A program made the translations under genes and the position numbers. Positions 1-64,000 of a DNA stretch of 64,000 nt are shown here, in pieces (position 1 is the first letter of the stretch; each line of letters begins with the position of its first letter). Where the stretch lies: assembly GCA_018333515.1 (NCBI GenBank), contig JAGXSZ010000001.1, positions 1 to 64,000 on the forward strand. The letters run 5' to 3'. Source of the stretch: Actinomycetota bacterium (lineage in GTDB: Bacteria > Actinomycetota > Aquicultoria > Aquicultorales > Aquicultoraceae). The notes under the pieces were generated by a model that made no database searches, was not told the DNA's origin, and worked only from the letters and a program-made list of their open reading frames with translations.

Positions 1-1733
1 GGCTGGTCGTCGGGGACGCCGAGCCGCTCCATAATGTTGCCGATTCTCTCCGAGCCGAAAAGACGCATGAGGTCGTCTTCGAGCGAGAGATAGAACTGGG
101 TGGAGCCGGGGTCTCCCTGGCGACCCGAGCGGCCGCGGAGCTGGTTGTCGATACGGCGCGACTCGTGGCGCTCGGTGCCGATAACATGAAGGCCGCCCGC
201 GTCCAAGACCTCTTCGGCCTCGCCCGGCTCGGGCGGGTTGCCGCCGAGAACGATGTCGACGCCTCGACCTGCCATGTTCGTCGCGATAGTGACCGCGCCT
301 TTCCGCCCGGCCTGCGCGATTATCTCGGCCTCGCGCTCGTGATGTTTGGCGTTGAGCACCTCGTGTTTGACGCCGCGGCGCTTGAGCATCTTGCCGAGAA
401 GCTCACTCCGCTCGATTGAGACGGTGCCCACCAGTATCGGCTGCCCTTGTCTGTTGCGCTCGACTATATCGTCGATGACCGCCTTGTACTTGATCTCCTC
501 GGTCTTGTAGATAAGGTCGGCCATGTCATCTCTGACCATAGGCTTATTAGTCGGAATGACGACCGTCGCCAATTTATATATGTGCATAAACTCGTCGGCC
601 TCGGTCGCGGCCGTACCGGTCATACCGGCGAGTTTTTCATACATGCGAAAATAGTTTTGCAAGGTAATAGTGGCAAGCGTCTGGTTCTCCTCGCGGATGC
701 GAACGCCTTCTTTCGCCTCTATCGCCTGGTGCAGGCCCTCGCTGTAGCGGCGCCCTTCCATCAGGCGACCGGTGAACTCATCGACGATGATGACCTCGCC
801 GTCCTTGATGATATAGTCGACGTCTTTCTTAAAGAGCGCCTGTGCTTTGAGCCCCTGCTGCAGGTGGTTTACGAGCTGGCTGTTGACGTGGTCGTACATG
901 TTGTCGATGCCGAGCGCTTCTTCGACGCGAGCGACGCCCTCCTCGGTCACCGCGACGGTGCGGTGCTTCTCGTCGACGTCGTAGTCGCGGCCTTTTTTGA
1001 GCTTGGGAATAATCCTCGCAAAAGTATAGTAGGTGTCGGCCGACTGCTCCGGCTGGCCCGATATGATCAGCGGCGTCCTAGCCTCGTCGACGAGAATGCT
1101 GTCGACCTCATCGATTATGGCGAAGTGACGACCGCGCTGGACGCGCTGTTCGATATGGCTGACCATATTGTCGCGCAAGTAATCGAAGCCGAACTCGTTG
1201 TTCGTTCCGTAGGTTATGTCCGCCCGATAGGCTTCCCTTTTTACCTCGAGCGGCGTGTCGTTCTGGAGCAAGCCGACTTTGAAGCCCAAAAACTCGTATA
1301 TCCGCCCCATCCACTCGCTGTCGCGCTTGGCCAGGTAATCATTGACGGTGACGACATGGACGCCCTTGCCCTCCAGCGCGTTGAGATATACGGGGAGCGT
1401 CGCGACGAGCGTCTTACCCTCACCGGTTCTCATCTCGGTTATTTTGCCCTCATGAAGGACCGTGCCGCCCATTATCTGGACATCGAAGTGACGCATGTTG
1501 AGGACGCGCTTGGATGCTTCGCGCACAACGGCGAAGGCCTCCGGCAGAATGTCGTCGAGCGTCTCACCCTCGGCGAGCCGCGCTTTGAACTCAGCGGTCT
1601 TCGCTTTGAGTTCGGCATCGCTGAGCGGGGCCATTTCGGGCTCCCAAGCGTTTACCATAGCCACTTTATCTTCGAGCAATTTAAATTTTTTGCCCTCCCC
1701 CATGCGGAGGACTTTCTCGAGTGCCTTAAACAA
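1..1733 (-). CDS. secA: Protein translocase ATPase SecA, C-terminus cut by window edge
   Basis: SecA is the ATP-driven motor that pushes unfolded preproteins through SecYEG. About 577 N-terminal residues lie in the window. The reverse strand reads a MRTGEGKTL Walker A motif, then a [14 protein letters not shown] segment, and near the window start [20 protein letters not shown] and [19 protein letters not shown], all signature SecA blocks. I chose a TTG start at 1733: it sits about 10 nt after GGAG and gives [15 protein letters not shown], a normal SecA N-terminus. An ATG at 1703 would remove the first ten residues. The export load encoded here (many signal-peptide SLH proteins) depends on this enzyme. 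Identity is certain; only the start is open. Confidence 0.97.
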
Positions 1734-2066
1734 TTCTCTTCATCTCCAATTGTGATATCACATCCAAGGATACAGCAGTCGGTAATCTTAATCCAGAATA
1801 TCGGACGCCGCGCGATTTTCAAATAACCACACGTATTGTAGCACTTTTCGCGCGTATGGTCATTGGGGAAGATTGGTAGCAATATATCACATATTAAGCC
1901 AGCAATTAAGAACACCCCCTGGCGTTGTTTGGGGCGGCGTTTGTCACTAACCGCAGAACCCCGGCAAAGGAACGTGCAAAAAATCAGCATAGACAGGAGT
2001 AAGCTACCTAGATTCAAGCAGCTTACTCCTTTGCGTAGGTCTATTTGCTTTAATATCTTTGCCTGA
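1734..2066. other. Intergenic stretch upstream of secA
   Basis: No convincing gene. Open frames here overlap the secA start and have no family resemblance. The only structure is an 11-bp inverted repeat near 1995-2030, described separately. AT-rich compared with secA. Confidence 0.5.
1978..2030 (-). terminator. Possible rho-independent terminator after the DUF4367-like gene
   Basis: A perfect 11-bp inverted repeat (AGGAGTAAGCT at 1995-2005, AGCTTACTCCT at 2020-2030) has a 14-nt loop. On the minus strand a run of six T follows about 10 nt later. The spacing of the T-run is loose, so this is tentative. Confidence 0.45.
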
Positions 2067-2738
2067 TTATCGCATTGAATGCGCGATTGGCAGTAAATCC
2101 TTAAGTCTTACCTTTCCCTCTTTGTCGCCAAATATCTTATACTCAATGCCGTCTTCATACCAAATAACATGAGCTGATTCCCGCACTTCACCGAGTACTG
2201 GTATAACTCTCTGGGTATATTCATGGATAGTTCCTTTAAATCCGTTAATATTTCCAAGCTTGACACCAGGCAAAGTCTTTGAATCACTATCATAATCAGG
2301 CGCTGGATATTTGTTAGGGTAGATATAAATGTAAATACCGTTTTCGTACTCGATACCTATCCCTTGTTCTTCAGGCGTGGGGGCAAGGTGTAGAACATAT
2401 ACTGCTTTGGGCTCTCCCGCAACAGCCGCGTCTGGCAGCTTTGGTTTTGCGCTAATTTTAGATAGCGCTTCGTTAAAGCTGGCAACTCTAGTACCGTCTT
2501 CGCTCATTGTGCCTTCAATCATAAGCATGTTTTCATTTGGCCTTTTAATAGCTTTAATTGATGCATTCTTTCTTTCTTTTACGAGCGCTTCTGTTTTATT
2601 TTCTGTTTGAATCGCAACTTTGGATTCTTCTTTGGGTGCAATGCTAGATTTAAAAACTGTAAATGCTAGCGCTGAGGCAACCAGTAAACATAAACCTGCT
2701 AATATTAACAATTTGTGCCTACTAATCTCTTTCATCAT
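2067..2738 (-). CDS. Membrane-anchored DUF4367-like protein
   Basis: A protein of about 223 residues with one N-terminal transmembrane segment (LLILAGLCLLVASALAF), a charged linker rich in Lys and Glu, and an extracytoplasmic C-terminal domain. The end, with HVIWYEDGIEYKIFGDKEG and a final LKDLLPIAHSM, resembles the C-terminus of DUF4367 domains (ITW-x-E-x-GVxYxI, then an IAxSM helix). These domains occur in anchored proteins of firmicutes and related monoderms, and their role is unknown. The ATG at 2738 has GAAGGA 8 nt upstream; an ATG at 2747 sits on top of the SD and is less likely. AT-rich codon use and a neighbouring secreted protein suggest acquired DNA. The family call is by motif resemblance only. 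Confidence 0.6.
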   Translation of the reverse strand: MMKEISRHKLLILAGLCLLVASALAFTVFKSSIAPKEESKVAIQTENKTEALVKERKNASIKAIKRPNENMLMIEGTMSEDGTRVASFNEALSKISAKPKLPDAAVAGEPKAVYVLHLAPTPEEQGIGIEYENGIYIYIYPNKYPAPDYDSDSKTLPGVKLGNINGFKGTIHEYTQRVIPVLGEVRESAHVIWYEDGIEYKIFGDKEGKVRLKDLLPIAHSMR

Positions 2739-2781
2739 AGAATTCATCCTTCCCCATCATCCTGCGAAACATTAGTTTTAC

Positions 2782-3453
2782 CTAAGAGTTCCTATCAATG
2801 ATTAAGCTATACGCAGCATCGTTCGGAAACACATCGTACCAAACATCCTCTTGACCGCCTAAATACTCGTCATTAATTTTGTACCAATATCCCCATGCAC
2901 CGCTGCTACCCTTATATTTAAGCTCCTGAAAATTGGCATAATTGGTGTCACCGCCCGATCCACCGTACCTGCGTTCAGCCCCTACTCTAGTTCGTCCAGA
3001 TGTAAAGCCGCTATTGGTCCATGTGTACATCCGAACTCCGTTGATCCAGGTTTCAAAACTATATGTGCCCGGCACATTGTTTATCTGAAAGTTGGCATAC
3101 GTGCCTTTTGTCATTGCGCCCAGCGCTTTAAATTCGTAGACATCATTCTTTAGACGTACCGTAAAGCCCTGCGGGTTTGTCGATGAAGACGGATAGCTTC
3201 TATACCAGCCGATTTCGATTATATTTTTACTATCATACCTGATGTATATCGAGTTCACGTGCTGACCATCGGGGGATTGCAGTGTGGGGTTATCCATAAC
3301 CCAATTCTTAGCAAAAGTCCCCCAAGCCGTAGTTATACTACCAGTAGAGTTGGTCGCATAAGCGGCTTCACCGTAAGGTAATGCGAAAGCGGTTGCAGGC
3401 AGCAATAATAAGAGCAGCAGACTTAATGATATGCGCCAATAAAGGCTTCTCAT
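2782..3453 (-). CDS. Secreted protein of unknown function
   Basis: 223 residues starting with a clear signal peptide (MRSLYWRISLSLLLLLLLPA, then TAFA). The mature part is rich in Tyr, Trp, Gly, Ser and Asn, with short beta-type segments such as NIIEIGWYRSYP, YANFQINNVPGTYSFETWI and GAWGYWYKINDEYLGG. This looks like a small beta-sandwich, loosely like the C-terminal part of neprosin or DUF239-type secreted proteins, but I do not recognise a family. GGAAGGGG lies 7 nt before the ATG. It is 34 nt upstream of the DUF4367-like gene on the same strand, so they may be cotranscribed. Base composition is AT-rich relative to secA and the HD-GYP genes. Confidence 0.6.
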   Translation of the reverse strand: MRSLYWRISLSLLLLLLLPATAFALPYGEAAYATNSTGSITTAWGTFAKNWVMDNPTLQSPDGQHVNSIYIRYDSKNIIEIGWYRSYPSSSTNPQGFTVRLKNDVYEFKALGAMTKGTYANFQINNVPGTYSFETWINGVRMYTWTNSGFTSGRTRVGAERRYGGSGGDTNYANFQELKYKGSSGAWGYWYKINDEYLGGQEDVWYDVFPNDAAYSLIIDRNS

Positions 3454-3655
3454 AATAAAACCCCTTCCTTTTGCCTCTCGTTTCTTGAAATAGCAGCGCC
3501 TCCTCTTAATCCTATGTATTAGGTTAGCAATATATTTCTATTGTGCAACGGCTAATATTGGCTACATTCAGCTATAAGCGCTCGTAGTTTAGAGCAAATA
3601 AATTTGTGCTTGAAAGAATGTATGGGATGGGATGGATGGACGCAGGCTTTAGAAA

Positions 3656-3859
3656 TTACCGAAAGATGCCTTCTTTTCTAGCCGTCTCAACAGCTTCAAA
3701 ACGATCTTTCACATTAAGTTTACGGTAGATCTTACTGAGGTGGTTCTCAATTGTATAGATGCTTAGGCTAAGATCATAAGCTATTTCTTTATTAGAGAAA
3801 CCCTTACCGACTAACCTTAAGATTTGTTTCTCTCGGCCAGTTATCCGATTAGCTTCCAT
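3656..3859 (-). CDS. Stand-alone LuxR/GerE-type HTH regulator
   Basis: About 67 residues comprising only a LuxR-type DNA-binding domain: ITGREKQILRLVGKGFSNKE, then IAYDLSLSIYTIENHLSKIY, then RKLNVKDRFEAV. This is the complete four-helix GerE fold, with no receiver or ligand domain. I chose the internal ATG at 3859 because GAAGGA lies 6 nt upstream; the longer frame to 3901 lacks an SD. Single-domain GerE proteins are known, GerE of Bacillus being the type. The target is unknown; the two secreted or anchored genes downstream are candidates. Confidence 0.82.
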   Translation of the reverse strand: MEANRITGREKQILRLVGKGFSNKEIAYDLSLSIYTIENHLSKIYRKLNVKDRFEAVETARKEGIFR

Positions 3860-3995
3860 ATTTAATCCTTCACCACCAACAACATCGTTATCATAGCACA
3901 TAACTTACAACGTTGCAGACTTATCTCACTTAACGCCTATCGGTATATCAAATCTCAATGGATGAATACGCATCGTACGATTTTGTAACTTCTTT

Positions 3996-4271
3996 TTAAG
4001 ACCTGCGAAGAAATTTCGAGATGTCGTCATGGGTTCCGACGACTATGAAGCTGACAGTATCACTTTCGAAAACAAAAAGAACTCGGATTTTGAGGTCGAC
4101 TCTGATTTCCCAAAAATCGCCTCGGAGCTGTTTTAGTCCGAGACCGACGGTTCGTTGTCCGGTCTCGAAGAAGTCGATTAGTGAGAATATCGCGTTAACA
4201 GCCCGTATTTTTGCGCCCGGTTCAAGCTCCTTGAACATTCGCTCAAAGGAAGGTTTGTACTCGTAGTTCAC
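3996..4271 (-). CDS. RelE/ParE-family toxin
   Basis: 91 residues with a GTG start that overlaps the stop of the upstream antitoxin (GTGA overlap), so translation is coupled. The sequence has the RelE/ParE fold pattern: an N-terminal helix (FERMFKELEPGAKIRAVNAI), a basic beta segment (LKQLRGDFWEIRVDLKIRVL) and a final strand with FIVVGTHDDISKFLRR. Members are ribosome-dependent mRNA interferases or gyrase poisons; which applies cannot be read here. The order antitoxin then toxin, with tight overlap, supports a type II toxin-antitoxin pair. Confidence 0.85.
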   Translation of the reverse strand: MNYEYKPSFERMFKELEPGAKIRAVNAIFSLIDFFETGQRTVGLGLKQLRGDFWEIRVDLKIRVLFVFESDTVSFIVVGTHDDISKFLRRS

Positions 4272-4519
4272 TCGGACAGCCTTTCGAGGTGCTTCTTAGC
4301 TGAGGCTGCCGTCTTGTATTTTTTGCCGGCCTTTTTAGCCAACGACGCAAGTTCTTCCCACTCTTTCTCTGAAAACTTGTCATCAACGACTTTCGGCGTG
4401 AGGATAATCCGCCTGCCGTCGTCCGACACTTCGAAATAATCCCCCGGCTGCACACCTACACGCTCAAGATTCTCTTTCGGGATACTAATGCTGCTTCTTT
4501 CCGTTAATCGCCTTATCAA
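4268..4519 (-). CDS. AbrB/MazE-type antitoxin
   Basis: About 84 residues. The N-terminal half is a SpoVT/AbrB swapped-hairpin domain (RRLTERSSISIPKENLERVG, then VQPGDYFEVSDDGRRIILTP), which binds operator DNA. The C-terminal half is a Lys-rich helix (KEWEELASLAKKAGKKYKTA) likely to wrap the toxin. I place the start at a TTG at 4519 because GAGGTGG lies about 6 nt upstream; the open frame continues to 4567 without a better site. An AbrB-type antitoxin with a RelE/ParE toxin is a mixed pairing known from other genomes. Confidence 0.8.
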   Translation of the reverse strand: MIRRLTERSSISIPKENLERVGVQPGDYFEVSDDGRRIILTPKVVDDKFSEKEWEELASLAKKAGKKYKTAASAKKHLERLSE

Positions 4520-4633
4520 GATTACCACCTCAATACAATTATGACGGATATGCTGCATATACGTCAATCCGTTAATCCGAATTACTGAATTATTTAGGAA
4601 TTCTTAGTTAGATGCTTTCCGCATGCGTCCGGC

Positions 4634-5878
4634 TTAGCTCACAAACTCCATCAACTTCCCCTGTTTGCGGAGGACATTGATGAGGGAGCGGACTACTTTG
4701 GGGTCGTAGACTATGGCTTGGTCTTTCTTGATGCGGGTTATGGCCTGGTAGGCGGTGAGGCGCTCGTCGGGGTTGTCCGCGCGGGTAAACTTGTCGAACG
4801 AGCTGGCGACGTTGATGATGCGCGCGCCGAGCGACAGCTCGGAGGGCGAGCCGACTTTATCTATCGGGAAGTGGTGCTTGCGGACCATGTCGGCCGCGTC
4901 TTTTAAGAAATCGACCTCTTCTATTATCTCCGCGCCGATGATGGCGTGCGGGGCTTCGCCGCTCTGCGCGCTCGCCTGCTCCAGCAGGTGGTCGAGCGAG
5001 TCCTCGTCGACGCCGAGCATGCCGATGTCGTGCAGGAGCGCGGCGTAGCCGATTAACTCGAGGTCGCGCCCGTGCACCCCCATCTCTTTGCCTATATCGA
5101 CCGAGTAACTCGCTACCCGCTGGCCGTGGCCGCGCCGGCGCGGGTTCTGCGCTTCGATTGTATTCGCCAACGCCTCGATGGTCTTCCGGTATACCCTGCG
5201 GATGTCGAGAAAAGATTTAAAAGAGAGGCGCGTCACCAGAAGCGGCACAAAAAATATGAGCAGCCCCCAGTACGCCATGCCCCCGTACATTATCGCAAGA
5301 AGCACCCCGAGCGATGAGAGCGCTAAATAAAACGGGGCCAAAAACTCGACCGCCGACATGAACGCGGGGATGTACGGTGTTCCCCGGTTGATAGAGATAG
5401 CCAGTTGGTCGAGGCCGAGCATCAAGAAGGTGTAGACGCCGCAGAGCAATACCAGCGCCGTTATGCCGTAAAACGGCTCGATTTTGCCGGTCTCGCCGCC
5501 GGCCGCGTAAAAGACCTGGGCGGCCGCTATAACAATCAAAACGAGCTGCGAAAGCGGGTACATCGTCGCTGTGAACTTTAACTTCAATCGCTGCACCAGC
5601 ATCGATACGACGACACCGACTACGATGATGAGGAGCGCCTGCGGCAGCGGAAAGAGCAAGACCGAGGCGATGATTACCGCCGTGTCGATGTGGACCTTGC
5701 CCCCTTGCGGCAGGCGGATATCGAGGAGCCTGCTGATGATTGCCGCGAGCGCGAACAAACCGACCATGGCGAGATTATCCGCGGTCAGGCGCATCGCGTA
5801 GACCGCGAGCGCGATGACGCCAAACGATATTACGACACTCCTATATATTTTCGCCTTATGCCGGATTCTCGACTCCAA
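4634..5878 (-). CDS. Membrane HD-domain protein with degenerate GYP half
   Basis: 414 residues. Six or more membrane helices fill about residues 10-220, a MASE-like sensory region shared with the upstream paralogue. An HD hydrolase domain follows, with HGQRVASYS near 251 and LLHDIGMLG with HD at 283-284. Compared with true HD-GYP enzymes, the region that should read HHExxxGxGYP is MVRKHHFPIDKVGSPSELSL, so the GYP signature and several metal or substrate residues are missing. It may still bind metal but is unlikely to be a normal c-di-GMP phosphodiesterase. The TTG start lies inside the end of the upstream HD-GYP gene (23-nt overlap), which implies coupled translation and perhaps a hetero-complex. 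Confidence 0.85.
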   Translation of the reverse strand: MESRIRHKAKIYRSVVISFGVIALAVYAMRLTADNLAMVGLFALAAIISRLLDIRLPQGGKVHIDTAVIIASVLLFPLPQALLIIVVGVVVSMLVQRLKLKFTATMYPLSQLVLIVIAAAQVFYAAGGETGKIEPFYGITALVLLCGVYTFLMLGLDQLAISINRGTPYIPAFMSAVEFLAPFYLALSSLGVLLAIMYGGMAYWGLLIFFVPLLVTRLSFKSFLDIRRVYRKTIEALANTIEAQNPRRRGHGQRVASYSVDIGKEMGVHGRDLELIGYAALLHDIGMLGVDEDSLDHLLEQASAQSGEAPHAIIGAEIIEEVDFLKDAADMVRKHHFPIDKVGSPSELSLGARIINVASSFDKFTRADNPDERLTAYQAITRIKKDQAIVYDPKVVRSLINVLRKQGKLMEFVS

Positions 5879-7160
5879 TGCTTAGCTGCAACTCCTTTAT
5901 CTCGGGGCCGGCCTTCTCCATCGACAGGTCGAGCGCGCGCATGAAAGCCTCGACGACTTCGCTATCGAACTGCCGGTTAGAGCACGCCATCAATTCCTCG
6001 GCCGCCTCCTCGACGCTCATCGCCGGCCTATATGAGCGCGTCGAGGTCATCGCGTCGAAGCTGTCGGCGACCGTCATAATCCGCGCGAGAAGCGGGATGC
6101 GCTCTCCCGCCAGGCCCTCCCCGTAACCGCGTCCGTTGAGGTGTTCGTGGTGGTAATAGACCGCGGGGATCGCTTTTTCGAGAAAATCGATATCATTTAG
6201 GATGCTCGCGCCGATTCTGGGGTGCGACTGTATCTTTTTGAACTCGTCGTTGTTGAGCTTTCCCGGCTTGTTGAGAATCTTGCGGGCGATGCCGATTTTT
6301 CCGATATCGTGCAGAAGCGCCGCGTAGCGAAGCGTCTCCACCCGGTCTTCGGGCAGTTTTAGCTCGCGCGCGATTTGCTCCGCGTACTTGGCGACGCGCT
6401 CCGAGTGGCCGCGCGTGTACGGGTCTTTGGCCTCCAGCGCCTGGACCAAGGCTTTGACCGTATCGAGATACGCTCCTCGCAGCTGCATATAGACCTGGAA
6501 GGTCTGCCGGGCGATGAGGAGCGGCACTATCAAAAGGACGAAGCTCGCCGGGCCGGTCAGGTAGTATATCTGCGCCAGAACCAAGCCCAGCACACCGAGG
6601 GCGAAGTAGTTCGGGATGAGCCACTGGTAGTCGAAACGCCAGATACCAACGGGTGATTCGTCGTTCAAAAGGCCGACTCCGAGGGCGATAAGGCCGGTGT
6701 TTAGGGCGAAGAAGACCGTGCTCGCAAAGACCACGGGCACGATTATGTACGGGAAGTCGGCGACGGTTATCCCGCCGATAGAGCCCCCGGTCAAGATGTA
6801 GACATAACCGGCGGCATAGGCCGATATGACATAATTACACGCGCTAAATACCATCTTGTACCAGGGGATTTTGCGCTTGAGGTCACCGATATTGATTACC
6901 GTTATGAGGCCGGCGATTACCGCGGCCTGGGGGCCGAAGAGAAGCGCCGCCGCGAAAATAACGGCGAAACTGACTGAAATCGAAGCATTCTTCGGTAGCG
7001 GGATGGTGAAAGAATCGGCGACAAAAATGAACAACGCAAAAAAAGCGACATCCGCCCACGATAAAGCGGGCTTGGTTATCAAGCTTGCAAGCAAAACCAC
7101 AAATGCCGCCGCATATACGCTATAAAAAAATATTCTCGCCTTGGAAGTGATGTCCTTCAC
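5856..7160 (-). CDS. Membrane HD-GYP domain protein (putative c-di-GMP phosphodiesterase)
   Basis: 434 residues. About six membrane helices (residues 10-225) are followed by a full HD-GYP domain: GHSERV at 251, LLHDIGKIG with HD at 284-285, an SHPRIGASIL segment near 312, HHEHLNGRGYGEGL at 337-350, and the ADSFDAMTSTRSYRPAMS block. HD-GYP enzymes hydrolyse cyclic di-GMP. The GYP tripeptide here is GYG, a conservative variant. The start is GTG at 7160. A 26-residue peptide gene lies 85 nt upstream on the same strand, and a degenerate paralogue follows with a 23-nt overlap. The membrane part probably senses a signal; its nature is unknown. Confidence 0.9.
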   Translation of the reverse strand: MKDITSKARIFFYSVYAAAFVVLLASLITKPALSWADVAFFALFIFVADSFTIPLPKNASISVSFAVIFAAALLFGPQAAVIAGLITVINIGDLKRKIPWYKMVFSACNYVISAYAAGYVYILTGGSIGGITVADFPYIIVPVVFASTVFFALNTGLIALGVGLLNDESPVGIWRFDYQWLIPNYFALGVLGLVLAQIYYLTGPASFVLLIVPLLIARQTFQVYMQLRGAYLDTVKALVQALEAKDPYTRGHSERVAKYAEQIARELKLPEDRVETLRYAALLHDIGKIGIARKILNKPGKLNNDEFKKIQSHPRIGASILNDIDFLEKAIPAVYYHHEHLNGRGYGEGLAGERIPLLARIMTVADSFDAMTSTRSYRPAMSVEEAAEELMACSNRQFDSEVVEAFMRALDLSMEKAGPEIKELQLSIGVENPA

Positions 7161-7225
7161 TGTATCTCTTTGAGTGATAATAGTCGAACCGACAGCCGGT
7201 CGTCCTTCTTGCTATAGATAAAAAA

Positions 7226-7446
7226 GGACCGACATCAAAAGAAAATCAACCCATTCTGCTGCCGGCTCCGCCGGCCAGAATCAAGCTTGCGAGGGCAACG
7301 AGTGTCATCAGAATACGGGCTTTCAACAAAGAGACCTCCTTTTAGGTTCTCTCCCCTTCCCCGCTCGCTGTCGGAAGGGTCAGCACCGCTCCGCTCAATA
7401 ACTAATCGATTGTTCACCTTTGTCTCGAACATTTTGATGTCGGTCC
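7226..7446. repeat. 15-bp perfect inverted repeat bracketing the peptide gene
   Basis: GGACCGACATCAAAA at 7226-7240 and its exact reverse complement TTTTGATGTCGGTCC at 7432-7446. The arms are 191 nt apart and enclose the peptide gene and its leader. A second, smaller stem (CCCTTCC at 7354-7360, GGAAGGG at 7373-7379) lies between. The arms could be ends of a very small mobile element, a long-range RNA stem or paired protein sites. Confidence 0.7.
7246..7326 (-). CDS. Small hydrophobic peptide (26 residues)
   Basis: A tiny reading frame with a textbook ribosome site: AGGAGG at 7335-7340, then an 8-nt spacer and TTG at 7324-7326 (a second TTG in frame at 7327-7329 is 5 nt from the SD). It encodes 26 residues: a basic start MKAR, a hydrophobic core ILMTLVALASLILA, and a Gly/Ala/Ser tail GGAGSRMG before TGA. 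It could be a membrane peptide, a leader peptide or a secreted signal. It sits just before the HD-GYP pair and inside a 15-bp inverted repeat. The strong SD and clean layout argue against chance; I do not recognise a named family. Confidence 0.6.
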   Translation of the reverse strand: MKARILMTLVALASLILAGGAGSRMG

Positions 7447-7463
7447 AGAAATCAACGCTAACG

Positions 7464-8111
7464 CTATGAGGTTATCAAGAGTTCCAAGCGCCTGTTGACG
7501 GCGTCGAGCACCGCTCTTACTATCGCTTCGCGCTCATCGTCTTTTACTATAGCACAACCGACATATGTCTCATCGCCGCTACTGTCGAGTAACGCCACCG
7601 AGGCAACGACGACCGTATCGCGACCCAAAGCCATCGCGGTGATGTCTTCGAGGGCGAAGGCCTCGTTCCCTGCGATTATCCGCTCAACGGCGGCTAAGGC
7701 GGCGCTCGCGACAAGCCGTAGCCTGCCTACTCTCGATGCGACCCCCTCCGCGAGGCCTTCGTAATCGGTCTCGCCGTGGCGCAAAGTCACCGCGACTCGT
7801 GCCCTCCGGTCATCGACTTCGTGCCGGACCGAATCGAGTTTCAGCCGCGCTCTCGGCACCCTGTGCTCAGCGGAGCCAAGCTGGGCGATACTGATTTTGC
7901 GGTGGTTTACGGGTAGGCCGAATTGCGCCATCAACATCGATTCGATGTCGCGGGAGATTTGCTTGGGCCCCTTGCCCGAACTCGCTAGAATATGAATCTC
8001 TTCGATTCCGCGACCCGGACCGACTACGATTCGTGCCGCCTTGATTTCTTCGATTTGGCAGAGCAAGCCCTCGATCTCCTCGACCGAGACGTTGTCTATC
8101 GTCGGGTTCAT
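7464..8111 (-). CDS. Conserved hypothetical two-part protein
   Basis: 215 soluble residues with no signal peptide. The N-terminal part (IEGLLCQIEEIKAARIVVGP, then IEEIHILASSGKGPKQISRD and IESMLMAQFGLPVNHRKISI) looks like an alpha/beta unit that may bind nucleic acid or an acyl chain. After a linker, the C-terminal part (VAVTLRHGETDYEGLAEGVA, VGRLRLVASAALAAVERIIA, then DTVVVASVALLDSSGDETYV and a long helix) resembles small alpha/beta dimerisation domains such as those in allosteric enzymes. GAGGA is 6 nt before the ATG. The gene is 86 nt from hpf, same strand. I cannot assign a function. Confidence 0.6.
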   Translation of the reverse strand: MNPTIDNVSVEEIEGLLCQIEEIKAARIVVGPGRGIEEIHILASSGKGPKQISRDIESMLMAQFGLPVNHRKISIAQLGSAEHRVPRARLKLDSVRHEVDDRRARVAVTLRHGETDYEGLAEGVASRVGRLRLVASAALAAVERIIAGNEAFALEDITAMALGRDTVVVASVALLDSSGDETYVGCAIVKDDEREAIVRAVLDAVNRRLELLITS

Positions 8112-8197
8112 TTGGGTTCCTCTTCCGCCGTCTTGCCGCCAACAATTTCTTCGATATGTGCTTCCCTTTAACTATAACGCAAATTGCCCGACCGGCG

Positions 8198-8755
8198 TTA
8201 CATCTTGCCGGAAATCGGCTCGATTAAACCGTAGTTATGGTCGCGACGCCTATAAACGACGTTTACCTCATCGGTATCGGTGTTGGTGAAGACAAAGAAA
8301 TCGTGCCCCAAAAGCTCCATCTGCTGGGTCGCCTCTTCGGCGTCCATCGGCTTGACCGCAATCTGCTTGACTTTGACGATACGCGGGCCTTCGAACTCCT
8401 CTTCGACCGCGACGAGAGCCGCGCTCATCTCACCGGGCTTCGGAGAGCCTTTGGCGCTCTTGGAGAGTTTGTTCTTATATCGTTTGATTTGCCGTTCGAG
8501 CTTGTCGACGACCATATCGATCGAGGCATACATATCGGTCGAGGACTCTTTGGCCCTCAGGATAGGCCCCTTCGGGAAGACTGTCACCTCTATGGTCTTC
8601 GATTTTTCGATGCTCGGGTTCTTCTCATCTATGAAAGCGATTTCGATTTTGATGATTTTGTCGAAATACTTGCTTATTCTCCCGATTTTCTCTTCGGCAT
8701 ACGCTCGAAGAGCATCGGTTACCTCCATATGCCTGCCTTTTACGATTATTTCCAT
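8198..8755 (-). CDS. hpf: Long-form ribosome hibernation promoting factor
   Basis: HPF binds the decoding region of idle 30S subunits and, in the long form, dimerises 70S into 100S particles. The N-terminal RaiA/HPF domain is MEIIVKGRHMEVTDALRAYA, EEKIGRISKYFDKIIKIEIA, then a segment with SSTDMYASIDMVVDKLERQI and KRYKNKL. The C-terminal dimerisation domain (KQIAVKPMDAEEATQQMELL, then GHDFFVFTNTDTDEVNVVYR) shows it is the long form. ATG at 8755 lies 9 nt after AGGAG; an ATG at 8761 is only 3 nt away. hpf commonly sits next to comF and secA; here both are near but separated by inserted genes. Confidence 0.95.
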   Translation of the reverse strand: MEIIVKGRHMEVTDALRAYAEEKIGRISKYFDKIIKIEIAFIDEKNPSIEKSKTIEVTVFPKGPILRAKESSTDMYASIDMVVDKLERQIKRYKNKLSKSAKGSPKPGEMSAALVAVEEEFEGPRIVKVKQIAVKPMDAEEATQQMELLGHDFFVFTNTDTDEVNVVYRRRDHNYGLIEPISGKM

Positions 8756-8899
8756 GCGCATACACTCCTAACTATGCTCGTGTCGACCGACAGCTCTTAT
8801 ACTTTGAATAACTACAGATGAGGAAACGCGGGTTGACCCGTTGACAGCCGGCGCATAAACCCCGCCGGGCGCACCACTAACTCGGGCATACCACTAACG

Positions 8900-8928
8900 T
8901 AAAACCCCATGTATGAAATACATGGGGT
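8900..8928 (-). terminator. Rho-independent terminator of the cold-shock gene
   Basis: An 11-bp stem (ACCCCATGTAT at 8904-8914, ATACATGGGGT at 8918-8928) with a 3-nt loop, followed on the minus strand by TTTT. It lies 30-60 nt after the cold-shock gene stop. Confidence 0.8.
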
Positions 8929-8960
8929 GTTGTTGTTGGTTTTCAGTGACTTCAAAATGT

Positions 8961-9164
8961 TTATACTTGTCTTTGGACATTTGAAGCCTGAGGACCGCGA
9001 TCTCCCTCAACCACCTCGAACATGACTGCCTGGCCTTCGTTGAGGGTTTTAAAGCCTTCCTCCTGAATGGCAGAAAAGTGTACGAAGACATCATCGCCGC
9101 TTTCCAGCTCGATAAATCCGTAGCCTTTCTCCGCGCTAAACCATTTGACCGTTCCCTGAAGCAC
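8961..9164 (-). CDS. Cold-shock (CSD) RNA chaperone
   Basis: 67 residues of the CspA family: [20 protein letters not shown] with both RNP motifs (KGYGFIEL and DVFVHFSAI) and the C-terminal [20 protein letters not shown]. These small OB-fold proteins bind single-stranded RNA and DNA and melt RNA structure. The GTG at 9164 follows AGGAGG with a 5-nt spacer and gives the standard QGTVKWF N-terminus; the upstream GTG overlaps the SD. A strong terminator follows. The name within the csp family is not decidable, so no symbol is given. Confidence 0.95.
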
Positions 9165-9632
9165 GTGCACCTCCTAAATCCATACAAACCAACAACCTAG
9201 GTATATGATACCACTTTGAACCCGTCTACAAAACGAAAGTGCTATCTATAGTACCTATAATTACATACATACCACCCAGGAAACTCAATCACCAGGTAAA
9301 TATTGCCATATTAATATGGGTGCTTTGACGACAACCGTCATCCGCAGACCGGTGGCGTGCATACCACGCCGCGTAGGGGTTCTTCTTATTGCGCGAATTT
9401 GACATGCCCTTATTAGCGAAGCGCGTTGACTGCTATACGGAACATGGTATATTCGCTCGCCGCCTCTTCTTCCTCAAGCGCGTGTTGTCGCTTGATATTT
9501 CAAAACAATATTATAAAAAACTTCTTACCATTGGCCAATCGGTTTGTGCTGGTTTGTGCTATTGTGTTTATATGCCAATCATTATGAAGTCCGGCTCGAC
9601 CGGGCCAAAGCCGACGGCGCGGGCAAAACCGC
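9165..9632. other. Divergent intergenic region between csp and comF
   Basis: No convincing gene. It holds the csp leader, a 14-bp palindrome at 9306-9319 (CCATATTAATATGG), two small hairpins (TGACG/CGTCA at about 9326-9340 and GGCGTG/CACGCC at 9354-9370), a promoter candidate for comF, and a tandem GGTTTGTGCT near 9540-9559. Confidence 0.5.
9426..9453 (+). promoter_or_regulatory. Putative sigma-A promoter for comF
   Basis: TTGACT at 9426-9431 and TATATT at 9448-9453 with a 16-nt spacer, about 170 nt upstream of the comF start. Recognised by sequence alone. Confidence 0.45.
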
Positions 9633-10436
9633 ATGGATAGCCATAACCCTATAGGGAGTGGTGCCCCGCGCTCTTTTCGCAGTGCGTGGACGGGTTTGCG
9701 CCGCCTGCTCGGCGGTTTTCCCGAACTCGTCTTCCCGCAGGTCTGCCTAGTCTGCGAGAGCGCCTCGAACGGGCCGCTCTGCGTGAGCTGCACGGACAGC
9801 TTTTCGCGTATTGCCGACCCCGTCTGCGATAAGTGCGGCAAACCTTGCGTGCGGCCGGTCGCCGACTGCCGTGAATGCCGGGGCAAGCACCTCCACTTCA
9901 CCTCGGCGCGCTCGGGCGGCGCCTATACCGGCAGCCTGAAGAGCGCGATTCACTCGTTTAAATATAAAAACGGCAAGCGCCTTGCGGCGTATCTCAGCCT
10001 CTTCATCGACGATGAGGCGGGTCATCTGATGGACGCCGTCGACGCCGTCGCGTTTGTCCCGCTCTCTAAACTCAAAGAAGCCGAACGCGGCTACAACCAA
10101 TCGGGCTTACTCGCAAAAGAGCTGGCTCGCCGACACAATAAGCCGCTCTACACCGGGCTCGCAAAGGTCAAGAACATCCCGGAGCAACACCGCCTCGGCT
10201 TCGCCCGGCGCGCGGACAACGTCAAGGGGGCTTTTCGGGCTTTCGGTAAAGTGCCCAAGCGCGTACTCCTCATCGACGACGTCTACACGACCGGGAGCAC
10301 CGCGAGCGAGTGCGCTAGCGCCCTTAAACAACGCGGCGCCGCAGTGGTTTATGTGCTGACCGTGGCCAGGACACCGCTCGACGGCTCCGGGGGCGACCGT
10401 CGGCGCGCGGTTGTGGATTCTCGCAAATACGGGTAA
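9633..10436 (+). CDS. comF: ComF-family phosphoribosyltransferase-like protein
   Basis: 267 residues. The N-terminal part holds a zinc-ribbon-like cysteine set (FPQVCLVCES, GPLCVSC, DPVCDKCGKP, DCRECRGK). The C-terminal part is a type I PRTase fold with the signature VLLIDDVYTTGSTASE and a KVKNIPEQHRLGFARRADNV segment typical of ComFC/GntX. ComF proteins support natural DNA uptake in competent bacteria, and non-competent bacteria also keep the family. The gene runs opposite to hpf. A structured non-coding stretch follows directly. The ATG at 9633 lacks a strong SD; a start slightly further in is possible. Confidence 0.93.
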   Translation: MDSHNPIGSGAPRSFRSAWTGLRRLLGGFPELVFPQVCLVCESASNGPLCVSCTDSFSRIADPVCDKCGKPCVRPVADCRECRGKHLHFTSARSGGAYTGSLKSAIHSFKYKNGKRLAAYLSLFIDDEAGHLMDAVDAVAFVPLSKLKEAERGYNQSGLLAKELARRHNKPLYTGLAKVKNIPEQHRLGFARRADNVKGAFRAFGKVPKRVLLIDDVYTTGSTASECASALKQRGAAVVYVLTVARTPLDGSGGDRRRAVVDSRKYG

Positions 10437-10439
10437 AAT

Positions 10440-10720
10440 CAGGTAGGTTATGACTTTGGGTTTCTGTTTAGGTCTGTGGTTGCCCCGGCGCCGCCCAGTG
10501 TTGCGCCGGATAATCCAAGCTAGATGCAGGCAAAAGGATCCACGTAAGGCAAAAGCTATCTATATCTGACTTTTGTTGAGCATGGTGCGTCTTAGGAGTA
10601 AGCCCTGCCGTTCCAGGAGGACGAGAGAGGTATCAGTGGCTCTAAAACGGCTGCGAGGCCTCCGGCAGGCGAGTGTGGGGTCAAAGACCAGGTCAGCTAA
10701 GCAGAAGCCCATTTATTTCT
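10440..10720 (+). ncRNA. Candidate structured RNA, possibly raiA-type
   Basis: About 280 nt without a reading frame right after comF. Nested pairings are visible: CCGGCG with CGCCGG near 10493-10520, GCCGTT with AACGGC in the 10606-10650 stretch, GGAGG with CCTCC, and a GACCAGGTC hairpin near 10686-10694. Purine-rich unpaired runs (GGCAAAAGG, GGACGAGAGAGG) separate them. The raiA RNA motif is an abundant structured RNA of Firmicutes and Actinobacteria found beside raiA/hpf and comF genes, so the position fits. I could not match its consensus from memory, so the class is inference. Confidence 0.4.
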
Positions 10721-10801
10721 CGCGCTAACCCACCGACATAGAACAAACGGCTAAAGGCAACCGTATGATTGAGAAGCATTTATTTCTAGCGCTAACCCAC
10801 C
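10702..10801. repeat. Short direct duplication at the 3' end of the AEC gene
   Basis: Copy 1 at 10702-10734 and copy 2 at 10771-10801 share AGAAG, then CATTTATTTCT and GCGCTAACCCACC, with a 2-nt gap and one mismatch. Copy 2 contains the stop codon of the AEC transporter. Confidence 0.7.
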
Positions 10802-11709
10802 AATAGGCTTAAGACATATTGCCACGCCGGTATCGTTACCAGGCTAATCATCGTCGTCGTGACGATAGCCGCCGGCAGAAAGTCGTTGTCCAGCCCGTAT
10901 TTGAGCCCGATTATCATCGAGAACATGGCCGCAGGCATCGATGCCTCCAGCACGGTTATCCCGAGGTCGACGCGGCTCAACCCGAACAATGTCGCGCCGG
11001 CCAGCGCCGTCAGCGGCGCCACAAAGAGCTTTATCACGCTGACTATGCCTATCTCGAGCTTGTATCGGCGGACCTGCCCGACCTCAAGGGCCAGCCCGAT
11101 GGAGATCATTATCAACGGCACCGTCGCTCCCGCCAAAAACCCGATGACGTCGAGAAAGAACTTCGGCAAACCGACGCTTTTGAACAAGAATGCGGCGACC
11201 AACCCCAGAAGCGGCGGGAAGAGGAGAATCTCCCGCACCATGTTAATCTTCCCCTCCCGCCCACCGTACCTGCCGGCGACTACCAGGCCCGCGGTAAAGA
11301 GGATGATCACCGTCCCGAAGAGGTCGTAGAAGACCGCTTTTATCAGGTTTTCGATGCCGAATATCTCCATCGTAAGCGGGAATCCCAGATAGCCGGTGTT
11401 GCCGACCGCCGCGACAAGCACAAACGCCCCGAACGTCGGGCGCGAACGGCAGGCGAAACGCCCCGCAACAAACGCCGTCAGCATACTGACGGCGACGACA
11501 ACCAAAGCCAGCAAAGATATCTTGATGATGGACAGAGTTAGTTCGGATTCGAAAACGGCGCGAAATATGAGCGCCGGCATCGTGATGTAGATGATGATGT
11601 TGTTCAAAACCGCATTATCCGCTCGCTTAAGCAGACCGGCCCGCTTGCTGAAGAACCCGATCGAGATGAGTATTAGTATTGACAGGATGATGCCCGCTAA
11701 TTCGTTGAT
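10792..11709 (-). CDS. AEC-family (auxin efflux carrier type) transporter
   Basis: An integral membrane protein with about ten helices. AEC hallmarks are visible: GNTGYLGFPLTMEIFGIENL in the middle and the paired crossover motifs PLIMISIGLALEVG and MPAAMFSMIIGLKYGLDNDF. The first canonical start is a TTG at 11607, but the frame is open further, and residues encoded at 11709-11608 (INELAGIILSILILISIGFF, then SKRAGLLKRADNAV) form the expected first helix of the family. No ATG, GTG or TTG lies there, so the start may be non-canonical or damaged. The 3' end of mtnA abuts this frame, suggesting one operon. Substrate unknown; family members carry organic anions. Confidence 0.82.
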   Translation of the reverse strand: MNELAGIILSILILISIGFFSKRAGLLKRADNAVLNNIIIYITMPALIFRAVFESELTLSIIKISLLALVVVAVSMLTAFVAGRFACRSRPTFGAFVLVAAVGNTGYLGFPLTMEIFGIENLIKAVFYDLFGTVIILFTAGLVVAGRYGGREGKINMVREILLFPPLLGLVAAFLFKSVGLPKFFLDVIGFLAGATVPLIMISIGLALEVGQVRRYKLEIGIVSVIKLFVAPLTALAGATLFGLSRVDLGITVLEASMPAAMFSMIIGLKYGLDNDFLPAAIVTTTMISLVTIPAWQYVLSLLVG

Positions 11710-11714
11710 AGCGT

Positions 11715-12749
11715 CTACTTCTCGAAAAGTCCGGCGATTGCCTTATCGTAAGGCGGCTTCAAGACACCCTGGTCGGTAATGATGGCGGTGATGTAACGGT
11801 TGGGCGTAACGTCGAACGCCGGATTGGCGACGGTGACGCCCTCGGTCGCGACCTGTGAGCCGCCAAACCCCGTCACCTCGTGCGACTCGCGCTCTTCAAT
11901 CGGTATGTGGCTCCCGTCCGGAATCGAGGTGTCGATGGTCGTAACCGGGACCGCGACATAAAACGGGATATTGTGCTCTTTCGCCAGAACCGCCACCGAG
12001 TACGTGCCGATTTTGTTGGCTATGTCGCCGTTGGCCGCCACCCTGTCCGCCCCGACGACTATCTTGTCGACTTTTCCCAGGCTCATGAAATGGCCGGCCA
12101 TATTGTCGCAAATCAGCGTGACCGGTATGTTTTCCCTCATCAACTCCCACGTCGTAAGCCGGGCGCCCTGCAGGAGCGGCCGCGTCTCATCGGCGTAGAC
12201 GTGGATCTTCTTGCCCTGGTTGTGGGCCGAGCGTATAACCGCGAGCGCGGTGCCGTAATCGACTGTCGCCAGCGCCCCCGCGTTGCAGTGTGTGAGGACG
12301 TTATCCCCGTCGGCGATGAGTTCGGCGCCGTAATCGCCCATCTTTTTGCTCATCTCGAGTTCCTCGGCGGCGATTAAATCCGCCTCTTCCTTGAGAACCC
12401 GTTTTAGCCTGCCGACCGCGAGATGTGAATTGGCGCCGGCCTTTTCTTTCATTCGCTCAAGCGCCCAGAAGAGGTTGACCGCGGTCGGGCGCGTCGCCCC
12501 GATAAGCCCTGTCGCTCCGGCGAGTTCATCCAAAAAATCCCCGGTCTTCTTTGCCTGGGATTCCATGGCCGCCAGCGCAACCGCGTAAGCGGCGGCGACG
12601 CCGATTGCGGGCGCGCCGCGCACGCTAAGAATCTTTATCGCCTCAGCGACCCTCCGGTAGTCGTCGGTTACGATATACTCTTCTTTAAGCGGAAGCTTCG
12701 TCTGGTCTATTAAAACGACTTTTCCGTTTTTCCACTCGATTGTCTTCAC
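11715..12749 (-). CDS. mtnA: S-methyl-5-thioribose-1-phosphate isomerase
   Basis: 344 residues. MtnA converts 5-methylthioribose 1-phosphate to the ribulose form in methylthioadenosine salvage. Family blocks: ILSVRGAPAIGVAAAYAVAL, the catalytic cysteine in THCNAGALATVDYGTALAV (C155), YADETRPLLQGARLTTWEL, and the catalytic aspartate in VVGADRVAANGDIANKIGTY (D235). This distinguishes it from eIF2B-like relatives. GTG start with GGAGG 7 nt upstream. It lies downstream of ahcY and a purine nucleoside phosphorylase on the same strand, forming a SAM-by-product recycling operon. The stop is directly next to the AEC transporter frame. Confidence 0.95.
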   Translation of the reverse strand: MKTIEWKNGKVVLIDQTKLPLKEEYIVTDDYRRVAEAIKILSVRGAPAIGVAAAYAVALAAMESQAKKTGDFLDELAGATGLIGATRPTAVNLFWALERMKEKAGANSHLAVGRLKRVLKEEADLIAAEELEMSKKMGDYGAELIADGDNVLTHCNAGALATVDYGTALAVIRSAHNQGKKIHVYADETRPLLQGARLTTWELMRENIPVTLICDNMAGHFMSLGKVDKIVVGADRVAANGDIANKIGTYSVAVLAKEHNIPFYVAVPVTTIDTSIPDGSHIPIEERESHEVTGFGGSQVATEGVTVANPAFDVTPNRYITAIITDQGVLKPPYDKAIAGLFEK

Positions 12750-12782
12750 ACTAACGCCTCCAAAAATTTTCGCGAATTCGTC

Positions 12783-14880
<2,098 letters not shown>

Positions 14881-14997
14881 CAGCATTCCCCGCTCGAATT
14901 AGTCATCTATCAGTTTCTCTTATCGGTTATCGGCCATAAACAAAAGCATGTTGGTTTTAGGTTTGATTGTCAACCCGCCGCCGGGGCACATACTCCC

Positions 14998-16584
14998 TTA
15001 AGCGTTGTCCGCGGCGACCTGTTTGCCGGAGATTTTACCGCTAATCAGCCGCCGGATTATCGTTATCTCTTCGGCCCGCGCCAAAACCAGGACACCGAGA
15101 TATAAAAGAGCGCCTACGCCTATCGCAACCCCTACGACCGTCAACTCGGCAAGCTTAGTACCGCCGGCAAGCGTCGCGCCCAGGTAAGATGCCGTAAACC
15201 ACGCCCCCACCCCCATCACTACCGCCGCCAAGGAGGTCTTCGCGAACGAGACCAGCAGCTTCGCCTCGTCCAAGCCCTGGAGGCGCTTTCTAAGCGCGCC
15301 GAGCATAACCAAGGCCATGACACTCACGGCGATTGTGTAGCCGAGAGCGAGGCCTACGTGCGCGAACGGGCGGACAAGAACTATGTCGAGCGCTATCAGC
15401 AAGACTATAAAGACGAGCGACGCCTTGAGCGGAGTCACACCGTCATGGAGCGCGTAGAACGACCGGATGAGCAGCATATTAAGGCCCATGGCGACCAAGC
15501 CGAACGAGTACGCGGCAAGCGCCGTCGCCGTCGCGACCGTCGCGGTCGGCCCGAACGCCCCATGCTCGAATAACAGGCCTACAATCGGTTTGCTTAAGAC
15601 AAAAAGACCGACCGATGCCGGCACCGCCACCATCGCGATAATGCGAACACCGAGCGAAATCGTATCGCGCAGCGCTTCCATATCCCTCGTCGCGGCCTGC
15701 CGGGAAAGCGTCGGAAACAAGACGATGGCGATTGCCGCGACGAGCGTGTTCAACGGTAGGCTGCCTACCTTGAACGCGTAATTGAGATACGATATGCTGC
15801 CGGTCTCGAGAAACGACGCAAACCACTTGTCGACGATAAGATTCGACTGACCGGCGGCTAGCGCGGCCAGCACCGGCAAGAATAATTTGGCGACGCTCTT
15901 TGCCCGCTCGCTTCGCAAATCGAGCACCGCCCGATACGGCAATCTTCGTTTCAACAGCGCCGGCAGCTGAATTAGCACTTGGCAAAGTGAAGCCGCAAGA
16001 AACCCGATGGCGGCGGCGTAGATACCCATCCGCTTCGCCAGAAAGATAATAGCCGCGACCATGATGACGTTTTGCACGAGCGCGACCAGGCTCGGCGTGG
16101 CGAAATGGTTATATGAATTTAGCGTCCCCGCCATCAGCCCGGATATACCGAGGAATACGAGGGCCGGGGCCATAATTCGCAACAAGCTCGACGCCAACGC
16201 TAACTGTTCACCCGAGGAGCCAAAACCCGGGGATACCAAAAGGACTACCTGCGGCGCGAAGACCATCAATGCCGCCACAATAAGACCGAACGCAATCAAT
16301 AAGAGGTTGAGAATCGTATGCGCCAGGCGCCACGCTTCTTCTTCGTCGTCGTTGGCGAGCAACCCGCTAAATACCGGTATGAACGAGGCGCTCAGCGCCC
16401 CCATGACGACGAGACTGTATATGATGTTTGGTATGGTGAACGCGACGATAAACGCGTCGGTTTCAGCGGAGGCGCCGAACTTGTTGGCAATGACCATCTC
16501 GCGCGCAAAGCCGAATATCCGGCCCGAAAGAGTCGCTATGGTCACTATGCCCGCCGAGAGCGCAAGCGCCCTGCCTTTGCTCAT
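14998..16584 (-). CDS. murJ: Lipid II flippase MurJ
   Basis: 528 residues with about 14 membrane helices. MurJ moves lipid II across the membrane for peptidoglycan synthesis. Motifs include the N-terminal SGRIFGFAREMVIANKFGAS and AETDAFIVAFTIPN, the LFPTLSRQAA block and the MOP-superfamily repeat arrangement. GGAG lies 7 nt before the ATG. It is 49 nt downstream of the csaB-tagA fusion gene on the same strand, so lipid-linked precursor transport and wall-polymer modification are probably coexpressed. Confidence 0.94.
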   Translation of the reverse strand: MSKGRALALSAGIVTIATLSGRIFGFAREMVIANKFGASAETDAFIVAFTIPNIIYSLVVMGALSASFIPVFSGLLANDDEEEAWRLAHTILNLLLIAFGLIVAALMVFAPQVVLLVSPGFGSSGEQLALASSLLRIMAPALVFLGISGLMAGTLNSYNHFATPSLVALVQNVIMVAAIIFLAKRMGIYAAAIGFLAASLCQVLIQLPALLKRRLPYRAVLDLRSERAKSVAKLFLPVLAALAAGQSNLIVDKWFASFLETGSISYLNYAFKVGSLPLNTLVAAIAIVLFPTLSRQAATRDMEALRDTISLGVRIIAMVAVPASVGLFVLSKPIVGLLFEHGAFGPTATVATATALAAYSFGLVAMGLNMLLIRSFYALHDGVTPLKASLVFIVLLIALDIVLVRPFAHVGLALGYTIAVSVMALVMLGALRKRLQGLDEAKLLVSFAKTSLAAVVMGVGAWFTASYLGATLAGGTKLAELTVVGVAIGVGALLYLGVLVLARAEEITIIRRLISGKISGKQVAADNA

Positions 16585-16633
16585 GTATTATCTCCTCGCC
16601 CTCTTCCGGCCTGCGCACTCACCGTAGACGCGC

Positions 16634-18379
16634 CTACATCAAGCCCCGCTCACGTATGACGAGGTAGACGAATCTCGGTAGCGCTAAAATCCTTTTGAAT
16701 CTCGTCGGTTGCTGAACGAACCGGTAGAGCCACTCCAAGCCGGCGCTCCTCACCCATTCGGGCGCGCGTTTTACCTGCCCGGCCATGACATCGAAACTCC
16801 CCCCGACACCGACGCACGCGGGGACACCGAGCCGGCGCAGATGCCCGGCAATCCATTTCTCCTGCTTGCCCATGCCCAAGCCGACGAGCAGGATATCCGG
16901 CTCGGCCCGTCTAATACGCTCGATGAGACCGGGCTCCTCTTGACTCGAAAAATAGCCGCTCTCGATGCCGACGATATTGAGGCCCGGGTAACGTTCCCGC
17001 AATTTCAGCGCGGCTTCTTGCGCGACTCCTTCTTCGGAGCCGACCATGTATATGCGGTAGCCCTTGCGCACGGCTACTTTAGCCATTTCCTCTATCATTT
17101 CGATGCCCGGAACACGAGTCCGCAGCTTACCCGCCCATACTATTCCAATGCTGTCGGGGACGACGAGATGCGCGCCGTGCAAAACCTTCCTAAACGCGTC
17201 GTCTTTTTTGGCCATGACCATCATCTCGGCATTGAGAGTAACGATAAGATGCGGCTTACGCTCGGCTATCAAGTCCTCAATCGCCGCTATCGCCTCATCC
17301 ATCTCGAAGGCGTCGAAGCGAACTCCCAGGATGTAGCGCTCCTTGAGCAGTTCCTTCGCGAGCAGTGCGTTCCGCCTCGCTCTGCCGCGCGCCTCCTCTA
17401 TCGAATAGCCCCAATTACCGCCGAGCGCCAAGAGCCGCTCTACTTCGGGGACGAGTTCTCGCTCATCGAGGTCGCGGCAGGCTACAGATGCGTGAGCGCC
17501 GACGGTTTTAGAAAATTCATCGACCTTAGGGTCGTAAGCCACCGGAAGAAACGGGATGCCCTGAAGCGCCGCGAAGAGATTGGAGTGAAGGCGCATCCCC
17601 ACCAAAACATCGAGTTCGCCGATGACACCCATAACCTCCGACGGCAGCTCGATTCCATTTATAATAGTGGCGGGTTCTTTCATCCGCGCCGTTATCTGCT
17701 CGGCCACCGAGTCGTCTCGCTTCGTATGAAACGGGATGAACACGATGCTCGACCCGGTGCGCGCCTTGATGCTGTCGGCGGCCGCCGCTAAGCGCCCATA
17801 CTCTATGCCGCGCCAGGCCCGCAGGGCGAAACCTACGACAGGCCGGTCCAATCCTTTAAGCCTCGACATCCGTACCGGCTTGAGAAGGAGCGCCGGGTCA
17901 CCGGTGACGACCACTTCGCGACGGACTTTCATTTCTTGGAGTATTTTTTTAGAGCCTTCGTCGCGAACCGCTATCACGTTCGCGCCCGATATCGCCAATT
18001 TGGTGAGAAACCTGCTGAAATATCTGTTCAGCGGGCCTATTCCTTGCCCGTAAATCATTATGGGGACGCGCTCGGCGCGCGCCAGCAAAAGAAGCGAGCA
18101 GTAGTAGACAAGGCTTCTCACGCTGGTGACATCCTGCAAAAGCCCGCCGCCCCCGCTGATAAAAAGGTCGCTCTTCTTTAAAGCTTGGCGCACCGAACCG
18201 ACCGAGCGCGGAATAGCTTTGACTCCATACCTGGCCTCTGTCTCAAGAGGACGGTACGAAGCCACCGTTATTTCAGCGTTGGGCACTTCGCTCCTGAGCG
18301 ACGTGACCATCGCCGAGAGTATCGCTTCGTCACCCGTATTGCCAAACCCGTAATATCCTGAAATCAGTACTTTTTTCAT
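16634..18379 (-). CDS. csaB: CsaB polysaccharide pyruvyl transferase fused to WecG/TagA glycosyltransferase
   Basis: 581 residues with two enzymes in one chain. Residues 1 to about 340 form a CsaB-type pyruvyl transferase (VLISGYYGFGNTGDEAILSA, SGGGGLLQDVTSVRSLVYYC, VTGDPALLL, GMRLHSNLFAALQGIPFLPV). About 350-581 form a WecB/TagA/CpsF glycosyltransferase (LIVTLNAEMMVMAKKDDAFR, VPDSIGIVWAGKL, YMVGSEEGVAQEAALKLRER, LVGLGMGKQEKWI, GVGGSFDVMAGQVKRAPEWV, RFVQQPTRFKR). CsaB adds ketal pyruvate to secondary cell-wall polymer, the ligand of SLH domains; TagA enzymes add ManNAc to lipid-linked GlcNAc. AAGG lies before the ATG. murJ follows. The SLH-rich region begins next door. Confidence 0.93.
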   Translation of the reverse strand: MKKVLISGYYGFGNTGDEAILSAMVTSLRSEVPNAEITVASYRPLETEARYGVKAIPRSVGSVRQALKKSDLFISGGGGLLQDVTSVRSLVYYCSLLLLARAERVPIMIYGQGIGPLNRYFSRFLTKLAISGANVIAVRDEGSKKILQEMKVRREVVVTGDPALLLKPVRMSRLKGLDRPVVGFALRAWRGIEYGRLAAAADSIKARTGSSIVFIPFHTKRDDSVAEQITARMKEPATIINGIELPSEVMGVIGELDVLVGMRLHSNLFAALQGIPFLPVAYDPKVDEFSKTVGAHASVACRDLDERELVPEVERLLALGGNWGYSIEEARGRARRNALLAKELLKERYILGVRFDAFEMDEAIAAIEDLIAERKPHLIVTLNAEMMVMAKKDDAFRKVLHGAHLVVPDSIGIVWAGKLRTRVPGIEMIEEMAKVAVRKGYRIYMVGSEEGVAQEAALKLRERYPGLNIVGIESGYFSSQEEPGLIERIRRAEPDILLVGLGMGKQEKWIAGHLRRLGVPACVGVGGSFDVMAGQVKRAPEWVRSAGLEWLYRFVQQPTRFKRILALPRFVYLVIRERGLM

Positions 18380-18671
18380 AACTACCTTAGACTGCGGCGA
18401 TCATGTCGGCGGTTCATTCGATTAAATAATCTTATCAAAAGAGGGTTTACTTTGCGCCTTTTTTTAGCGGAACTCTAAAAATGCGGGGTGGTTTTTGTCG
18501 GCTCCCAACTCCCATTAAAGTCGCCACCTCTGGAACCGATATATAACCGTAGTTATATCATTCGCCCGCGCGTCGGATAAAACCGGCGGCGCGGCGTAAG
18601 TTTTGCATGCGGCGCACATACCCTGAAAAGCATGGACAATTCGCAAAAGGCAAGTCGAGAGGATGGTTGTA
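18380..18671. other. Divergent gap between csaB and the CAP gene
   Basis: About 290 nt without a gene. GC-rich stems are possible (GCCGCGCCG-type pairing near 18580-18600), but I see no known riboswitch consensus. It must hold promoters for both directions. Confidence 0.4.
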
Positions 18672-19550
18672 GTGAGTTTCCGGCCACGTATCGCTCTAAT
18701 CGCGGCGCTGGTAGTCTTGATATCATCCCTGGCGGTTGGAGCCGCGGGCGCTGTCAGCCTAACCGCCGACGAGCAATACATGCTCAACCTCGTCAACAAA
18801 GAGCGTCGCGCCAATGGCCTGAAGGCACTCGAAATCGACCCTAAACTCACCTTCATGGCCCGCCGCTACGGCCAAGAGATGATCACGCACGACTTCTTCA
18901 GCCATGATTCTCCGATCTCCGGGTCTCTGCTCGACCGGGTTCTGGCGTCCGGTGTATCCGACGGATGGCTCCTTGCGGGTGAGAACCTCGCAGGCGCACC
19001 CTCGGTCGAGGCCGCGTTCAAGGGGCTTATGGGGAGCCCGACACACAAGGCGAACATGCTGGAGGCAGAGTATACGCACGTCGGCATCGGCTCGGTCGAT
19101 GGCGGACCGTACGGGAAGATGTTCGCGCAAGAATTCATCGCCTACCCCAAGAGCATGTTTTTCGTATCGCGCGACCCCAATTACGACCTGCTCGTCTACA
19201 TTAACGACAAATTGCTCTGCGCCGACCCCCCTTCGTTTATCCGTCAAGGGCGCACGTTGGTGCCGGTTAGAAAGTTCTTCGAGGAACTCGGCGGCGCGGT
19301 TGCATGGGATAGTGCGGGCGATTTAATAACCATTGACCACAACGGTATCAACATCGAGCTTACCATCGGCGACAACATAGCCCTCGTCAACGGTGAACCT
19401 GTCATCTTAGATGTCCTGCCGTCGATGAAGGCGAGCGCGACCTTCGTCCCCTTGCGGTTCATCGCCGAGTGCCTCGGTGCTCGGGTCTCCTGGAACACCA
19501 ACCTAAGGACCGTCACCGTACAGTCGGCAGGCGCATCCGGCAACCTTTAA
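18672..19550 (+). CDS. Secreted CAP-domain protein with copper-amine-oxidase-type stalk domain
   Basis: About 292 residues. A signal peptide (LIAALVVLISSLAVGAAGA) is followed by a CAP/SCP domain (LNLVNKERRANGLKALEIDP, HDFFSHDSPISG, GENLAGAPSVEAAFKGLMGS, PTHKANMLEAEYTHVGIGSV). Then comes a Cu-amine-oxidase N1-like module (NDKLLCADPPSFIRQGRTLV, FFEELGGAVAWDSAGDLITI, PLRFIAECLGARVSW). Bacterial CAP proteins are secreted with mostly unknown roles; the N1 module is common in clostridial wall proteins. No SLH repeats, unlike most neighbours. AGAGG lies 9 nt before the GTG at 18672; the ATG at 18663 touches the SD. Confidence 0.88.
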   Translation: MSFRPRIALIAALVVLISSLAVGAAGAVSLTADEQYMLNLVNKERRANGLKALEIDPKLTFMARRYGQEMITHDFFSHDSPISGSLLDRVLASGVSDGWLLAGENLAGAPSVEAAFKGLMGSPTHKANMLEAEYTHVGIGSVDGGPYGKMFAQEFIAYPKSMFFVSRDPNYDLLVYINDKLLCADPPSFIRQGRTLVPVRKFFEELGGAVAWDSAGDLITIDHNGINIELTIGDNIALVNGEPVILDVLPSMKASATFVPLRFIAECLGARVSWNTNLRTVTVQSAGASGNL

Positions 19551-19593
19551 ACAGACAAGACCGTGTAACTTGGGAGTCCATAGCCCGCTCAGG

Positions 19594-21732
19594 CTAATAC
19601 AACGAGTTCTTGATGACCCGCGCCGCCTCAGCCCTGCTCATCGCCTGCTCCGGTCGAAAGTAATTCCCCGGGTAACCCGTGATGACAGAGGCGTTGCGGG
19701 CCGACATAACCGAAACAAACCCCCAGTGCCCGGGAGACACATCGTTAAAGGCCGTCCCCGAGTAATTAAGAGAATAGACCCCGCTGCGCAATAATATCGC
19801 GGCCATTTCCACGCGTTTTATCCGCGCCTCGGGCCCGAAGACGTTCTCCCCATAACCGCTGATTATTCCCAAGTCATAGGCGGCCTCGATATACGGCCAC
19901 GACCAGTGCGCGGATGAAACATCCTTGAAGTAACCGCTGTAAGAGGATTTCTTCGAAAATCCGAGTGATTCGACGAGCATCTTGACAAATTCCGCCCGTC
20001 CGACCGCCTTGGCGGGCATGAAAATACCTCCCGGATAACCGGCGAGGACTTTTTCCGATGCGAGAATTTCGATGTCCTCAAATGCCCAGTACTCCGACCC
20101 CACGTCGGAGAAGGTCTGCTTATAGCAGGTTATCTCGGCGCTTGCGGTATTGCCGTTCTTGTCGTAAGCCCGCGCTTTTATCGTATTCTTGCCGAACAAG
20201 TCGCCCGTGCCGATGTTGAAGACATACGGCGGCGCGGCAACGGTGCCTTGCCGAACGCCGTTAAGGTAAAACTCGACGAAGGCGATGTCGGTGCTTGTCG
20301 AGGACGCATTGACTAAAACCGGCATAATCGATTTGGTGATTTGCGTGTTGTTCGCCGGGGAGACAATCGCTACCGCCGGTTTCGTGCCGATAGTGCTTAT
20401 CTGAACGGCTTTCCCGGCATTTATGCGCCCGTGTCCATAGTAGCGATCCCAGCCGGCGACGCCGAGGTCGTCCGCGCTAACGCTCATAATACCCTCGACA
20501 CGTTCGGGTGTAAGCGCCGGGTTTATGGCGAGCAAAAGCGCGGCGAGCCCGCTGACGAAACCGGTCGCCATCGAAGTGCCGCTATTCACCTCGTAGGCCT
20601 TTCCGTCATATGATTTTGACGCTAAAAAGGTCGATAGAATATTGAGACCGGGCGCGACGACATCGATGTGCCGACCGAAATTCGACTTGTGAATCCAAGC
20701 GTCCTTGCTGTCCACCGCGCCCACCGCGACAACACCTTCATAGGCTGCCGGGTAGTTGGAGACGCCGCTCCCGTCGTTGCCGATGGCCGCCACAATAAGC
20801 GCGCCCTTGCTTTGCGCGTACCTGACCGCTTCGCCGAGCGTCTTCGACGGCGTCGGCCCGGCCAAGCTCATATTGATGATTCGCGCGCCGTTGTCGGCCG
20901 CCCACATCAAGCCCAGCGCGATACTCACATCGTCGCCGAAACCTATATCGTCCAAGACCTTTACCGGCATTATCCGGGCGGTCGAGGCTATCCCCGCAAC
21001 CCCGAGCGCGTTGCCGGTCTTGGCCGCGATAATACCGCTGATGTGCGTCCCGTGACCGACCTCATCGGTAAAATTTTCGTCGCTCCCCTGTTTTCCGCTC
21101 CCGTCGACAAAAAAGCGTCTGCCTAAGACCTTGCCGCCGTTGGATGTATTTATCGCCAGCGAATCTTTGAGGTCCTCGTGGTTCGCATCGACTCCCGTAT
21201 CGAGCACCGCGACTTTTACCTGCGTCTGAGCCGACCCCGCTAACTCCCATGCCTTGCCCATGCCTATCTTAGGCAAGCCCCACTGGTCGGCGTAGAGCGG
21301 GTCGTTCGGTACAAAATTGGTCGCTTTTCTTCTGTAGTTGGGCTCCGCGAACTCAACCAGGCCGCTATTCATGTAGTGGTGGGCCGCCTCATCGACCGCA
21401 CCGCTCTCGATAACCACGCGCACGATATCGAGTCTTTTAATAGTCGACAACGGGCGGGCGGCGACTTCTCTGTGAAGCGCTTCGGCTGCCGCCCGGTCGG
21501 CGCCGGGTTTAAAGCGGACCAGAAGTTCACCGGGCCTGGCGGCACCCTCAGAGGCCGCGCCGACGCTCTTCGTGTGCGCACCATTGCTTGCGGTCACACC
21601 TGCCGCGTATCGGGTGTTGCCGGCGGGATTGGCTCCGACCGCCGCGACGGGCAAGCTGAGATAGGACAGTATCAGGAAGAAACAAACGAGGATTGCGGTC
21701 TTGCGCAAATTCCCGCCATGTGGAAAGCCCAT
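19594..21732 (-). CDS. SLH-anchored subtilisin-family serine protease
   Basis: 712 residues. Signal peptide (AILVCFFLILSYLSLPVAAV), propeptide (PGELLVRFKPGADRAAAEAL to about 135), then an S8 peptidase domain with the complete triad: D178 in VAVLDTGVDANHED, H227 in GHGTHISGIIAA, S387 in NSGTSMATGFVSG, and oxyanion N319 in AAIGNDGSG. Next is an Ig-like domain (about 445-535, VAIVSPANNTQITKSIMPVL) and three SLH repeats (FSDVGSEYWAFEDIEILASE, then GYFKDVSSAHWSWPYIEAAY, then AFNDVSPGHWGFVSVMSARN). A surface protease held on the pyruvylated wall polymer. AGGTGG is 7 nt before the ATG. It ends 44 nt from the CAP gene, convergent. Confidence 0.94.
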   Translation of the reverse strand: MGFPHGGNLRKTAILVCFFLILSYLSLPVAAVGANPAGNTRYAAGVTASNGAHTKSVGAASEGAARPGELLVRFKPGADRAAAEALHREVAARPLSTIKRLDIVRVVIESGAVDEAAHHYMNSGLVEFAEPNYRRKATNFVPNDPLYADQWGLPKIGMGKAWELAGSAQTQVKVAVLDTGVDANHEDLKDSLAINTSNGGKVLGRRFFVDGSGKQGSDENFTDEVGHGTHISGIIAAKTGNALGVAGIASTARIMPVKVLDDIGFGDDVSIALGLMWAADNGARIINMSLAGPTPSKTLGEAVRYAQSKGALIVAAIGNDGSGVSNYPAAYEGVVAVGAVDSKDAWIHKSNFGRHIDVVAPGLNILSTFLASKSYDGKAYEVNSGTSMATGFVSGLAALLLAINPALTPERVEGIMSVSADDLGVAGWDRYYGHGRINAGKAVQISTIGTKPAVAIVSPANNTQITKSIMPVLVNASSTSTDIAFVEFYLNGVRQGTVAAPPYVFNIGTGDLFGKNTIKARAYDKNGNTASAEITCYKQTFSDVGSEYWAFEDIEILASEKVLAGYPGGIFMPAKAVGRAEFVKMLVESLGFSKKSSYSGYFKDVSSAHWSWPYIEAAYDLGIISGYGENVFGPEARIKRVEMAAILLRSGVYSLNYSGTAFNDVSPGHWGFVSVMSARNASVITGYPGNYFRPEQAMSRAEAARVIKNSLY

Positions 21733-22064
21733 CTATCAACCACCTAAACTTCGACGTAACACAGCTGCAACTATAAATGTAACGATTCTAACATATATCG
21801 CAGTCCAATGTTAAGGCAAAAGACGGCCCTAGGCAATAGGGCGCCTTCATTATTAGTATCATATTTGCGTAACTTTATCATTGAACTTATCGTCTAAGAA
21901 TGTTACCATGTCTTTTGACATAGCAATCTGCCGTATCCGGCACATACCGCTGTGAACAGCAATAGTCCTTTTTTCCCGAAGTTTAGCCCAAGCGGCTGCC
22001 GGACAACCGGCCGCGAGGAAAACGACTGACCGGATTCTAGAAAACCCGAATAACAGGTGATATC
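21733..22064. other. Divergent gap between protease and glycosidase SLH genes
   Basis: No gene seen. A weak stem (GCCCT/AGGGC at 21826-21842) lies near the protease promoter side. On the plus strand a GC-rich stem, GCGG-CTG-CCGG-ACAA-CCGG-CCGC near 21991-22015, sits about 50 nt before the glycosidase start; it could be an RNA control element, but I recognise no class. Confidence 0.4.
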
Positions 22065-23744
22065 ATGAGGCGCACTATTTCCGCGATAGCGCTGCTTGCA
22101 ACCCTAATACTCAGCTTCACGCCGGCGGCATTCGCCGCGCCCGGCAGCTCTTTTTCAGACGTCGATAAAGATTATTGGGCCGCCAAACAGATTCTCTCGC
22201 TCGCCGACCACGGCATAATCAGGGGCGGCGAAGACGGCCGGTTCAGGCCGGCGGACGGTTTGCGCCGGGGCGAGTTGGCAAAACTTCTTTCCGAAGCGTT
22301 TCTGCTCAAGCAAGCGACCGGCTCTGTAGATTTTAACGACCTATCCAGTGACCACTGGGCGGCTCAGTTTATCTCAAAAACCATCGGAGCGACCTGGATG
22401 AACGGGTTCCCCGATGAGACATTCCGTCCCGACGACGCCACCACCAGAGCGCAAGTAGCGAAGATTCTCGTCCAGGCAAAAGGTTATTCCCTCGCGAGTA
22501 TCGGCACCGGTTCCTTTACCGATGTGGCGAGCGCCCATTGGGGTCAACCGTACATCGAGGCCGCCGCCGAGAACTACATAATCACCGGTTATCCGGACGG
22601 CACGTTCCGCCCAAACGCACCCATCACCAGAGCCGAGGCCGCCGCGCTCATATACCGTTCGCTCGTCGGCAAAGACTTTGTCATCGAAACCTCAACGGTA
22701 AATGAGATAACGTACGAAAAACACCGCCGCTTTCAAAACTCGGGGCCTTTCAGTATTCATGTCTTGAAAATACCGAAATACGCGGCGGCCGCTACCAATC
22801 CGGGGCTGGGCGGAGACCGGCTCCTCGGTCTCGAAAAGCTGAGTTCACTCGCCAAACGCAAAAACGCCATAGCGGGCGTTAACGCCGATTTCTTCTCGAG
22901 CGACGGCAAGAGCGGCTGCAGCGGGCTCCTCGTCGACGGGCAGATTCTCTCCTCCCCTATCAACGAGCGGTCGCACTTCGGCTTCTCGGGCGACCGGAGT
23001 ACCTTTATAGATAGGGCGTCCCTCGTTGCTTCGCTTACCTTCGAGACGACGAGCGGCGTCGAGAAGACCGGCGTCATATCATGGGTCAACAAGGCGCGAG
23101 ATATGGTGCCCTCCAAGGACACGATAGTCGCGTATACGCCTTTTTACGGTCCGTCGACACTGACCAACGGCAACGGCACCGAAGTCGAATTGCGAGTCGA
23201 TAAAACGGTTACTCCGGGGAGCGAGATAATCGGAACGGTCGTAGATGTGAGGTACGGCACGGGAAACAAGGCCATCCCGCTCGACGGGATAGTCCTCTCG
23301 GGAATCGGCTCGGGCAAGACCTTCCTGACCAATAACATTTGGATAGGCGCCACCGTCAGGCTCAATTTCAATCTCAAGCCGTCCTGGCGCGACGACACCA
23401 AAGCTATCGGCGGAGGTCCGCGTCTTGTCAGGGATGGCCGGGTAAGCGTCGAAAACGAAGGGTTCGAGTCGCGCATCGTCTCGAAGCGGCATCCGAGAAC
23501 CGCGATAGGCATCGACCCGCAGGGCAACCTCATAGCCCTCGTCGTCGACGGCCGGATGAGCTTCTATAGCGTGGGGATGACCTTAACGGAGCTGGCCGAA
23601 GAGATGAAGTATCACGGCGCCGTCGATGCCATGAACCTCGACGGCGGGGGCTCGAGCACCCTCTACTTCAACGGAGCTGTCCGCAACTACCCCAATGAGG
23701 ACAAGGGCGAGCGCGCGATAAACAATGCGCTGCTGTGGTATTAG
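22065..23744 (+). CDS. SLH protein with phosphodiester glycosidase (NAGPA/DUF2233) domain
   Basis: 559 residues. Signal peptide (ISAIALLATLILSFTPAAFA), then three N-terminal SLH repeats to about residue 210 (FSDVDKDYWAAKQILSLADH, DFNDLSSDHWAAQFIS, FTDVASAHWGQPYIEAAAEN with GYPDGTFRPNAPITRAEAAA). The rest is a NAGPA domain (NAIAGVNADFFSSDGKSGCS, GGGPRLVRDGRV, RHPRTAIGIDPQGNLIALVV, ELAEEMKYHGAVDAMNLDGG, GSSTLYFNG). This family includes the human enzyme that uncovers mannose 6-phosphate, and bacterial relatives act on phosphodiester-linked wall sugars. A wall-anchored glycosidase is a reasonable inference; the substrate is unknown. The end overlaps the convergent CAP gene by 4 nt. Confidence 0.92.
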   Translation: MRRTISAIALLATLILSFTPAAFAAPGSSFSDVDKDYWAAKQILSLADHGIIRGGEDGRFRPADGLRRGELAKLLSEAFLLKQATGSVDFNDLSSDHWAAQFISKTIGATWMNGFPDETFRPDDATTRAQVAKILVQAKGYSLASIGTGSFTDVASAHWGQPYIEAAAENYIITGYPDGTFRPNAPITRAEAAALIYRSLVGKDFVIETSTVNEITYEKHRRFQNSGPFSIHVLKIPKYAAAATNPGLGGDRLLGLEKLSSLAKRKNAIAGVNADFFSSDGKSGCSGLLVDGQILSSPINERSHFGFSGDRSTFIDRASLVASLTFETTSGVEKTGVISWVNKARDMVPSKDTIVAYTPFYGPSTLTNGNGTEVELRVDKTVTPGSEIIGTVVDVRYGTGNKAIPLDGIVLSGIGSGKTFLTNNIWIGATVRLNFNLKPSWRDDTKAIGGGPRLVRDGRVSVENEGFESRIVSKRHPRTAIGIDPQGNLIALVVDGRMSFYSVGMTLTELAEEMKYHGAVDAMNLDGGGSSTLYFNGAVRNYPNEDKGERAINNALLWY

Positions 23745-24775
23745 TCGTTTACCATCCTATAGACGCAGGTAGCGGTCTCCGAGCGCAGGCAGCCGGCGTT
23801 GGGCTTGAACGTACCGTCGGCATACCCGTTTATAATCCCGTTCGACGCGGCTATCGTAATATAATCCCGAGCCCAGTGGTCACTGACATCTGAAAAACTC
23901 GACGCGCCCGCCCGCGCCCGCAACCCCCCGGCCTGAACAAGCATCTTCACCATCTCAGCGCGTGTGATAAGGCCGTCCGGACGGAACGAGCCGTCGCCGT
24001 ATCCCGAGATATAGCCTAGGTCGGCGAGGGCCGCGATATAGTCCCCGGCCCAATGTCTTTTCGTGTCGCGAAAGACTTTGCTCCCGCCGGCGCTTATTTT
24101 AAATGATTTCGCAACCAGCGTCGAGAACTCGGCGCGTGTGATAGGGTTTTCCGGACGGAGCGAGCCGTCGGGATAGCCCGAGAGCATGCCCTGCTTGATT
24201 AGCCACTGGATATATTGATAGGCCCAATTGTCGGCCTCGGAATACTTCGCGGCGCGTACCGAGACATCGACCACGCCGCCGAAATCGGCCGTCCAGTACC
24301 ATTGGTATTTGGCGTCGGCGTCGTATGCCCTGGCTAGCCCGACCGCCTTATAGGCCTTACCGAGCATGATGGTATTATGGCCGGGCGACGATTTCCAGGC
24401 CGCAAAAGCGTCGGCCGCCCTCCATTGACCGGCGGCGATATTCTCGCCGAGGGCGGTATTATAGGTATAACCCGCCGCTTTTATCCGGTCGGAAAAGTCG
24501 GCGCCGCTCAGAGATTTGTGGGAGAAATAATCTTTTGCGGCCATATCGCGGCTGTGGCCGGCCGCGGCTTGCGTCAAGCGTTCCGAAAGAACCAATTCTC
24601 CAAGGCCTTTGCCCGCCCGGTAATCGTTTATCAAATCGAGAAGCGCGAACTCTTCGAAGGTCGCAGCGGTAGAGGTAGCCGGTGCGGCAATCGATAAGAT
24701 GAGCATCATGACCAAAGCGGTGATTATTCGATCAATAATCGTATCCTCCTTTGCTGTGAAAACGGCTGCTTCCAT
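23741..24775 (-). CDS. SLH-anchored CAP-domain protein
   Basis: 344 residues: hydrophobic signal (ALVMMLILSIAAPATSTAAT), CAP domain (LLDLINDYRAGKGLGELVLS, DYFSHKSLSGADFSDRIKAA, GENIAAGQWRAADAFAAWKS, SPGHNTIMLGKAYKAVGLAR) and three C-terminal SLH repeats (NWAYQYIQWLIKQGMLSGYP, FRDTKRHWAGDYIAALADLG, FSDVSDHWARDYITIAASNG). CAP role in bacteria is mostly unknown. The start is unclear: ATG 24775 has no SD, while a strong AGGAGG inside the frame (about 24745-24750) is followed 5 nt later by an ATT codon, and ATG codons occur only later inside the signal. A 19-bp direct repeat lies upstream. Confidence 0.9.
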   Translation of the reverse strand: MEAAVFTAKEDTIIDRIITALVMMLILSIAAPATSTAATFEEFALLDLINDYRAGKGLGELVLSERLTQAAAGHSRDMAAKDYFSHKSLSGADFSDRIKAAGYTYNTALGENIAAGQWRAADAFAAWKSSPGHNTIMLGKAYKAVGLARAYDADAKYQWYWTADFGGVVDVSVRAAKYSEADNWAYQYIQWLIKQGMLSGYPDGSLRPENPITRAEFSTLVAKSFKISAGGSKVFRDTKRHWAGDYIAALADLGYISGYGDGSFRPDGLITRAEMVKMLVQAGGLRARAGASSFSDVSDHWARDYITIAASNGIINGYADGTFKPNAGCLRSETATCVYRMVND

Positions 24776-24820
24776 AAGTATGTCTTAAACTGCGACTATT
24801 GACACGTCTGTTCTTTCAGC

Positions 24821-24857
24821 AAGTATAAGGATTGCATGCAAGTCTAAGGATTGCATA
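24821..24857. repeat. Tandem 18-bp repeat upstream of the CAP-SLH gene
   Basis: AAGTATAAGGATTGCATG at 24821-24838 and AAGTCTAAGGATTGCATA at 24840-24857: 16 of 18 identical, period 19 bp, about two helical turns. Located 46-82 nt upstream of the CAP-SLH start codon, so a regulator-binding site is possible. Confidence 0.55.
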
Positions 24858-24947
24858 GTTCTCACAAATAGTAAAGCCCTTGACTTATTGTGCAAGCGCC
24901 TACTTATAGACCGCTCGCTTGTTGTAACGGGCTCGACTCGCCAACAG

Positions 24948-26069
24948 TTACGGGCTTATCGAAAAGATTATCTTGGCGGACTCGGCTCGACTGGCGCCGC
25001 CGACCGGCCGGAACGTCCCGTCCGGATATCCGTTGATAATGCCGGAGTTCCGCGCGGTCATTATCGGCACGTACGCCCAAAAGTCCGATGCGACGTCCGA
25101 GAAGAGTTCTCCGGAGGCGTTCTCGTTGGCGTTTGCGGCATTGACGACGATTTTAGCCGCCTCGGCGCGGTTTATAATCACATCCGGCCTGAAATTGCCG
25201 GCCGCGTCACCACTGATTATGTTCAATGCTTTAGCGGCTTCGACGTAAGGCGAGACCCAATGCGCGGATGAGACATCGGGGAAATATCCATTATGCGCGG
25301 TAAGCGTATCGATGCCGTTCGCCGTGACGACCATTTTTATAAACTCCGCTCTGGTGACCGCGCTCGTCGGCTTGAAGGTCCCGTCGCCATAGCCGCTAAC
25401 CACGCCTTTCTTGACCAGCGAAAAAACGTATTGAAAACACCAATCGTCCGTCCCGATGTCTTTGAAAAGGCCCGCCTTGGCGGCCATCAGCGACGGATAC
25501 GGATTAATTGGATTCTTATAGCCGCCCTGGTGAATTTCGAAATGGAGGTGCGGACTCGATTCCTCGGCATTCCCGCTATCCCCCACGTATGCTATGTGCT
25601 CCCCTGCTACCACCCTCGACCCGTTGACTATCCCGGGGGCATAGGCGTTCCGCGGCCCGCCCATCCCGTCGTCGGTGCCGGGCGTGTCGTTGTTGAGATG
25701 GACATAATAATAGGCGTTGCCGTCGTCGCCCTTGAGCATGAGGTTGTAGTACGGGAGGCCGTTGGCGGTGCTGGTCTGCTCGCCGTTGTTGAGCCGTGAA
25801 ATGACGCCGTCTACCGCGGCTACGAGCGGGGTCATCTTCGCCGCCATGATATCGGTGCCCTCGTGCGTGCGGGTGCCGCCGCCGCGCGGGGCGCCGAAGG
25901 TATCGGTGAAACCGCATTCCCCGTTGACCGGAAAGACGATAGGAATTACCGTGGCCGCCGCCGCCTGGGTCGCAAAAGCGAATAAAAGACAGAGGGAAAA
26001 AAATAGCGGTAAAGCGCTTCTTCTAATTCGCCAAGCACTTCTCTTGATTCGATATTCGCTGTGACGCAT
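24948..26069 (-). CDS. SLH-anchored M23 (LytM-type) peptidase
   Basis: 373 residues. A basic N-terminus and signal peptide (ALPLFFSLCLLFAFATQAAA) precede an M23 domain (about 60-200) with the metal-binding GTRTHEGTDIMA, an internal YYYVHLNNDTPG and the HLHFEIHQGG motif. Three SLH repeats follow (DDWCFQYVFSLVKKGVVSGY, FPDVSSAHWVSPYVEAAKAL, FSDVASDFWAYVPIMTARNS). M23 enzymes cut peptidoglycan cross-links; ones with a complete HxxxD and HxH set, as seen here, are usually active. ATG at 26069 lies 5 nt after AAGGAG; the frame continues to 26099. It is upstream of the CAP-SLH gene, same strand. Confidence 0.92.
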   Translation of the reverse strand: MRHSEYRIKRSAWRIRRSALPLFFSLCLLFAFATQAAAATVIPIVFPVNGECGFTDTFGAPRGGGTRTHEGTDIMAAKMTPLVAAVDGVISRLNNGEQTSTANGLPYYNLMLKGDDGNAYYYVHLNNDTPGTDDGMGGPRNAYAPGIVNGSRVVAGEHIAYVGDSGNAEESSPHLHFEIHQGGYKNPINPYPSLMAAKAGLFKDIGTDDWCFQYVFSLVKKGVVSGYGDGTFKPTSAVTRAEFIKMVVTANGIDTLTAHNGYFPDVSSAHWVSPYVEAAKALNIISGDAAGNFRPDVIINRAEAAKIVVNAANANENASGELFSDVASDFWAYVPIMTARNSGIINGYPDGTFRPVGGASRAESAKIIFSISP

Positions 26070-26154
26070 GGGTTCTCCTTTTTGGGGTCTAGGCTCCAAA
26101 TCTTGCTACATATAAATAGTTAAACGGTTGCCTGCTTAGAAAGATACCACATTA

Positions 26155-27798
26155 TTATTGGATAACCGAATAAATCATCTTGCTCGCCTCGGCCCTCGAT
26201 GCGAGACCGTCCGGCTTGAAGACGCCGCCCGGATAGCCGCCGACGATGCCCTTGTTCTTGGCGGTCATTACCATCTCGTAAGCCCAATGGCTGGCGTCGA
26301 TATCCGTAAACCCGGTGCCGCTCTTATCGACAGGATATGTTTGTGAGCGGACGACCATCGCGCATATCTCGGCCCGCTTGATGTTGTTTCCGGGTTTGAA
26401 GACGCCGCCCGGATAGCCGCCGATAACACCGCGCGCTTTCGCCGTCTCGATGTAGGAGTACGCCCAGTGGCTCGCCGGGACATCTTTGAAGGACGGCGAA
26501 GCGGGAGTCGCCGGCGTCCAGCCCGAGGCGACGACTATCATCTTCGCGAACTCGGCCCTGGTCACACTATTGCCGGGGCGAAACGTGCCGTCGCTGTAGC
26601 CGCCGACTATTTTCATCGCCGCCAGGCGACCGATGAAGGCATAGGCCCAGTGTTCGCGTCCGACGTCCTTGAAGAGCACCGGCTCGAGCAGCTCATCGAT
26701 GACGAGCGCTACCCTGACGCTGGGGTCGCTTTCGAGCGACCCGCCAGCTGCGGCCGTCACGTAATAATAGTAGGTCTTCAAACCTTCGACCGTCCCATCG
26801 ACATACGTTGCCGCACCGACATCGCCCGAGTTGAGCTTGGCGCCCGCCGCTTTGACGTCTTCGGCACGGTAGATATTATATCCGGTGAGGCCGGTCGCGG
26901 TCACCGGATTCCAGGTAAGCGTAACCTTGCCCTCTTTATACGAGGCTTTTAAGCCGGTCGGCGTCGGTGGTTTGCCTCCGGGCTCTGCTCCGCCGCCTCC
27001 GCCGCCGCCTGCTCCTCCGCCGGTTCCGCCACCGACAGGGCCGTCCGCGCCGGCGCCGCCGCCCGGTCCGCCTCCGCTCTCACCGACGACCATGGTGAAG
27101 TCGATGCCGGGCACGGTGTTTGGGGCGCCGACAAAGATCTTGTCGGCCGTTTCGAATGTCGTCTTGCTATTATAATATGCGTCCATATAGCCGATTTGGT
27201 AGGCCTGAACCTTATAATAGCCGGACGCTAGACCAATGACCGTATAGTTACCCGAAGCATCGATCGAAGCCTGGCGCATATACCTGTTGACATCGAGAAG
27301 GCCGCTGTTGAGCACCGGTATGGCAAAGACCGTCGCCGCGGGCGCACCGGTCACTCTGCCGGTCACTCTTCCGCCTACGTACATCGACACGTCGATGTTA
27401 TTGGTGGCGACACCGCCTTCGACCCCGACTACGTTCGCGGTATCCCAAGTAGGCTTGCCGTTATAGAGCTGGAATATATATTGGCGCGCGTCATCGTTTT
27501 GGGCGAGCGCGGCATTGATGATTACCTTATAGCCTCCCGCCGGAAGCCCCCCTATCGCGTAGGCGCCGGCGGAGTCGGTGAAAGTCTTATAGGTGCCGCT
27601 CCTCGCGGGGTCAAAATTACCGGTCGCATCGACCGGCATGGCCTCGACATACATGCCTTGAATCGCCGTTCCGGTTCCGGCCGCGGTCGTCTTGCCGGAT
27701 ATGCTCCCGCTTGAGACGGCGTTTGCCGTAAACGAGATCGACAGCAGCACCGTAGCGCAGATTGCTGCGATGGTAAGCGATAGTCTCTTTCGATGCAT
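26155..27798 (-). CDS. SLH protein with carboxypeptidase-regulatory-like and FN3 domains
   Basis: 547 residues. Signal peptide (SLTIAAICATVLLSISFTAN), two CarboxypepD_reg-like beta-sandwich modules (GSISGKTTAAGTGTAIQGMY; GGLPAGGYKVIINAALAQND; VGGRVTGRVTGAPAATVFAI; GLASGYYKVQAYQIGYMDAY), then a low-complexity Gly-rich linker of about 30 residues, an FN3 domain (PTPTGLKASYKEGKVTLTWN, YYYYVTAAAGGSLESD) and three SLH repeats, two of which share GYPGGVFKP. No catalytic motif is visible, so adhesion or structure is likely. The ATG at 27798 begins the basic signal-peptide start MHRKRLSL; the frame extends to 27861 without better support, and a TTGACA box lies within that extension. Confidence 0.88.
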   Translation of the reverse strand: MHRKRLSLTIAAICATVLLSISFTANAVSSGSISGKTTAAGTGTAIQGMYVEAMPVDATGNFDPARSGTYKTFTDSAGAYAIGGLPAGGYKVIINAALAQNDDARQYIFQLYNGKPTWDTANVVGVEGGVATNNIDVSMYVGGRVTGRVTGAPAATVFAIPVLNSGLLDVNRYMRQASIDASGNYTVIGLASGYYKVQAYQIGYMDAYYNSKTTFETADKIFVGAPNTVPGIDFTMVVGESGGGPGGGAGADGPVGGGTGGGAGGGGGGGAEPGGKPPTPTGLKASYKEGKVTLTWNPVTATGLTGYNIYRAEDVKAAGAKLNSGDVGAATYVDGTVEGLKTYYYYVTAAAGGSLESDPSVRVALVIDELLEPVLFKDVGREHWAYAFIGRLAAMKIVGGYSDGTFRPGNSVTRAEFAKMIVVASGWTPATPASPSFKDVPASHWAYSYIETAKARGVIGGYPGGVFKPGNNIKRAEICAMVVRSQTYPVDKSGTGFTDIDASHWAYEMVMTAKNKGIVGGYPGGVFKPDGLASRAEASKMIYSVIQ

Positions 27799-27979
27799 GT
27801 GAGCCCCCGGAAAAGCCGATTTACGCCAATCAAAAACATGAGAACTGTCAAATAAACCCATATGTTTGTATCGGCCGCATATTCGGGGGGCTTTAATAAG
27901 GATACGCGTTAAGGACTACCCGCTCAGAGTCGGTTATCACCATCTATGGGCGAAGCACTGTTATCGGCGCTCAACCCTG

Positions 27980-30900
27980 CTATTCCATCATCACCGCTAT
28001 CATTTTGGCTGCTTCGGCTCGTGTTGCGTTGGCCGACGGGCGAAATGTGCCGTCCGGGAAACCGGATACCACGCCGTTTTCTTTAGCGGTCGCGACATAA
28101 ATCTCGGCCCAGTGCCCGTTGCAGTCCGGGAACGCGTTGAAGGTCTCCCCGAGGCGATATTGTTTTGCATACGCTACTATTTTGCATATCTCGGCGCGTG
28201 TTATGTTGGCATTCGGACGGAAACGCCCATCTTTGTATCCATCGATAAAGCCTAGCGATTTAGCTTTCTCGATATGGCCTTGCGCCCAGTGCCCGCCGGT
28301 ATCCTTAAAGGACGGCGCCGCACCACCCAGCGGGGTCTCGCCCAACGCGGCTAATACTATTTTGCAGAACTCGGCGCGTGTTATGTTGGCATTCGGACGG
28401 AAACGCCCATCTCTATACCCGTCTATAATGCCCGCCGTGACCAGTTTCTTGACATAGGCCATGTACCAGGCGGCTGCCGGCGTGTCCTTAAATGTAAGGT
28501 CGGGCAAGACCGCGGTGAGCGAAGCCGTCGCGTAGTCGGAGGGCGCACTCTCTTTGCCGTCTGAGCCGACGGTAGTCACCCAATAATAGTAAGTGATGTC
28601 CGTCTCGACCGCCGTGTCGGAATATGATGTCGTCGTCAGCGGCGAACTATTGATTCGCGCCACCAGGCCGGCCTCGGTTCCCCGGTAGATATTGTAACCG
28701 GCTATCCGGGGCGCCGACGATTGCATGGTTGCGGTGTTCCAGGTAAGTGTTATCTTTCCGTTACCCGCCTCGGCCTTCAAACCGATCGGCTCCGGCAAAA
28801 CCGCCGGGGGTGTGTCGTTGTCATCGCCCGAAGGGCCGCCACTGCCGCCGGAGGGGCCGCCGCCCGTGTTTGGACCGGGTTTAACCGGCGGCGGCGGCGT
28901 CGGTCTGACCCCAATGCCGATAACATATGGTAAACCGTTGCCAGCATCGTTCGCCTGAACCCAGTATTTCCATTCTCCGGGCGGCGCGTTCGTAACAGAG
29001 ACGGTGGCTAAAGACGAGTTCTTCGCGGTTGCCGCATGTAACTTGCCGTCAGGCTGCAACACACTCAACACGTATTCGCCCGACTGCACGGCCAATCTTG
29101 CTTTTACATCTTTAGCCGCGCCTATGTTTATTCCACAAGCCGTCGATGTCTCACCGGCGCTTAAACGGCCGACATTTATCTTCTCCACAGCATAACCTTC
29201 AGCCTTAAGGTTAGCCTGCATAGCGCTTATCTCTCGTCCCGCGAGCGTGCTCAGAGCACAATAGGTGAGAAGTTTGCGGCCGTTTTCGTCGAGCGCGCCG
29301 TTTTCAGGGTTTGCGTAATAGCTGGTGTAGAGGACGCGTCCCAGCCCCTCGTTGAAACCCGCAACCAGAGGTTTATTGTTGAGGACGGTTGAGCCGCCTG
29401 CGCCTGTTTTGATATTGCCGGAAACATAAACATCCACCTCAGGTGCAACTTTATCGATTGAGACCCACGGCGCAATTTTACTGAAGTCGAGTGTCAAATT
29501 CGCCGGGCTGGTCAGTCCTAGGTAATCCGCAAAGCCGCCGTCCTCGACGCGCGCATTGATTTTCTGCGCGACCGTAATCCACGGATTGGCCTTAAACGTG
29601 AGTTTTCCCGGAAAGGCCGCGTTCATCAAGCCAAATGATGCATCCGATATATAGAGCGAGCCGCCGTCCTCGACAAACTCTTTGATTGCCGAGACACTGC
29701 CGCTTGAAAAGGCTACGCTCGATGAGTTGATAAAGAGCGCTTTGAGATTAGCTTTCAGTCGCCCGGCGTCCGCGAGGTCGTCTTCGGTAATGACCGACAC
29801 CCGGTAGCCCATATCCTGCAGCAGTGACTCGATTTGCTCAAAAGCGATGTTGGCGGCACCTTCGGGGACCATTACGCCTATATCGGTCTTGTTAAGCCCG
29901 AAGACGGTCGCTGTATTCTCGGTAAGGTCAATCGTTGTGCGAATGGCCTCGTGGCCGAGGCGCGTTATATAGATGCCGTACTCCCCGGCGGGCAGGTCGA
30001 ATCGGAACGACCCGGAAGTCGGATTGTACTGCTGCGTGAACACGCCGTCGCCTTTGAGGATTCTCACCCTGGCACCATTTAAAGAGTCGCCGGTAGGGGT
30101 AGCGGTATCTACAACCTTGATAGCGAGGTCGAAATTCGTTTTGCTCGATGAAGGAAATACCCTCGCATTGCTTACGGTCTCCGATGTCACGCCGGCGCTG
30201 CCCCCGACCTTAAGCTCGACCGGCCCGGAGGCCGTCGATGTACCGACATTATATTCAATGTCGCTAAGAATGATGCTCCCCGCCGTGGTGGTGGTCGATT
30301 GACTTACACGCCATGTGGCTTTGGTGTTACCCTCCGACAAGAGCGCCTTCGGGTCGGCGAGCTGAAGTCTCAAGGGTGTCGCGTTCGGCCCCGACGCGAA
30401 GGTCACGCCGGGGGTGAGAAGCCTTACCGTCACCTCGTTTGCAGTAGTCGTAGAGGTGAGCGAAGTCGGCTTGATCTCTCTTATCTCGATAACCCCGGCC
30501 GTTCTAGTCGTATCCCCCGCCGTTTTAGTCGTATCCCCCGCGTAGACAATCGGTTGAAAAAGCGCTCGGCTCGCTGTGCCGAAGATAAGCTCCATTTGCG
30601 TCAGGTTGCCGTTGGGATGGAGCGAGGAGACCCATATGCGGTCGTTTAGGCTAAAATTTGAAATAGCCCTAAAAGAGCCTGAGCTATCGGCATTGGTGAT
30701 GGTATGGGTATCAACATTCGAATCCGCGGGTCTAACGGTGAGGCAAACAATGCTCCCGCCATCGGTCTTCCCCGAGACGACCCCGGGATTGAAATCGGCG
30801 GCGGCGAAAAGATTCGTCGTAAAGACGGTACTCTGCTTGCCCGCTTTTACGACTACACGATTGCCGTTCTTGATGTCTATACCGGAACCCCCGAGTTTCG

Positions 30901-31219
30901 CCTCGAAATATCCATCCTTATTTGTACGGGCCGCCGCTGTCCCCGTCTTTAATACCCCGTCATAGATCTCGATTGTGGCGGTCGTCTCCGGCATATAATT
31001 GAACCCGATTACGGCGTCCGCCGTAAGGTCGGCCAGAGCAAACGGCGTCGAGGTCGTCTCCGGCACCGATGATGCGAGCACCCCTCCCGACCCTCCGCCG
31101 GATGCGGCTATAGCTGTGGCTACCATCGCACATAAGACAAACGATATGGTTAATATCGCTAAACGACCTTTGCGCGCATAACGCTGTAAGCGCGCATCCA
31201 AAAAACGTAACTTAGTCAT
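27980..31219 (-). CDS. Large SLH surface protein with FN3 domain
   Basis: About 1079 residues. N-terminal signal (LAILTISFVLCAMVATAIAA). Several beta-rich modules follow, including one with a SLNGARVRILKGDGVFTQ carboxypeptidase-regulatory-like pattern and a central alpha/beta unit (GVMVPEGAANIAFEQIESLL, QDMGYRVSVITEDDLADAGR, ALFINSSSVAFSSGSVSAIK, EFVEDGGSLYISDASFGLMN) that looks like a class I glutamine-amidotransferase-like fold without a catalytic triad. A Pro/Gly linker, an FN3 domain (PEPIGLKAEAGNGKITLTWN) and three SLH repeats end the protein. The first two SLH repeats share 43 identical bases. A TAGDTT tandem pair occurs near 30500-30541. Start at 31219 has GGAG about 10 nt upstream; the frame runs to 31252. 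Confidence 0.85.
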   Translation of the reverse strand: MTKLRFLDARLQRYARKGRLAILTISFVLCAMVATAIAASGGGSGGVLASSVPETTSTPFALADLTADAVIGFNYMPETTATIEIYDGVLKTGTAAARTNKDGYFEAKLGGSGIDIKNGNRVVVKAGKQSTVFTTNLFAAADFNPGVVSGKTDGGSIVCLTVRPADSNVDTHTITNADSSGSFRAISNFSLNDRIWVSSLHPNGNLTQMELIFGTASRALFQPIVYAGDTTKTAGDTTRTAGVIEIREIKPTSLTSTTTANEVTVRLLTPGVTFASGPNATPLRLQLADPKALLSEGNTKATWRVSQSTTTTAGSIILSDIEYNVGTSTASGPVELKVGGSAGVTSETVSNARVFPSSSKTNFDLAIKVVDTATPTGDSLNGARVRILKGDGVFTQQYNPTSGSFRFDLPAGEYGIYITRLGHEAIRTTIDLTENTATVFGLNKTDIGVMVPEGAANIAFEQIESLLQDMGYRVSVITEDDLADAGRLKANLKALFINSSSVAFSSGSVSAIKEFVEDGGSLYISDASFGLMNAAFPGKLTFKANPWITVAQKINARVEDGGFADYLGLTSPANLTLDFSKIAPWVSIDKVAPEVDVYVSGNIKTGAGGSTVLNNKPLVAGFNEGLGRVLYTSYYANPENGALDENGRKLLTYCALSTLAGREISAMQANLKAEGYAVEKINVGRLSAGETSTACGINIGAAKDVKARLAVQSGEYVLSVLQPDGKLHAATAKNSSLATVSVTNAPPGEWKYWVQANDAGNGLPYVIGIGVRPTPPPPVKPGPNTGGGPSGGSGGPSGDDNDTPPAVLPEPIGLKAEAGNGKITLTWNTATMQSSAPRIAGYNIYRGTEAGLVARINSSPLTTTSYSDTAVETDITYYYWVTTVGSDGKESAPSDYATASLTAVLPDLTFKDTPAAAWYMAYVKKLVTAGIIDGYRDGRFRPNANITRAEFCKIVLAALGETPLGGAAPSFKDTGGHWAQGHIEKAKSLGFIDGYKDGRFRPNANITRAEICKIVAYAKQYRLGETFNAFPDCNGHWAEIYVATAKENGVVSGFPDGTFRPSANATRAEAAKMIAVMME
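28190..28412. repeat. Recently homogenised SLH-coding repeat pair
   Basis: Bases 28190-28232 and 28370-28412 are identical over 43 nt and exactly 180 nt (60 codons) apart, inside SLH repeats of the large FN3/SLH protein. Flanking bases also match partly (TACTATTTTGCA). Silent sites match too, unlike other SLH repeats here. Confidence 0.8.
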
Positions 31220-31577
31220 CGACCGCCATCTCCCCTCTTCGATATCGCGCAATACTAAAGCTAGAGAGACTATTGCCCAGCGGAATTAACGATAAACGCC
31301 ATTAGAAAAAGCACATTTTATATGCCCTAGCGCATACTGCTCTTACCTGTGGTTTTAGATATAGTGACCGTGTGGTAGCACGGTGCCTATTTAGGGGTAT
31401 GACTGGAGGGCTACTAGCCGAAAGGATGGGGTGTTAACTTAGCAGTTCTAAGAATTCTTCCCTGGAAAGATCGCATTCGGCGAGAATCCTTCTACTTGAT
31501 GGCTATTATAGCGCTTTGTGCTGTTGCATATGTGAAATTCATTTCAAAACCATAGCTCTTCAAAAAGTCGCATAATT
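31220..31577. other. Intergenic gap before the large SLH gene
   Basis: No gene seen. Holds a 6-bp stem with a 6-nt loop (ACCGTG at 31367-31372, CACGGT at 31379-31384). A short open stretch on the minus strand ending at about 31437 reads like a protein C-terminus (ILAECDLSREEFLELLS) but has no start, so it may be a remnant or chance. Confidence 0.4.
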
Positions 31578-32147
31578 TTACTGGAATCGAATATCTGAAA
31601 GGATTTTCTCGTAATCTGCGGCAAGCGAGTCAAACGTATTCGCCGCATCCCCGAATGTAATCTGATAAAGCGATTCGCCAACAAAAAGATAGACATATTC
31701 ATATTTCATCTGTATACCGTATGCTTTGGATGTAAAGAAGAATTTCCGGGCATCCTTGCCGTCAACCGTTATGGCCTCCGTCTCACCTTCGTATTTAATA
31801 TCTTGAAACTCGCCATCTATAGCGGCTTTTGCTTCTTTAACAACATCTTCCAGGGTCTTGCCCTGATTAAAGTTGTCTTCCACCACCATAAAGCTGGCGC
31901 CGTTTTTCAAGTATTGTACCGCCACGGTCGAGCCTTGCACCGTATTCCAGCCAGCGGGAGGAACAATCGAAACTTTGGCCTCCTTCTGCGGCGTTTCAGC
32001 CTTCGGTGTGGACGCTGTCGATTGGCCCTCATTGCCGGCCTGCGGCTGACTTGTATTCTCACTTTTCGGTGCGTCACCGCAGCCGGACAATAGTGCAAGC
32101 ACAAAAACCAGGGCAATAAACATGATTAGCATTTTTTTTGTTTTCAA
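31578..32147 (-). CDS. Lipoprotein with PsbP/DcrB-like domain
   Basis: 189 residues. A lipoprotein signal is clear: KKMLIMFIALVFVLALLSGC with the lipobox LSGC and a Cys at about 23. A Ser/Thr/Gln/Glu-rich spacer follows, then a domain with VSIVPPAGWNTVQGSTVAVQ, FMVVEDNFNQGKTLEDVVKE and YEYVYLFVGESLYQITFGDA, which matches the pattern of PsbP-like or DcrB-like lipoproteins. These small alpha/beta proteins have no agreed function in bacteria. TTG start at 32147 lies after GGAG (9 nt). Located 82 nt downstream of the 1210-residue SLH protein gene, same strand. Confidence 0.75.
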   Translation of the reverse strand: MKTKKMLIMFIALVFVLALLSGCGDAPKSENTSQPQAGNEGQSTASTPKAETPQKEAKVSIVPPAGWNTVQGSTVAVQYLKNGASFMVVEDNFNQGKTLEDVVKEAKAAIDGEFQDIKYEGETEAITVDGKDARKFFFTSKAYGIQMKYEYVYLFVGESLYQITFGDAANTFDSLAADYEKILSDIRFQ

Positions 32148-32229
32148 TTTAAAATCTCCTTCCCTTCCATCAGTTAGAATAGAGGGCCCTTTCTAGGCCC
32201 CCTGTTTTATCGCTTATCAATTGAAGTGA

Positions 32230-35200
32230 TTAATCCTTAAGCATCCTGGCGATCATCGCTGCCGCCTCAGCTCTGGTCGTATGGTTTTTCGGCTTGAAGG
32301 TATTATCCCCCGGATAGCCGTTGATAATACCGGCTTTAGCACAAGCCTTAATGAACTCCTTCGCCCAGGATGTATCGATGTCTTTAAATGTGGCCTCGGC
32401 CTCTGGAAGAGACAGTGTCATGGCTATGATTTTTGCCATTTCCTCTCGGGATATAAAGCGATCGGGTCTAAAGGTGCCGTCTTCTTTGTAGCCTTGAAGA
32501 ACGCCTTTTTCCACACCGGTCTCGATGTACTCGTACGCGCTGGAAGATTCCGCCACATCTGGGAACGATGTTTTATCCGGGTTCTTTACCTCCCACCCCA
32601 TGGCAAGCACAAGCATCTTTGCAAACTCGGCTCTCGTTATCTTGCCATTCGGCCTAAACGCGCCATCGGTATAGCCATCGAGAACCTCTTTTAAAAGAAG
32701 CTTCTCGACGTAATCTTTATACCACGCGTTGGATGGGACGTCTGACATAGCTAAGATGCCCCGTACGGCAAGGGCGGCTTCTACGGTGTTCGACTTCAGG
32801 CTCTCCCACCCGTAGTTGTTAACCGCAATAGCGTAATAGATATAGGTTGTTCCGGTCGTGGCAGAACGGTCTTTGAACTGGACGTCTTTTTGAGGCTCTT
32901 CTGTCAAGCGCATTGGCGTGCTGCTTGAGCCCTTCTCGCTGCGATAGATGTGATAGCCCTTGATGTTGGATTCTTTCACCGGATCCCACACCAGATGGAT
33001 CGCGTCCTCGTTCGATGCGAGCCTCAGGTTGAGCGGGGCTGAAGGAACCGATATCCCGCCGCCCTCACTGCTCCTGGTGGTGGCGCTTATCTCAGCGGAC
33101 CAATCCGAGACGTTGGCATTCTCATCCTTGGCCCGCACCTGGAAATAATAGGTTGTAGAAGCGCTCAAACCGGTCTTCGTGAACCCGGTTTCATCTCCGC
33201 CGGTCGATCCAACGATGGAATAAGTGCCGCCGCTGCCCTGCTTCATTTGAATATCATTGCCGGCGATGCCGCCGGCGTCTGTGGAAGCATCCCAGGCGAT
33301 GGTGATGCTGGATGTGGTACGGTCAGTCACTTCCAAGCCTGTAGGAACACTAGGCGGGGTGGTGTCCGCCGGAGCAGCTTCCTTGACCCAGACGGTGCTG
33401 GTGCCATCGGTATAAGTGCTGTAGCCGTCCTTGGTGGTGGGGGTCGTTATATCCGCTGCAGTCTTTACAACTGTTCCGAACTTAATATAACTTTGGGCGG
33501 TAATGATGCCGTCAACGGTTAATGTTCCGCCTGTATTTAAATTTGCACCTGTACTATTACTGCCTGCTGCAGTGACATTGCCGTGAATCGTAACAGTTGC
33601 ACCACCCCTGGAATGAGCGCCACAACCACTATAATTAGTCGCTGAAACGTTTCCTGTAACTGTAATGTCAGTGCCGGCGTCTTGGGCGTAAACACCATAA
33701 TTAGCGCCTGAAACATTACCTCCTATGCTAATCTTACTTCCGCCGCTGGCAGACGCAGCCATGTATGAAGCCGATGTTACATCATTTGTCACAGTTATAT
33801 CACTATTATCTCTGGCATTAACTCCGAAATTCGTACCACTATTGGCATTGGTGACTTTAACGGTTGATTTGTAAGCATACAGCCCCGTTTTACTGCCCGT
33901 AACATTGAATGCGCCGGGGTTTGTTATATCGATTACACTGCCGTTTGTAACAGTCAGTCCTATTTCCGCCGTGCTGTCAACCGACAACGTTTTGCCGTTT
34001 AAGTCAAAGGTAATTTTTTTATTAGCCACCGTGATGCCGCCGATATAATTGATATCCTGCAATAACTTTATCGTGGTCGCCGTTGCCCCGGCTTCCGGCA
34101 CCGCGTTCAGCGCGTTGTCCAGCGTTGTATAGCCCGTGCCGTCGATTTCGCAAATGCTGGCCGCCGCTGTAGCATTATACTCGACACCGTTAGGCTGTTT
34201 AATAGTCCAGGTTAGATCATCGGTAAACTCTGTCTGGAAGGCATCATCGACAGCTCCAGGGCTGAAAGTAGTGATAGGTTTTCTGGTGTCGGTTGGAGGC
34301 AAATCGAAAAAGGAGTTTTCATCCGACACAGAGACTTCAAAGGTATTGTTGTTCTTATAGCCCCAGTTGGCTATGTAAGTACCTGGCGTATCGCCGGGGG
34401 AATAACCGTTAAAAATTGGTTCAATTGTCTTATCGATAACTGTTACAGGGATTTCTTTTATCTTACCGCCATAACTAACAGTAATAGTGGCTTTACCGGA
34501 GGCTATAGCCAGGGTCCAACCGTTACCATCCTTGTCGGGGTAGTTGGGGTCGGTATGGCTGGCCAGTACCACACCGGTATCACTGCTAACAAATTCAGCG
34601 TCACCGGTAACCTCCTTGTTACTGCCTGTATAAAAAGCTGTAACAGAAATCTGGGGCCACTGTCCGGGGGACATGAACATACTGTCAAAGTTGGTGGTAA
34701 TATAGTTAGGAGCAGGCTCGATGGTTAATTCTTCCTTGACCCAGACGATGCTGGTGCCTTCGGAATAGGTATAATAGCCGGCCTTGGTTGTGGGAATTGT
34801 GCGGCTGCCCGCGCTCCCGTCCTTATAAACAAATGCTTCAGTGCTATGATCATAAACCTTTATATAATTTGTCGCCAGGATTGCACCGTCAATCGTAATC
34901 TCGCTGTAGGTGGCATACGCGCCCAGGCTGGAGCCGTTTGCCACGACATTGCCTCCAACTTCAATCCTGCCTCCGCGTTCTGCATACACGCCGAATCCGT
35001 TCGCCGCAGCGGTTACCGTAACATTGCCGGTAACGACAACAGAGGTGTCGATACCGGAAACAACGCCGTATTGTGTGCCCTGTACATCCCCGTCTATACG
35101 AATGCTTCCGTCTATCTCGGCATGCGCACCGTGGCTGTAGGGACCGGTACCGATGGCATCACCGCCGTTGATCGTGATAAGGCTGCCGCTACCGTTGGAA

Positions 35201-35862
35201 TAAGCGCCATACATCACGCCCTGTGCAGTACCGCCATTTACGGTGACGCTTCCGCCATGGCTGGCCCTTGCACCGCTGCTGTCGGAAGCGGTAATACCGG
35301 TGGCGTTGCCGTTGACAACAGCCATGCTGCCGGTATTGGCGACGCTGACTCCGTTGTATCCGCCCTGCGCATTGCCATTGACGACAATGCTTCCGCCGTT
35401 GATGGCAACTGCGCCATTTCCGCCCTCTGCGGTTGCCGTAGCGTTGGTCACAGTTGCCGAGGCGCTACTGCCGTTGGCGCTCACCCCGCAGGAAGTACCG
35501 GTGACGTTGAACGCGCCCGCTCCGGAATAGCCAACGCTCCCGCTCGTTACCTTAAGCCCCTCACCACCGCTATTAGTGACATTCAGATTAAAACCATTCA
35601 AGTTAAAAATGATGTTTCTGCCCTCGGTGATGCTGATGCCCTGGTTGTAATTTATATCGGCAAGCAGTTTAATAGTCCTGGTTTCTCCAGCGCCTACCCC
35701 TGCCAGCGCAGCATCCAGTTCAGCGACATTGGTGGCGGTATGATCGATACCGGCGTAGACGGGAAAGACGGGTAGGATGCCGGTTAACATGGAGAGAATT
35801 GTGATAACTGCAAGTAGCTTGCGGTATCTTACCCTCCCTTTTAACTTACTTCTTCCATTCAT
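32230..35862 (-). CDS. Very large SLH protein with repeat-rich beta-helix and FN3 domains
   Basis: 1210 residues. Signal peptide (KLLAVITILSMLTGILPVFP), then two blocks of short Gly/Asn/Val/Thr repeats (about 50-370 and 600-810; e.g. ITINGGDAIGTGPYSHGAHA, GNVTVTAAANGFGVYAERGG) that predict a right-handed beta-helix of pectate-lyase/adhesin type. Both blocks open with the same pattern (KLLADINYNQGISI and KLLQDINYIGGITV), so they are duplicated modules. Next come two FN3 domains (VPTGLEVTDRTTSSITIAWD; APLNLRLASNEDAIHLVWDP) and three SLH repeats (NAWYKDYVEKLLLKEVLDGY; FPDVAESSSAYEYIETGVEK; FKDIDTSWAKEFIKACAKAG). No catalytic residues are obvious. GGAGG lies 7 nt before the ATG. Confidence 0.9.
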   Translation of the reverse strand: MNGRSKLKGRVRYRKLLAVITILSMLTGILPVFPVYAGIDHTATNVAELDAALAGVGAGETRTIKLLADINYNQGISITEGRNIIFNLNGFNLNVTNSGGEGLKVTSGSVGYSGAGAFNVTGTSCGVSANGSSASATVTNATATAEGGNGAVAINGGSIVVNGNAQGGYNGVSVANTGSMAVVNGNATGITASDSSGARASHGGSVTVNGGTAQGVMYGAYSNGSGSLITINGGDAIGTGPYSHGAHAEIDGSIRIDGDVQGTQYGVVSGIDTSVVVTGNVTVTAAANGFGVYAERGGRIEVGGNVVANGSSLGAYATYSEITIDGAILATNYIKVYDHSTEAFVYKDGSAGSRTIPTTKAGYYTYSEGTSIVWVKEELTIEPAPNYITTNFDSMFMSPGQWPQISVTAFYTGSNKEVTGDAEFVSSDTGVVLASHTDPNYPDKDGNGWTLAIASGKATITVSYGGKIKEIPVTVIDKTIEPIFNGYSPGDTPGTYIANWGYKNNNTFEVSVSDENSFFDLPPTDTRKPITTFSPGAVDDAFQTEFTDDLTWTIKQPNGVEYNATAAASICEIDGTGYTTLDNALNAVPEAGATATTIKLLQDINYIGGITVANKKITFDLNGKTLSVDSTAEIGLTVTNGSVIDITNPGAFNVTGSKTGLYAYKSTVKVTNANSGTNFGVNARDNSDITVTNDVTSASYMAASASGGSKISIGGNVSGANYGVYAQDAGTDITVTGNVSATNYSGCGAHSRGGATVTIHGNVTAAGSNSTGANLNTGGTLTVDGIITAQSYIKFGTVVKTAADITTPTTKDGYSTYTDGTSTVWVKEAAPADTTPPSVPTGLEVTDRTTSSITIAWDASTDAGGIAGNDIQMKQGSGGTYSIVGSTGGDETGFTKTGLSASTTYYFQVRAKDENANVSDWSAEISATTRSSEGGGISVPSAPLNLRLASNEDAIHLVWDPVKESNIKGYHIYRSEKGSSSTPMRLTEEPQKDVQFKDRSATTGTTYIYYAIAVNNYGWESLKSNTVEAALAVRGILAMSDVPSNAWYKDYVEKLLLKEVLDGYTDGAFRPNGKITRAEFAKMLVLAMGWEVKNPDKTSFPDVAESSSAYEYIETGVEKGVLQGYKEDGTFRPDRFISREEMAKIIAMTLSLPEAEATFKDIDTSWAKEFIKACAKAGIINGYPGDNTFKPKNHTTRAEAAAMIARMLKD

Positions 35863-36007
35863 TTATGGTCCTCCTTAAAGTTAAAACTACATGGCTTGCA
35901 ACCCTTAGCTGAGCTAAAAGCCCTTATCTATATGAATCTGCTTAGCGAACCCTCCTTTACAAAACGCTTTGATGCTATTTCGATCCTTCTATTTCTATCT
36001 ATAAAAT

Positions 36008-36042
36008 ACAAAAACCGACCCTTAAAACTTGAGGGTCGGTTT
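36008..36042 (-). terminator. Rho-independent terminator of the BTAD transcript
   Basis: Stem AAACCGACCCT (36012-36022) and AGGGTCGGTTT (36032-36042) with a 9-nt loop; on the minus strand TTTTTG follows. It lies about 450 nt after the BTAD stop, giving a long 3' untranslated region, and insulates the downstream SLH gene. Confidence 0.75.
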
Positions 36043-36296
36043 CACTACTAGCTCCAGCATGTCCAAGTGACCACATAGAGACATGCCTTCATTGCTACCC
36101 AATCATTTAGTGTGACCTGAATAAGCTGAATCATCCTAAATCATTAGGGCTCAGTTATCTAGGCAAATAGCCATTGACTGCTAGGATATCAAGCTATCGT
36201 TAAATAATCGTTAAAAATGATATCTTTGTGCTGCGAGTTTTTGATTTTTTCAAAAATAAGTCCGGCATGTAGTGCTCCATCACATGTTTTATGAAT

Positions 36297-36388
36297 TGTC
36301 GTTCTGAACGAAACGAAGAATCTCATACATGCTGCGTTGAGCTGTAGCTTGAGATTCTTCGGTCGCTGTCGCTCCCTTAGAATGACAA
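36297..36388. repeat. Imperfect palindromic interspersed repeat
   Basis: Left arm 36297-36325 (TTGTCGTTCTGAACGAAACG and so on) and right arm 36350-36388 share the ends TTGTC and CGAAGAATCTCA in inverted orientation, with a 9-nt length difference. This is the type of palindromic repeat with AGAATCTC/GAGATTCT centre scattered in many bacterial genomes. Confidence 0.7.
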
Positions 36389-36489
36389 GTTCTAATCAAT
36401 GCATGTGTGATGCTGTAGTAGTTGTGCTGAGGCTTAACGTTATGCATGGCCCGGCCATACATCGGGCACATGTGGACATCTAAGGAGGG

Positions 36490-38577
36490 TTAGGTAATTA
36501 GGGTGGTTGCGGGCAATTCCCGCAGATCAATTTCGACCTGTCGCGCACGAAAGCGATCGTTCATGTGGTTGAATAAGTCTATACTCTGCTTCAAATACCG
36601 GGTCGCGGAATCGATGTCTCCCCTCGCTTTTGAAACTAGACCATTAGCCCATGCAACCCAGGCCGGCGTAGAATAACAAGCCTCATCTGCATTCTCTTCA
36701 GCCCGGCGAATGCAGATACTTGCGGCCTCCAGTCGCCCCATCCGGGCTAGGGCTAATGCCCGGTAGCTATAAAACGGCGACGTCCACCGGGGCCAGCCTT
36801 TGGCGCGCGCGAAGCGTATTCCTACCGCCGCCCATCGCGCCGCTTCTTTGGCCATGCCAAAGCCATGCAACTGCCACACCATTACCACAATTGTTGGTTC
36901 AACATAATACGACGGGAGTTGCGAAATATTACCTCTCAGCCACTCCTCTAAAACCTTTACGGACGCCCCAGGGTTCGAATCCGCAAGAACAAGTGAAGTT
37001 AATAACCCCAGGTGTCCTGGGCTGTACTTCCCTGCTTCAGGGGGCGGACATAGCGCCACCGCTTCGTCCCGCTCGTTCATGAGGTATAGCGTGAACGATA
37101 AATTTGCGCGAGCCACAAATTCGAGCTGCTCGACCTTTGGCGAAGGTGTGACCTTGCCGATTATGGCGAGCGTCTCGCGTAAGAATCGCTCTGCCACCAG
37201 CCGCTCTCCCATTAAGTGTGCCAAAAGCGCACGCTCGAAAATAACTCTTTGAATGTCCTGGGCGTCCGTAAAGTAAGTTAAAGACTGAATGGCTTTATCA
37301 AATGCCGCCTTTGCCTCCTGCAGACGATGCTGATCTCTAAGCGCTAACCCAAGAATTAAAGAGAGCCTGGCTTCTGATCCCCTGTCGCTAAACGCTTGCG
37401 CTAGACCCATACCTTCATGTGCCAAAGTTGCTGCCCTGCCAAAACGTCCGACCTGCCAATTGGCGTCAGCCGCAAGCAACAGCGCCCGACACAGGTCAGA
37501 CGGTTGTTCGCCTTCACGATAATACACAAGTGCCGGCTCGATATATGCGAGTGCTTTACCGGGTTTGGGTTCCACCGGCGTAAACAAAAGAGCACCGCTT
37601 ATAATCAGCCGGGTCTGCGCCTCGCCCTTTCTATCCCCGTGTCGCTTATATATAGATAACGCTTTCTCAAGCGCTTTCATACCTTCGTCGATATCGCCCT
37701 GCAGGGCCTTATCCTCACCATATACCAGAAGAAAGCTGGCATTGCGTAGCGGATCATCTGAGAGGCGCTCGGTTTTATGAGACTTAAGCTCTTGCCGATG
37801 GAGCTCGTTGTGCCGACTACCGCCAGTTGATCTAGTAGAATAATCGTTTAGATCTGGGCCTATCTTCTTATATAAGCTTATTGTCTTTTCACTCGGGGGG
37901 ATACCCAGCTCCACATCTAGTATCTGCCGGCAGCTTTCAAATTGTTCCGCTATGCGGGTCGGTTGGTCTATAGCGGCATAGAGACGCATTAGGGACCGGT
38001 GCGCCCTCTCATCCAACGGATCTATGGCAAGCCAACGATGAGCATACGAGACGGCTACCTGATTCAGACCTGAAACAGCAAGACGTTGGACCAGTTCTCG
38101 CAGTACCCCGGCATGGATATCGGAGAGGCGCCTGCGTTCAGCCAAACACCAATCCTCGTTCATGTCCTCAAGAAAGTCTCCCCGGTAAATGCCGGCCGCC
38201 GCCACCAGAGACTTGATATCCGGTGTATCCCCATGAACCTCTTCCATGGCCCGAGCTTCGAAGATCGACGCGTCGGAGCTAAAATCCCGCTTTAAAGGGA
38301 CACGCACCGCATCCCTGTGTATCTCCAAGACATCCTGCGGAGCACCACCCTTATTAAGGGCTTGCCTTAAGTGATGGAGTGCGGTGCGCAGGCTGCCCGC
38401 CGCCCTTTGCTCATCGACGTCACCCCAAAACATACCGCGCAGCGCATCGCGCCTGACCCATTCACCTTGCTTCCAGAAGACATATGCAGCGAGTTGGCGT
38501 ACCTTCCCGGCAGGAATCGTAACTTCGCCATCCTGAGTTAATATGGCAAACTTTCCTAGCATCTGAACTTTAACCAT
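36490..38577 (-). CDS. BTAD-domain (SARP-like) transcriptional regulator with TPR region
   Basis: 695 residues. N-terminal winged-helix DNA-binding domain (KVQMLGKFAILTQDGEVTIP, GKVRQLAAYVFWKQGEWVRR, SLRTALHHLRQALNKGGA), then the bacterial transcriptional activator domain (about 95-245; IYRGDFLEDMNEDWCLAERR, LAIDPLDERAHRSLMRLYAA, DQPTRIAEQFESCRQILDVE, LGIPPSEKTISLYKKI), then about 400 residues of tetratricopeptide-like helices (EGMKALEKALSIYKRHGDRK and so on). No NB-ARC ATPase domain lies between, unlike many SARP-family activators. This architecture is common in Actinomycetota and Chloroflexota. AAGGA is 8 nt before the ATG. The targets are unknown; it lies between SLH genes and a toxin-antitoxin island. 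Confidence 0.9.
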   Translation of the reverse strand: MVKVQMLGKFAILTQDGEVTIPAGKVRQLAAYVFWKQGEWVRRDALRGMFWGDVDEQRAAGSLRTALHHLRQALNKGGAPQDVLEIHRDAVRVPLKRDFSSDASIFEARAMEEVHGDTPDIKSLVAAAGIYRGDFLEDMNEDWCLAERRRLSDIHAGVLRELVQRLAVSGLNQVAVSYAHRWLAIDPLDERAHRSLMRLYAAIDQPTRIAEQFESCRQILDVELGIPPSEKTISLYKKIGPDLNDYSTRSTGGSRHNELHRQELKSHKTERLSDDPLRNASFLLVYGEDKALQGDIDEGMKALEKALSIYKRHGDRKGEAQTRLIISGALLFTPVEPKPGKALAYIEPALVYYREGEQPSDLCRALLLAADANWQVGRFGRAATLAHEGMGLAQAFSDRGSEARLSLILGLALRDQHRLQEAKAAFDKAIQSLTYFTDAQDIQRVIFERALLAHLMGERLVAERFLRETLAIIGKVTPSPKVEQLEFVARANLSFTLYLMNERDEAVALCPPPEAGKYSPGHLGLLTSLVLADSNPGASVKVLEEWLRGNISQLPSYYVEPTIVVMVWQLHGFGMAKEAARWAAVGIRFARAKGWPRWTSPFYSYRALALARMGRLEAASICIRRAEENADEACYSTPAWVAWANGLVSKARGDIDSATRYLKQSIDLFNHMNDRFRARQVEIDLRELPATTLIT

Positions 38578-38880
38578 AGATTTATTCCTTAATAAGTAAG
38601 GCTGCGGTATATCGCTACCTCAAAAGAAGAATATATATCGTTTGGCATGCGTTTGTTTAACAATTATAGTATGATCAAATCTTACTAACAAGATAAGCGG
38701 CACAAATTCACAATTTGAACCGGTAACCGGATACTTCAGAAAGCCAGAGGTCCTTCGCCTATTGTCTTATTTTTTTACAAAAGCTAGTATAAAATTAAAG
38801 CTTTTGTATACATAAGGAAACGCTTTCTTAAGTAAAACTTACGCATAATTCTCCATCATAAAGACAGAAGAGGTAAAGAG
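38578..38880. other. Divergent gap between BTAD regulator and DUF433 gene
   Basis: 303 nt, AT-rich, no gene. It contains a 10-bp inverted repeat over a promoter-like TATAAA, listed separately. Confidence 0.5.
38763..38808 (+). promoter_or_regulatory. Promoter and operator candidate for the DUF433/DUF5615 pair
   Basis: Inverted repeat TACAAAAGCT (38776-38785) and AGCTTTTGTA (38799-38808) with a 13-nt spacer that contains TATAAA (38788-38793); TTGTCT at 38763-38768 is a loose -35 with 19-nt spacing. The pair overlap suggests antitoxin autorepression. Confidence 0.45.
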
Positions 38881-39126
38881 ATGAATGGTCAGCAGCTACT
38901 GGAAAGAATCACTATCAACCCCGACCTTATGGTTGGCAAGCCAACCATAAGGGGTTTAAGAATTACTGTTGAGCAAATCTTAAAAGCACTAGCTAGTGGA
39001 ATTTCCACTCAGGAATTACTTGACGACTATCCTGAATTAGAGCCTGAAGATATTAAAGCTGTTTTACTCTACGCTGCTGAGCTAGTAACCGAGGAGCAAG
39101 TTTTTGAAATTGGCAAAGGCGCTTAA
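38881..39126 (+). CDS. DUF433 antitoxin
   Basis: 81 residues of the DUF433 family: RITINPDLMVGKPTIRGLRI, then TVEQILKALASGISTQELLD and DYPELEPEDIKAVLLYAAEL. This is a small winged-helix-like protein common as the partner of DUF5615 PIN-like toxins in VapBC-type modules. AGAGG is 7 nt before the ATG. The next gene starts 3 nt after its stop, and the TACAAAAGCT inverted repeat lies upstream. Confidence 0.88.
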   Translation: MNGQQLLERITINPDLMVGKPTIRGLRITVEQILKALASGISTQELLDDYPELEPEDIKAVLLYAAELVTEEQVFEIGKGA

Positions 39127-39128
39127 GG

Positions 39129-39491
39129 ATGCAGTACAAAAACTTAAAGTTTTTAGTGGATGTGGGAGTAGGTAAAAGGTTAGAAGAATGGCTTAAAGAT
39201 CAGGGGTACGACTTAAAAAGCATAAGAGATATAGACCCTCGTATGCTCGACAAAGAAATACTGAAAGTGGCTGTCTTTGAAAACCGCATGGTTATTACGA
39301 TGGACAAGGACTTTGGGGAGCTAGTTTTTAATTCCAGGTTGCCTCACGGAGGGGTTTTGCTGTTAAGGCTTGAAGATGCGAAATCCGACGAAAAAATCGA
39401 AATTATGAATAAGATATTAGACGAGCACTCAGATAAACTTCTAAACAAGTTTTGCGTTTATAAAAATGGGAGGTTGAGGATTAGAAAGTAA
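39129..39491 (+). CDS. DUF5615 PIN-like toxin
   Basis: 120 residues. DUF5615 proteins are PIN-domain-like nucleases with conserved acidic residues: LKFLVDVGVGKRLEEWLKDQ (first Asp; most members read DxN here), IRDIDPRMLDKEILKVAVFE (central DxxI with Asp and Glu), VITMDKDFGELVF (third and fourth Asp). Members are expected to cut RNA. The start ATG is coupled to the antitoxin end. In the first motif the usual Asn is Val here, which may change activity. Confidence 0.86.
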   Translation: MQYKNLKFLVDVGVGKRLEEWLKDQGYDLKSIRDIDPRMLDKEILKVAVFENRMVITMDKDFGELVFNSRLPHGGVLLLRLEDAKSDEKIEIMNKILDEHSDKLLNKFCVYKNGRLRIRK

Positions 39492-39642
39492 ACGGTAATA
39501 GCTCTAATATTCAATGAAAAAGACTTCCGGGCTTTGTTGTGCGATATCCGTAGAAACGTCCCCTAGGCCGGAATCTTTACCGGACAGTAGTGACTAAGAC
39601 CAGAAGTTCTGGCATTTCTAACAGGGCTTCTAGTTTCGGTGT

Positions 39643-39720
39643 GGAGGATAACGGGCTCGAACCGATGACCTCCTGCGTGCAAGGCAGGCGCTCTACCGAC
39701 CGTTTCTGAACTGCGCCTCC
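39643..39720 (-). pseudogene. tRNA-Ala(TGC) pseudogene
   Basis: Read on the minus strand, the anticodon arm is perfect (CCTGC CTTGCAC GCAGG, anticodon TGC), with GTAGAGC before it and GGTTCGAGCC in the T arm. The acceptor stem pairs only five of seven (GGAGG with CCTCC), the D arm is disrupted by an insertion of about 9 nt, and the T stem has a mismatch. It looks like a decayed alanine tRNA, perhaps left by an integration event. Confidence 0.7.
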
Positions 39721-40049
39721 CTCGTTGAAGCTAGGGGCGAAGTCTCATTTGTTGATTTTGAAAGATACGTCTAAATTAGTGGCTTACTTCAATTCGATTC
39801 AAGTGGTTGGTAAATTGGGCGAGTTCATTGCTAAAAGTGCGTGTTCCATAGGCCTTTGCTTGTTCAATAAGAACTTTATCAATAACACCAGCTATCACTC
39901 TCCGATTACTTCCCTAGCTAAGTTTTTAGATTAAGACAATAGTGACGGCAGACTCATCATGCGCATATATTAATGACACGATGACGGGACACTAAGAATT
40001 AGTTTTAGCTGTTCGAGGAGGCTGTCGAGGTCTGACCCCGACATTCAAT

Positions 40050-40069
40050 CTTTCAAGACCGGTACCTGG
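40050..40069. repeat. 20-bp repeat, copy 1
   Basis: CTTTCAAGACCGGTACCTGG; the second copy at 42234-42253 differs by one base. Together they lie at both ends of the MNT/HigA segment. Confidence 0.5.
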
Positions 40070-40153
40070 GTTGGAATCGTTTTTATATGCCGATCGGCGG
40101 CCACGACTGTCGGATGATCTCAATTTTGTCATAACGAATTCAATTTATGTTTA

Positions 40154-40197
40154 AATATTGTCCACATGGTTACGATATTAATCATATGGACAATATT
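40154..40197 (+). promoter_or_regulatory. Inverted-repeat operator before the MNT gene
   Basis: Perfect 11-bp inverted repeat AATATTGTCCA (40154-40164) and TGGACAATATT (40187-40197), spacer 22 nt, about 40 nt upstream of the TTG start. Centre-to-centre distance of about 33 bp is three helical turns, suitable for two dimers of the gene's own winged-helix domain. Confidence 0.6.
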
Positions 40198-40232
40198 ATA
40201 GCCATAAGTTATGATTGTTGCGGAGGCATCCT

Positions 40233-40922
40233 TTGAAAATAAATCGACCGTTAGATCAATTGTTTACAAATGAGGCAAGAATTCAGATTCTTAGAACGCT
40301 TTTTAAGTTCCCCGGTGAATTTACAGGTAGGCATATCTCTAGGTTAAGCAGCCTTCCCCATGCTACCTCCAGGCTAAACTTAAAAGCGCTTGAAGGTAGC
40401 GATATTCTTACTGTGAAACACGTTGGAAGAAGCAATCTTTATTCTTTAAACAAGAACAATATCTTATATCAACCGTTAGCTGCTTTATTCGAAGCTGAAC
40501 AATCGGTAATGCGAGAACTTGAGGGTAGATTAACTCATGCGTTACGGGATAACCAGGACATAAGCAATAAACTAATCCATGCATCCCTCTATGGAAGCAT
40601 AGTTAAAGAAGATGAGAGCCCTGATAGCGATATCGATCTATTTCTTCTATTCAAGGATGACATCGATAAATCAAAACTCGATGAGTTATTGGATCCCGTG
40701 AGAGAAGAAGTAAGTAAGCATTTTGGTAACCATCTTCACATAATGAGTTTTTACTGCAACAGGCGCAAAAACTGCGATGAGCTATTGAGTCTAAATCTCG
40801 TAAAAGAAGTAGCTCATTATGGTAAGAAACTTTACGGAGAAGACCTTGAGGAGGTTCTAGATCTTTGGCAAAAGGAGCAAAGACAGCGGCGACACATCCG
40901 GGCGAAGAAAAACTCTTCATAA
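40233..40922 (+). CDS. Winged-helix fused to MNT nucleotidyltransferase (antitoxin type)
   Basis: About 229 residues. N-terminal winged-helix (FTNEARIQILRTLFKFPGEF, TGRHISRLSSLPHATSRLNL, KHVGRSNLYSLNKNNILYQP) and a C-terminal minimal nucleotidyltransferase with the GSX10DXD signature (LYGSIVKEDESPDSDIDLFL). In MNT-HEPN systems the MNT protein AMPylates and silences the HEPN RNase. Here a DNA-binding domain is fused in, so it may also repress its own promoter, which carries an inverted repeat. TTG at 40233 lies 6 nt after GGAGG. The end overlaps the HEPN-like gene by 58 nt. Confidence 0.85.
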   Translation: MKINRPLDQLFTNEARIQILRTLFKFPGEFTGRHISRLSSLPHATSRLNLKALEGSDILTVKHVGRSNLYSLNKNNILYQPLAALFEAEQSVMRELEGRLTHALRDNQDISNKLIHASLYGSIVKEDESPDSDIDLFLLFKDDIDKSKLDELLDPVREEVSKHFGNHLHIMSFYCNRRKNCDELLSLNLVKEVAHYGKKLYGEDLEEVLDLWQKEQRQRRHIRAKKNSS

Positions 40923-41275
40923 ATAAAGCAAGAAGGTTTCTTGAAGGCGCCAGAGAACTGCTCAAACAAAACAATCATGAAGGTGCCGCCGTGCTCGCAG
41001 TTCACTCCACAATTTCGAGTTGCGATGCGCTTACGGCAAAATTCCTTAGCTGCAGACATAAAGGCGAAAATCATGCTACGGTTGTAAACCTCCTTAAGAC
41101 ATTGCCCCTAAAAGACGTCACCGAGTTGGATACCAAAATCAAACAAATCACTGAGATCTTAACGAAGAAGACTCAGGCGGAATATGAAAGTAAGCCAATT
41201 AGGAAAGATGGTGTAGAAACGATGGTCGCCCAGGCATCCCGAATATATAGATGGGCTAAAGGCTTGGTAAGGTAA
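40865..41275 (+). CDS. HEPN-domain toxin candidate
   Basis: 136 residues, helical. The sequence (FINKARRFLEGARELLKQNN, HEGAAVLAVHSTISSCDALT, AKFLSCRHKGENHATVVNLL, then KKTQAEYESKPIRKDGVETM) is the pattern of HEPN proteins paired with nucleotidyltransferases. RHKGENH fits the RX4-6H catalytic spacing (R, five residues, H), though its place in the fold differs from classic HepT, so RNase activity is unproven. The TTG start lies within the MNT gene, so the two are translated together. Confidence 0.72.
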   Translation: MAKGAKTAATHPGEEKLFINKARRFLEGARELLKQNNHEGAAVLAVHSTISSCDALTAKFLSCRHKGENHATVVNLLKTLPLKDVTELDTKIKQITEILTKKTQAEYESKPIRKDGVETMVAQASRIYRWAKGLVR

Positions 41276-41336
41276 ATCCCTTGAGCAAATACTAAGTATA
41301 ATCACGCCACCCCCTGCCCTTGTTTTATGAAATGTA

Positions 41337-41386
41337 GGCTTTCGTTTTGCAAGCTTAGAATTATTTTCAGCACTGAAAAGTTCACG
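41337..41386. repeat. 50-bp direct repeat, copy 1
   Basis: 49 of 50 bases match 43842-43891 in the same orientation. Contains an inverted core TTTTCAG-CA-CTGAAAA. Both copies flank the 2.5-kb block holding the HigA/HigB, DUF2283, RHH/RelE and ATPase-remnant genes. Confidence 0.8.
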
Positions 41387-41423
41387 CTAAAATCCAAACT
41401 ACCCCTTCGCGGATGTATATCGC

Positions 41424-41729
41424 TTATGCTGCCTCGTGCGGATTGGCCGTCAGGGATTTCTCCGGCGTGATGGTGAAGTCAACACCAAGCGCTGTTGCCA
41501 GTCTGAAAAGAGTGTCAAGTGTTGGCATCTGATTTCCACTTTCAAGCCTTGCTATCGCCGATTGGGTTGTTCCCATGCGCTCGGCGAGTTCCTCCTGAGT
41601 CAGTACGGCAGCAAGCCTTGCACCTATCATCGCTCGGCGAAACTTATATTGGGGTTTAAGCTCCTCGCGTGCTTCCCTAAACTCAGGGTCCCGGGCCTCC
41701 CTTTCGGCAATGTAATCTTTATGTTTCAC
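41424..41729 (-). CDS. XRE/HigA-type antitoxin
   Basis: About 101 residues with an XRE helix-turn-helix (RRAMIGARLAAVLTQEELAE, RMGTTQSAIARLESGNQMPT, LDTLFRLATALGVDF). Such proteins bind their own operator and neutralise a RelE/HigB-type toxin. I chose a GTG at 41729 (AAGGA 6 nt upstream). The toxin gene upstream overlaps it but carries a frameshift, so this may now be an orphan antitoxin. Confidence 0.82.
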   Translation of the reverse strand: MKHKDYIAEREARDPEFREAREELKPQYKFRRAMIGARLAAVLTQEELAERMGTTQSAIARLESGNQMPTLDTLFRLATALGVDFTITPEKSLTANPHEAA

Positions 41730-42074
41730 TTTCCATCCTTTCCCTGTAGTCATTCATTCTTCGTAGGGCTGTTTCAATCTCAACTGGCGGCGTCTTTACT
41801 GTCTTCTTGGTGAAGGCGTGTAATAACACCAGGCGTTTCTCCGACGCGGCGAAGTAAAAAACCCTGTGCTGTGTCCGCCCGGTGGCGCGCAGCTCCCACA
41901 GTTTACCGCGAATGCTTCTAATGTGGGCGCCCCTAGTCCCAAGCCAAACGACTCTAAAAGGTCGAGGTCGTAAGTTATGCGAGTAGCTTCTTTAGTTTCG
42001 AGGGCGCCAAGGTACTCCACAACAGGGCACCTTCCGTTTGCGGTTTCGTAATAGATCAGGCACCACTGATTCAC
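41719..42074 (-). pseudogene. Frameshifted HigB/RelE-type toxin
   Basis: The N-terminal half (MNQWCLIYYETANGRCPVVE, YLGALETKEATRITYDLDLL, ESFGLGLGAP) is in one frame. From about 41945 the family sequence continues in the next frame: IRSIRGKLWELRATGRTQHR, VFYFAASEKRLVLLHAFTKK and TPPVEIETALRRMNDYRERM, ending at 41719. A missing base in the CCC run at GCGCCC explains the break; without the change the chain would be a normal Gp49/HigB-type toxin of about 118 residues. Sequencing error is possible but a true inactivation is more likely given other decay nearby. Confidence 0.8.
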
Positions 42075-42233
42075 AGGTACAATATAGCATAGGTGCTATA
42101 TATTGTCACCTAAAAAGCGGGCTATTTCTATTAAGATAAGCCCAAAACTGTTTAAAAACAGGCTCCTTTATATGCTGATATTCTATTCAGTTATCCACCG
42201 CCAAATTAGGCAGAAACTCTGTGCTTTTACAAA

Positions 42234-42253
42234 CTTTCAAGACCGGTGCCTGG
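42234..42253. repeat. 20-bp repeat, copy 2
   Basis: CTTTCAAGACCGGTGCCTGG, 19 of 20 identical to 40050-40069. Located just past the decayed DUF2283 gene. Confidence 0.5.
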
Positions 42254-42255
42254 AT

Positions 42256-42458
42256 TTAGGCGGTTTCTTTATCGATTTGCTGATATGTAACATCCGGCAA
42301 ATGTGCTGTTTTTTTGGCATGTTCAATCGTCATACTGACCGTGTTGCCGTCAGCATCAAGGTCAATATAGAGTCTGAGATTTCTCTCGTTTCCTCAATCG
42401 GATTGTCTGAAAATTCTACAAGAGCCGTGTCGGTATCACTGAAATACTTAATTTTCAT
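42256..42458 (-). pseudogene. Frameshifted DUF2283 protein
   Basis: After GAGGAGG and an ATG at 42458 the reading is MKIKYFSDTDTALVEFSDNP, IEETREIS, then the family continues in another frame as LYIDLDADGNTVSMTIEHAK, KTAHLPDVTYQQIDKETA to a stop at 42256. This is a DUF2283 antitoxin-like protein with a one- or two-base deletion near 42367. The usual DUF4258 partner toxin is not seen beside it. Confidence 0.75.
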
Positions 42459-42495
42459 CGTTGTCCTCCTCCTCCTCAAACCCTCGACATTCACT

Positions 42496-42753
42496 TTACC
42501 GGTAGACATCTTTACGATGGCTAATTTTAACTATCCAAACCATATGATCGTTGTCCGCAACTGAATAGACGACACGATATCGTCCTTGCCGTATACGATA
42601 TCTATCTTGACCGGTCAGCTTTTCGCAACCGGTAGGTCGTGGCTCTTCGGCCGGCATTTCAATGCGTTTTAGAATCTTCTTAATATCTTTTTTCGGTATC
42701 TGGGTGAAGTCTTTTTCGACAGATACTTTAAAGTAAATTCTATAGACGGCCAT
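42496..42753 (-). CDS. RelE-family toxin
   Basis: 85 residues: YRIYFKVSVEKDFTQIPKKD, IKKILKRIEMPAEEPRPTGC, EKLTGQDRYRIRQGRYRVVY, SVADNDHMVWIVKISHRKDV. This is the standard RelE fold including the basic LTGQ-DRYRIRQGRYRVVY segment and the terminal HRKDVY motif, where catalytic residues of RelE homologues lie. It begins inside the end of the upstream RHH gene (14-nt overlap), a typical antitoxin-then-toxin order. Confidence 0.88.
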   Translation of the reverse strand: MAVYRIYFKVSVEKDFTQIPKKDIKKILKRIEMPAEEPRPTGCEKLTGQDRYRIRQGRYRVVYSVADNDHMVWIVKISHRKDVYR

Positions 42754-42973
42754 TTTCTTTTAATCTCTTAACCATTTCATCATAGCTGATCGAAGGCTCT
42801 TTGATCCTTTCTTCAAACGCTGCGATATCTTCGGCATCCTCACTAAGCGCCTCCCTAACGGCATCATTAACAATCTCCGATACCGACCGGAATGTTTCAA
42901 CCGCTTTTAACTTTAGCGCTTTATGAAGTTCGGGATCTAAATATATAGTTGCTCGTTTTGTTCGGGTAGTCAT
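42740..42973 (-). CDS. Ribbon-helix-helix (CopG-type) antitoxin
   Basis: About 77 residues. N-terminal ribbon-helix-helix (TRTKRATIYLDPELHKALKL, KAVETFRSVSEIVNDAVREA) and an acidic C-terminus (LSEDAEDIAAFEERIKEPSI) for toxin binding. ATG at 42973 lies 7 nt after GGAGG; the frame to 43006 is less likely. Its partner RelE follows. The DNA between 42980 and 43025 contains a GTCATAACG/CGTTATGAC inverted pair suited to autoregulation. Confidence 0.88.
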   Translation of the reverse strand: MTTRTKRATIYLDPELHKALKLKAVETFRSVSEIVNDAVREALSEDAEDIAAFEERIKEPSISYDEMVKRLKENGRL

Positions 42974-43142
42974 AACGTCACCTCCTGGTTCTATATCATA
43001 AATCATAGCGCTATGACGTTATGACATCAAGGTTAATTTAGGGGACGAGCCCTGGCGCGTCTAGACGTGGTTTACAAGGCATGGTTTTACTTTAATACTT
43101 AAGACCCCATGATCTAAGAATAATCCCTTTGAGAGAGAAGTG

Positions 43143-43850
43143 TTAAACTCCTTCAATGACCGCTCTCAAGTCCTTGGCCGGTAACGTAAAGACATTGTTT
43201 CCGATCGGATATGATTCTTCCCCCGGATAAACGACAAACCCCTTCCCGCAAGATAGATCGTCGCACGCAATCCAGAACCCTTTTGAAACCTTTGGGCTTG
43301 CGGAATATTTTACTTCCACCGCAACAGGTCTATTTCCAGCATCAAGCAGCAATAAGTCAATTTCCGCGCCCGCGCTCGTGCGATAAAAAAATGCCCGCCA
43401 ATTCTTTGGTATAAGCCCGATTATTTGCTCGACGATAAACCCCTCCCAAGAGCTGCCCAGTCCCGGATGACCCTGCAGGTCCTCAAATGTCCTGATTCCT
43501 AACAATGCATGAAGCAATCCCGAATCACGGATAAATACTTTCGGTGATTTTATCAACCTCTTCTTGGTATTGAAATGAGCCAGATAGCTTTCGGGATACC
43601 CACCCCTCAACCAGAGTTTTTGAATGCTGTCGTACCCTGTCTCTTCCATTGTAAACGGCGTCAACTCATGATAGATTATCCTGCCGGCCAAGCTTTCCGA
43701 GGCTTGTTTTATTAATGCGGGAGAGGCTGAGCCGAGTATAAGAAATCGCCCTCCTGCTCTCTTTTGGTCCACCAATGCCCGCAGAAGTGGGAAGAGTGAC
43801 GGCATGCGTTGGATTTCATCGATGATGTAATATGAAATATCGGCTTTCAT
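43143..43850 (-). pseudogene. Remnant of DUF4143-family AAA+ ATPase
   Basis: 235 residues. The Walker B-like segment (YYIIDEIQRMPSLFPLLRAL), the sensor segment (GGRFLILGSASPALIKQASE) and the C-terminal nuclease-like part (PKVFIRDSGLLHALLGI, AGAEIDLLLLDAGNRPVAVE) are present. The N-terminal Walker A region is missing, with a stop just upstream inside the 50-bp repeat, and about 80-100 residues are missing between GGYPESYLAHF and NTKKRLIKSPKVF. It is probably inactive, though the remaining frame is open and the C-terminal domain could still be translated. Confidence 0.85.
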
Positions 43851-43891
43851 TTTGCAAGCTTAGAATTATTTTCAGCACTGAAAAGTTCACG
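43842..43891. repeat. 50-bp direct repeat, copy 2
   Basis: Matches 41337-41386 at 49 of 50 bases and overlaps the first codons of the ATPase remnant, so the remnant's truncation point lies at this repeat. Confidence 0.8.
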
Positions 43892-43943
43892 ATTACAGAA
43901 ACGTATTATTCACATTTAATTAAGAGAAAATACGCCGGGACAT

Positions 43944-43973
43944 AAGAGAGCGCCTCGGGTGAGGCGCTCTCTT
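43944..43973 (-). terminator. Hairpin terminator of the S-layer-type gene
   Basis: 13-bp stem AAGAGAGCGCCTC (43944-43956) and GAGGCGCTCTCTT (43961-43973), 4-nt loop, about 60 nt after the SLH protein stop. T-runs on either strand are short, so it may work in both directions. Confidence 0.65.
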
Positions 43974-44032
43974 GTCGTTCTTTTCTAATCAAGGTGTGAA
44001 GCTTGCGCTGCAAACTCGATTATTTGGTTGGA

Positions 44033-46330
44033 TTATTTGTTAACCCAGACCGATACCATCTTGCTGGCCTCCGCGCGAGTTGCATGTGCGTTTGGCTTGA
44101 AGGTACCATCCGCGTAACCGCCGACAACACCTTGGTTTGCCGCGGTCAGAATATAGTCTTTCGCCCAATGGCTAGCTATATCACTGAAGCCCGCGCCCGA
44201 GGTATTGATTGTAAATCCAGCCGCAACAACAACGATCTTCGCGATTTCAGCGCGTGTGATCATCGCATTTGGCCTAAAGGTACCATCAGCGTAGCCGCCG
44301 ATGATGCCTGCTGCCTTGGCAGCCTCGATGTAGCCCGCTGCCCAGTGGCCTGAGGTATCGCTAAAGGATGAGCCGGTTTTTGTACCAAGGCCCTTAGCCA
44401 CAACAGCTATCTTCGCGAACTCCGCGCGCGTGATGTGACCACTCGGCTTGAAGGAGCCATCAGCGTAACCGGCGAGAATGCCCTTGGCTACGAGGTTTTC
44501 GATGAAGCTGAACGCCCAGTGTGTCGATAGAACGTCAGCGAACTTCGGGGCGACAACGCCGATGAAGCCGTTTGCGACCGTTGCGAGCCTGGTCGCGTTA
44601 GCAAAGCCGGTGTCGGTTGCGATGTAACGAACGTCGAGAACGATGTCGCCTGAAGCGCCCTTAGCACTGATATCGTAATTGATACCGCTGATCTTGATAG
44701 TGCTTGCGGTACCGCTCTTTGTGGTAACCGGGATCTTGATCGTGAATTTCTCGGCTGTCGCCGTTGTGCTTACGGTGCTCGCCGCGACAACGGTGCCGAC
44801 AACTAGGTCGCCGCTTGTAACCTTAACGGTCGGAAGCGCGCCGAAGATGATTGCGTTGTCGGTGGTGTTCTGACCGAAGATGGTTAGATAAATAACACCG
44901 CTTGTAGCAAGGCTTCCAGCAGCGGCCTCGGTGATGGTGATGTCGCCGGCCGCCTGGTTCGGTGTGTTGACCTTCATTGCAGGCTTGCTTGCGGCTGCGA
45001 CAGTTGCGATAGAGGTGGTGCCAAGTGTTGCGATTGTAACAGTCTTGGTGCCGCTAATACCGCCGCCGCTTACATCGGCCTGAATATCCCCGGTTGCGCC
45101 GGCCGGAATGTTGATCATCAGACCGCTGATGGTGATAACGCCGGCGCTAGAACTCTGGGCGTTAATCGTCCAGGTTGCCTCAGTAAAATCAGGGCTGAGT
45201 GAACCTGCCGTTGAGCTTGTTGTGTTGCTACCGACAGCGAATGTAATGCCGCCGGTTGCCGCAGCGGTCGGAGCCGACTGGAAGGTTCCGGTTTTTAGCT
45301 TTACTTTCAGTATGTTAGTGCCTGAAGAGGCCGAGAACGATTTTGCCTGGCTCTCAGTTAGTGTGATAGGTCCGGCTGCCTTGCCATTACCGGTTGTAAC
45401 ACTGGTCGCTGTTGCGGCGGCTGCGATCGTGCCGGAAACATCGAGTTTGGCAACGGCGACCGATGTCGGGTTGATAGGCGCCGGGCCTGTGCTCGTTACC
45501 GCGACTTTAATATCGCCGGTTGCCGCGGTGTTTGAAACGTCGAGCTTCAATGCGCCGAACTCGATTGTGCTGGCCTCGGTGCTCGCCTTGTTTACGGTAA
45601 CCTCGAGTGCTTTACCGCTGTCGACTATCGTCATGGTCCCGAGTTCTAGGCTCGTGCCCGCCGTACTGGTGGTAACGGTGGTTATCGCAACCTGAGTCCA
45701 GGTTACACCGGCGTTCTCGATGCTGAGCTTGATTTTGTTGCCACCCTGGAACTGCGCCGCCGCGCTCTCTGTAAGCTTGATGCCGGCTACCGAGAGGCTG
45801 TTGCCGGTTGCGCTCAGCGACGTCTTGTCGCCGACGCGCGCTACCGCAACACCGTGCACGATCGTCGCGTTGCTATATGTGTTGGTTTCGGAACCTATAG
45901 CAACTTCAAACTTGACATCGCCGGTTGGCGTAGTAGCAAGTACAGCGTAGTTGATGTTGGTAAAGTCAATCTTGTCGGTCTTCGCACTATCGCCGTTAAT
46001 CTTGAACTGCAGAGTATGCGAATTGATAAGCTGAATGCTCTTTGCGCCCGAGCCGCTAACTGACGGGATATTCGCAAAGGTGACGTTGCCAGTGGTGCCA
46101 TTGCGATCCTTGAGTGTGACGGTGACCGTTGTATCGGCTACCGGAAACTCGGTTGTAAATGTTTCCTCAACCGTTACGTTGGCGGCTGCCCCACTTATTG
46201 CCCCGATTGCGACATTAGGCTTTGCGGGTACAGGGTTAACCTTATGGGCGAACGCCGCTACCGGAACCATTGTCAAGATCATCGCGACAACGAGTGTCAT
46301 GGCAACAATTCTGTTTCTTCCTTTAATCAT
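44033..46330 (-). CDS. Probable S-layer protein with three SLH repeats
   Basis: 766 residues. Signal peptide (NRIVAMTLVVAMILTMVPVA), then about 560 residues of Ala/Thr/Ser/Val/Gly-rich beta domains with a repeated pattern (IKLTESAAAQFQGGNKIKLS; ITLTESQAKSFSASSGTNIL; ITITEAAAGSLATSGVIYLT), and three SLH repeats (LSTHWAFSFIENLVAKGILA, SDTSGHWAAGYIEAAKAAGI, IASHWAKDYILTAANQGVVG). Size, composition, lack of catalytic motifs and a strong terminator fit a structural S-layer component. I chose ATG 46330 (GAAGG 8 nt upstream). A stronger GGGGAGGTGG at about 46388 would serve an upstream start giving a longer signal. Confidence 0.88.
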   Translation of the reverse strand: MIKGRNRIVAMTLVVAMILTMVPVAAFAHKVNPVPAKPNVAIGAISGAAANVTVEETFTTEFPVADTTVTVTLKDRNGTTGNVTFANIPSVSGSGAKSIQLINSHTLQFKINGDSAKTDKIDFTNINYAVLATTPTGDVKFEVAIGSETNTYSNATIVHGVAVARVGDKTSLSATGNSLSVAGIKLTESAAAQFQGGNKIKLSIENAGVTWTQVAITTVTTSTAGTSLELGTMTIVDSGKALEVTVNKASTEASTIEFGALKLDVSNTAATGDIKVAVTSTGPAPINPTSVAVAKLDVSGTIAAAATATSVTTGNGKAAGPITLTESQAKSFSASSGTNILKVKLKTGTFQSAPTAAATGGITFAVGSNTTSSTAGSLSPDFTEATWTINAQSSSAGVITISGLMINIPAGATGDIQADVSGGGISGTKTVTIATLGTTSIATVAAASKPAMKVNTPNQAAGDITITEAAAGSLATSGVIYLTIFGQNTTDNAIIFGALPTVKVTSGDLVVGTVVAASTVSTTATAEKFTIKIPVTTKSGTASTIKISGINYDISAKGASGDIVLDVRYIATDTGFANATRLATVANGFIGVVAPKFADVLSTHWAFSFIENLVAKGILAGYADGSFKPSGHITRAEFAKIAVVAKGLGTKTGSSFSDTSGHWAAGYIEAAKAAGIIGGYADGTFRPNAMITRAEIAKIVVVAAGFTINTSGAGFSDIASHWAKDYILTAANQGVVGGYADGTFKPNAHATRAEASKMVSVWVNK

Positions 46331-46408
46331 TAAAGCACCTTCCCTTCGAATTACATTGTTTAACATGTTTGTCTTAATATGTTCCACCTCCCCTCGCGAC
46401 GGAATAAA

Positions 46409-46414
46409 ATTATA
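46409..46414 (-). promoter_or_regulatory. -10 box of the S-layer-type gene
   Basis: TATAAT on the minus strand at 46409-46414, about 80 nt upstream of the coding start. No clear -35 at 16-18 nt. Weak support. Confidence 0.3.
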
Positions 46415-46540
46415 AAGGCAATCCCATACAAGGTCTTGCCTTACACTTATTTAGACGACAGACAACCAAAATAGTTACGGTCTGTCCAATAATTAACGTA
46501 AAAACTTTTCTGCATACCCGAGAAACGCGGCGTGCCCGTC

Positions 46541-48058
46541 TTACTCATCGGGTGCGCTATCATCCTCGGTTTCCGCGATGGTCAGCGCCCGCGCTTCGCT
46601 CCTGTTTATATTCCCGGCCTTGTCCCGCGCCACGACAATCCATGTCCACGCGCCGGGCCTTAAATCCCTATCCATGAGATAGAAGCCATTGGTGATGCCG
46701 GCGATTTCGCGCGTCGAGCCGTCGAGGCTCAGGTATAGGTCGCTAGATTCGATGTCTTGGTCGGCCCCCCAGACAAACCTTGGCCGCGAGACGGCCGTCT
46801 CGATATTGGCCGGAGGCTCGATTAGTTTTATCGCGGGAGCTACGGTGTCTACTACGACTTTGGCTTTCTTATTCGCCGCCTGCCCGCCGCCACCCGAGAC
46901 CTTAACGGAGTATTCACCGTCCGCGACTATGTTGCCGTCGATATCCTTGCCGTCCCAGACAAACTCCAGATTTCGTCCCGCTGTCTGCTCGGCGATTGTC
47001 GCGACCGGCACCGCGCCCCTGTACAGCTCGACCTTGAACTTGTCGGCCGCCGCCCCGCTTACGGTCACGGTTATCGAGTCTTTTGCGCCGTCCGCGTTCG
47101 GGCTGATGTATTTATCAGAAATATCGAGGCCCTCCACGGTGAACGGGGCGAGTGACGCCGACGCCTTGCTGCTCGACGAGCCCGCCGTCGCTTTCTCGAC
47201 CAACCTCTTGACACTCGCCGTCATCATCGGCGTCTCGGCGCTTGCGGTGTTCTCATCATCGCCGGCGCTGTTCTTTGTTAGTCCGGCCGCCTTTGTCTCA
47301 GGTATCGCCTCGCTAACGCCATCGGCGTCCGCGGCGTCCGCGAGTTTCTTTGCCGTCCGCTCTCTGGCGGCGCTATCTATAGAGTCTATCTCGCCGGTAA
47401 GCTTGTCTTTCTCGACCGGCGGCACTACTTTCACTACCTTACCCGCTTCTTCAAGGCTTTCTTTCGCCTCTCGCGAGATGTCGGCGACTTGGGCGTCTTT
47501 ACCCGATTTCGCCATACTTTTGGCCTCGTCTATCCTTCTCTGGGCAAAATCATAGTGGAGTTTCGCCTTGCCTTCGGGGTTGAGCGCAAGGGCTAGTTGA
47601 ATTTTTTCCGCCGTCCGTTTGGCGGCGTAGAGCGGTGAGCCCGGCATGCTGTCGCCGGATGCGTAGACCAAACCGCCCGCCGCTATAACTATCGCCGCCG
47701 CGGCAGCCGCGGAGCTAAGAATAGCCTTGCGGAAGAAACTATTTATAACAAAGAGATTGGATTTAGTAGTTTGCGGCTCGCGCACTCTCGCCCTCGGTGT
47801 AGCGGGCACGCCGTTTTCGATTGCGGAGAGAAACTCGGCGCGCGCGGTCTTCGCGTATAGTTTCGATGGGCGCAATTCGGGATAACCGGGGTAGGCGGAC
47901 TTGAGCGTGGCCGCCGCCTCCAGCAGCTCTTTTAGTTCGCGGCGCTGGTTGGGGTAGAGCTTCAGGCAATCTTCTATCGAAGCGCCCGAGTTCAACAGCT
48001 TTATGCTGTAGTCGAGCGCGTTCTCCAGTTTTTTGTTGTTCGCGTTTGCCTTTTCCAC
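46541..48058 (-). CDS. DUF5667-type membrane protein with FlgD-like Ig domain
   Basis: 505 residues. A cytoplasmic N-terminal part (LENALDYSIKLLNSGASIED, CLKLYPNQRRELKELLEAAA) matches the start of proteins that accompany ECF sigma factors. One transmembrane segment (AILSSAAAAAAIVIAAGGLV) is followed by a DUF5667-like helical region (SMPGSPLYAAKRTAEKIQLA, LHYDFAQRRIDEAKSMAKSG). The C-terminal part has a FlgD-like Ig domain (ISPNADGAKDSITVTVSGAA, LEFVWDGKDIDGNIVADGEY). It follows the sigma-factor gene, so an anti-sigma or signal-sensing role is the natural inference. GTG start with AAGGGATACAGA upstream. Confidence 0.82.
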   Translation of the reverse strand: MEKANANNKKLENALDYSIKLLNSGASIEDCLKLYPNQRRELKELLEAAATLKSAYPGYPELRPSKLYAKTARAEFLSAIENGVPATPRARVREPQTTKSNLFVINSFFRKAILSSAAAAAAIVIAAGGLVYASGDSMPGSPLYAAKRTAEKIQLALALNPEGKAKLHYDFAQRRIDEAKSMAKSGKDAQVADISREAKESLEEAGKVVKVVPPVEKDKLTGEIDSIDSAARERTAKKLADAADADGVSEAIPETKAAGLTKNSAGDDENTASAETPMMTASVKRLVEKATAGSSSSKASASLAPFTVEGLDISDKYISPNADGAKDSITVTVSGAAADKFKVELYRGAVPVATIAEQTAGRNLEFVWDGKDIDGNIVADGEYSVKVSGGGGQAANKKAKVVVDTVAPAIKLIEPPANIETAVSRPRFVWGADQDIESSDLYLSLDGSTREIAGITNGFYLMDRDLRPGAWTWIVVARDKAGNINRSEARALTIAETEDDSAPDE

Positions 48059-48095
48059 TCTGTATCCCTTGTTCTTATAGTTATAGCCTCAGCCT

Positions 48096-48146
48096 CGTAG
48101 CTCAGCCCTTTAGGGCTGACGGTCAGGGCTAAAGCCCTGAGCTACG
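48096..48146. repeat. Palindromic repeat, family copy 1
   Basis: CGTAGCTCAGCCCTTTAGGG (from 48096) is followed by the partly inverted TCAGGGCTAAAGCCCTGAGC (from 48123) ending in TACG at 48146. The 24-base unit 48123-48146 is identical to 54001-54024. Confidence 0.8.
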
Positions 48147-48180
48147 TTTACTGAGCTACGTTTAACCGTAAAACCTCATC

Positions 48181-48807
48181 TTACGCCTTCTTTACCGGCT
48201 CGGTCTTGCCGATAATCGCCGCCGGCTCGACCCGCTCTTCAAGGCGCCGGTTAGACTCGAAATACCTCTTTATCGAGGCGAGCGCCCGCACCTGAAGCGA
48301 CTTTATCGAACCTTCGGTCTTATCGAGCACCCGCGCGACCTGGGCGTTTGAAAGGCCCATCGTAAACTTGAGTAACAGCACCTGCTGCTGTTCATCGGTA
48401 AGCTTGCCGACGGCTTTCTTGACCTCTTCGGCATCGAGCGCGGCGATGACCGTGTGCTCAAGATCGGATTTATTGCGCCTGTCAAAGAGAAGTTCCTCGA
48501 TTTCTTCATCGAGTGAGATGTGCGTCTGCCTCGACTTCGACCTCAAGTAGTCGAAGGTCGTGTTCTTGGCGATTCGCAAGAGCCAAGGGTAGAACGAATC
48601 TCCCCCTTCCCTGAAATCAGGGACGGCCGTAAGCATCTTCAAGAACGTCTCGGATGTTAAATCCTCGGCGACAGCCCGGTTGTTCACTTGATAATAGACA
48701 TACCGGAACACATGTGGAAGGAAGTCGTCATAGAGTGTGGCGAGAGCGTCCCCGTCCAACTGTTTGGCGTTCATCACCAGCACATCGAGGTTTTTAAGGT
48801 TACTCAT
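48181..48807 (-). CDS. ECF-type RNA polymerase sigma factor
   Basis: 208 residues of the sigma-70 ECF group. Region 2: LATLYDDFLPHVFRYVYYQV, NNRAVAEDLTSETFLKMLTA, VPDFREGGDSFYPWLLRIAK, NTTFDYLRSKSR. Region 4: AVGKLTDEQQQVLLLKFTMG, LSNAQVARVLDKTEGSIKSL. GGAGAGGTT precedes the ATG. It is followed, after about 120 nt, by the membrane DUF5667-type gene, and it may control surface genes nearby. Confidence 0.93.
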   Translation of the reverse strand: MSNLKNLDVLVMNAKQLDGDALATLYDDFLPHVFRYVYYQVNNRAVAEDLTSETFLKMLTAVPDFREGGDSFYPWLLRIAKNTTFDYLRSKSRQTHISLDEEIEELLFDRRNKSDLEHTVIAALDAEEVKKAVGKLTDEQQQVLLLKFTMGLSNAQVARVLDKTEGSIKSLQVRALASIKRYFESNRRLEERVEPAAIIGKTEPVKKA

Positions 48808-49312
48808 AACCTCTCCTATACCCGATGCTCGCCGCTGGAAAACTTACCCTTCCAAAACGAATAGACGAAGAAGCAGCGGAAAAGATACTGCTCTTTATGA
48901 AAAAAGATAACAAATTTTCCCTGGGTGTCACGAAAGCCCCTCCGTGTCGTAGAACTTGCCGCTAATAATCGCTCGACGATTTCTGGTATGAATGTTTCTT
49001 CCGCCCACCTGTCGCAGCATGGACCGCACTGGCTTTCCGGACTATTTACAGTTACTTTGATTGACTTTATTCGACTTCGATTGCTCAAAATCCTATGCCC
49101 TTGCGAGCGTATGTCGCATAAGGCGCACAGTAAAACATTCTACCTTAAAAGCGTCTTTTACAAAAGCGATTTCACGTAAATTTAACTTTGTGATATATTA
49201 GAATAGCGTGTACGGCAACGATAGTAAAGGGGTCACTGATAAAAACTTCCCGCACATAAAGAGCGGTATCTTCTGGGCGAACAGCGCGGGTTCGGTTAAG
49301 CCCCAGGGCAGC
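48808..49312. other. Intergenic stretch
   Basis: 505 nt. I see no gene with coding character. Near 49293-49319 a hairpin (CGGTTAAGC/GCTTAACCG) overlaps the end of the next gene but lacks a T-run. Confidence 0.45.
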
Positions 49313-49645
49313 TTAACCGGCCTTCCCTTTTAACCCCTTGATATCCGCGTCCTGCTTGTCCTGCCGGTCAACGACCGCGTCGAGCTTTTGATTAACGCGC
49401 TCAAATTCATCGCTATGGTCATCAAGTATGTTTTCGATACGGCTTAAACGGTAGCTGTGGTTTTCCTGCCGGACTTCGATTTTGGCAAGCCTGTTGCCGT
49501 GGTCTTGCAGCGTATCCTTTATGACTGCGACGTCCTCACGTATTGCGTCGATACCCTCTTGGACGCGAGCGAAATAAGGCAGAATGACTGCTTCAAAACC
49601 CTGGTTGACGATGTTGATGATTTCTTTTCTGTCATCTGAATTCAT
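49313..49645 (-). CDS. Small coiled-coil protein
   Basis: 110 residues, almost all helical and charged: DDRKEIINIVNQGFEAVILP, YFARVQEGIDAIREDVAVIK, then heptad-like DTLQDHGNRLAKIEVRQENH, SYRLSRIENILDDHSDEF and KLDAVVDRQDKQDADIKGLK. No signal or membrane segment. The next gene upstream encodes a related protein with the same start and end motifs. Such short coiled-coil proteins are common but mostly uncharacterised. Confidence 0.65.
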   Translation of the reverse strand: MNSDDRKEIINIVNQGFEAVILPYFARVQEGIDAIREDVAVIKDTLQDHGNRLAKIEVRQENHSYRLSRIENILDDHSDEFERVNQKLDAVVDRQDKQDADIKGLKGKAG

Positions 49646-49673
49646 CGGCTCACTCCAATGCCTAAATCTATTT

Positions 49674-49886
49674 CTATGCCTGCTTGTCCTGCTCGTCGAC
49701 GACTGTGTTTAGCTTGTGCTCGATGTCGACCAAGCATTTTCCGTTGTCGTCAAGTTGATCTTCACTGCAATCAAACTGTGTAATGCGGTCTAAAATCCTA
49801 TGAATATCGACTATTGTCGGCAATACTATGCGCTCAAAGCTCTGCTTAAATAATTCCAAAAACTCTTTCTTATCTTCCGGGCTCAT
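49674..49886 (-). CDS. Short paralogue of the coiled-coil protein
   Basis: 70 residues: MSPEDKKEFLELFKQSFERI, VLPTIVDIHRILDRITQFDC, then DIEHKLNTVVDEQDKQA. The first 25 residues and the last 15 match the 110-residue neighbour, with the middle coiled coil shortened. AAGGAGAGCGGC lies just before the ATG. The pair probably arose by duplication and may form a mixed coiled coil. No known function. Confidence 0.6.
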   Translation of the reverse strand: MSPEDKKEFLELFKQSFERIVLPTIVDIHRILDRITQFDCSEDQLDDNGKCLVDIEHKLNTVVDEQDKQA

Positions 49887-50033
49887 GCCGCTCTCCTTCG
49901 TTGAACGATATTAAGATAATGCCCCAAAAACTATCCACATTGCAAGATATATTTGCATATTTATGCTTTTGATATTTTTATTATTTTTATTATCAGCTCA
50001 ATTTTAAGGACTGCCTGCCGTATAGGACACAGA

Positions 50034-51761
50034 CTACTGCGCAAACCCGAACATGCGGTAGACGATGGCCGAGACCTCCGAGCGTTTGGCGCTCGCGTTG
50101 GGCTTGAAACTGCCGTCGGTATAGCCGTTGACAATGCCGTTGGAGGCTATAAGCCGGATGTTCGGCGCCGCCCAGTGGTCGGCGATATCGGGGAACGCGG
50201 CCGGCGTCGGCCCCTGCGTGAGGTCGAGCGCCCGCGCGATGATGGCGCATATCTCGGCGCGGTTTATTTGGGCCTCGGGCTTGAAGGTGCCGTCCGGATA
50301 ACCGCCGACGACGCCGCGCAGGGCAAGCGCCTGGATATAACCTTCGGCCCAGTGTCCCTGTGAGTCGGTAAATTCGCTCGCGCCCGCGCTCGATATGCCC
50401 AGCGCCAAGCAGAGCATCTTGGCAAACTGCGACCTGGTAACCGGCGATTCCGGCCTGAACGAGCCGTCGGGGTAGCCGCCGATAACGCCGCGCTCCACGA
50501 GATTTGTGATTTGCGCGGATGCCCAGTGGTCGAGCGCCACATCCGGGAAGACGCCGCCCATCTGATATATCCAGGTGCTCTTCAGGCCGAGCTTCGAGCG
50601 GAAGGTGCTCCCGGCCATCGTCGTCTTCGAGCCGTCGGATTTTAAGATATCCAGTTTGGCGATGCGCGGCGACACACCCGTCTTTGTTATCCCGACGCCG
50701 GAGAACCCGGTCACTCCAAGCTTCGACTCGAGGTCCGCTTTACTAAAAGCGGCTGTCCACGAGAAGCTCGAATTGCCGCTCTGCTGACAGTAGGCCTTCC
50801 CTGACGAGTCTTTATCGCTTACGCCCTTAAGGTAAGGTTGAGCGCTAGAGTTAGTCCAGGCAAGCTCGATGTTCTCCGTGTGCCCGCCGCAACTCGAAAA
50901 ATAATAAGCCGATATCGGCGACCCGTTATGCGTGATTACTTTTCGCGCGGTGTCGTCGACCGCCTTCTTCCATCTCGCGCCCCAATTGGTCCCCTTCGAG
51001 GTCTCGTTTATCTTGTCGACACCGACGTAGACCTGGCTCGATACCGAGTCGTAGAGGTCGAAGGCGGCCTGCGGCTTCATGTTCTTGATGGCGTAGGAGC
51101 GCGCCGCGATAGCTTGCGCATAAAGTGCATCATACGGCCAGCTCGAAGGCACCTCGCCTAGCCCGTAGAGATAAAACGGCTCGAATTGTATGTAATTGAC
51201 GACATAGAGCGAGGCTTTGCCGGTCGAATAGACGTACATGCTTCCCTTATAAGAATGGAATCGCTTGGCGCTCGCATTGTAGACGATGATGTTGTCGGCG
51301 GCGTTGGTGGCGATGATGGGGCTCGCCAGGTTCTCGGCGCCTACCGTGCCGTCCGGGCCGATGAGGCTTAAAAGGCCCCGCTCGTTGGAGATTGCCGACC
51401 ACTTGCCTACGGCGCCCTGGTAAGCATAAGTACCGTCGGTGTTGACAAAATCTATCGTCGTTGAGTTCTCGCCCGCGAAGAAGACTTTGGTAAGATTCGC
51501 TTTGTCGAAGAGGCGAACGCGAACCGTAGGCGGCACATTGTAGTCGCTCGTGATTTGCGTCCCCTGGTAATAGTGGGTAAGGATTTGCTCGTAGGCCTGC
51601 CCCGCGCTCGCCCTCCCCTTGGCGCCCCACTGGCACAGGCCGATACCGTGCCCGAAGCCGTAGCCTTTAAAGGTATAGTCAGCGGCAGCCGCCGGAACAG
51701 GCGTTGCGTAGAGAAAGACCAGGCTTGCTAAGACGATTAAGATAAATGACTTTTTGCGCAT
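50034..51761 (-). CDS. SLH-anchored SpoIID/LytB-domain protein
   Basis: 575 residues. Signal peptide (FILIVLASLVFLYATPVPAA), a SpoIID domain (GYGFGHGIGLCQWGAKGRAS, LYVVNYIQFEPFYLYGLGEV, PSSWPYDALYAQAIAARSYA, SPISAYYFSSCGGHTENIEL) and three SLH repeats (DHWASAQITNLVERGVIGGY, SQGHWAEGYIQALALRGVVG, IADHWAAPNIRLIASNGIVN). SpoIID is a peptidoglycan lytic transglycosylase acting on stem-free glycan; the domain is found outside sporulation too, as probably here. GAGGAG is 7 nt before the ATG. Confidence 0.93.
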   Translation of the reverse strand: MRKKSFILIVLASLVFLYATPVPAAAADYTFKGYGFGHGIGLCQWGAKGRASAGQAYEQILTHYYQGTQITSDYNVPPTVRVRLFDKANLTKVFFAGENSTTIDFVNTDGTYAYQGAVGKWSAISNERGLLSLIGPDGTVGAENLASPIIATNAADNIIVYNASAKRFHSYKGSMYVYSTGKASLYVVNYIQFEPFYLYGLGEVPSSWPYDALYAQAIAARSYAIKNMKPQAAFDLYDSVSSQVYVGVDKINETSKGTNWGARWKKAVDDTARKVITHNGSPISAYYFSSCGGHTENIELAWTNSSAQPYLKGVSDKDSSGKAYCQQSGNSSFSWTAAFSKADLESKLGVTGFSGVGITKTGVSPRIAKLDILKSDGSKTTMAGSTFRSKLGLKSTWIYQMGGVFPDVALDHWASAQITNLVERGVIGGYPDGSFRPESPVTRSQFAKMLCLALGISSAGASEFTDSQGHWAEGYIQALALRGVVGGYPDGTFKPEAQINRAEICAIIARALDLTQGPTPAAFPDIADHWAAPNIRLIASNGIVNGYTDGSFKPNASAKRSEVSAIVYRMFGFAQ

Positions 51762-51846
51762 CGCTGAACTCCTCGCTGAACTCCTAATATTGCCGCATAA
51801 ATGATGATTGACGAACCGCGTCGGGCATCGAGGGCGACGTCCCGTC

Positions 51847-52461
51847 CTACTTTATCTTCGTGTCGTCCCGGGCAAGAGGTCTGCTTACATCCGAGTGGCC
51901 TGCGATAGTCTCGACGGTCTTTCCGTCGACGAGTATTTGGACTTTTTGGATATCGTCGAATTCGGTCAGGGTGTTGACGATAGACGTTATCGTCATAAGC
52001 TCGCCGGAGCTGCCGCCCCAGTGCTTATCGATTAGTTCTTTCGAAAAACTGACATAGGCGATGCGGTCGTTTATGTCAATGCCGAGAATAGAGGTCTCCG
52101 ATGGAATAGTGGCATAGTGCCCGCTCTCCGTCGGGCCTTTGATAAGCTCTTCCATCGCGGATATCGCAAGGTTTTCGGTGTCGGCTATGTGGCGCGTCTC
52201 GGAAACGAGGTATTCGGACTGGTCATCGCTGAAGTAAACCGTGATGTCGACGGCCTTGGCGCTCTTGGCGCCGGCTATTGCTTTGCCCGCGTCGGCGCCG
52301 CTCTCGGTCGCCGCGCTCTCTTGGGCATCGGTCGCGACATTATACTTTTGCGCCTCGCTCACCGGGGCGCTCTTCTTAGCCTCGTCTTCGCAGCCGGTCG
52401 CAAGTACTGTTAGTAGAGAAACCAAGGCAACGATTAGCAATAATGTAATGGTCCTCTTCAC
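51847..52461 (-). CDS. GerMN-domain lipoprotein
   Basis: About 204 residues. Lipoprotein signal (TLLLIVALVSLLTVLATGC, Cys at the end), a low-complexity linker and a GerMN domain (VDITVYFSDDQSEYLVSETR, NLAISAMEELIKGPTESGHY, IPSETSILGIDINDRIAYVS, SFSKELIDKHWGGSSGELMT, IVNTLTEFDDIQKVQILVDG). GerM proteins are linked to wall remodelling; the domain is the same as in spore germination GerM. GTG at 52461 lies 6 nt after AAAGGA. It follows the amidase gene and precedes SpoIID on the same strand. Confidence 0.9.
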   Translation of the reverse strand: MKRTITLLLIVALVSLLTVLATGCEDEAKKSAPVSEAQKYNVATDAQESAATESGADAGKAIAGAKSAKAVDITVYFSDDQSEYLVSETRHIADTENLAISAMEELIKGPTESGHYATIPSETSILGIDINDRIAYVSFSKELIDKHWGGSSGELMTITSIVNTLTEFDDIQKVQILVDGKTVETIAGHSDVSRPLARDDTKIK

Positions 52462-52541
52462 TGGAGTTCCTTTCACTTAAGCTTTACTGTTGCGCTTCAA
52501 TTATAATACATAATTTTACCGGGGTACCACTCGGCCTGGCT

Positions 52542-53747
52542 TTAAATCGATAATCCGAGATATTTGGCGATGCCCCTGAATATCCCCTCGGCCTCTTTTT
52601 GGCGAAACTCATCGGTCGCCAGGAGCGCCGCTTCATCCGCGTTGCTTAAGAATGCCGACTCGCATAGAACCGCGGGCATAAGCGTCTCTCTTAAGACCTT
52701 GAAATCCGCGGTCTTGATGCCGTCGTCTTTGCCTTTGACTCCCGCCCAACCAAACGCTTTGACCAGCTCGTCTTGGATGCTTTTCGCGAGGCGCGCGCCC
52801 TCTTGCGAATTCGGGTGGCTGAAGACGGCGGTGCCGTCCACGTCGGGGTTGACATTTCCATTATGGTGGATGCTGATAAAAATATCGGCGTTGGCGTTGT
52901 TCGCCTGCGTAGCGCGTTGGCTCAAATCCAAAAATACATCGGTCTCGCGGGTCATGACGACCTCGATGCCCGCGTTTTTCAACAGGTCGCGCACTTTCAG
53001 AGCGACCGCTAAATTGACATCTTTTTCTTTCAAGCCGTTGCTCTTGGCTACCGCACCGGGGTCTTTACCGCCATGCCCGGCATCGATCGCCACAATTATC
53101 TTACCGTCATCCAGCGGCGGCGACGGCTGCTGTTCGGGCGGGGTCAAATTCGCGTTTAGCATGTTGTGGACAGCCAGAGCAATCTCGGCCCGCGTCGCGT
53201 ATTCGGCGGGGCGGAATTTGCCGTTCGCACCACCCATGATGCCGTAGTAAGCGACGGTCTTTATCTCACCGTACGCCCAGTAGCCCGACGCGACATCGCT
53301 AAAACTTGGAGTGCTCGTTGAAATCACGGGCATTTCGATAGCACGGCGCAACATGCGCGCCAACTCGGCCCTGGTAATCCGCTGTTCGGGTTTGAATGTC
53401 CCGTCCGTGTAGCCGCGGACAATCCCGGCGGCGGAACTCGCTTTGATATAATCCGTGCCCCAGTGGTCGAACGGGACGTCTTTGAAGACGTCCGCGGCCG
53501 CGGTCGGTTGCGGGTACTGCTTGGCCAAACAGATAAGCTTAGCCATCTGCGCCCTGGTCAAAGGGTCGAGGGGACGATAGGTGCCATCCGGGAATCCCGA
53601 GATGATATTCTTCGATGTAAGGTCGACTACAGCGTTGTAATACTCGTCGTTGCCGGATAAATCGCTAAACGAAGCATGCGCGGGAAGAGCGAACGCAAAA
53701 ATAAGACTTAAAACAAGAAGCAGTGCTGCCGGCCCTCGTTTCACCAT
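52542..53747 (-). CDS. SLH-anchored N-acetylmuramoyl-L-alanine amidase
   Basis: 401 residues. Signal (ALLLVLSLIFAFALPAHASF), three N-terminal SLH repeats (FSDLSGNDEYYNAVVDLTSK, FDHWGTDYIKASSAAGIVRG, SGYWAYGEIKTVAYYGIMGG), then an Amidase_3 domain with zinc ligands and catalytic Glu in context: IVAIDAGHGGKDPGAVAKSN, a second-Glu candidate near TRETDVFLDLSQRATQANNA, FISIHHNGNVN and AVLCESAFLSNADEAALL. It cleaves the amide bond between muramic acid and L-alanine. GGAGG is 7 nt before the ATG at 53747. The run amidase-GerMN-SpoIID suggests one wall-remodelling unit. Confidence 0.94.
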   Translation of the reverse strand: MVKRGPAALLLVLSLIFAFALPAHASFSDLSGNDEYYNAVVDLTSKNIISGFPDGTYRPLDPLTRAQMAKLICLAKQYPQPTAAADVFKDVPFDHWGTDYIKASSAAGIVRGYTDGTFKPEQRITRAELARMLRRAIEMPVISTSTPSFSDVASGYWAYGEIKTVAYYGIMGGANGKFRPAEYATRAEIALAVHNMLNANLTPPEQQPSPPLDDGKIIVAIDAGHGGKDPGAVAKSNGLKEKDVNLAVALKVRDLLKNAGIEVVMTRETDVFLDLSQRATQANNANADIFISIHHNGNVNPDVDGTAVFSHPNSQEGARLAKSIQDELVKAFGWAGVKGKDDGIKTADFKVLRETLMPAVLCESAFLSNADEAALLATDEFRQKEAEGIFRGIAKYLGLSI

Positions 53748-54158
53748 TGCAAAACCTCCTGGTACAAGCGGACTACCGTTCATTCGACAGAGATACATGC
53801 GGCATTGAATTACTACAAAAACATCGGCAAATTTTTACATTTACTTAAATCATGAGCGGTTGTTCTATACATACCAAAAGCAAGGTTTTGATAATCATCG
53901 GCGCAAGAGATGTCTTTTGGCCAACGTACTTCTCAATATTCTAACAGCAACGGATTGTATTGCCAACCGCAACCGCTATCTATGCAAACCGGGCAAGCAA
54001 TCAGGGCTAAAGCCCTGAGCTACGAGAAACAATTGCGCCGGCCCGGTTCTCATAACTCGCCTCATCCCCTAGACGCGGCCCCGCGAACCCTTTAAAATTT
54101 CATCGTAGCTTGGTAAAACCTCAATATCATGCCCAACTTTAAGAGAAGGCCCTGTAAA
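53748..54158. other. Divergent gap before the polysaccharide locus
   Basis: 411 nt. Contains the second palindrome copy (54001-54024). Otherwise AT-rich with no gene. Confidence 0.5.
54001..54024. repeat. Palindromic repeat, family copy 2
   Basis: TCAGGGCTAAAGCCCTGAGC plus TACG, identical to 48123-48146. The stem TCAGGGCT/AGCCCTGA can form a hairpin. Confidence 0.8.
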
Positions 54159-55136
54159 ATGAGAGTATTACACGTCAACAACGTCGCAAACGTGCCCGCG
54201 GGCCTGGTGGAGGGCTTGCGGAAAATCGGTATAGACGCCTCTCTATACCAGCCGTACACCGGCATAAACACCAGCGGCAAATTGGGCAAATTGAAGGTCG
54301 TCTCAAATCGTATCGCGGATATGCGGGCGCTTCGCTCAAAGATAGCGCGCGAGCGCTTCGATATCGTCCACATCCACTACGCCTACTTCGGCATGCTCGG
54401 GGTGCTCGGCGGTTACCCGTACCGGCTCCACTGCCACGGGACCGATATCCGGCGAAACCTCTACCATCCCCTTTTCAAAGCGGTTACGAAAATAAGTCTC
54501 GACCGGGCCGAGCGTGTCTTTTATTCCACGCCTGATTTGAAGGTCCACGCCGAGAAAGCGCGGGCCGACGCGATCTTCATACCCAACCCGATTCGCACGG
54601 AACTCTTCGAGCCCCGGGGTTTCGAGGGCGCCGCGAACAAGGTCCTCTTAATCAGCAGAATCGACAAGATTAAAGGGGTCGATGTCGCGTTTCGGGCACT
54701 CGAGCGCGTCAAAAAAGACAACCCAGGCCTGAGCATCGACGCCCTGACGTGGGGTCCCGACCTGGACAGGTTTAAAGATTGCGGTTTTGTGAACTTCATC
54801 CCCAAAATGACGCACGAAGAGTTGGCGCGCCTCATCCCGAATTATCGGGTCGTCGTCGGACAATTCGAGTTGGGGATCATGGGGATGTCGGAGATGGAGG
54901 CGATGGCCTGCGCCCGCCCGGTGGTCTGCCATTTCAAGTATCAGGACTGGTACGCTGAGGCGCCGCCGCTCGCGCTCGCCAAAACCGAGGACGAGATAGT
55001 CGAGCGCGTAGAGGAACTATTGGAAAAACCCGACCTCCGCGAAGAGCTGGGCCTTGCGGGGCGAGAGTGGGTCGTAAAGTACCATGACTATATCGCGGTC
55101 GCCGAGCGCCTGGCTAAGTTGTATACGGATGGTTAG
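54159..55136 (+). CDS. Family 4-type glycosyltransferase
   Basis: 325 residues with a GT-B fold. N-terminal MRVLHVNNVANVPAGLVEGL and the acceptor half with FDIVHIHYAYFGMLGVLGGY, PYRLHCHGTDIRRNL; C-terminal donor half with VLLISRIDKIKGVDVAFRAL and the typical GIMGMSEMEAMACARPVVCH loop with the family E-x7-E region. It probably transfers a sugar to the lipid-linked surface polymer. I chose ATG 54159 (MRVLHVNN); the frame starts at 54129. It ends 3 nt before the convergent LCP gene. Confidence 0.85.
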   Translation: MRVLHVNNVANVPAGLVEGLRKIGIDASLYQPYTGINTSGKLGKLKVVSNRIADMRALRSKIARERFDIVHIHYAYFGMLGVLGGYPYRLHCHGTDIRRNLYHPLFKAVTKISLDRAERVFYSTPDLKVHAEKARADAIFIPNPIRTELFEPRGFEGAANKVLLISRIDKIKGVDVAFRALERVKKDNPGLSIDALTWGPDLDRFKDCGFVNFIPKMTHEELARLIPNYRVVVGQFELGIMGMSEMEAMACARPVVCHFKYQDWYAEAPPLALAKTEDEIVERVEELLEKPDLREELGLAGREWVVKYHDYIAVAERLAKLYTDG

Positions 55137-55139
55137 GGG

Positions 55140-56402
55140 TTAGTCGTCGGACTCGCCTATCATGCGGCTGTAGTCCCTGCCGACGATGACCAGGACATCG
55201 ATTGTTTCGGAACTCGCTCCCTCGACGACCACACGTCCAAAACCCAATTTCGACTGGACGCGCCTCGCCAATTCGGCCTTCTCTTCGGAGGCGATGATTT
55301 GCGTATCGTAGTAGGTGAAGCTCTGCGCGTTCCCCACCTCGCGTATCTTGAAATTCAACGCGCCGAGCTTTTCGGCCATCTTGTGGGCGATGCCGGCTGT
55401 GCCGCTGCCGTTTTGAACCTCGACCCGGATATTAAGATTCTCTTTTTCTTCTTCGGTAAGTTCGAGCGGCAGGTCGGAGCGGATTCGCTCGAGTATCCAG
55501 GCGAGTTCACCCTCATCGGCGATGACATAGCTTCCGCCGCCGATTTCTTGCGGCGTACCGGGCACCGTGACCATGTGGAGGTTTTCCCGTCCCAGCGATT
55601 TGAAGTTCTTGCCGTATCCTATCATCCGCGTAACGCCGAGTTCGGGGTCGGTCTTAAGGTTTCGCGACGTAATGTCGGCAAGCTGCGGTATCCTCAAAAG
55701 CGAGCTCACCCGCAGAAGCTTGTCCATCACGGCTTTGAGAAATTTCTGCTGCCTCTCGATGCGCCCGAAGTCGTCATCGACCCTGCGAATGCGGACATAC
55801 TTGAGCGCTTCTTCCCCATCGAGATGCTGGTAGCCGGGGCGTATATCGATTTGGTGGCGATCGTCGACGAGCCTCTTCTCCACGTCGATATCGATACCGC
55901 CGAGCGCGTCGATGATATCTTTAAATCCTTGAAAATCGACGACCGCGTAATGGTTGATGTCTAGCCCTAGAAAATCCTCGACTGTCTCTATCATTAAGTC
56001 GGGGCCGCCGTACTGGTACGCGGCATTGATTTTGCGCTTGCCTTTGCCGGGAATATCGACCCTGGTGTCCCTGGGAATCGAGATGAGATAGCCGATTTTT
56101 TTGTCGGGGTTGACCCTCAACACCATGATGGTATCGGCAAGACCCCGCTCGTCTTCTCCGCCCCTGGTGTCGCTGCCGAGAAGCAAAAAAGTGGCGGGCT
56201 CGTTTTCTTCGGGGGCGTTACATGCGAGTTCCTCATCCGCGCCGTGGGCCGGCGTGCCGGTGTGGATTCTCTCCTCGAGAATTCTGGCGAAGACAAAACT
56301 CCCGGCGCCGACGAAGAGTGCTATCATCAATGCCCAGAGCGTAAAGACCCGAATGTAATCACGCTTGCGCGGTTTTGCCGCTGAGTGCTTTCCCTCGTAC
56401 AA
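55140..56402 (-). CDS. LytR-CpsA-Psr (LCP) family protein
   Basis: 420 residues. One membrane helix (VFTLWALMIALFVGAGSFVF), then the LCP domain (LLLGSDTRGGEDERGLADTI, MVLRVNPDKKIGYLISIPRD, TRVDIPGKGKRKINAAYQYG, LDINHYAVVDFQGFKDIIDA, LDGEEALKYVRIRRVDDDFG) with the conserved Arg and Asp residues that bind a polyprenyl pyrophosphate. A LytR_C-type domain closes it. LCP enzymes attach secondary polymers to peptidoglycan, which would fix the SLH ligand polymer to the wall. TTG start, GGAGG 6 nt upstream. Confidence 0.94.
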   Translation of the reverse strand: MYEGKHSAAKPRKRDYIRVFTLWALMIALFVGAGSFVFARILEERIHTGTPAHGADEELACNAPEENEPATFLLLGSDTRGGEDERGLADTIMVLRVNPDKKIGYLISIPRDTRVDIPGKGKRKINAAYQYGGPDLMIETVEDFLGLDINHYAVVDFQGFKDIIDALGGIDIDVEKRLVDDRHQIDIRPGYQHLDGEEALKYVRIRRVDDDFGRIERQQKFLKAVMDKLLRVSSLLRIPQLADITSRNLKTDPELGVTRMIGYGKNFKSLGRENLHMVTVPGTPQEIGGGSYVIADEGELAWILERIRSDLPLELTEEEKENLNIRVEVQNGSGTAGIAHKMAEKLGALNFKIREVGNAQSFTYYDTQIIASEEKAELARRVQSKLGFGRVVVEGASSETIDVLVIVGRDYSRMIGESDD

Positions 56403-56553
56403 ACTAATCCTCCAATAAAGAATTCAATCGTCAGATTATCATAAAAACACATCATCCCTCAAATGGTTTCTTTCTAAACACAAACCTCGCCTGTCTTGAT
56501 ATGCGCATTGAAGCCCATTAAACTATAATAGAGCCTATTATGCGGGAGAATTC

Positions 56554-57570
56554 ATGTTCACTAAAATCAGAGCGATAATCGAATCGGGCCTTTTTTCGTT
56601 TGTTTTATTCCACGGATTCGTGCTCCTTTACAACCGGCTCCTGCGGCAGACCGAAATCGGCGACACGGCGGTCGCCAACGAAATCGAAGTCATACTTCTA
56701 ATAGGAGCCTATTATTTGACCGCGGTATTCTGCGGATATTGGGCCGGCTGGCGCTCGAAGACCGACGGCTGGATAATCGGCATATTAGGCTACCTTTTGT
56801 TTAGCGTGATAAGAATAAATATATCCGCGCAGGATGTCCCGTCGCTGTTGCCGTATCCCTTCCATATAAAGGTACTCGTCGGTTATATCCCCATATTGAC
56901 GTTGCTGATGTTCGGCGGCATCATCGGCGAGCAGCGCGCGCATTACGCGCCGGCCAGCCAAAAACATATGATCATATACCCGCTGATAAAGCGGGTCCTT
57001 GACTTCGCGGCAAGTATAGCGGCCTTGATGTTCCTGGCGCCTATAATGTTCGCGATCGCCATCGGCATAAAACTCGCCTCTCCGGGGCCGATATTCTTCC
57101 ACCAGAGACGCGTGGGCCGGCATGGGCGCATCATCAATATCATAAAATTCAGGACGATGATACCCGACGCGGACAGTATAATCGACCGGTTCCAATTGTT
57201 CGGCGCCCAAGACGAAGATGTCTGCCAGATTCAGGACGACCCGCGGGTCTTCCCGTTCGGAAAGTTCTTGAGAACGACCAGCCTCGATGAGCTACCTCAG
57301 CTCATCAACATCTCTAAGGGTGAGATGAGCCTGGTCGGACCGAGGCCGCTCGTCCCCGAAGAGCTGGAAGTCTCGGACGACAACCTCAAACGCCTCGAAG
57401 TAAAACCCGGCCTAACCGGCCTGGCGCAGGTCAACGGGCGCGGCAATATCACATTCGGCGAGCGCCTCGCGCTGGATATCGAATACGTCGACAACCAATC
57501 GTTCTTTCTCGACCTTAAAGTTATGCTCTTGACCTTATGGCGGGTTCTCTCGCGACGGGGAGCTTTTTAG
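56554..57570 (+). CDS. Undecaprenyl-phosphate sugar transferase
   Basis: 338 residues. Four N-terminal membrane helices, then the bacterial sugar transferase domain: YPLIKRVLDFAASIAALMFL, APIMFAIAIGIKLASPGPIF, FHQRRVGRHGRIINIIKFRT, M-x-PDADSI, a TTSLDELPQLINISKGEMSL with VGPRPLVPEELEV, and a GLAQVNGRGNITFGERLALD end. Such enzymes load the first sugar phosphate onto undecaprenyl phosphate. It is the likely starting enzyme for the polymer made here. GGGAG lies before the ATG. Confidence 0.93.
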   Translation: MFTKIRAIIESGLFSFVLFHGFVLLYNRLLRQTEIGDTAVANEIEVILLIGAYYLTAVFCGYWAGWRSKTDGWIIGILGYLLFSVIRINISAQDVPSLLPYPFHIKVLVGYIPILTLLMFGGIIGEQRAHYAPASQKHMIIYPLIKRVLDFAASIAALMFLAPIMFAIAIGIKLASPGPIFFHQRRVGRHGRIINIIKFRTMIPDADSIIDRFQLFGAQDEDVCQIQDDPRVFPFGKFLRTTSLDELPQLINISKGEMSLVGPRPLVPEELEVSDDNLKRLEVKPGLTGLAQVNGRGNITFGERLALDIEYVDNQSFFLDLKVMLLTLWRVLSRRGAF

Positions 57571-57632
57571 AAATGACCCTTTGTGGGTAGAGACTTAGAA
57601 TAAAAAGGACGCGGTTTGGGTTTGGGAGAGCC

Positions 57633-59330
57633 ATGCTCTATTATTATAAAGTAAAAAAGCGTCACGCATTTAGAATAAAAGAGTTGTTGTTGGCCACGCT
57701 CCTCGCGGTGCTGGCGCTGGCATACTTCTACCCGGACTCGCTCGCCAATAACGTGATGCCGGTTCTGGAGCGGCCTTCCCTGCCGCTCCTCAACCCGAGC
57801 GCCTTGTCGAGCAAGTCAAAGATATCCGTCGAAGGCGCCGAGGTAGAAAACGAGCCGGGCGCCGTTACTCTCGAAAAAGCGGTGCGGGTCAAGAAAGACT
57901 TGGACGAGGAGGGCCGGAGACGCGAGGCGGCGGAACTCCAATACAGCCTCGACCTCATCGCCGGAATCGACGAGAGCACCCCCGAAGCTCAGACGCGCAT
58001 CAAAATAATCATGCAGGATATAGATAAGACCATAAGCTATTTCCTCGCCGGAAACACGGCGTCGGAGAAGTTGGAGATTTTAAAAGATTACGAGGGCGCT
58101 AATCTGGCGTATGTCTATTACCCGAACTACGGGGTCCATTTCAACCCGGTTACCACCGCCAACATGGCGTTCGAGCACTACTCCAAAGGCAACCACGAGA
58201 AATTCGTCGCAATCACCGACGAACTCCTTGCCCATGCGATAGAGCCGACATTCCCGGGCGTCGGCGCCTATTATATCTGGGAAAACCACTTCGACCTCGA
58301 ATTCGGGTCGCGCAAATTCGCCGCCCCCTGGAGGTCCGCGATGGCGCAAGGCCTCATCCTCGACCTCGCCGGAAAATGCTACGAAATAACCGGCGAAAAG
58401 AAGTACCTGCGTGCCGGCGAAAAGATTTTAAACTCCTTCCGCGTACCTTGGGATAAAGGCGGCGTCACCGACTATGACGAGCACGGCAACTGGTATTTAG
58501 AGGTGGCCGCGACCGACCAACTCAAGATTCTCAACGGGTTTCTGTTTACGCTCGACAGCCTCCACGATTACCACGAGCGTACCGGCAATAAAAAGGCGCT
58601 TAAACTGTTCGACGCCGGTATAGCCGAGGCGAAAGAGCACTTGGGCGAGTACGACCTCGGTTACTGGTCGAACTATTCACTCGTCAAAGGCAATAAGGCG
58701 AGTTTTGAATACCACAAGATCCACACCACGCTCCTCTACCGGCTCTACGACTTCACCGGCGAAGCGGCGTTCAAGGAGTACGCGGATAAGTTCAATAATT
58801 ACCTTAAATACAACTTCATAGATATCCCGCAAGAACACCGCTCGTTTACGCAGATAACCGCGCTCAGCAAGGCGGGAATCGTCACCAACGAAAACGGCTG
58901 GTTCGGCCCGCACAATGTGATGACCAAGACCGAGTTCGCGGTCTGGCTCTGCCGGATAAAGAACTGGTCTCCAAATCGGGTCTTCCACGGGTATTACCGG
59001 GATGTCGGGCGCGACCGCTCCAATTGGGGCTACATCGAAACGCTCAAGGAGCGAGGCGTAGACCTTGGCGGCAAAGATGGGCTGTTCGGCCCGGATGATG
59101 AGGTCGCCAGAGATGAGGCCGCCGCAATCCTGGGCGCCGCGTACAATACGCCGATCGACGAAAAACCTGTCATGAAAGACGTGCCCGCGGACCATAAGTA
59201 TTATAACGAGATAGGCCTGGCTGTCGGCAACGAGCTGATGGGCCTATACGGGCCGAACTTCTTCAGGCCCGAGCTTAAGCTCACCCGCGAGCAAGCGGCG
59301 CTCGTCTTTTACAAACTGCTCTCCAAATAG
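57633..59330 (+). CDS. D-glucuronyl C5-epimerase-type protein with SLH-like repeats
   Basis: 565 residues. N-terminal membrane anchor (LLLATLLAVLALAYFYP), a linker, then a helical D-glucuronyl C5-epimerase C-terminal-type domain (about 140-400): YVYYPNYGVHFNPVTTANMA, YIWENHFDLEFGSRKFAAPW, RSAMAQGLILDLAGKCYEIT, GEKKYLRAGEKILNSFRVPW, GNWYLEVAATDQLKILNGFL. C5-epimerases invert uronic acids in heparan-like chains. Three divergent SLH repeats end it (FTQITALSKAGIVTNENGWF, RDRSNWGYIETLKERGVDLG, YYNEIGLAVGNELMGLYGPN). It lies in the polymer locus, so a uronate in the surface polysaccharide is probable. Confidence 0.83.
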   Translation: MLYYYKVKKRHAFRIKELLLATLLAVLALAYFYPDSLANNVMPVLERPSLPLLNPSALSSKSKISVEGAEVENEPGAVTLEKAVRVKKDLDEEGRRREAAELQYSLDLIAGIDESTPEAQTRIKIIMQDIDKTISYFLAGNTASEKLEILKDYEGANLAYVYYPNYGVHFNPVTTANMAFEHYSKGNHEKFVAITDELLAHAIEPTFPGVGAYYIWENHFDLEFGSRKFAAPWRSAMAQGLILDLAGKCYEITGEKKYLRAGEKILNSFRVPWDKGGVTDYDEHGNWYLEVAATDQLKILNGFLFTLDSLHDYHERTGNKKALKLFDAGIAEAKEHLGEYDLGYWSNYSLVKGNKASFEYHKIHTTLLYRLYDFTGEAAFKEYADKFNNYLKYNFIDIPQEHRSFTQITALSKAGIVTNENGWFGPHNVMTKTEFAVWLCRIKNWSPNRVFHGYYRDVGRDRSNWGYIETLKERGVDLGGKDGLFGPDDEVARDEAAAILGAAYNTPIDEKPVMKDVPADHKYYNEIGLAVGNELMGLYGPNFFRPELKLTREQAALVFYKLLSK

Positions 59331-59338
59331 CGGGTGCG

Positions 59339-60643
59339 TTACGAGGCCTCTCTTCGTCTCAATACCAGGGAACCAAACGCCAACAGCGCGGCTGTAAACG
59401 GCAGCCAATGCCACCATACCGAAGGGCCGGTATCGAGCCATAGCATGACGATGGTCAGCATCAACGCGTAGACTTTGGGGTCGCGAAAGCGCGCCGCGGT
59501 CGCCAGGCATATCCCGAGAAGCCCCGAGTAGAGGATAACCCCGAGAATACCGAATTCCAGGACCGCCAGCCCGAAAAAGGATGTCGAGAAAGGCTTGCCC
59601 AGGATACTGATGGTCGTAGCGCGCCCCAGGTTGACGCCGGGCATGAGCGAGAGGGTCAACCGCCCGTGCGACCGCCCCCACGGATAGCTGTCTTCGATGA
59701 CCCCCAGAAAGACCTTGTAGGTGAAGAAGGGGCGCGTGATGAACTTTTGCCCCACTTCCGAGCCGCTGAGCGCCATATCGCTGTAGGTGTAGCCGCCCTT
59801 CTCCATGGATTCGACGACAAACGCGGGCGCGTTGGGCGAATCGAGCGGAGCCAGGTTATACATCACCCCGCGCGCTACCGAGGTGGCGAGATAGGTGTAG
59901 ATGAAGATGAGAACGACCACAGCCGCCGCTTTTGCGCCCGCCTTGAAATCGACGGGCCTCTTGCGTTCCAGGTAATACTCGAAGACGAGCGGCATGATGT
60001 AGATGATGGCGTAAGCGCGGTAGCCGACGCCGGCCGCCATCAGTGGGCCGATTACGGCCGCGATAAGGGCGGCCATAAGGAGCAGGCGGCGCGTATCGAG
60101 CGCCTCCGCTATCTTCATCAAGCCGTAGACCGTGACTATCGTCCCTATCCCGACGAGAAACGCCGGCATCAACCCGCCGGTGCGATTGAGATACGAGCCG
60201 TATAGCCCATACACGGCAAACGCCGGAATCACATAGGCGCATATCATCAGAAGGCCGAGACCGAGGTAATTCATACCGGTAACCTTGACCTTTGATTTTC
60301 CCAAAACATAGAAGAGCGCGGTCATCAGGGCGAGATAGAGCGGGGCGCGCAGTGCGAGCGGCGCGACCTGCTTGAGCGCGAGGTCGAGAATGAATACGAC
60401 CGGCAACGACAAGAGCAGCCGTTCGAAATACGCGAACGCTTGGCTCTTGTTGAGCGCTCCCCTATCGTCTGGAATTCGTTGCGCCGCGTAGACGGCGAGC
60501 AAATATGATAGTAGCCCCGTGACGATTATGAAGAGCGCCCGGGGTGAGAACTCTACCAGCGCTAAACCGGCGAGGTAAAACGCTGAGACAAAGAGCGGCA
60601 AGAAGACCTGTGGAGAGAAGATATTTACGCGCCCTTCTCTCAT
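59339..60643 (-). CDS. Oligosaccharide repeat-unit polymerase-like membrane protein
   Basis: 434 residues and about 12 membrane helices (PLFVSAFYLAGLALVEFSP, LFIIVTGLLSYLLAVYAA, VFILDLALKQVAPLALRAPL and so on). A long outer loop follows mid-protein (YNLAPLDSPNAPAFVVESME, ALSGSEVGQKFITRPFFTYK), and the C-terminal helices read SILGKPFSTSFFGLAVLEFG. This layout is seen in Wzy/WzyE-type polymerases, which vary strongly in sequence. Its ATG overlaps the stop of the next gene upstream (ATGA), so they are translated together. Polymerase is inferred from topology and neighbours. Confidence 0.7.
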   Translation of the reverse strand: MREGRVNIFSPQVFLPLFVSAFYLAGLALVEFSPRALFIIVTGLLSYLLAVYAAQRIPDDRGALNKSQAFAYFERLLLSLPVVFILDLALKQVAPLALRAPLYLALMTALFYVLGKSKVKVTGMNYLGLGLLMICAYVIPAFAVYGLYGSYLNRTGGLMPAFLVGIGTIVTVYGLMKIAEALDTRRLLLMAALIAAVIGPLMAAGVGYRAYAIIYIMPLVFEYYLERKRPVDFKAGAKAAAVVVLIFIYTYLATSVARGVMYNLAPLDSPNAPAFVVESMEKGGYTYSDMALSGSEVGQKFITRPFFTYKVFLGVIEDSYPWGRSHGRLTLSLMPGVNLGRATTISILGKPFSTSFFGLAVLEFGILGVILYSGLLGICLATAARFRDPKVYALMLTIVMLWLDTGPSVWWHWLPFTAALLAFGSLVLRRREAS

Positions 60644-62382
60644 CGGCCGACCGCCGGTACTGAGAGCGCCCAGACCGCCAGAGCGATTCCCGCAAAGAGC
60701 AGCGACGCGACAAACGGCCTTTCGGCGACCTCCGCGGCAAACTTGGCCATGAGCGTGGCCTCTCCCCAGCCGCGAAACGCTCGTGCCGTCCGCTTCACTG
60801 GGGCGTAGAACGTGCTCCCGACCGCGAGCGACGGGGTCGCCGGTTTCTTAAAGAGCCATACCATGAGGCCGCTCTTCCGCCATATCCCGCCGCTGAACAG
60901 GATAATCCGGTTGATTGCGTGCGCCTGGTAAGCGGCGGAAAGAGTAGCCTTGGCCCGGTTGAGGTTGCGCAGAATAGAACTCCCCTCGGCATATGGGGAG
61001 ACCTCGTGATGCGCCGGCTCAGGACCCAAACCGTCTATGGCGACCTGTAAGCCAAGGAGGAGCCAGAAGAAGACCGCGGGCTGCGGGTGATGGAAGCTGT
61101 TGCTGGTCAGGCTGTTTATGGCAAAGCCGATTACGCCGGCGACAATAGCCGAGTTTATCCAGGAGAGATACCTGTCTTTGGCCTTGGCGCGCGAGAGATA
61201 GAGGCCGTATTTTATCGAGATAAGGATGATGGCGACGAACGATAAGATGCCGAAGATACCTGTCTCCGCCCAAAACGTAAGGTAGGAGTTGTGCGCGCCG
61301 TATATGACCCAACCGACACTCAACTCGGGATGCCGGAAGATGTACTCGGTAAAGACATCGTAATAGTTGCCGATGCCGACACCTATCAACGGGTGCTCCC
61401 GGATGATGCCGGCCGCAATCCGCCAAAGCTTCATCCGAAAACCGGCGGTACCTCCGGTGATATTGGTGATACTGGCGAGGCGGCTGGCGACGCCGGGCGC
61501 GGCGGCGAACGCGACCGCAAAAAGCGCTATCCAGACCCAAACCAGCCAAGCGTTCGTCAGCAACGACATCAGAATAACGCCTATCCCGGTAGCCATCCAA
61601 CTGCCCCTGGTATAGGTAAGGATGAGCGCGGCGAAGAGGAGCAGCGTCGCGCCCCCCATTGCAAACCGGCGAAACAACCCTCGCGAGCCCAGCACCAACG
61701 CCAAGCCGAGCGGCACCATAAGCACGAGATATTCCGCGTAGAAATTGGGGTTTTCAAAGGTCGAGCCGACCCTGGCGGCGACCTCATCGGACAAATCGTA
61801 GAGGCCTATCTTCGCCGTCTGCGGCGCGTAAGTGTATTGGTATATCCCGTAAAGACCGGTGATTGCGCCGGCGACTATCATGAGTATTAATATCCAGGTC
61901 AGCGCTTCCCGGGACCTTACCGAATAGCCGACCGCGTAGACAAGCGCGAAATAGCCGATGAAGCGGATTATGACCGCGGCCGATTCGACCGTCGATGGCG
62001 CGACGACCGCCGAGACGGCCCCAAAGACCAGGAACGCCAGGAACGCCCAAGCGTACGGGACCGACGGTCGCTTGTCGCCGGTGCCTAAATTATGAATAGC
62101 GTACGAGATGATGACAAGCGCCGTGCAGATAGTGACCGCGTCGATCGGAACCGGACCTAAGTTGACGCCAAAACCGACCAGCGGAACCGCCGTGACCAAA
62201 AGGACAATGGCGAATGTGGTGTTGGCAAGCGCGAAAGCCGCGACAATCGCCCCCGCGATGATAAGAATAAACTTAGAGAACGGCAGAGACGCTCCGAGCA
62301 TGCCGAGAAGTACCGCCGCGCCGGCGACGATAATATACACATGTGGAAAAGCTTTGGAGCGTACCGCAACTAGTTCGGACAA
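60640..62382 (-). CDS. O-antigen ligase-like (Wzy_C) membrane protein
   Basis: 580 residues, about 12 helices. The Wzy_C signature lies in the middle: AALILTYTRGSWMATGIGVI, then GFRMKLWRIAAGIIREHPLI, GVGIGNYYDVF and YGAHNSYLTFWAETGIFGIL. This HNxYL pattern, with a large periplasmic-type loop, marks O-antigen ligase and related polymerases that use polyprenyl-linked donors. The extra C-terminal soluble part (about 100 residues) contains a helix pair. A TTG start is used. With the neighbouring polymerase-like gene it may build or transfer the wall polymer. Confidence 0.88.
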   Translation of the reverse strand: MSELVAVRSKAFPHVYIIVAGAAVLLGMLGASLPFSKFILIIAGAIVAAFALANTTFAIVLLVTAVPLVGFGVNLGPVPIDAVTICTALVIISYAIHNLGTGDKRPSVPYAWAFLAFLVFGAVSAVVAPSTVESAAVIIRFIGYFALVYAVGYSVRSREALTWILILMIVAGAITGLYGIYQYTYAPQTAKIGLYDLSDEVAARVGSTFENPNFYAEYLVLMVPLGLALVLGSRGLFRRFAMGGATLLLFAALILTYTRGSWMATGIGVILMSLLTNAWLVWVWIALFAVAFAAAPGVASRLASITNITGGTAGFRMKLWRIAAGIIREHPLIGVGIGNYYDVFTEYIFRHPELSVGWVIYGAHNSYLTFWAETGIFGILSFVAIILISIKYGLYLSRAKAKDRYLSWINSAIVAGVIGFAINSLTSNSFHHPQPAVFFWLLLGLQVAIDGLGPEPAHHEVSPYAEGSSILRNLNRAKATLSAAYQAHAINRIILFSGGIWRKSGLMVWLFKKPATPSLAVGSTFYAPVKRTARAFRGWGEATLMAKFAAEVAERPFVASLLFAGIALAVWALSVPAVGR

Positions 62383-62403
62383 GATTTCACCCCTATACCG
62401 CGG

Positions 62404-62901
62404 CTAGTCGCCGGCGACATCCATACCGATGATGACAGCGTCTCCTATAAACCACTTGGTGACGATATTGAACCTGTCGCCTACCCGCAGAACCTCGTTG
62501 CCGGTCGCTATGATATCGCTGCCGGCACGGCCCTTCGTCTCGATTGTGATAAAAACATCTTTTTCAGTCGGTGAGACGGTCAGCACTTTGCTCCCGTCAG
62601 CGGTATCGACCACCGCTTGAGCCGGTTTAATCTCGACGTCGACGATTTTTCCGACCGGCCCCATGGTCACTTGCTTCTTGACGAGGTCGCCTTTTTTGAT
62701 GTAACCGGCGACATCGAGCCGAATAGCTTTTACTATCATCGTGTAAGTGACGGTTTTATTCTCGGGCACGGTCGCGACTTTGCCCTGTCCCCTTAAAACC
62801 ACAAAAGCGAGCGCCACTAAGGCCAGCACGCCGATTATGAGCGCCGCGTCTATGAGGTTAACCCGCCCGAAAAGCCTTCCTTTTTCGTCGATCAATGCCA
62901 T
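62404..62901 (-). CDS. DUF4330-family protein
   Basis: 165 residues: MALIDEKGRLFGRVNLIDAA, a single membrane helix (LIIGVLALVALAFVVL), then a beta-rich outer domain (TYTMIVKAIRLDVAGYIKKG, DLVKKQVTMGPVGKIVDVEI, DKAxx-type strands, VFITIETKGRAGSDIIATGN, RVGDRFNIVTKWFIGDAVII). The DUF4330 pattern is known from clostridia and cyanobacteria beside polysaccharide genes; no activity is known. GGAGG is about 10 nt upstream of the ATG. It is 21 nt upstream of the ligase-like gene. Confidence 0.85.
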   Translation of the reverse strand: MALIDEKGRLFGRVNLIDAALIIGVLALVALAFVVLRGQGKVATVPENKTVTYTMIVKAIRLDVAGYIKKGDLVKKQVTMGPVGKIVDVEIKPAQAVVDTADGSKVLTVSPTEKDVFITIETKGRAGSDIIATGNEVLRVGDRFNIVTKWFIGDAVIIGMDVAGD

Positions 62902-62917
62902 GAAGAAAGTTTCCTCC

Positions 62918-63955
62918 TTATTTAGCTATCTCTTTTATCTTATCCAACAAAACGTTGATGTCACGAGTTTTGCCCTGCCCGTAGGCCGGTTTTTTCGCGA
63001 TTACCAGTTCTTGCGGGTCGTTCAACTTTTTCATCCGGCCTTCCGCTATGAGACAGGTGTCGATTGCCCCCATCTTCCCCTCGAAGAGGGTATAGACCGG
63101 CGTATTTAGCGCCACCGCCTCCCTGTTCATGGTACCGCCGGCGCTTATTACCAGGTCGGAATAGTAGATAAGGCTTTGCGCGTCTACCGCCTTGTCCGGG
63201 ATAAAAACATTGGCTAGGCCTAGCTTGAGCACCTCTTCGCGTTGCTCGGGCGTGCGGGGCAACATCACGACCCGGACATCGTCGCGGGCGGCCAACTTTT
63301 TGAGGACATCCATGAAGATGGGGTTGTGAAAACGATGGTAGAGCGCGACATCGGGCGGTGTGCGCATGACCACGATTATCTTGCCCCGGTCGAGCCCGAT
63401 CTCTTTTACCACCGTATCGTCCGGCTCGAAATCGGCCAGGTAATACTCTTCTTTAAGGCCGGGATACTTGTCTATTTTCGCGTCGGTCCCCCCGTACTCG
63501 TAGAGGGGCTCGGACGGAATCATCTCCGGTATCAAGACTTTCGTCGATACCCGCAGGTTGATGTTGTGCATCGCTTTGGCGTATTCATAATCGAACATCG
63601 TCACATGCGGGACGCGCAAGAAGAACGAGGCGACAGCGCAATCGTTCGAGCCGTGGCTCACCGCGAGGTTAAACTTCTTGCCCGCCGCATACGCCACCAG
63701 CTTGCCGGTGCGCGAGGCAAGCCCGTATATCTTCCGGTAAATCTCTTTGCCCTGGTGTTTGCCGATGAGCGTGTGCTCGATACCGAACCTGTCCAGAAGC
63801 TGGCTGGTCTGCGCGAACTCGCGCGCCGTGACCAATACTTCGTGTCCCTGCCCGGTGAGCGCCTTTATTATGGGCCTGAAAATAAGGACATGCGGCGTGT
63901 TGGTTATATCTATCCAAATCCGCAATCTCTTCTCGCCTGTGACGTTAGGTTTCAA
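62918..63955 (-). CDS. DUF354-family glycosyltransferase-like protein
   Basis: 345 residues. The DUF354 family is GT-B-like: LRIWIDITNTPHVLIFRPII, KALTGQGHEVLVTAREFAQT, KFNLAVSHGSNDCAVASFFL, RVPHVTMFDYEYAKAMHNIN, VVMRTPPDVALYHRFHNPIF, DLVISAGGTMNREAVALNTP, VYTLFEGKMGAIDTCLIAEG. Members occur in archaeal and bacterial surface-sugar loci; a sugar-transfer role is inferred from the fold. A TTG start lies 8 nt after GGGAG. It leads the run DUF354-DUF4330-ligase-polymerase. Confidence 0.86.
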   Translation of the reverse strand: MKPNVTGEKRLRIWIDITNTPHVLIFRPIIKALTGQGHEVLVTAREFAQTSQLLDRFGIEHTLIGKHQGKEIYRKIYGLASRTGKLVAYAAGKKFNLAVSHGSNDCAVASFFLRVPHVTMFDYEYAKAMHNINLRVSTKVLIPEMIPSEPLYEYGGTDAKIDKYPGLKEEYYLADFEPDDTVVKEIGLDRGKIIVVMRTPPDVALYHRFHNPIFMDVLKKLAARDDVRVVMLPRTPEQREEVLKLGLANVFIPDKAVDAQSLIYYSDLVISAGGTMNREAVALNTPVYTLFEGKMGAIDTCLIAEGRMKKLNDPQELVIAKKPAYGQGKTRDINVLLDKIKEIAK

Positions 63956-64000
63956 CAGTTAAGCTCCCAAATTGCTTGTGTTCTATGATTATAGCGTTAC

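Follow-up and report, generated by a model that had tools for sequence, protein, structure and literature searches.

Does a 26-residue frame in front of two genes for HD-GYP membrane proteins encode a functional peptide, and on what would this peptide act? The frame lies in a 64,000-nucleotide stretch of Actinomycetota DNA (the window), where a preliminary description had noted it and had offered three roles for its product: a signal sensed by the membrane domain of the HD-GYP proteins, a translational leader or an inhibitor of the phosphodiesterase.

A small gene upstream of two HD-GYP genes

The TTG frame with its Shine-Dalgarno (SD) sequence at 7246-7326 proved to be real; its strand, absent from that description, is the minus strand. 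Its placing before two membrane HD-GYP-type genes was likewise correct, the first of these starting 85 nt downstream and the second overlapping the end of the first. The peptide gene thereby sits between a gene for a 215-aa protein (7464-8111) and the two MASE9-like/HD-GYP genes:

4634-5878, minus strand: second MASE9-like/HD-GYP paralogue, overlapping the end of the first HD-GYP gene
5856-7160, minus strand: MASE9-type multi-pass membrane domain plus HD-GYP phosphodiesterase domain (Pfam), GTG start at 7160, predicted partner
7246-7326, minus strand: small-peptide gene, TTG 7326-7324, stop TGA 7248-7246, product (M)KARILMTLVALASLILAGGAGSRMG, 26 residues
7334-7343, minus strand: full Shine-Dalgarno sequence AAAAGGAGGT, 7 nt 5' of the TTG, in a predicted hairpin
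7351-7331, minus strand: predicted hairpin GAGAACCT-AAA-AGGAGGTCTC, containing the SD of the peptide gene
7464-8111, minus strand: 215-aa protein, family unassigned, immediately preceding the RNA/peptide in the HD-GYP loci of Actinomycetota and Bacillota alike
8198-8761, minus strand: hpf-like ribosome hibernation factor (family by eye), in the same order in loci L167, L168 and L169

A second in-frame TTG (7329-7327) just 5' of the peptide start is an alternative; the start site was chosen at 7326, to which the ATG and GTG starts of relatives align. The window peptide is present in a single copy in its own genome (profile match E 1.2e-11) and carries an atypical tail, GSRMG, without an aromatic residue.

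When short frames upstream of homologous HD-GYP genes were searched, the same peptide, with its SD and with TTG, GTG or ATG as start codon, was found in the genus and family and across most of the class. Frame, SD and residues, whose lack of conservation in relatives was to count against the gene, are thus all three conserved, the SD in nearly all relatives. An HD-GYP relative is present in 40 of 40 related genomes, with readable upstream DNA for the better matches, and the closest named genomes with an orthologous HD-GYP gene belong to Candidatus Aquicultor (Actinomycetota). A profile built from 17 peptides (A2) matches the peptide in 24 of 36 class genomes, one copy each, mostly at E 1e-9 to 1e-13, the two weakest of the 24 lying above E 0.001. 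The pN/pS of the peptide frame, computed directly, stands at 0.15 for genera of the Aquicultor family and at 0.18 for another group, as against 1.14 and 2.72 for the other two frames over the same gene. The peptide is a protein-coding gene under purifying selection, and because substitutions are mostly synonymous, its residues and not only its codons matter.

The predicted partner and its neighbours

The first HD-GYP protein matches Pfam HD_5 (E 3.5e-42), and the HD and HHE...GY motifs can be read in its sequence as LLHDIGK and HHEHLNGRGYGEGL, as in a predicted phosphodiesterase. Against Pfam MASE9 (PF20972) it reaches 25.3 bits in the genome search (cut-off 24.3), while the annotated protein scores 23.1 bits (E 7.7e-5) in hmmscan, just under the cut-off. 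A structure model of the receptor (AlphaFold2, six sequences) has a mean pLDDT of 46, too low to be of use. Speculatively, MASE9 might resemble ECF S-components. The paralogue at 4634-5878 keeps the HD motif LLHDIG and, by eye, has HHFPIDKVGSP in place of the GYP region; it is perhaps a degenerate, inactive or altered enzyme. The 215-aa protein has no match in Pfam or NCBIfam, and the locus encodes no exporter or protease. The order hpf, 215-aa gene, RNA/peptide, MASE9-HD-GYP gene is conserved in both phyla.

Occurrence across phyla

Profile A2 was extended to A4 (22 peptides, trained on Actinomycetota only); the first profile and A4 match 44 and 48, respectively, of 397 Actinomycetota genomes. 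Peptide loci outside the class were read with models derived from HD-GYP proteins and six kinases. Nearly all Actinomycetota peptide genes adjoin proteins that share one N-terminal membrane domain, the constant element of the partner, and differ in their output. Outside the class, HD-GYP neighbours occur in L109, L112, L113, L117 and L121, histidine kinases (HisKA_3/HATPase) in L103-L106, L110, L111, L115, L118, L120 and others, and GGDEF-EAL proteins in L114, L116 and L119. Pfam names the membrane domain of the kinases MASE9, at or somewhat below the cut-off; as our membrane-domain model included six kinases flanking peptide matches, the kinase neighbourhoods it reports are not fully independent, whereas the Pfam calls are. 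The peptide gene of a kinase locus does not precede its MASE9 kinase genes; it is divergent from them, on the opposite strand. The peptides of L102 and L108 (G182, a fragmented genome) have a good SD and profile score and no MASE9-like gene within ~2.5 kb, and are orphan peptides.

As a blind test across phyla, A4 was run over 200 Bacillota genomes, 65 of which contain a Pfam MASE9 match, and gave 22 matches at E<=0.01. Seventeen of them lie 70-420 nt upstream of a Pfam MASE9 match on the same strand (G400, G529, G436, G537, G431, G410, G515, G552, G408, G445, G484, G435, G548, G510, G473, G422 and G399), where the expected number of coincidences is well below 0.01 (~80 MASE9 genes in ~550 Mb). 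Two more, in G514 and G443, precede a MASE9-like HD-GYP gene for which Pfam lists no match there; two follow the 215-aa gene where a contig ends, and one, inside a 464-aa frame, is a chance match.

Viewed from the receptor side, 24 of the 30 best Bacillota MASE9 loci contain the peptide by a profile enlarged with peptides seen in those same loci, and a 25th (L135) does so by eye; one of the peptide-less loci offers scarcely any DNA upstream. In Actinomycetota, a peptide with a typical tail, partly identified by eye, is present at about 24 of 30 MASE9 loci. None was detected in 20 Acidobacteriota MASE9 loci, which were scanned by a hydrophobicity filter and not by tail pattern, and therefore MASE9 does not depend on the peptide in all lineages; Bacillota and Actinomycetota are the only phyla where the two were seen paired. 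The MASE9-bearing Thermotoga maritima is said to use the small peptide TM0504 in density-dependent exopolysaccharide formation. The association with MASE9, computed directly, spans two phyla and three outputs, and the pairing of peptide and MASE9 is strongly supported by these genomic data.

A conserved tail behind a variable middle

The 105 distinct peptides share one plan. A basic head leads into a hydrophobic stretch, 91% then have a (G/S/A/V)G(A/G/S) step, and 4-7 further residues follow. The tails are rich in aromatic and basic residues and often end in K/R-W. Within the last six residues, 90% of the peptides have K/R and 90% an aromatic residue or His; Trp accounts for 17.7% of residues in the last five positions, as against 0.3% elsewhere. 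All 105 tails together contain one acidic residue, and Cys occurs in 3 of the 105 peptides. Divergent members found via the RNA or the receptor (MKKVVKVLVSLVGAGYLKW, MKKMVNVLTRLMGVAGVWKW, MKWLFNFMSLFLGRGGNYKW and MAKFFKMVLKMVGFGSTVRW) have kept the tail (GYLKW, GVWKW, GNYKW (beside the RNA) and STVRW) and not the hydrophobic middle, which makes the C-terminal end the probable site of recognition. In genome G143, HWRVG tails stand beside kinases and GWKPY or RWKPN tails beside a GGDEF-EAL protein; such tracking of receptor type by tail type would be expected for cognate pairs.

Several loci carry more than one peptide gene. Family f17 (L207, L209, L211, L215, L217, L223 and L227) has two tandem identical or near-identical genes, for example MARFFKLIFSLVGLGSTVRW, before a single MASE9-HD-GYP gene. 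In L114 (2204-3005) and L119, several distinct tandem genes, up to four, precede a MASE9-GGDEF-EAL gene, with the tails GWKPY and RWKPN.

Pfam gave no match for the window peptide (E<=0.001) or ten relatives (E<=0.01), and NCBIfam none for the relatives at E<=0.01; against the window peptide NCBIfam returned weak, unrelated MobA-type matches only (E 0.08-0.1). The peptides form an undescribed small-protein family which, judged from gene pairing and conservation, would work like peptide signalling, a known kind.

A structured leader RNA

The peptide gene of HD-GYP loci is embedded in a structured RNA that shows covariation and has the following elements in the window:

7432-7446, minus strand: stem P1, 5' arm GGACCGACATCAAAA, outer stem enclosing the peptide gene, covariation
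7226-7240, minus strand: stem P1, 3' arm TTTTGATGTCGGTCC, followed by a T-run at 7225-7220
7386-7396, minus strand: conserved motif GAGCGGAGCGG, predicted largely single-stranded, upstream of the SD, present in Bacillota
7354-7379, minus strand: hairpin P3 (CCCTTCC / GGAAGGG), loop with the conserved (U)AGCGG, upstream of the SD
7324-7406, minus strand: leader RNA matched by covariance model R1 (48.9 bits, E 1.3e-9; the window sequence is in the training set)

The 12 counted pairs of P1 are 99.4% paired in 13 sequences, 8 of them changed on both sides, and 0 of 500 shuffles were as good. A P1-like helix has a mean z of 3.4 in Aquicultoria/f55 and 3.2 in Bacillota; it is absent from the kinase loci (0.2). 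For P3, covariation is 0.512 compared with 0.188 in shuffled alignments (0/500; 52 sequences), in an alignment fitted to the structure, the stems having first been seen without that fit. The most conserved letters of the RNA are GAG/UAG triplets spaced by CG (GAGCGGAGCGG and UAGCGG; 7386-7396 and 7361-7368 in the window). RNAalifold over the whole element produced a mixed structure that included coding segments and was left unused; alternative pairings are possible around the SD of the peptide gene.

An RNA-only covariance model, restricted to the 83-nt leader that ends at the start codon, matched 37 times at E<=0.01 across 200 Bacillota genomes. Among the best 30 of the 37 loci, 28 adjoin a MASE9-like HD-GYP gene and 2 stand at contig edges, and a peptide frame was found in all 30 loci read, many of which had contributed to the model, so that only the untrained ones are independent. 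Rfam had no match at the element in the window (E<=5) or in the Actinomycetota or Bacillota loci (E<=1).

We also considered the P1 arms as the ends of a mobile element and rejected this: with no mismatch allowed, the genome contains the inverted repeat only once, its arms covary, and relatives have an orthologous repeat. Kinase-type loci L076, L077, L080, L082 and L083 have another leader upstream of the peptide, with C-rich segments and a shared CCCGATA motif, which is perhaps a second RNA element. In L025 and L026, the interval from P1 to the HD-GYP gene contains a long, almost perfect hairpin of the GCATTTTCTAAATCT/AGATTTAGAAAATGC type. In G008 and G009 (loci L028 and L030), the receptor is retained and the peptide, the RNA and the 215-aa gene were not seen; in L028 a stretch similar to the 5' arm of P1 survives as a remnant. 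Both are apparent cases of secondary loss of peptide and RNA.

Proposed function and alternative explanations

We propose that the peptide is the dedicated partner of the MASE9 domain and that the two form a peptide-receptor pair, under RNA control in the HD-GYP loci; to this reading as a whole we assign a probability of about 0.6. The peptide would most likely insert N-in/C-out through its signal-peptide-like head and hydrophobic stretch and would probably be cut near the conserved (G/S/A)GA site (GGA in the window), with export of the tail. The short tail, GSRMG in the window and mostly x-aromatic-K/R-W in relatives, would then bind MASE9 directly and be recognised at its outer face or within the membrane, which may change c-di-GMP hydrolysis or, in other lineages, the activity of a kinase or GGDEF-EAL output. 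In the HD-GYP loci, the leader RNA, closed by the stem that joins both ends of the peptide message, may limit or time translation of the peptide by folding the SD region. The signal sensed by the membrane domain, one of the three roles first offered, is favoured, since the link of the peptide gene to MASE9 holds regardless of output domain and gene order. An inhibitor specific to HD-GYP proteins is unlikely, because kinases and GGDEF-EAL proteins have the same peptide partner.

The main rival is an intramembrane micro-subunit, an unreleased single-pass helix bound to MASE9 that tunes or stabilises the sensor; we regard it as less likely than the reading above, and as the competitor to be taken most seriously. 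Small membrane proteins such as MgrB and AcrZ bind their targets, and the length and hydrophobicity of the peptide suit one membrane helix. Between species, the tail varies less than that of a typical species-specific pheromone, which an always-present membrane micro-subunit would explain equally well; the conservation of tail chemistry across phyla and the single peptide copy per HD-GYP gene in most genomes also speak for a subunit. However, the divergent MAKFFKMVLKMVGFGSTVRW and MKWLFNFMSLFLGRGGNYKW, with a short or amphipathic, Lys-containing middle, would span a membrane poorly, and both the distinct tandem peptides before one receptor in L114 and the near-identical f17 pairs better fit a secreted precursor than a subunit.

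That peptide synthesis acts as a translational leader or attenuator of the downstream HD-GYP gene, with selection only through translation, is very improbable. The gene does immediately precede the HD-GYP gene, within a structured RNA that may pair in alternative ways around the SD. As a main role this earlier suggestion nevertheless finds no support, because the kinase-locus peptide gene is divergent from its MASE9 genes and the residues are conserved, substitutions being mostly synonymous and the tail conserved where the rest is not. A type I toxin, whose small hydrophobic product, 5'-3' end-paired message (here joined by P1) and hidden SD are alike in length and anatomy, is the least probable reading, given the fixed syntenic position and single copy across classes, the near-exclusive MASE9 neighbourhood, the conserved aromatic-basic tail and the missing P1 stem in kinase loci (mean z 0.2).

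Relation to known systems

AgrD/AgrC, ComX/ComP and Rgg-SHP/ComS are peptide pheromone systems of Gram-positive bacteria. As there, a small precursor gene stands beside a receptor gene, tandem copies occur and a short C-terminal active segment is plausible. Unlike these systems, to which there is no homology, the present loci have a MASE9 receptor domain, c-di-GMP hydrolysis as the usual output and a conserved structured RNA, and no AgrB/ComQ-like modifying enzyme was noticed nearby. Neither hallmark of an AgrD-type cyclic autoinducer, AgrB partner or Cys/Ser thiolactone core, is apparent: no AgrB-like gene was noticed by reading the loci, and Cys occurs in only 3 of 105 peptides. Enterococcal sex pheromones derive from lipoprotein signal peptides. 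They share with our family a signal-peptide-like precursor, and LAGGA resembles the lipobox LAGC with C replaced by G; here, in contrast, no lipoprotein is encoded, the entire gene serves as precursor, and conservation falls on the tail that follows GGA. MgrB-PhoQ and DbfQ-DbfRS (PMC12714742) are similar in that a small protein is encoded beside, or acts on, a membrane sensor, yet those proteins are larger and unrelated in sequence.

A search of the open literature returned nothing on MASE9 ligands, on TM0504 or on HD-GYP proteins with a peptide pheromone. To our knowledge, no small-protein regulator has been described for HD-GYP or MASE9 and no ligand for MASE9 (PF20972). Our data suggest the peptide as a new candidate partner or ligand of this domain. 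In a review of c-di-GMP sensory perception, peptides come up a single time, as potential ligands for periplasmic-binding-protein domains (PMC8846402).

Peptide genes of 20-30 residues fall below the usual annotation length and so have probably been missed. We further propose, a little less firmly than an even bet, a peptide-signalling family of Bacillota and Actinomycetota that would act via MASE9 on c-di-GMP turnover and kinases, with a new class of riboswitch-like RNA setting the amount of peptide; RNA, peptide and receptor would form a complete circuit for which no relative has been described. As a sensor domain MASE9 is an orphan, and the signals of most membrane-bound c-di-GMP enzymes are unknown. 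A ribosomally made partner in dozens of genera is a testable ligand for MASE9, and the pair would join small-protein signalling to c-di-GMP and add a new structured RNA.
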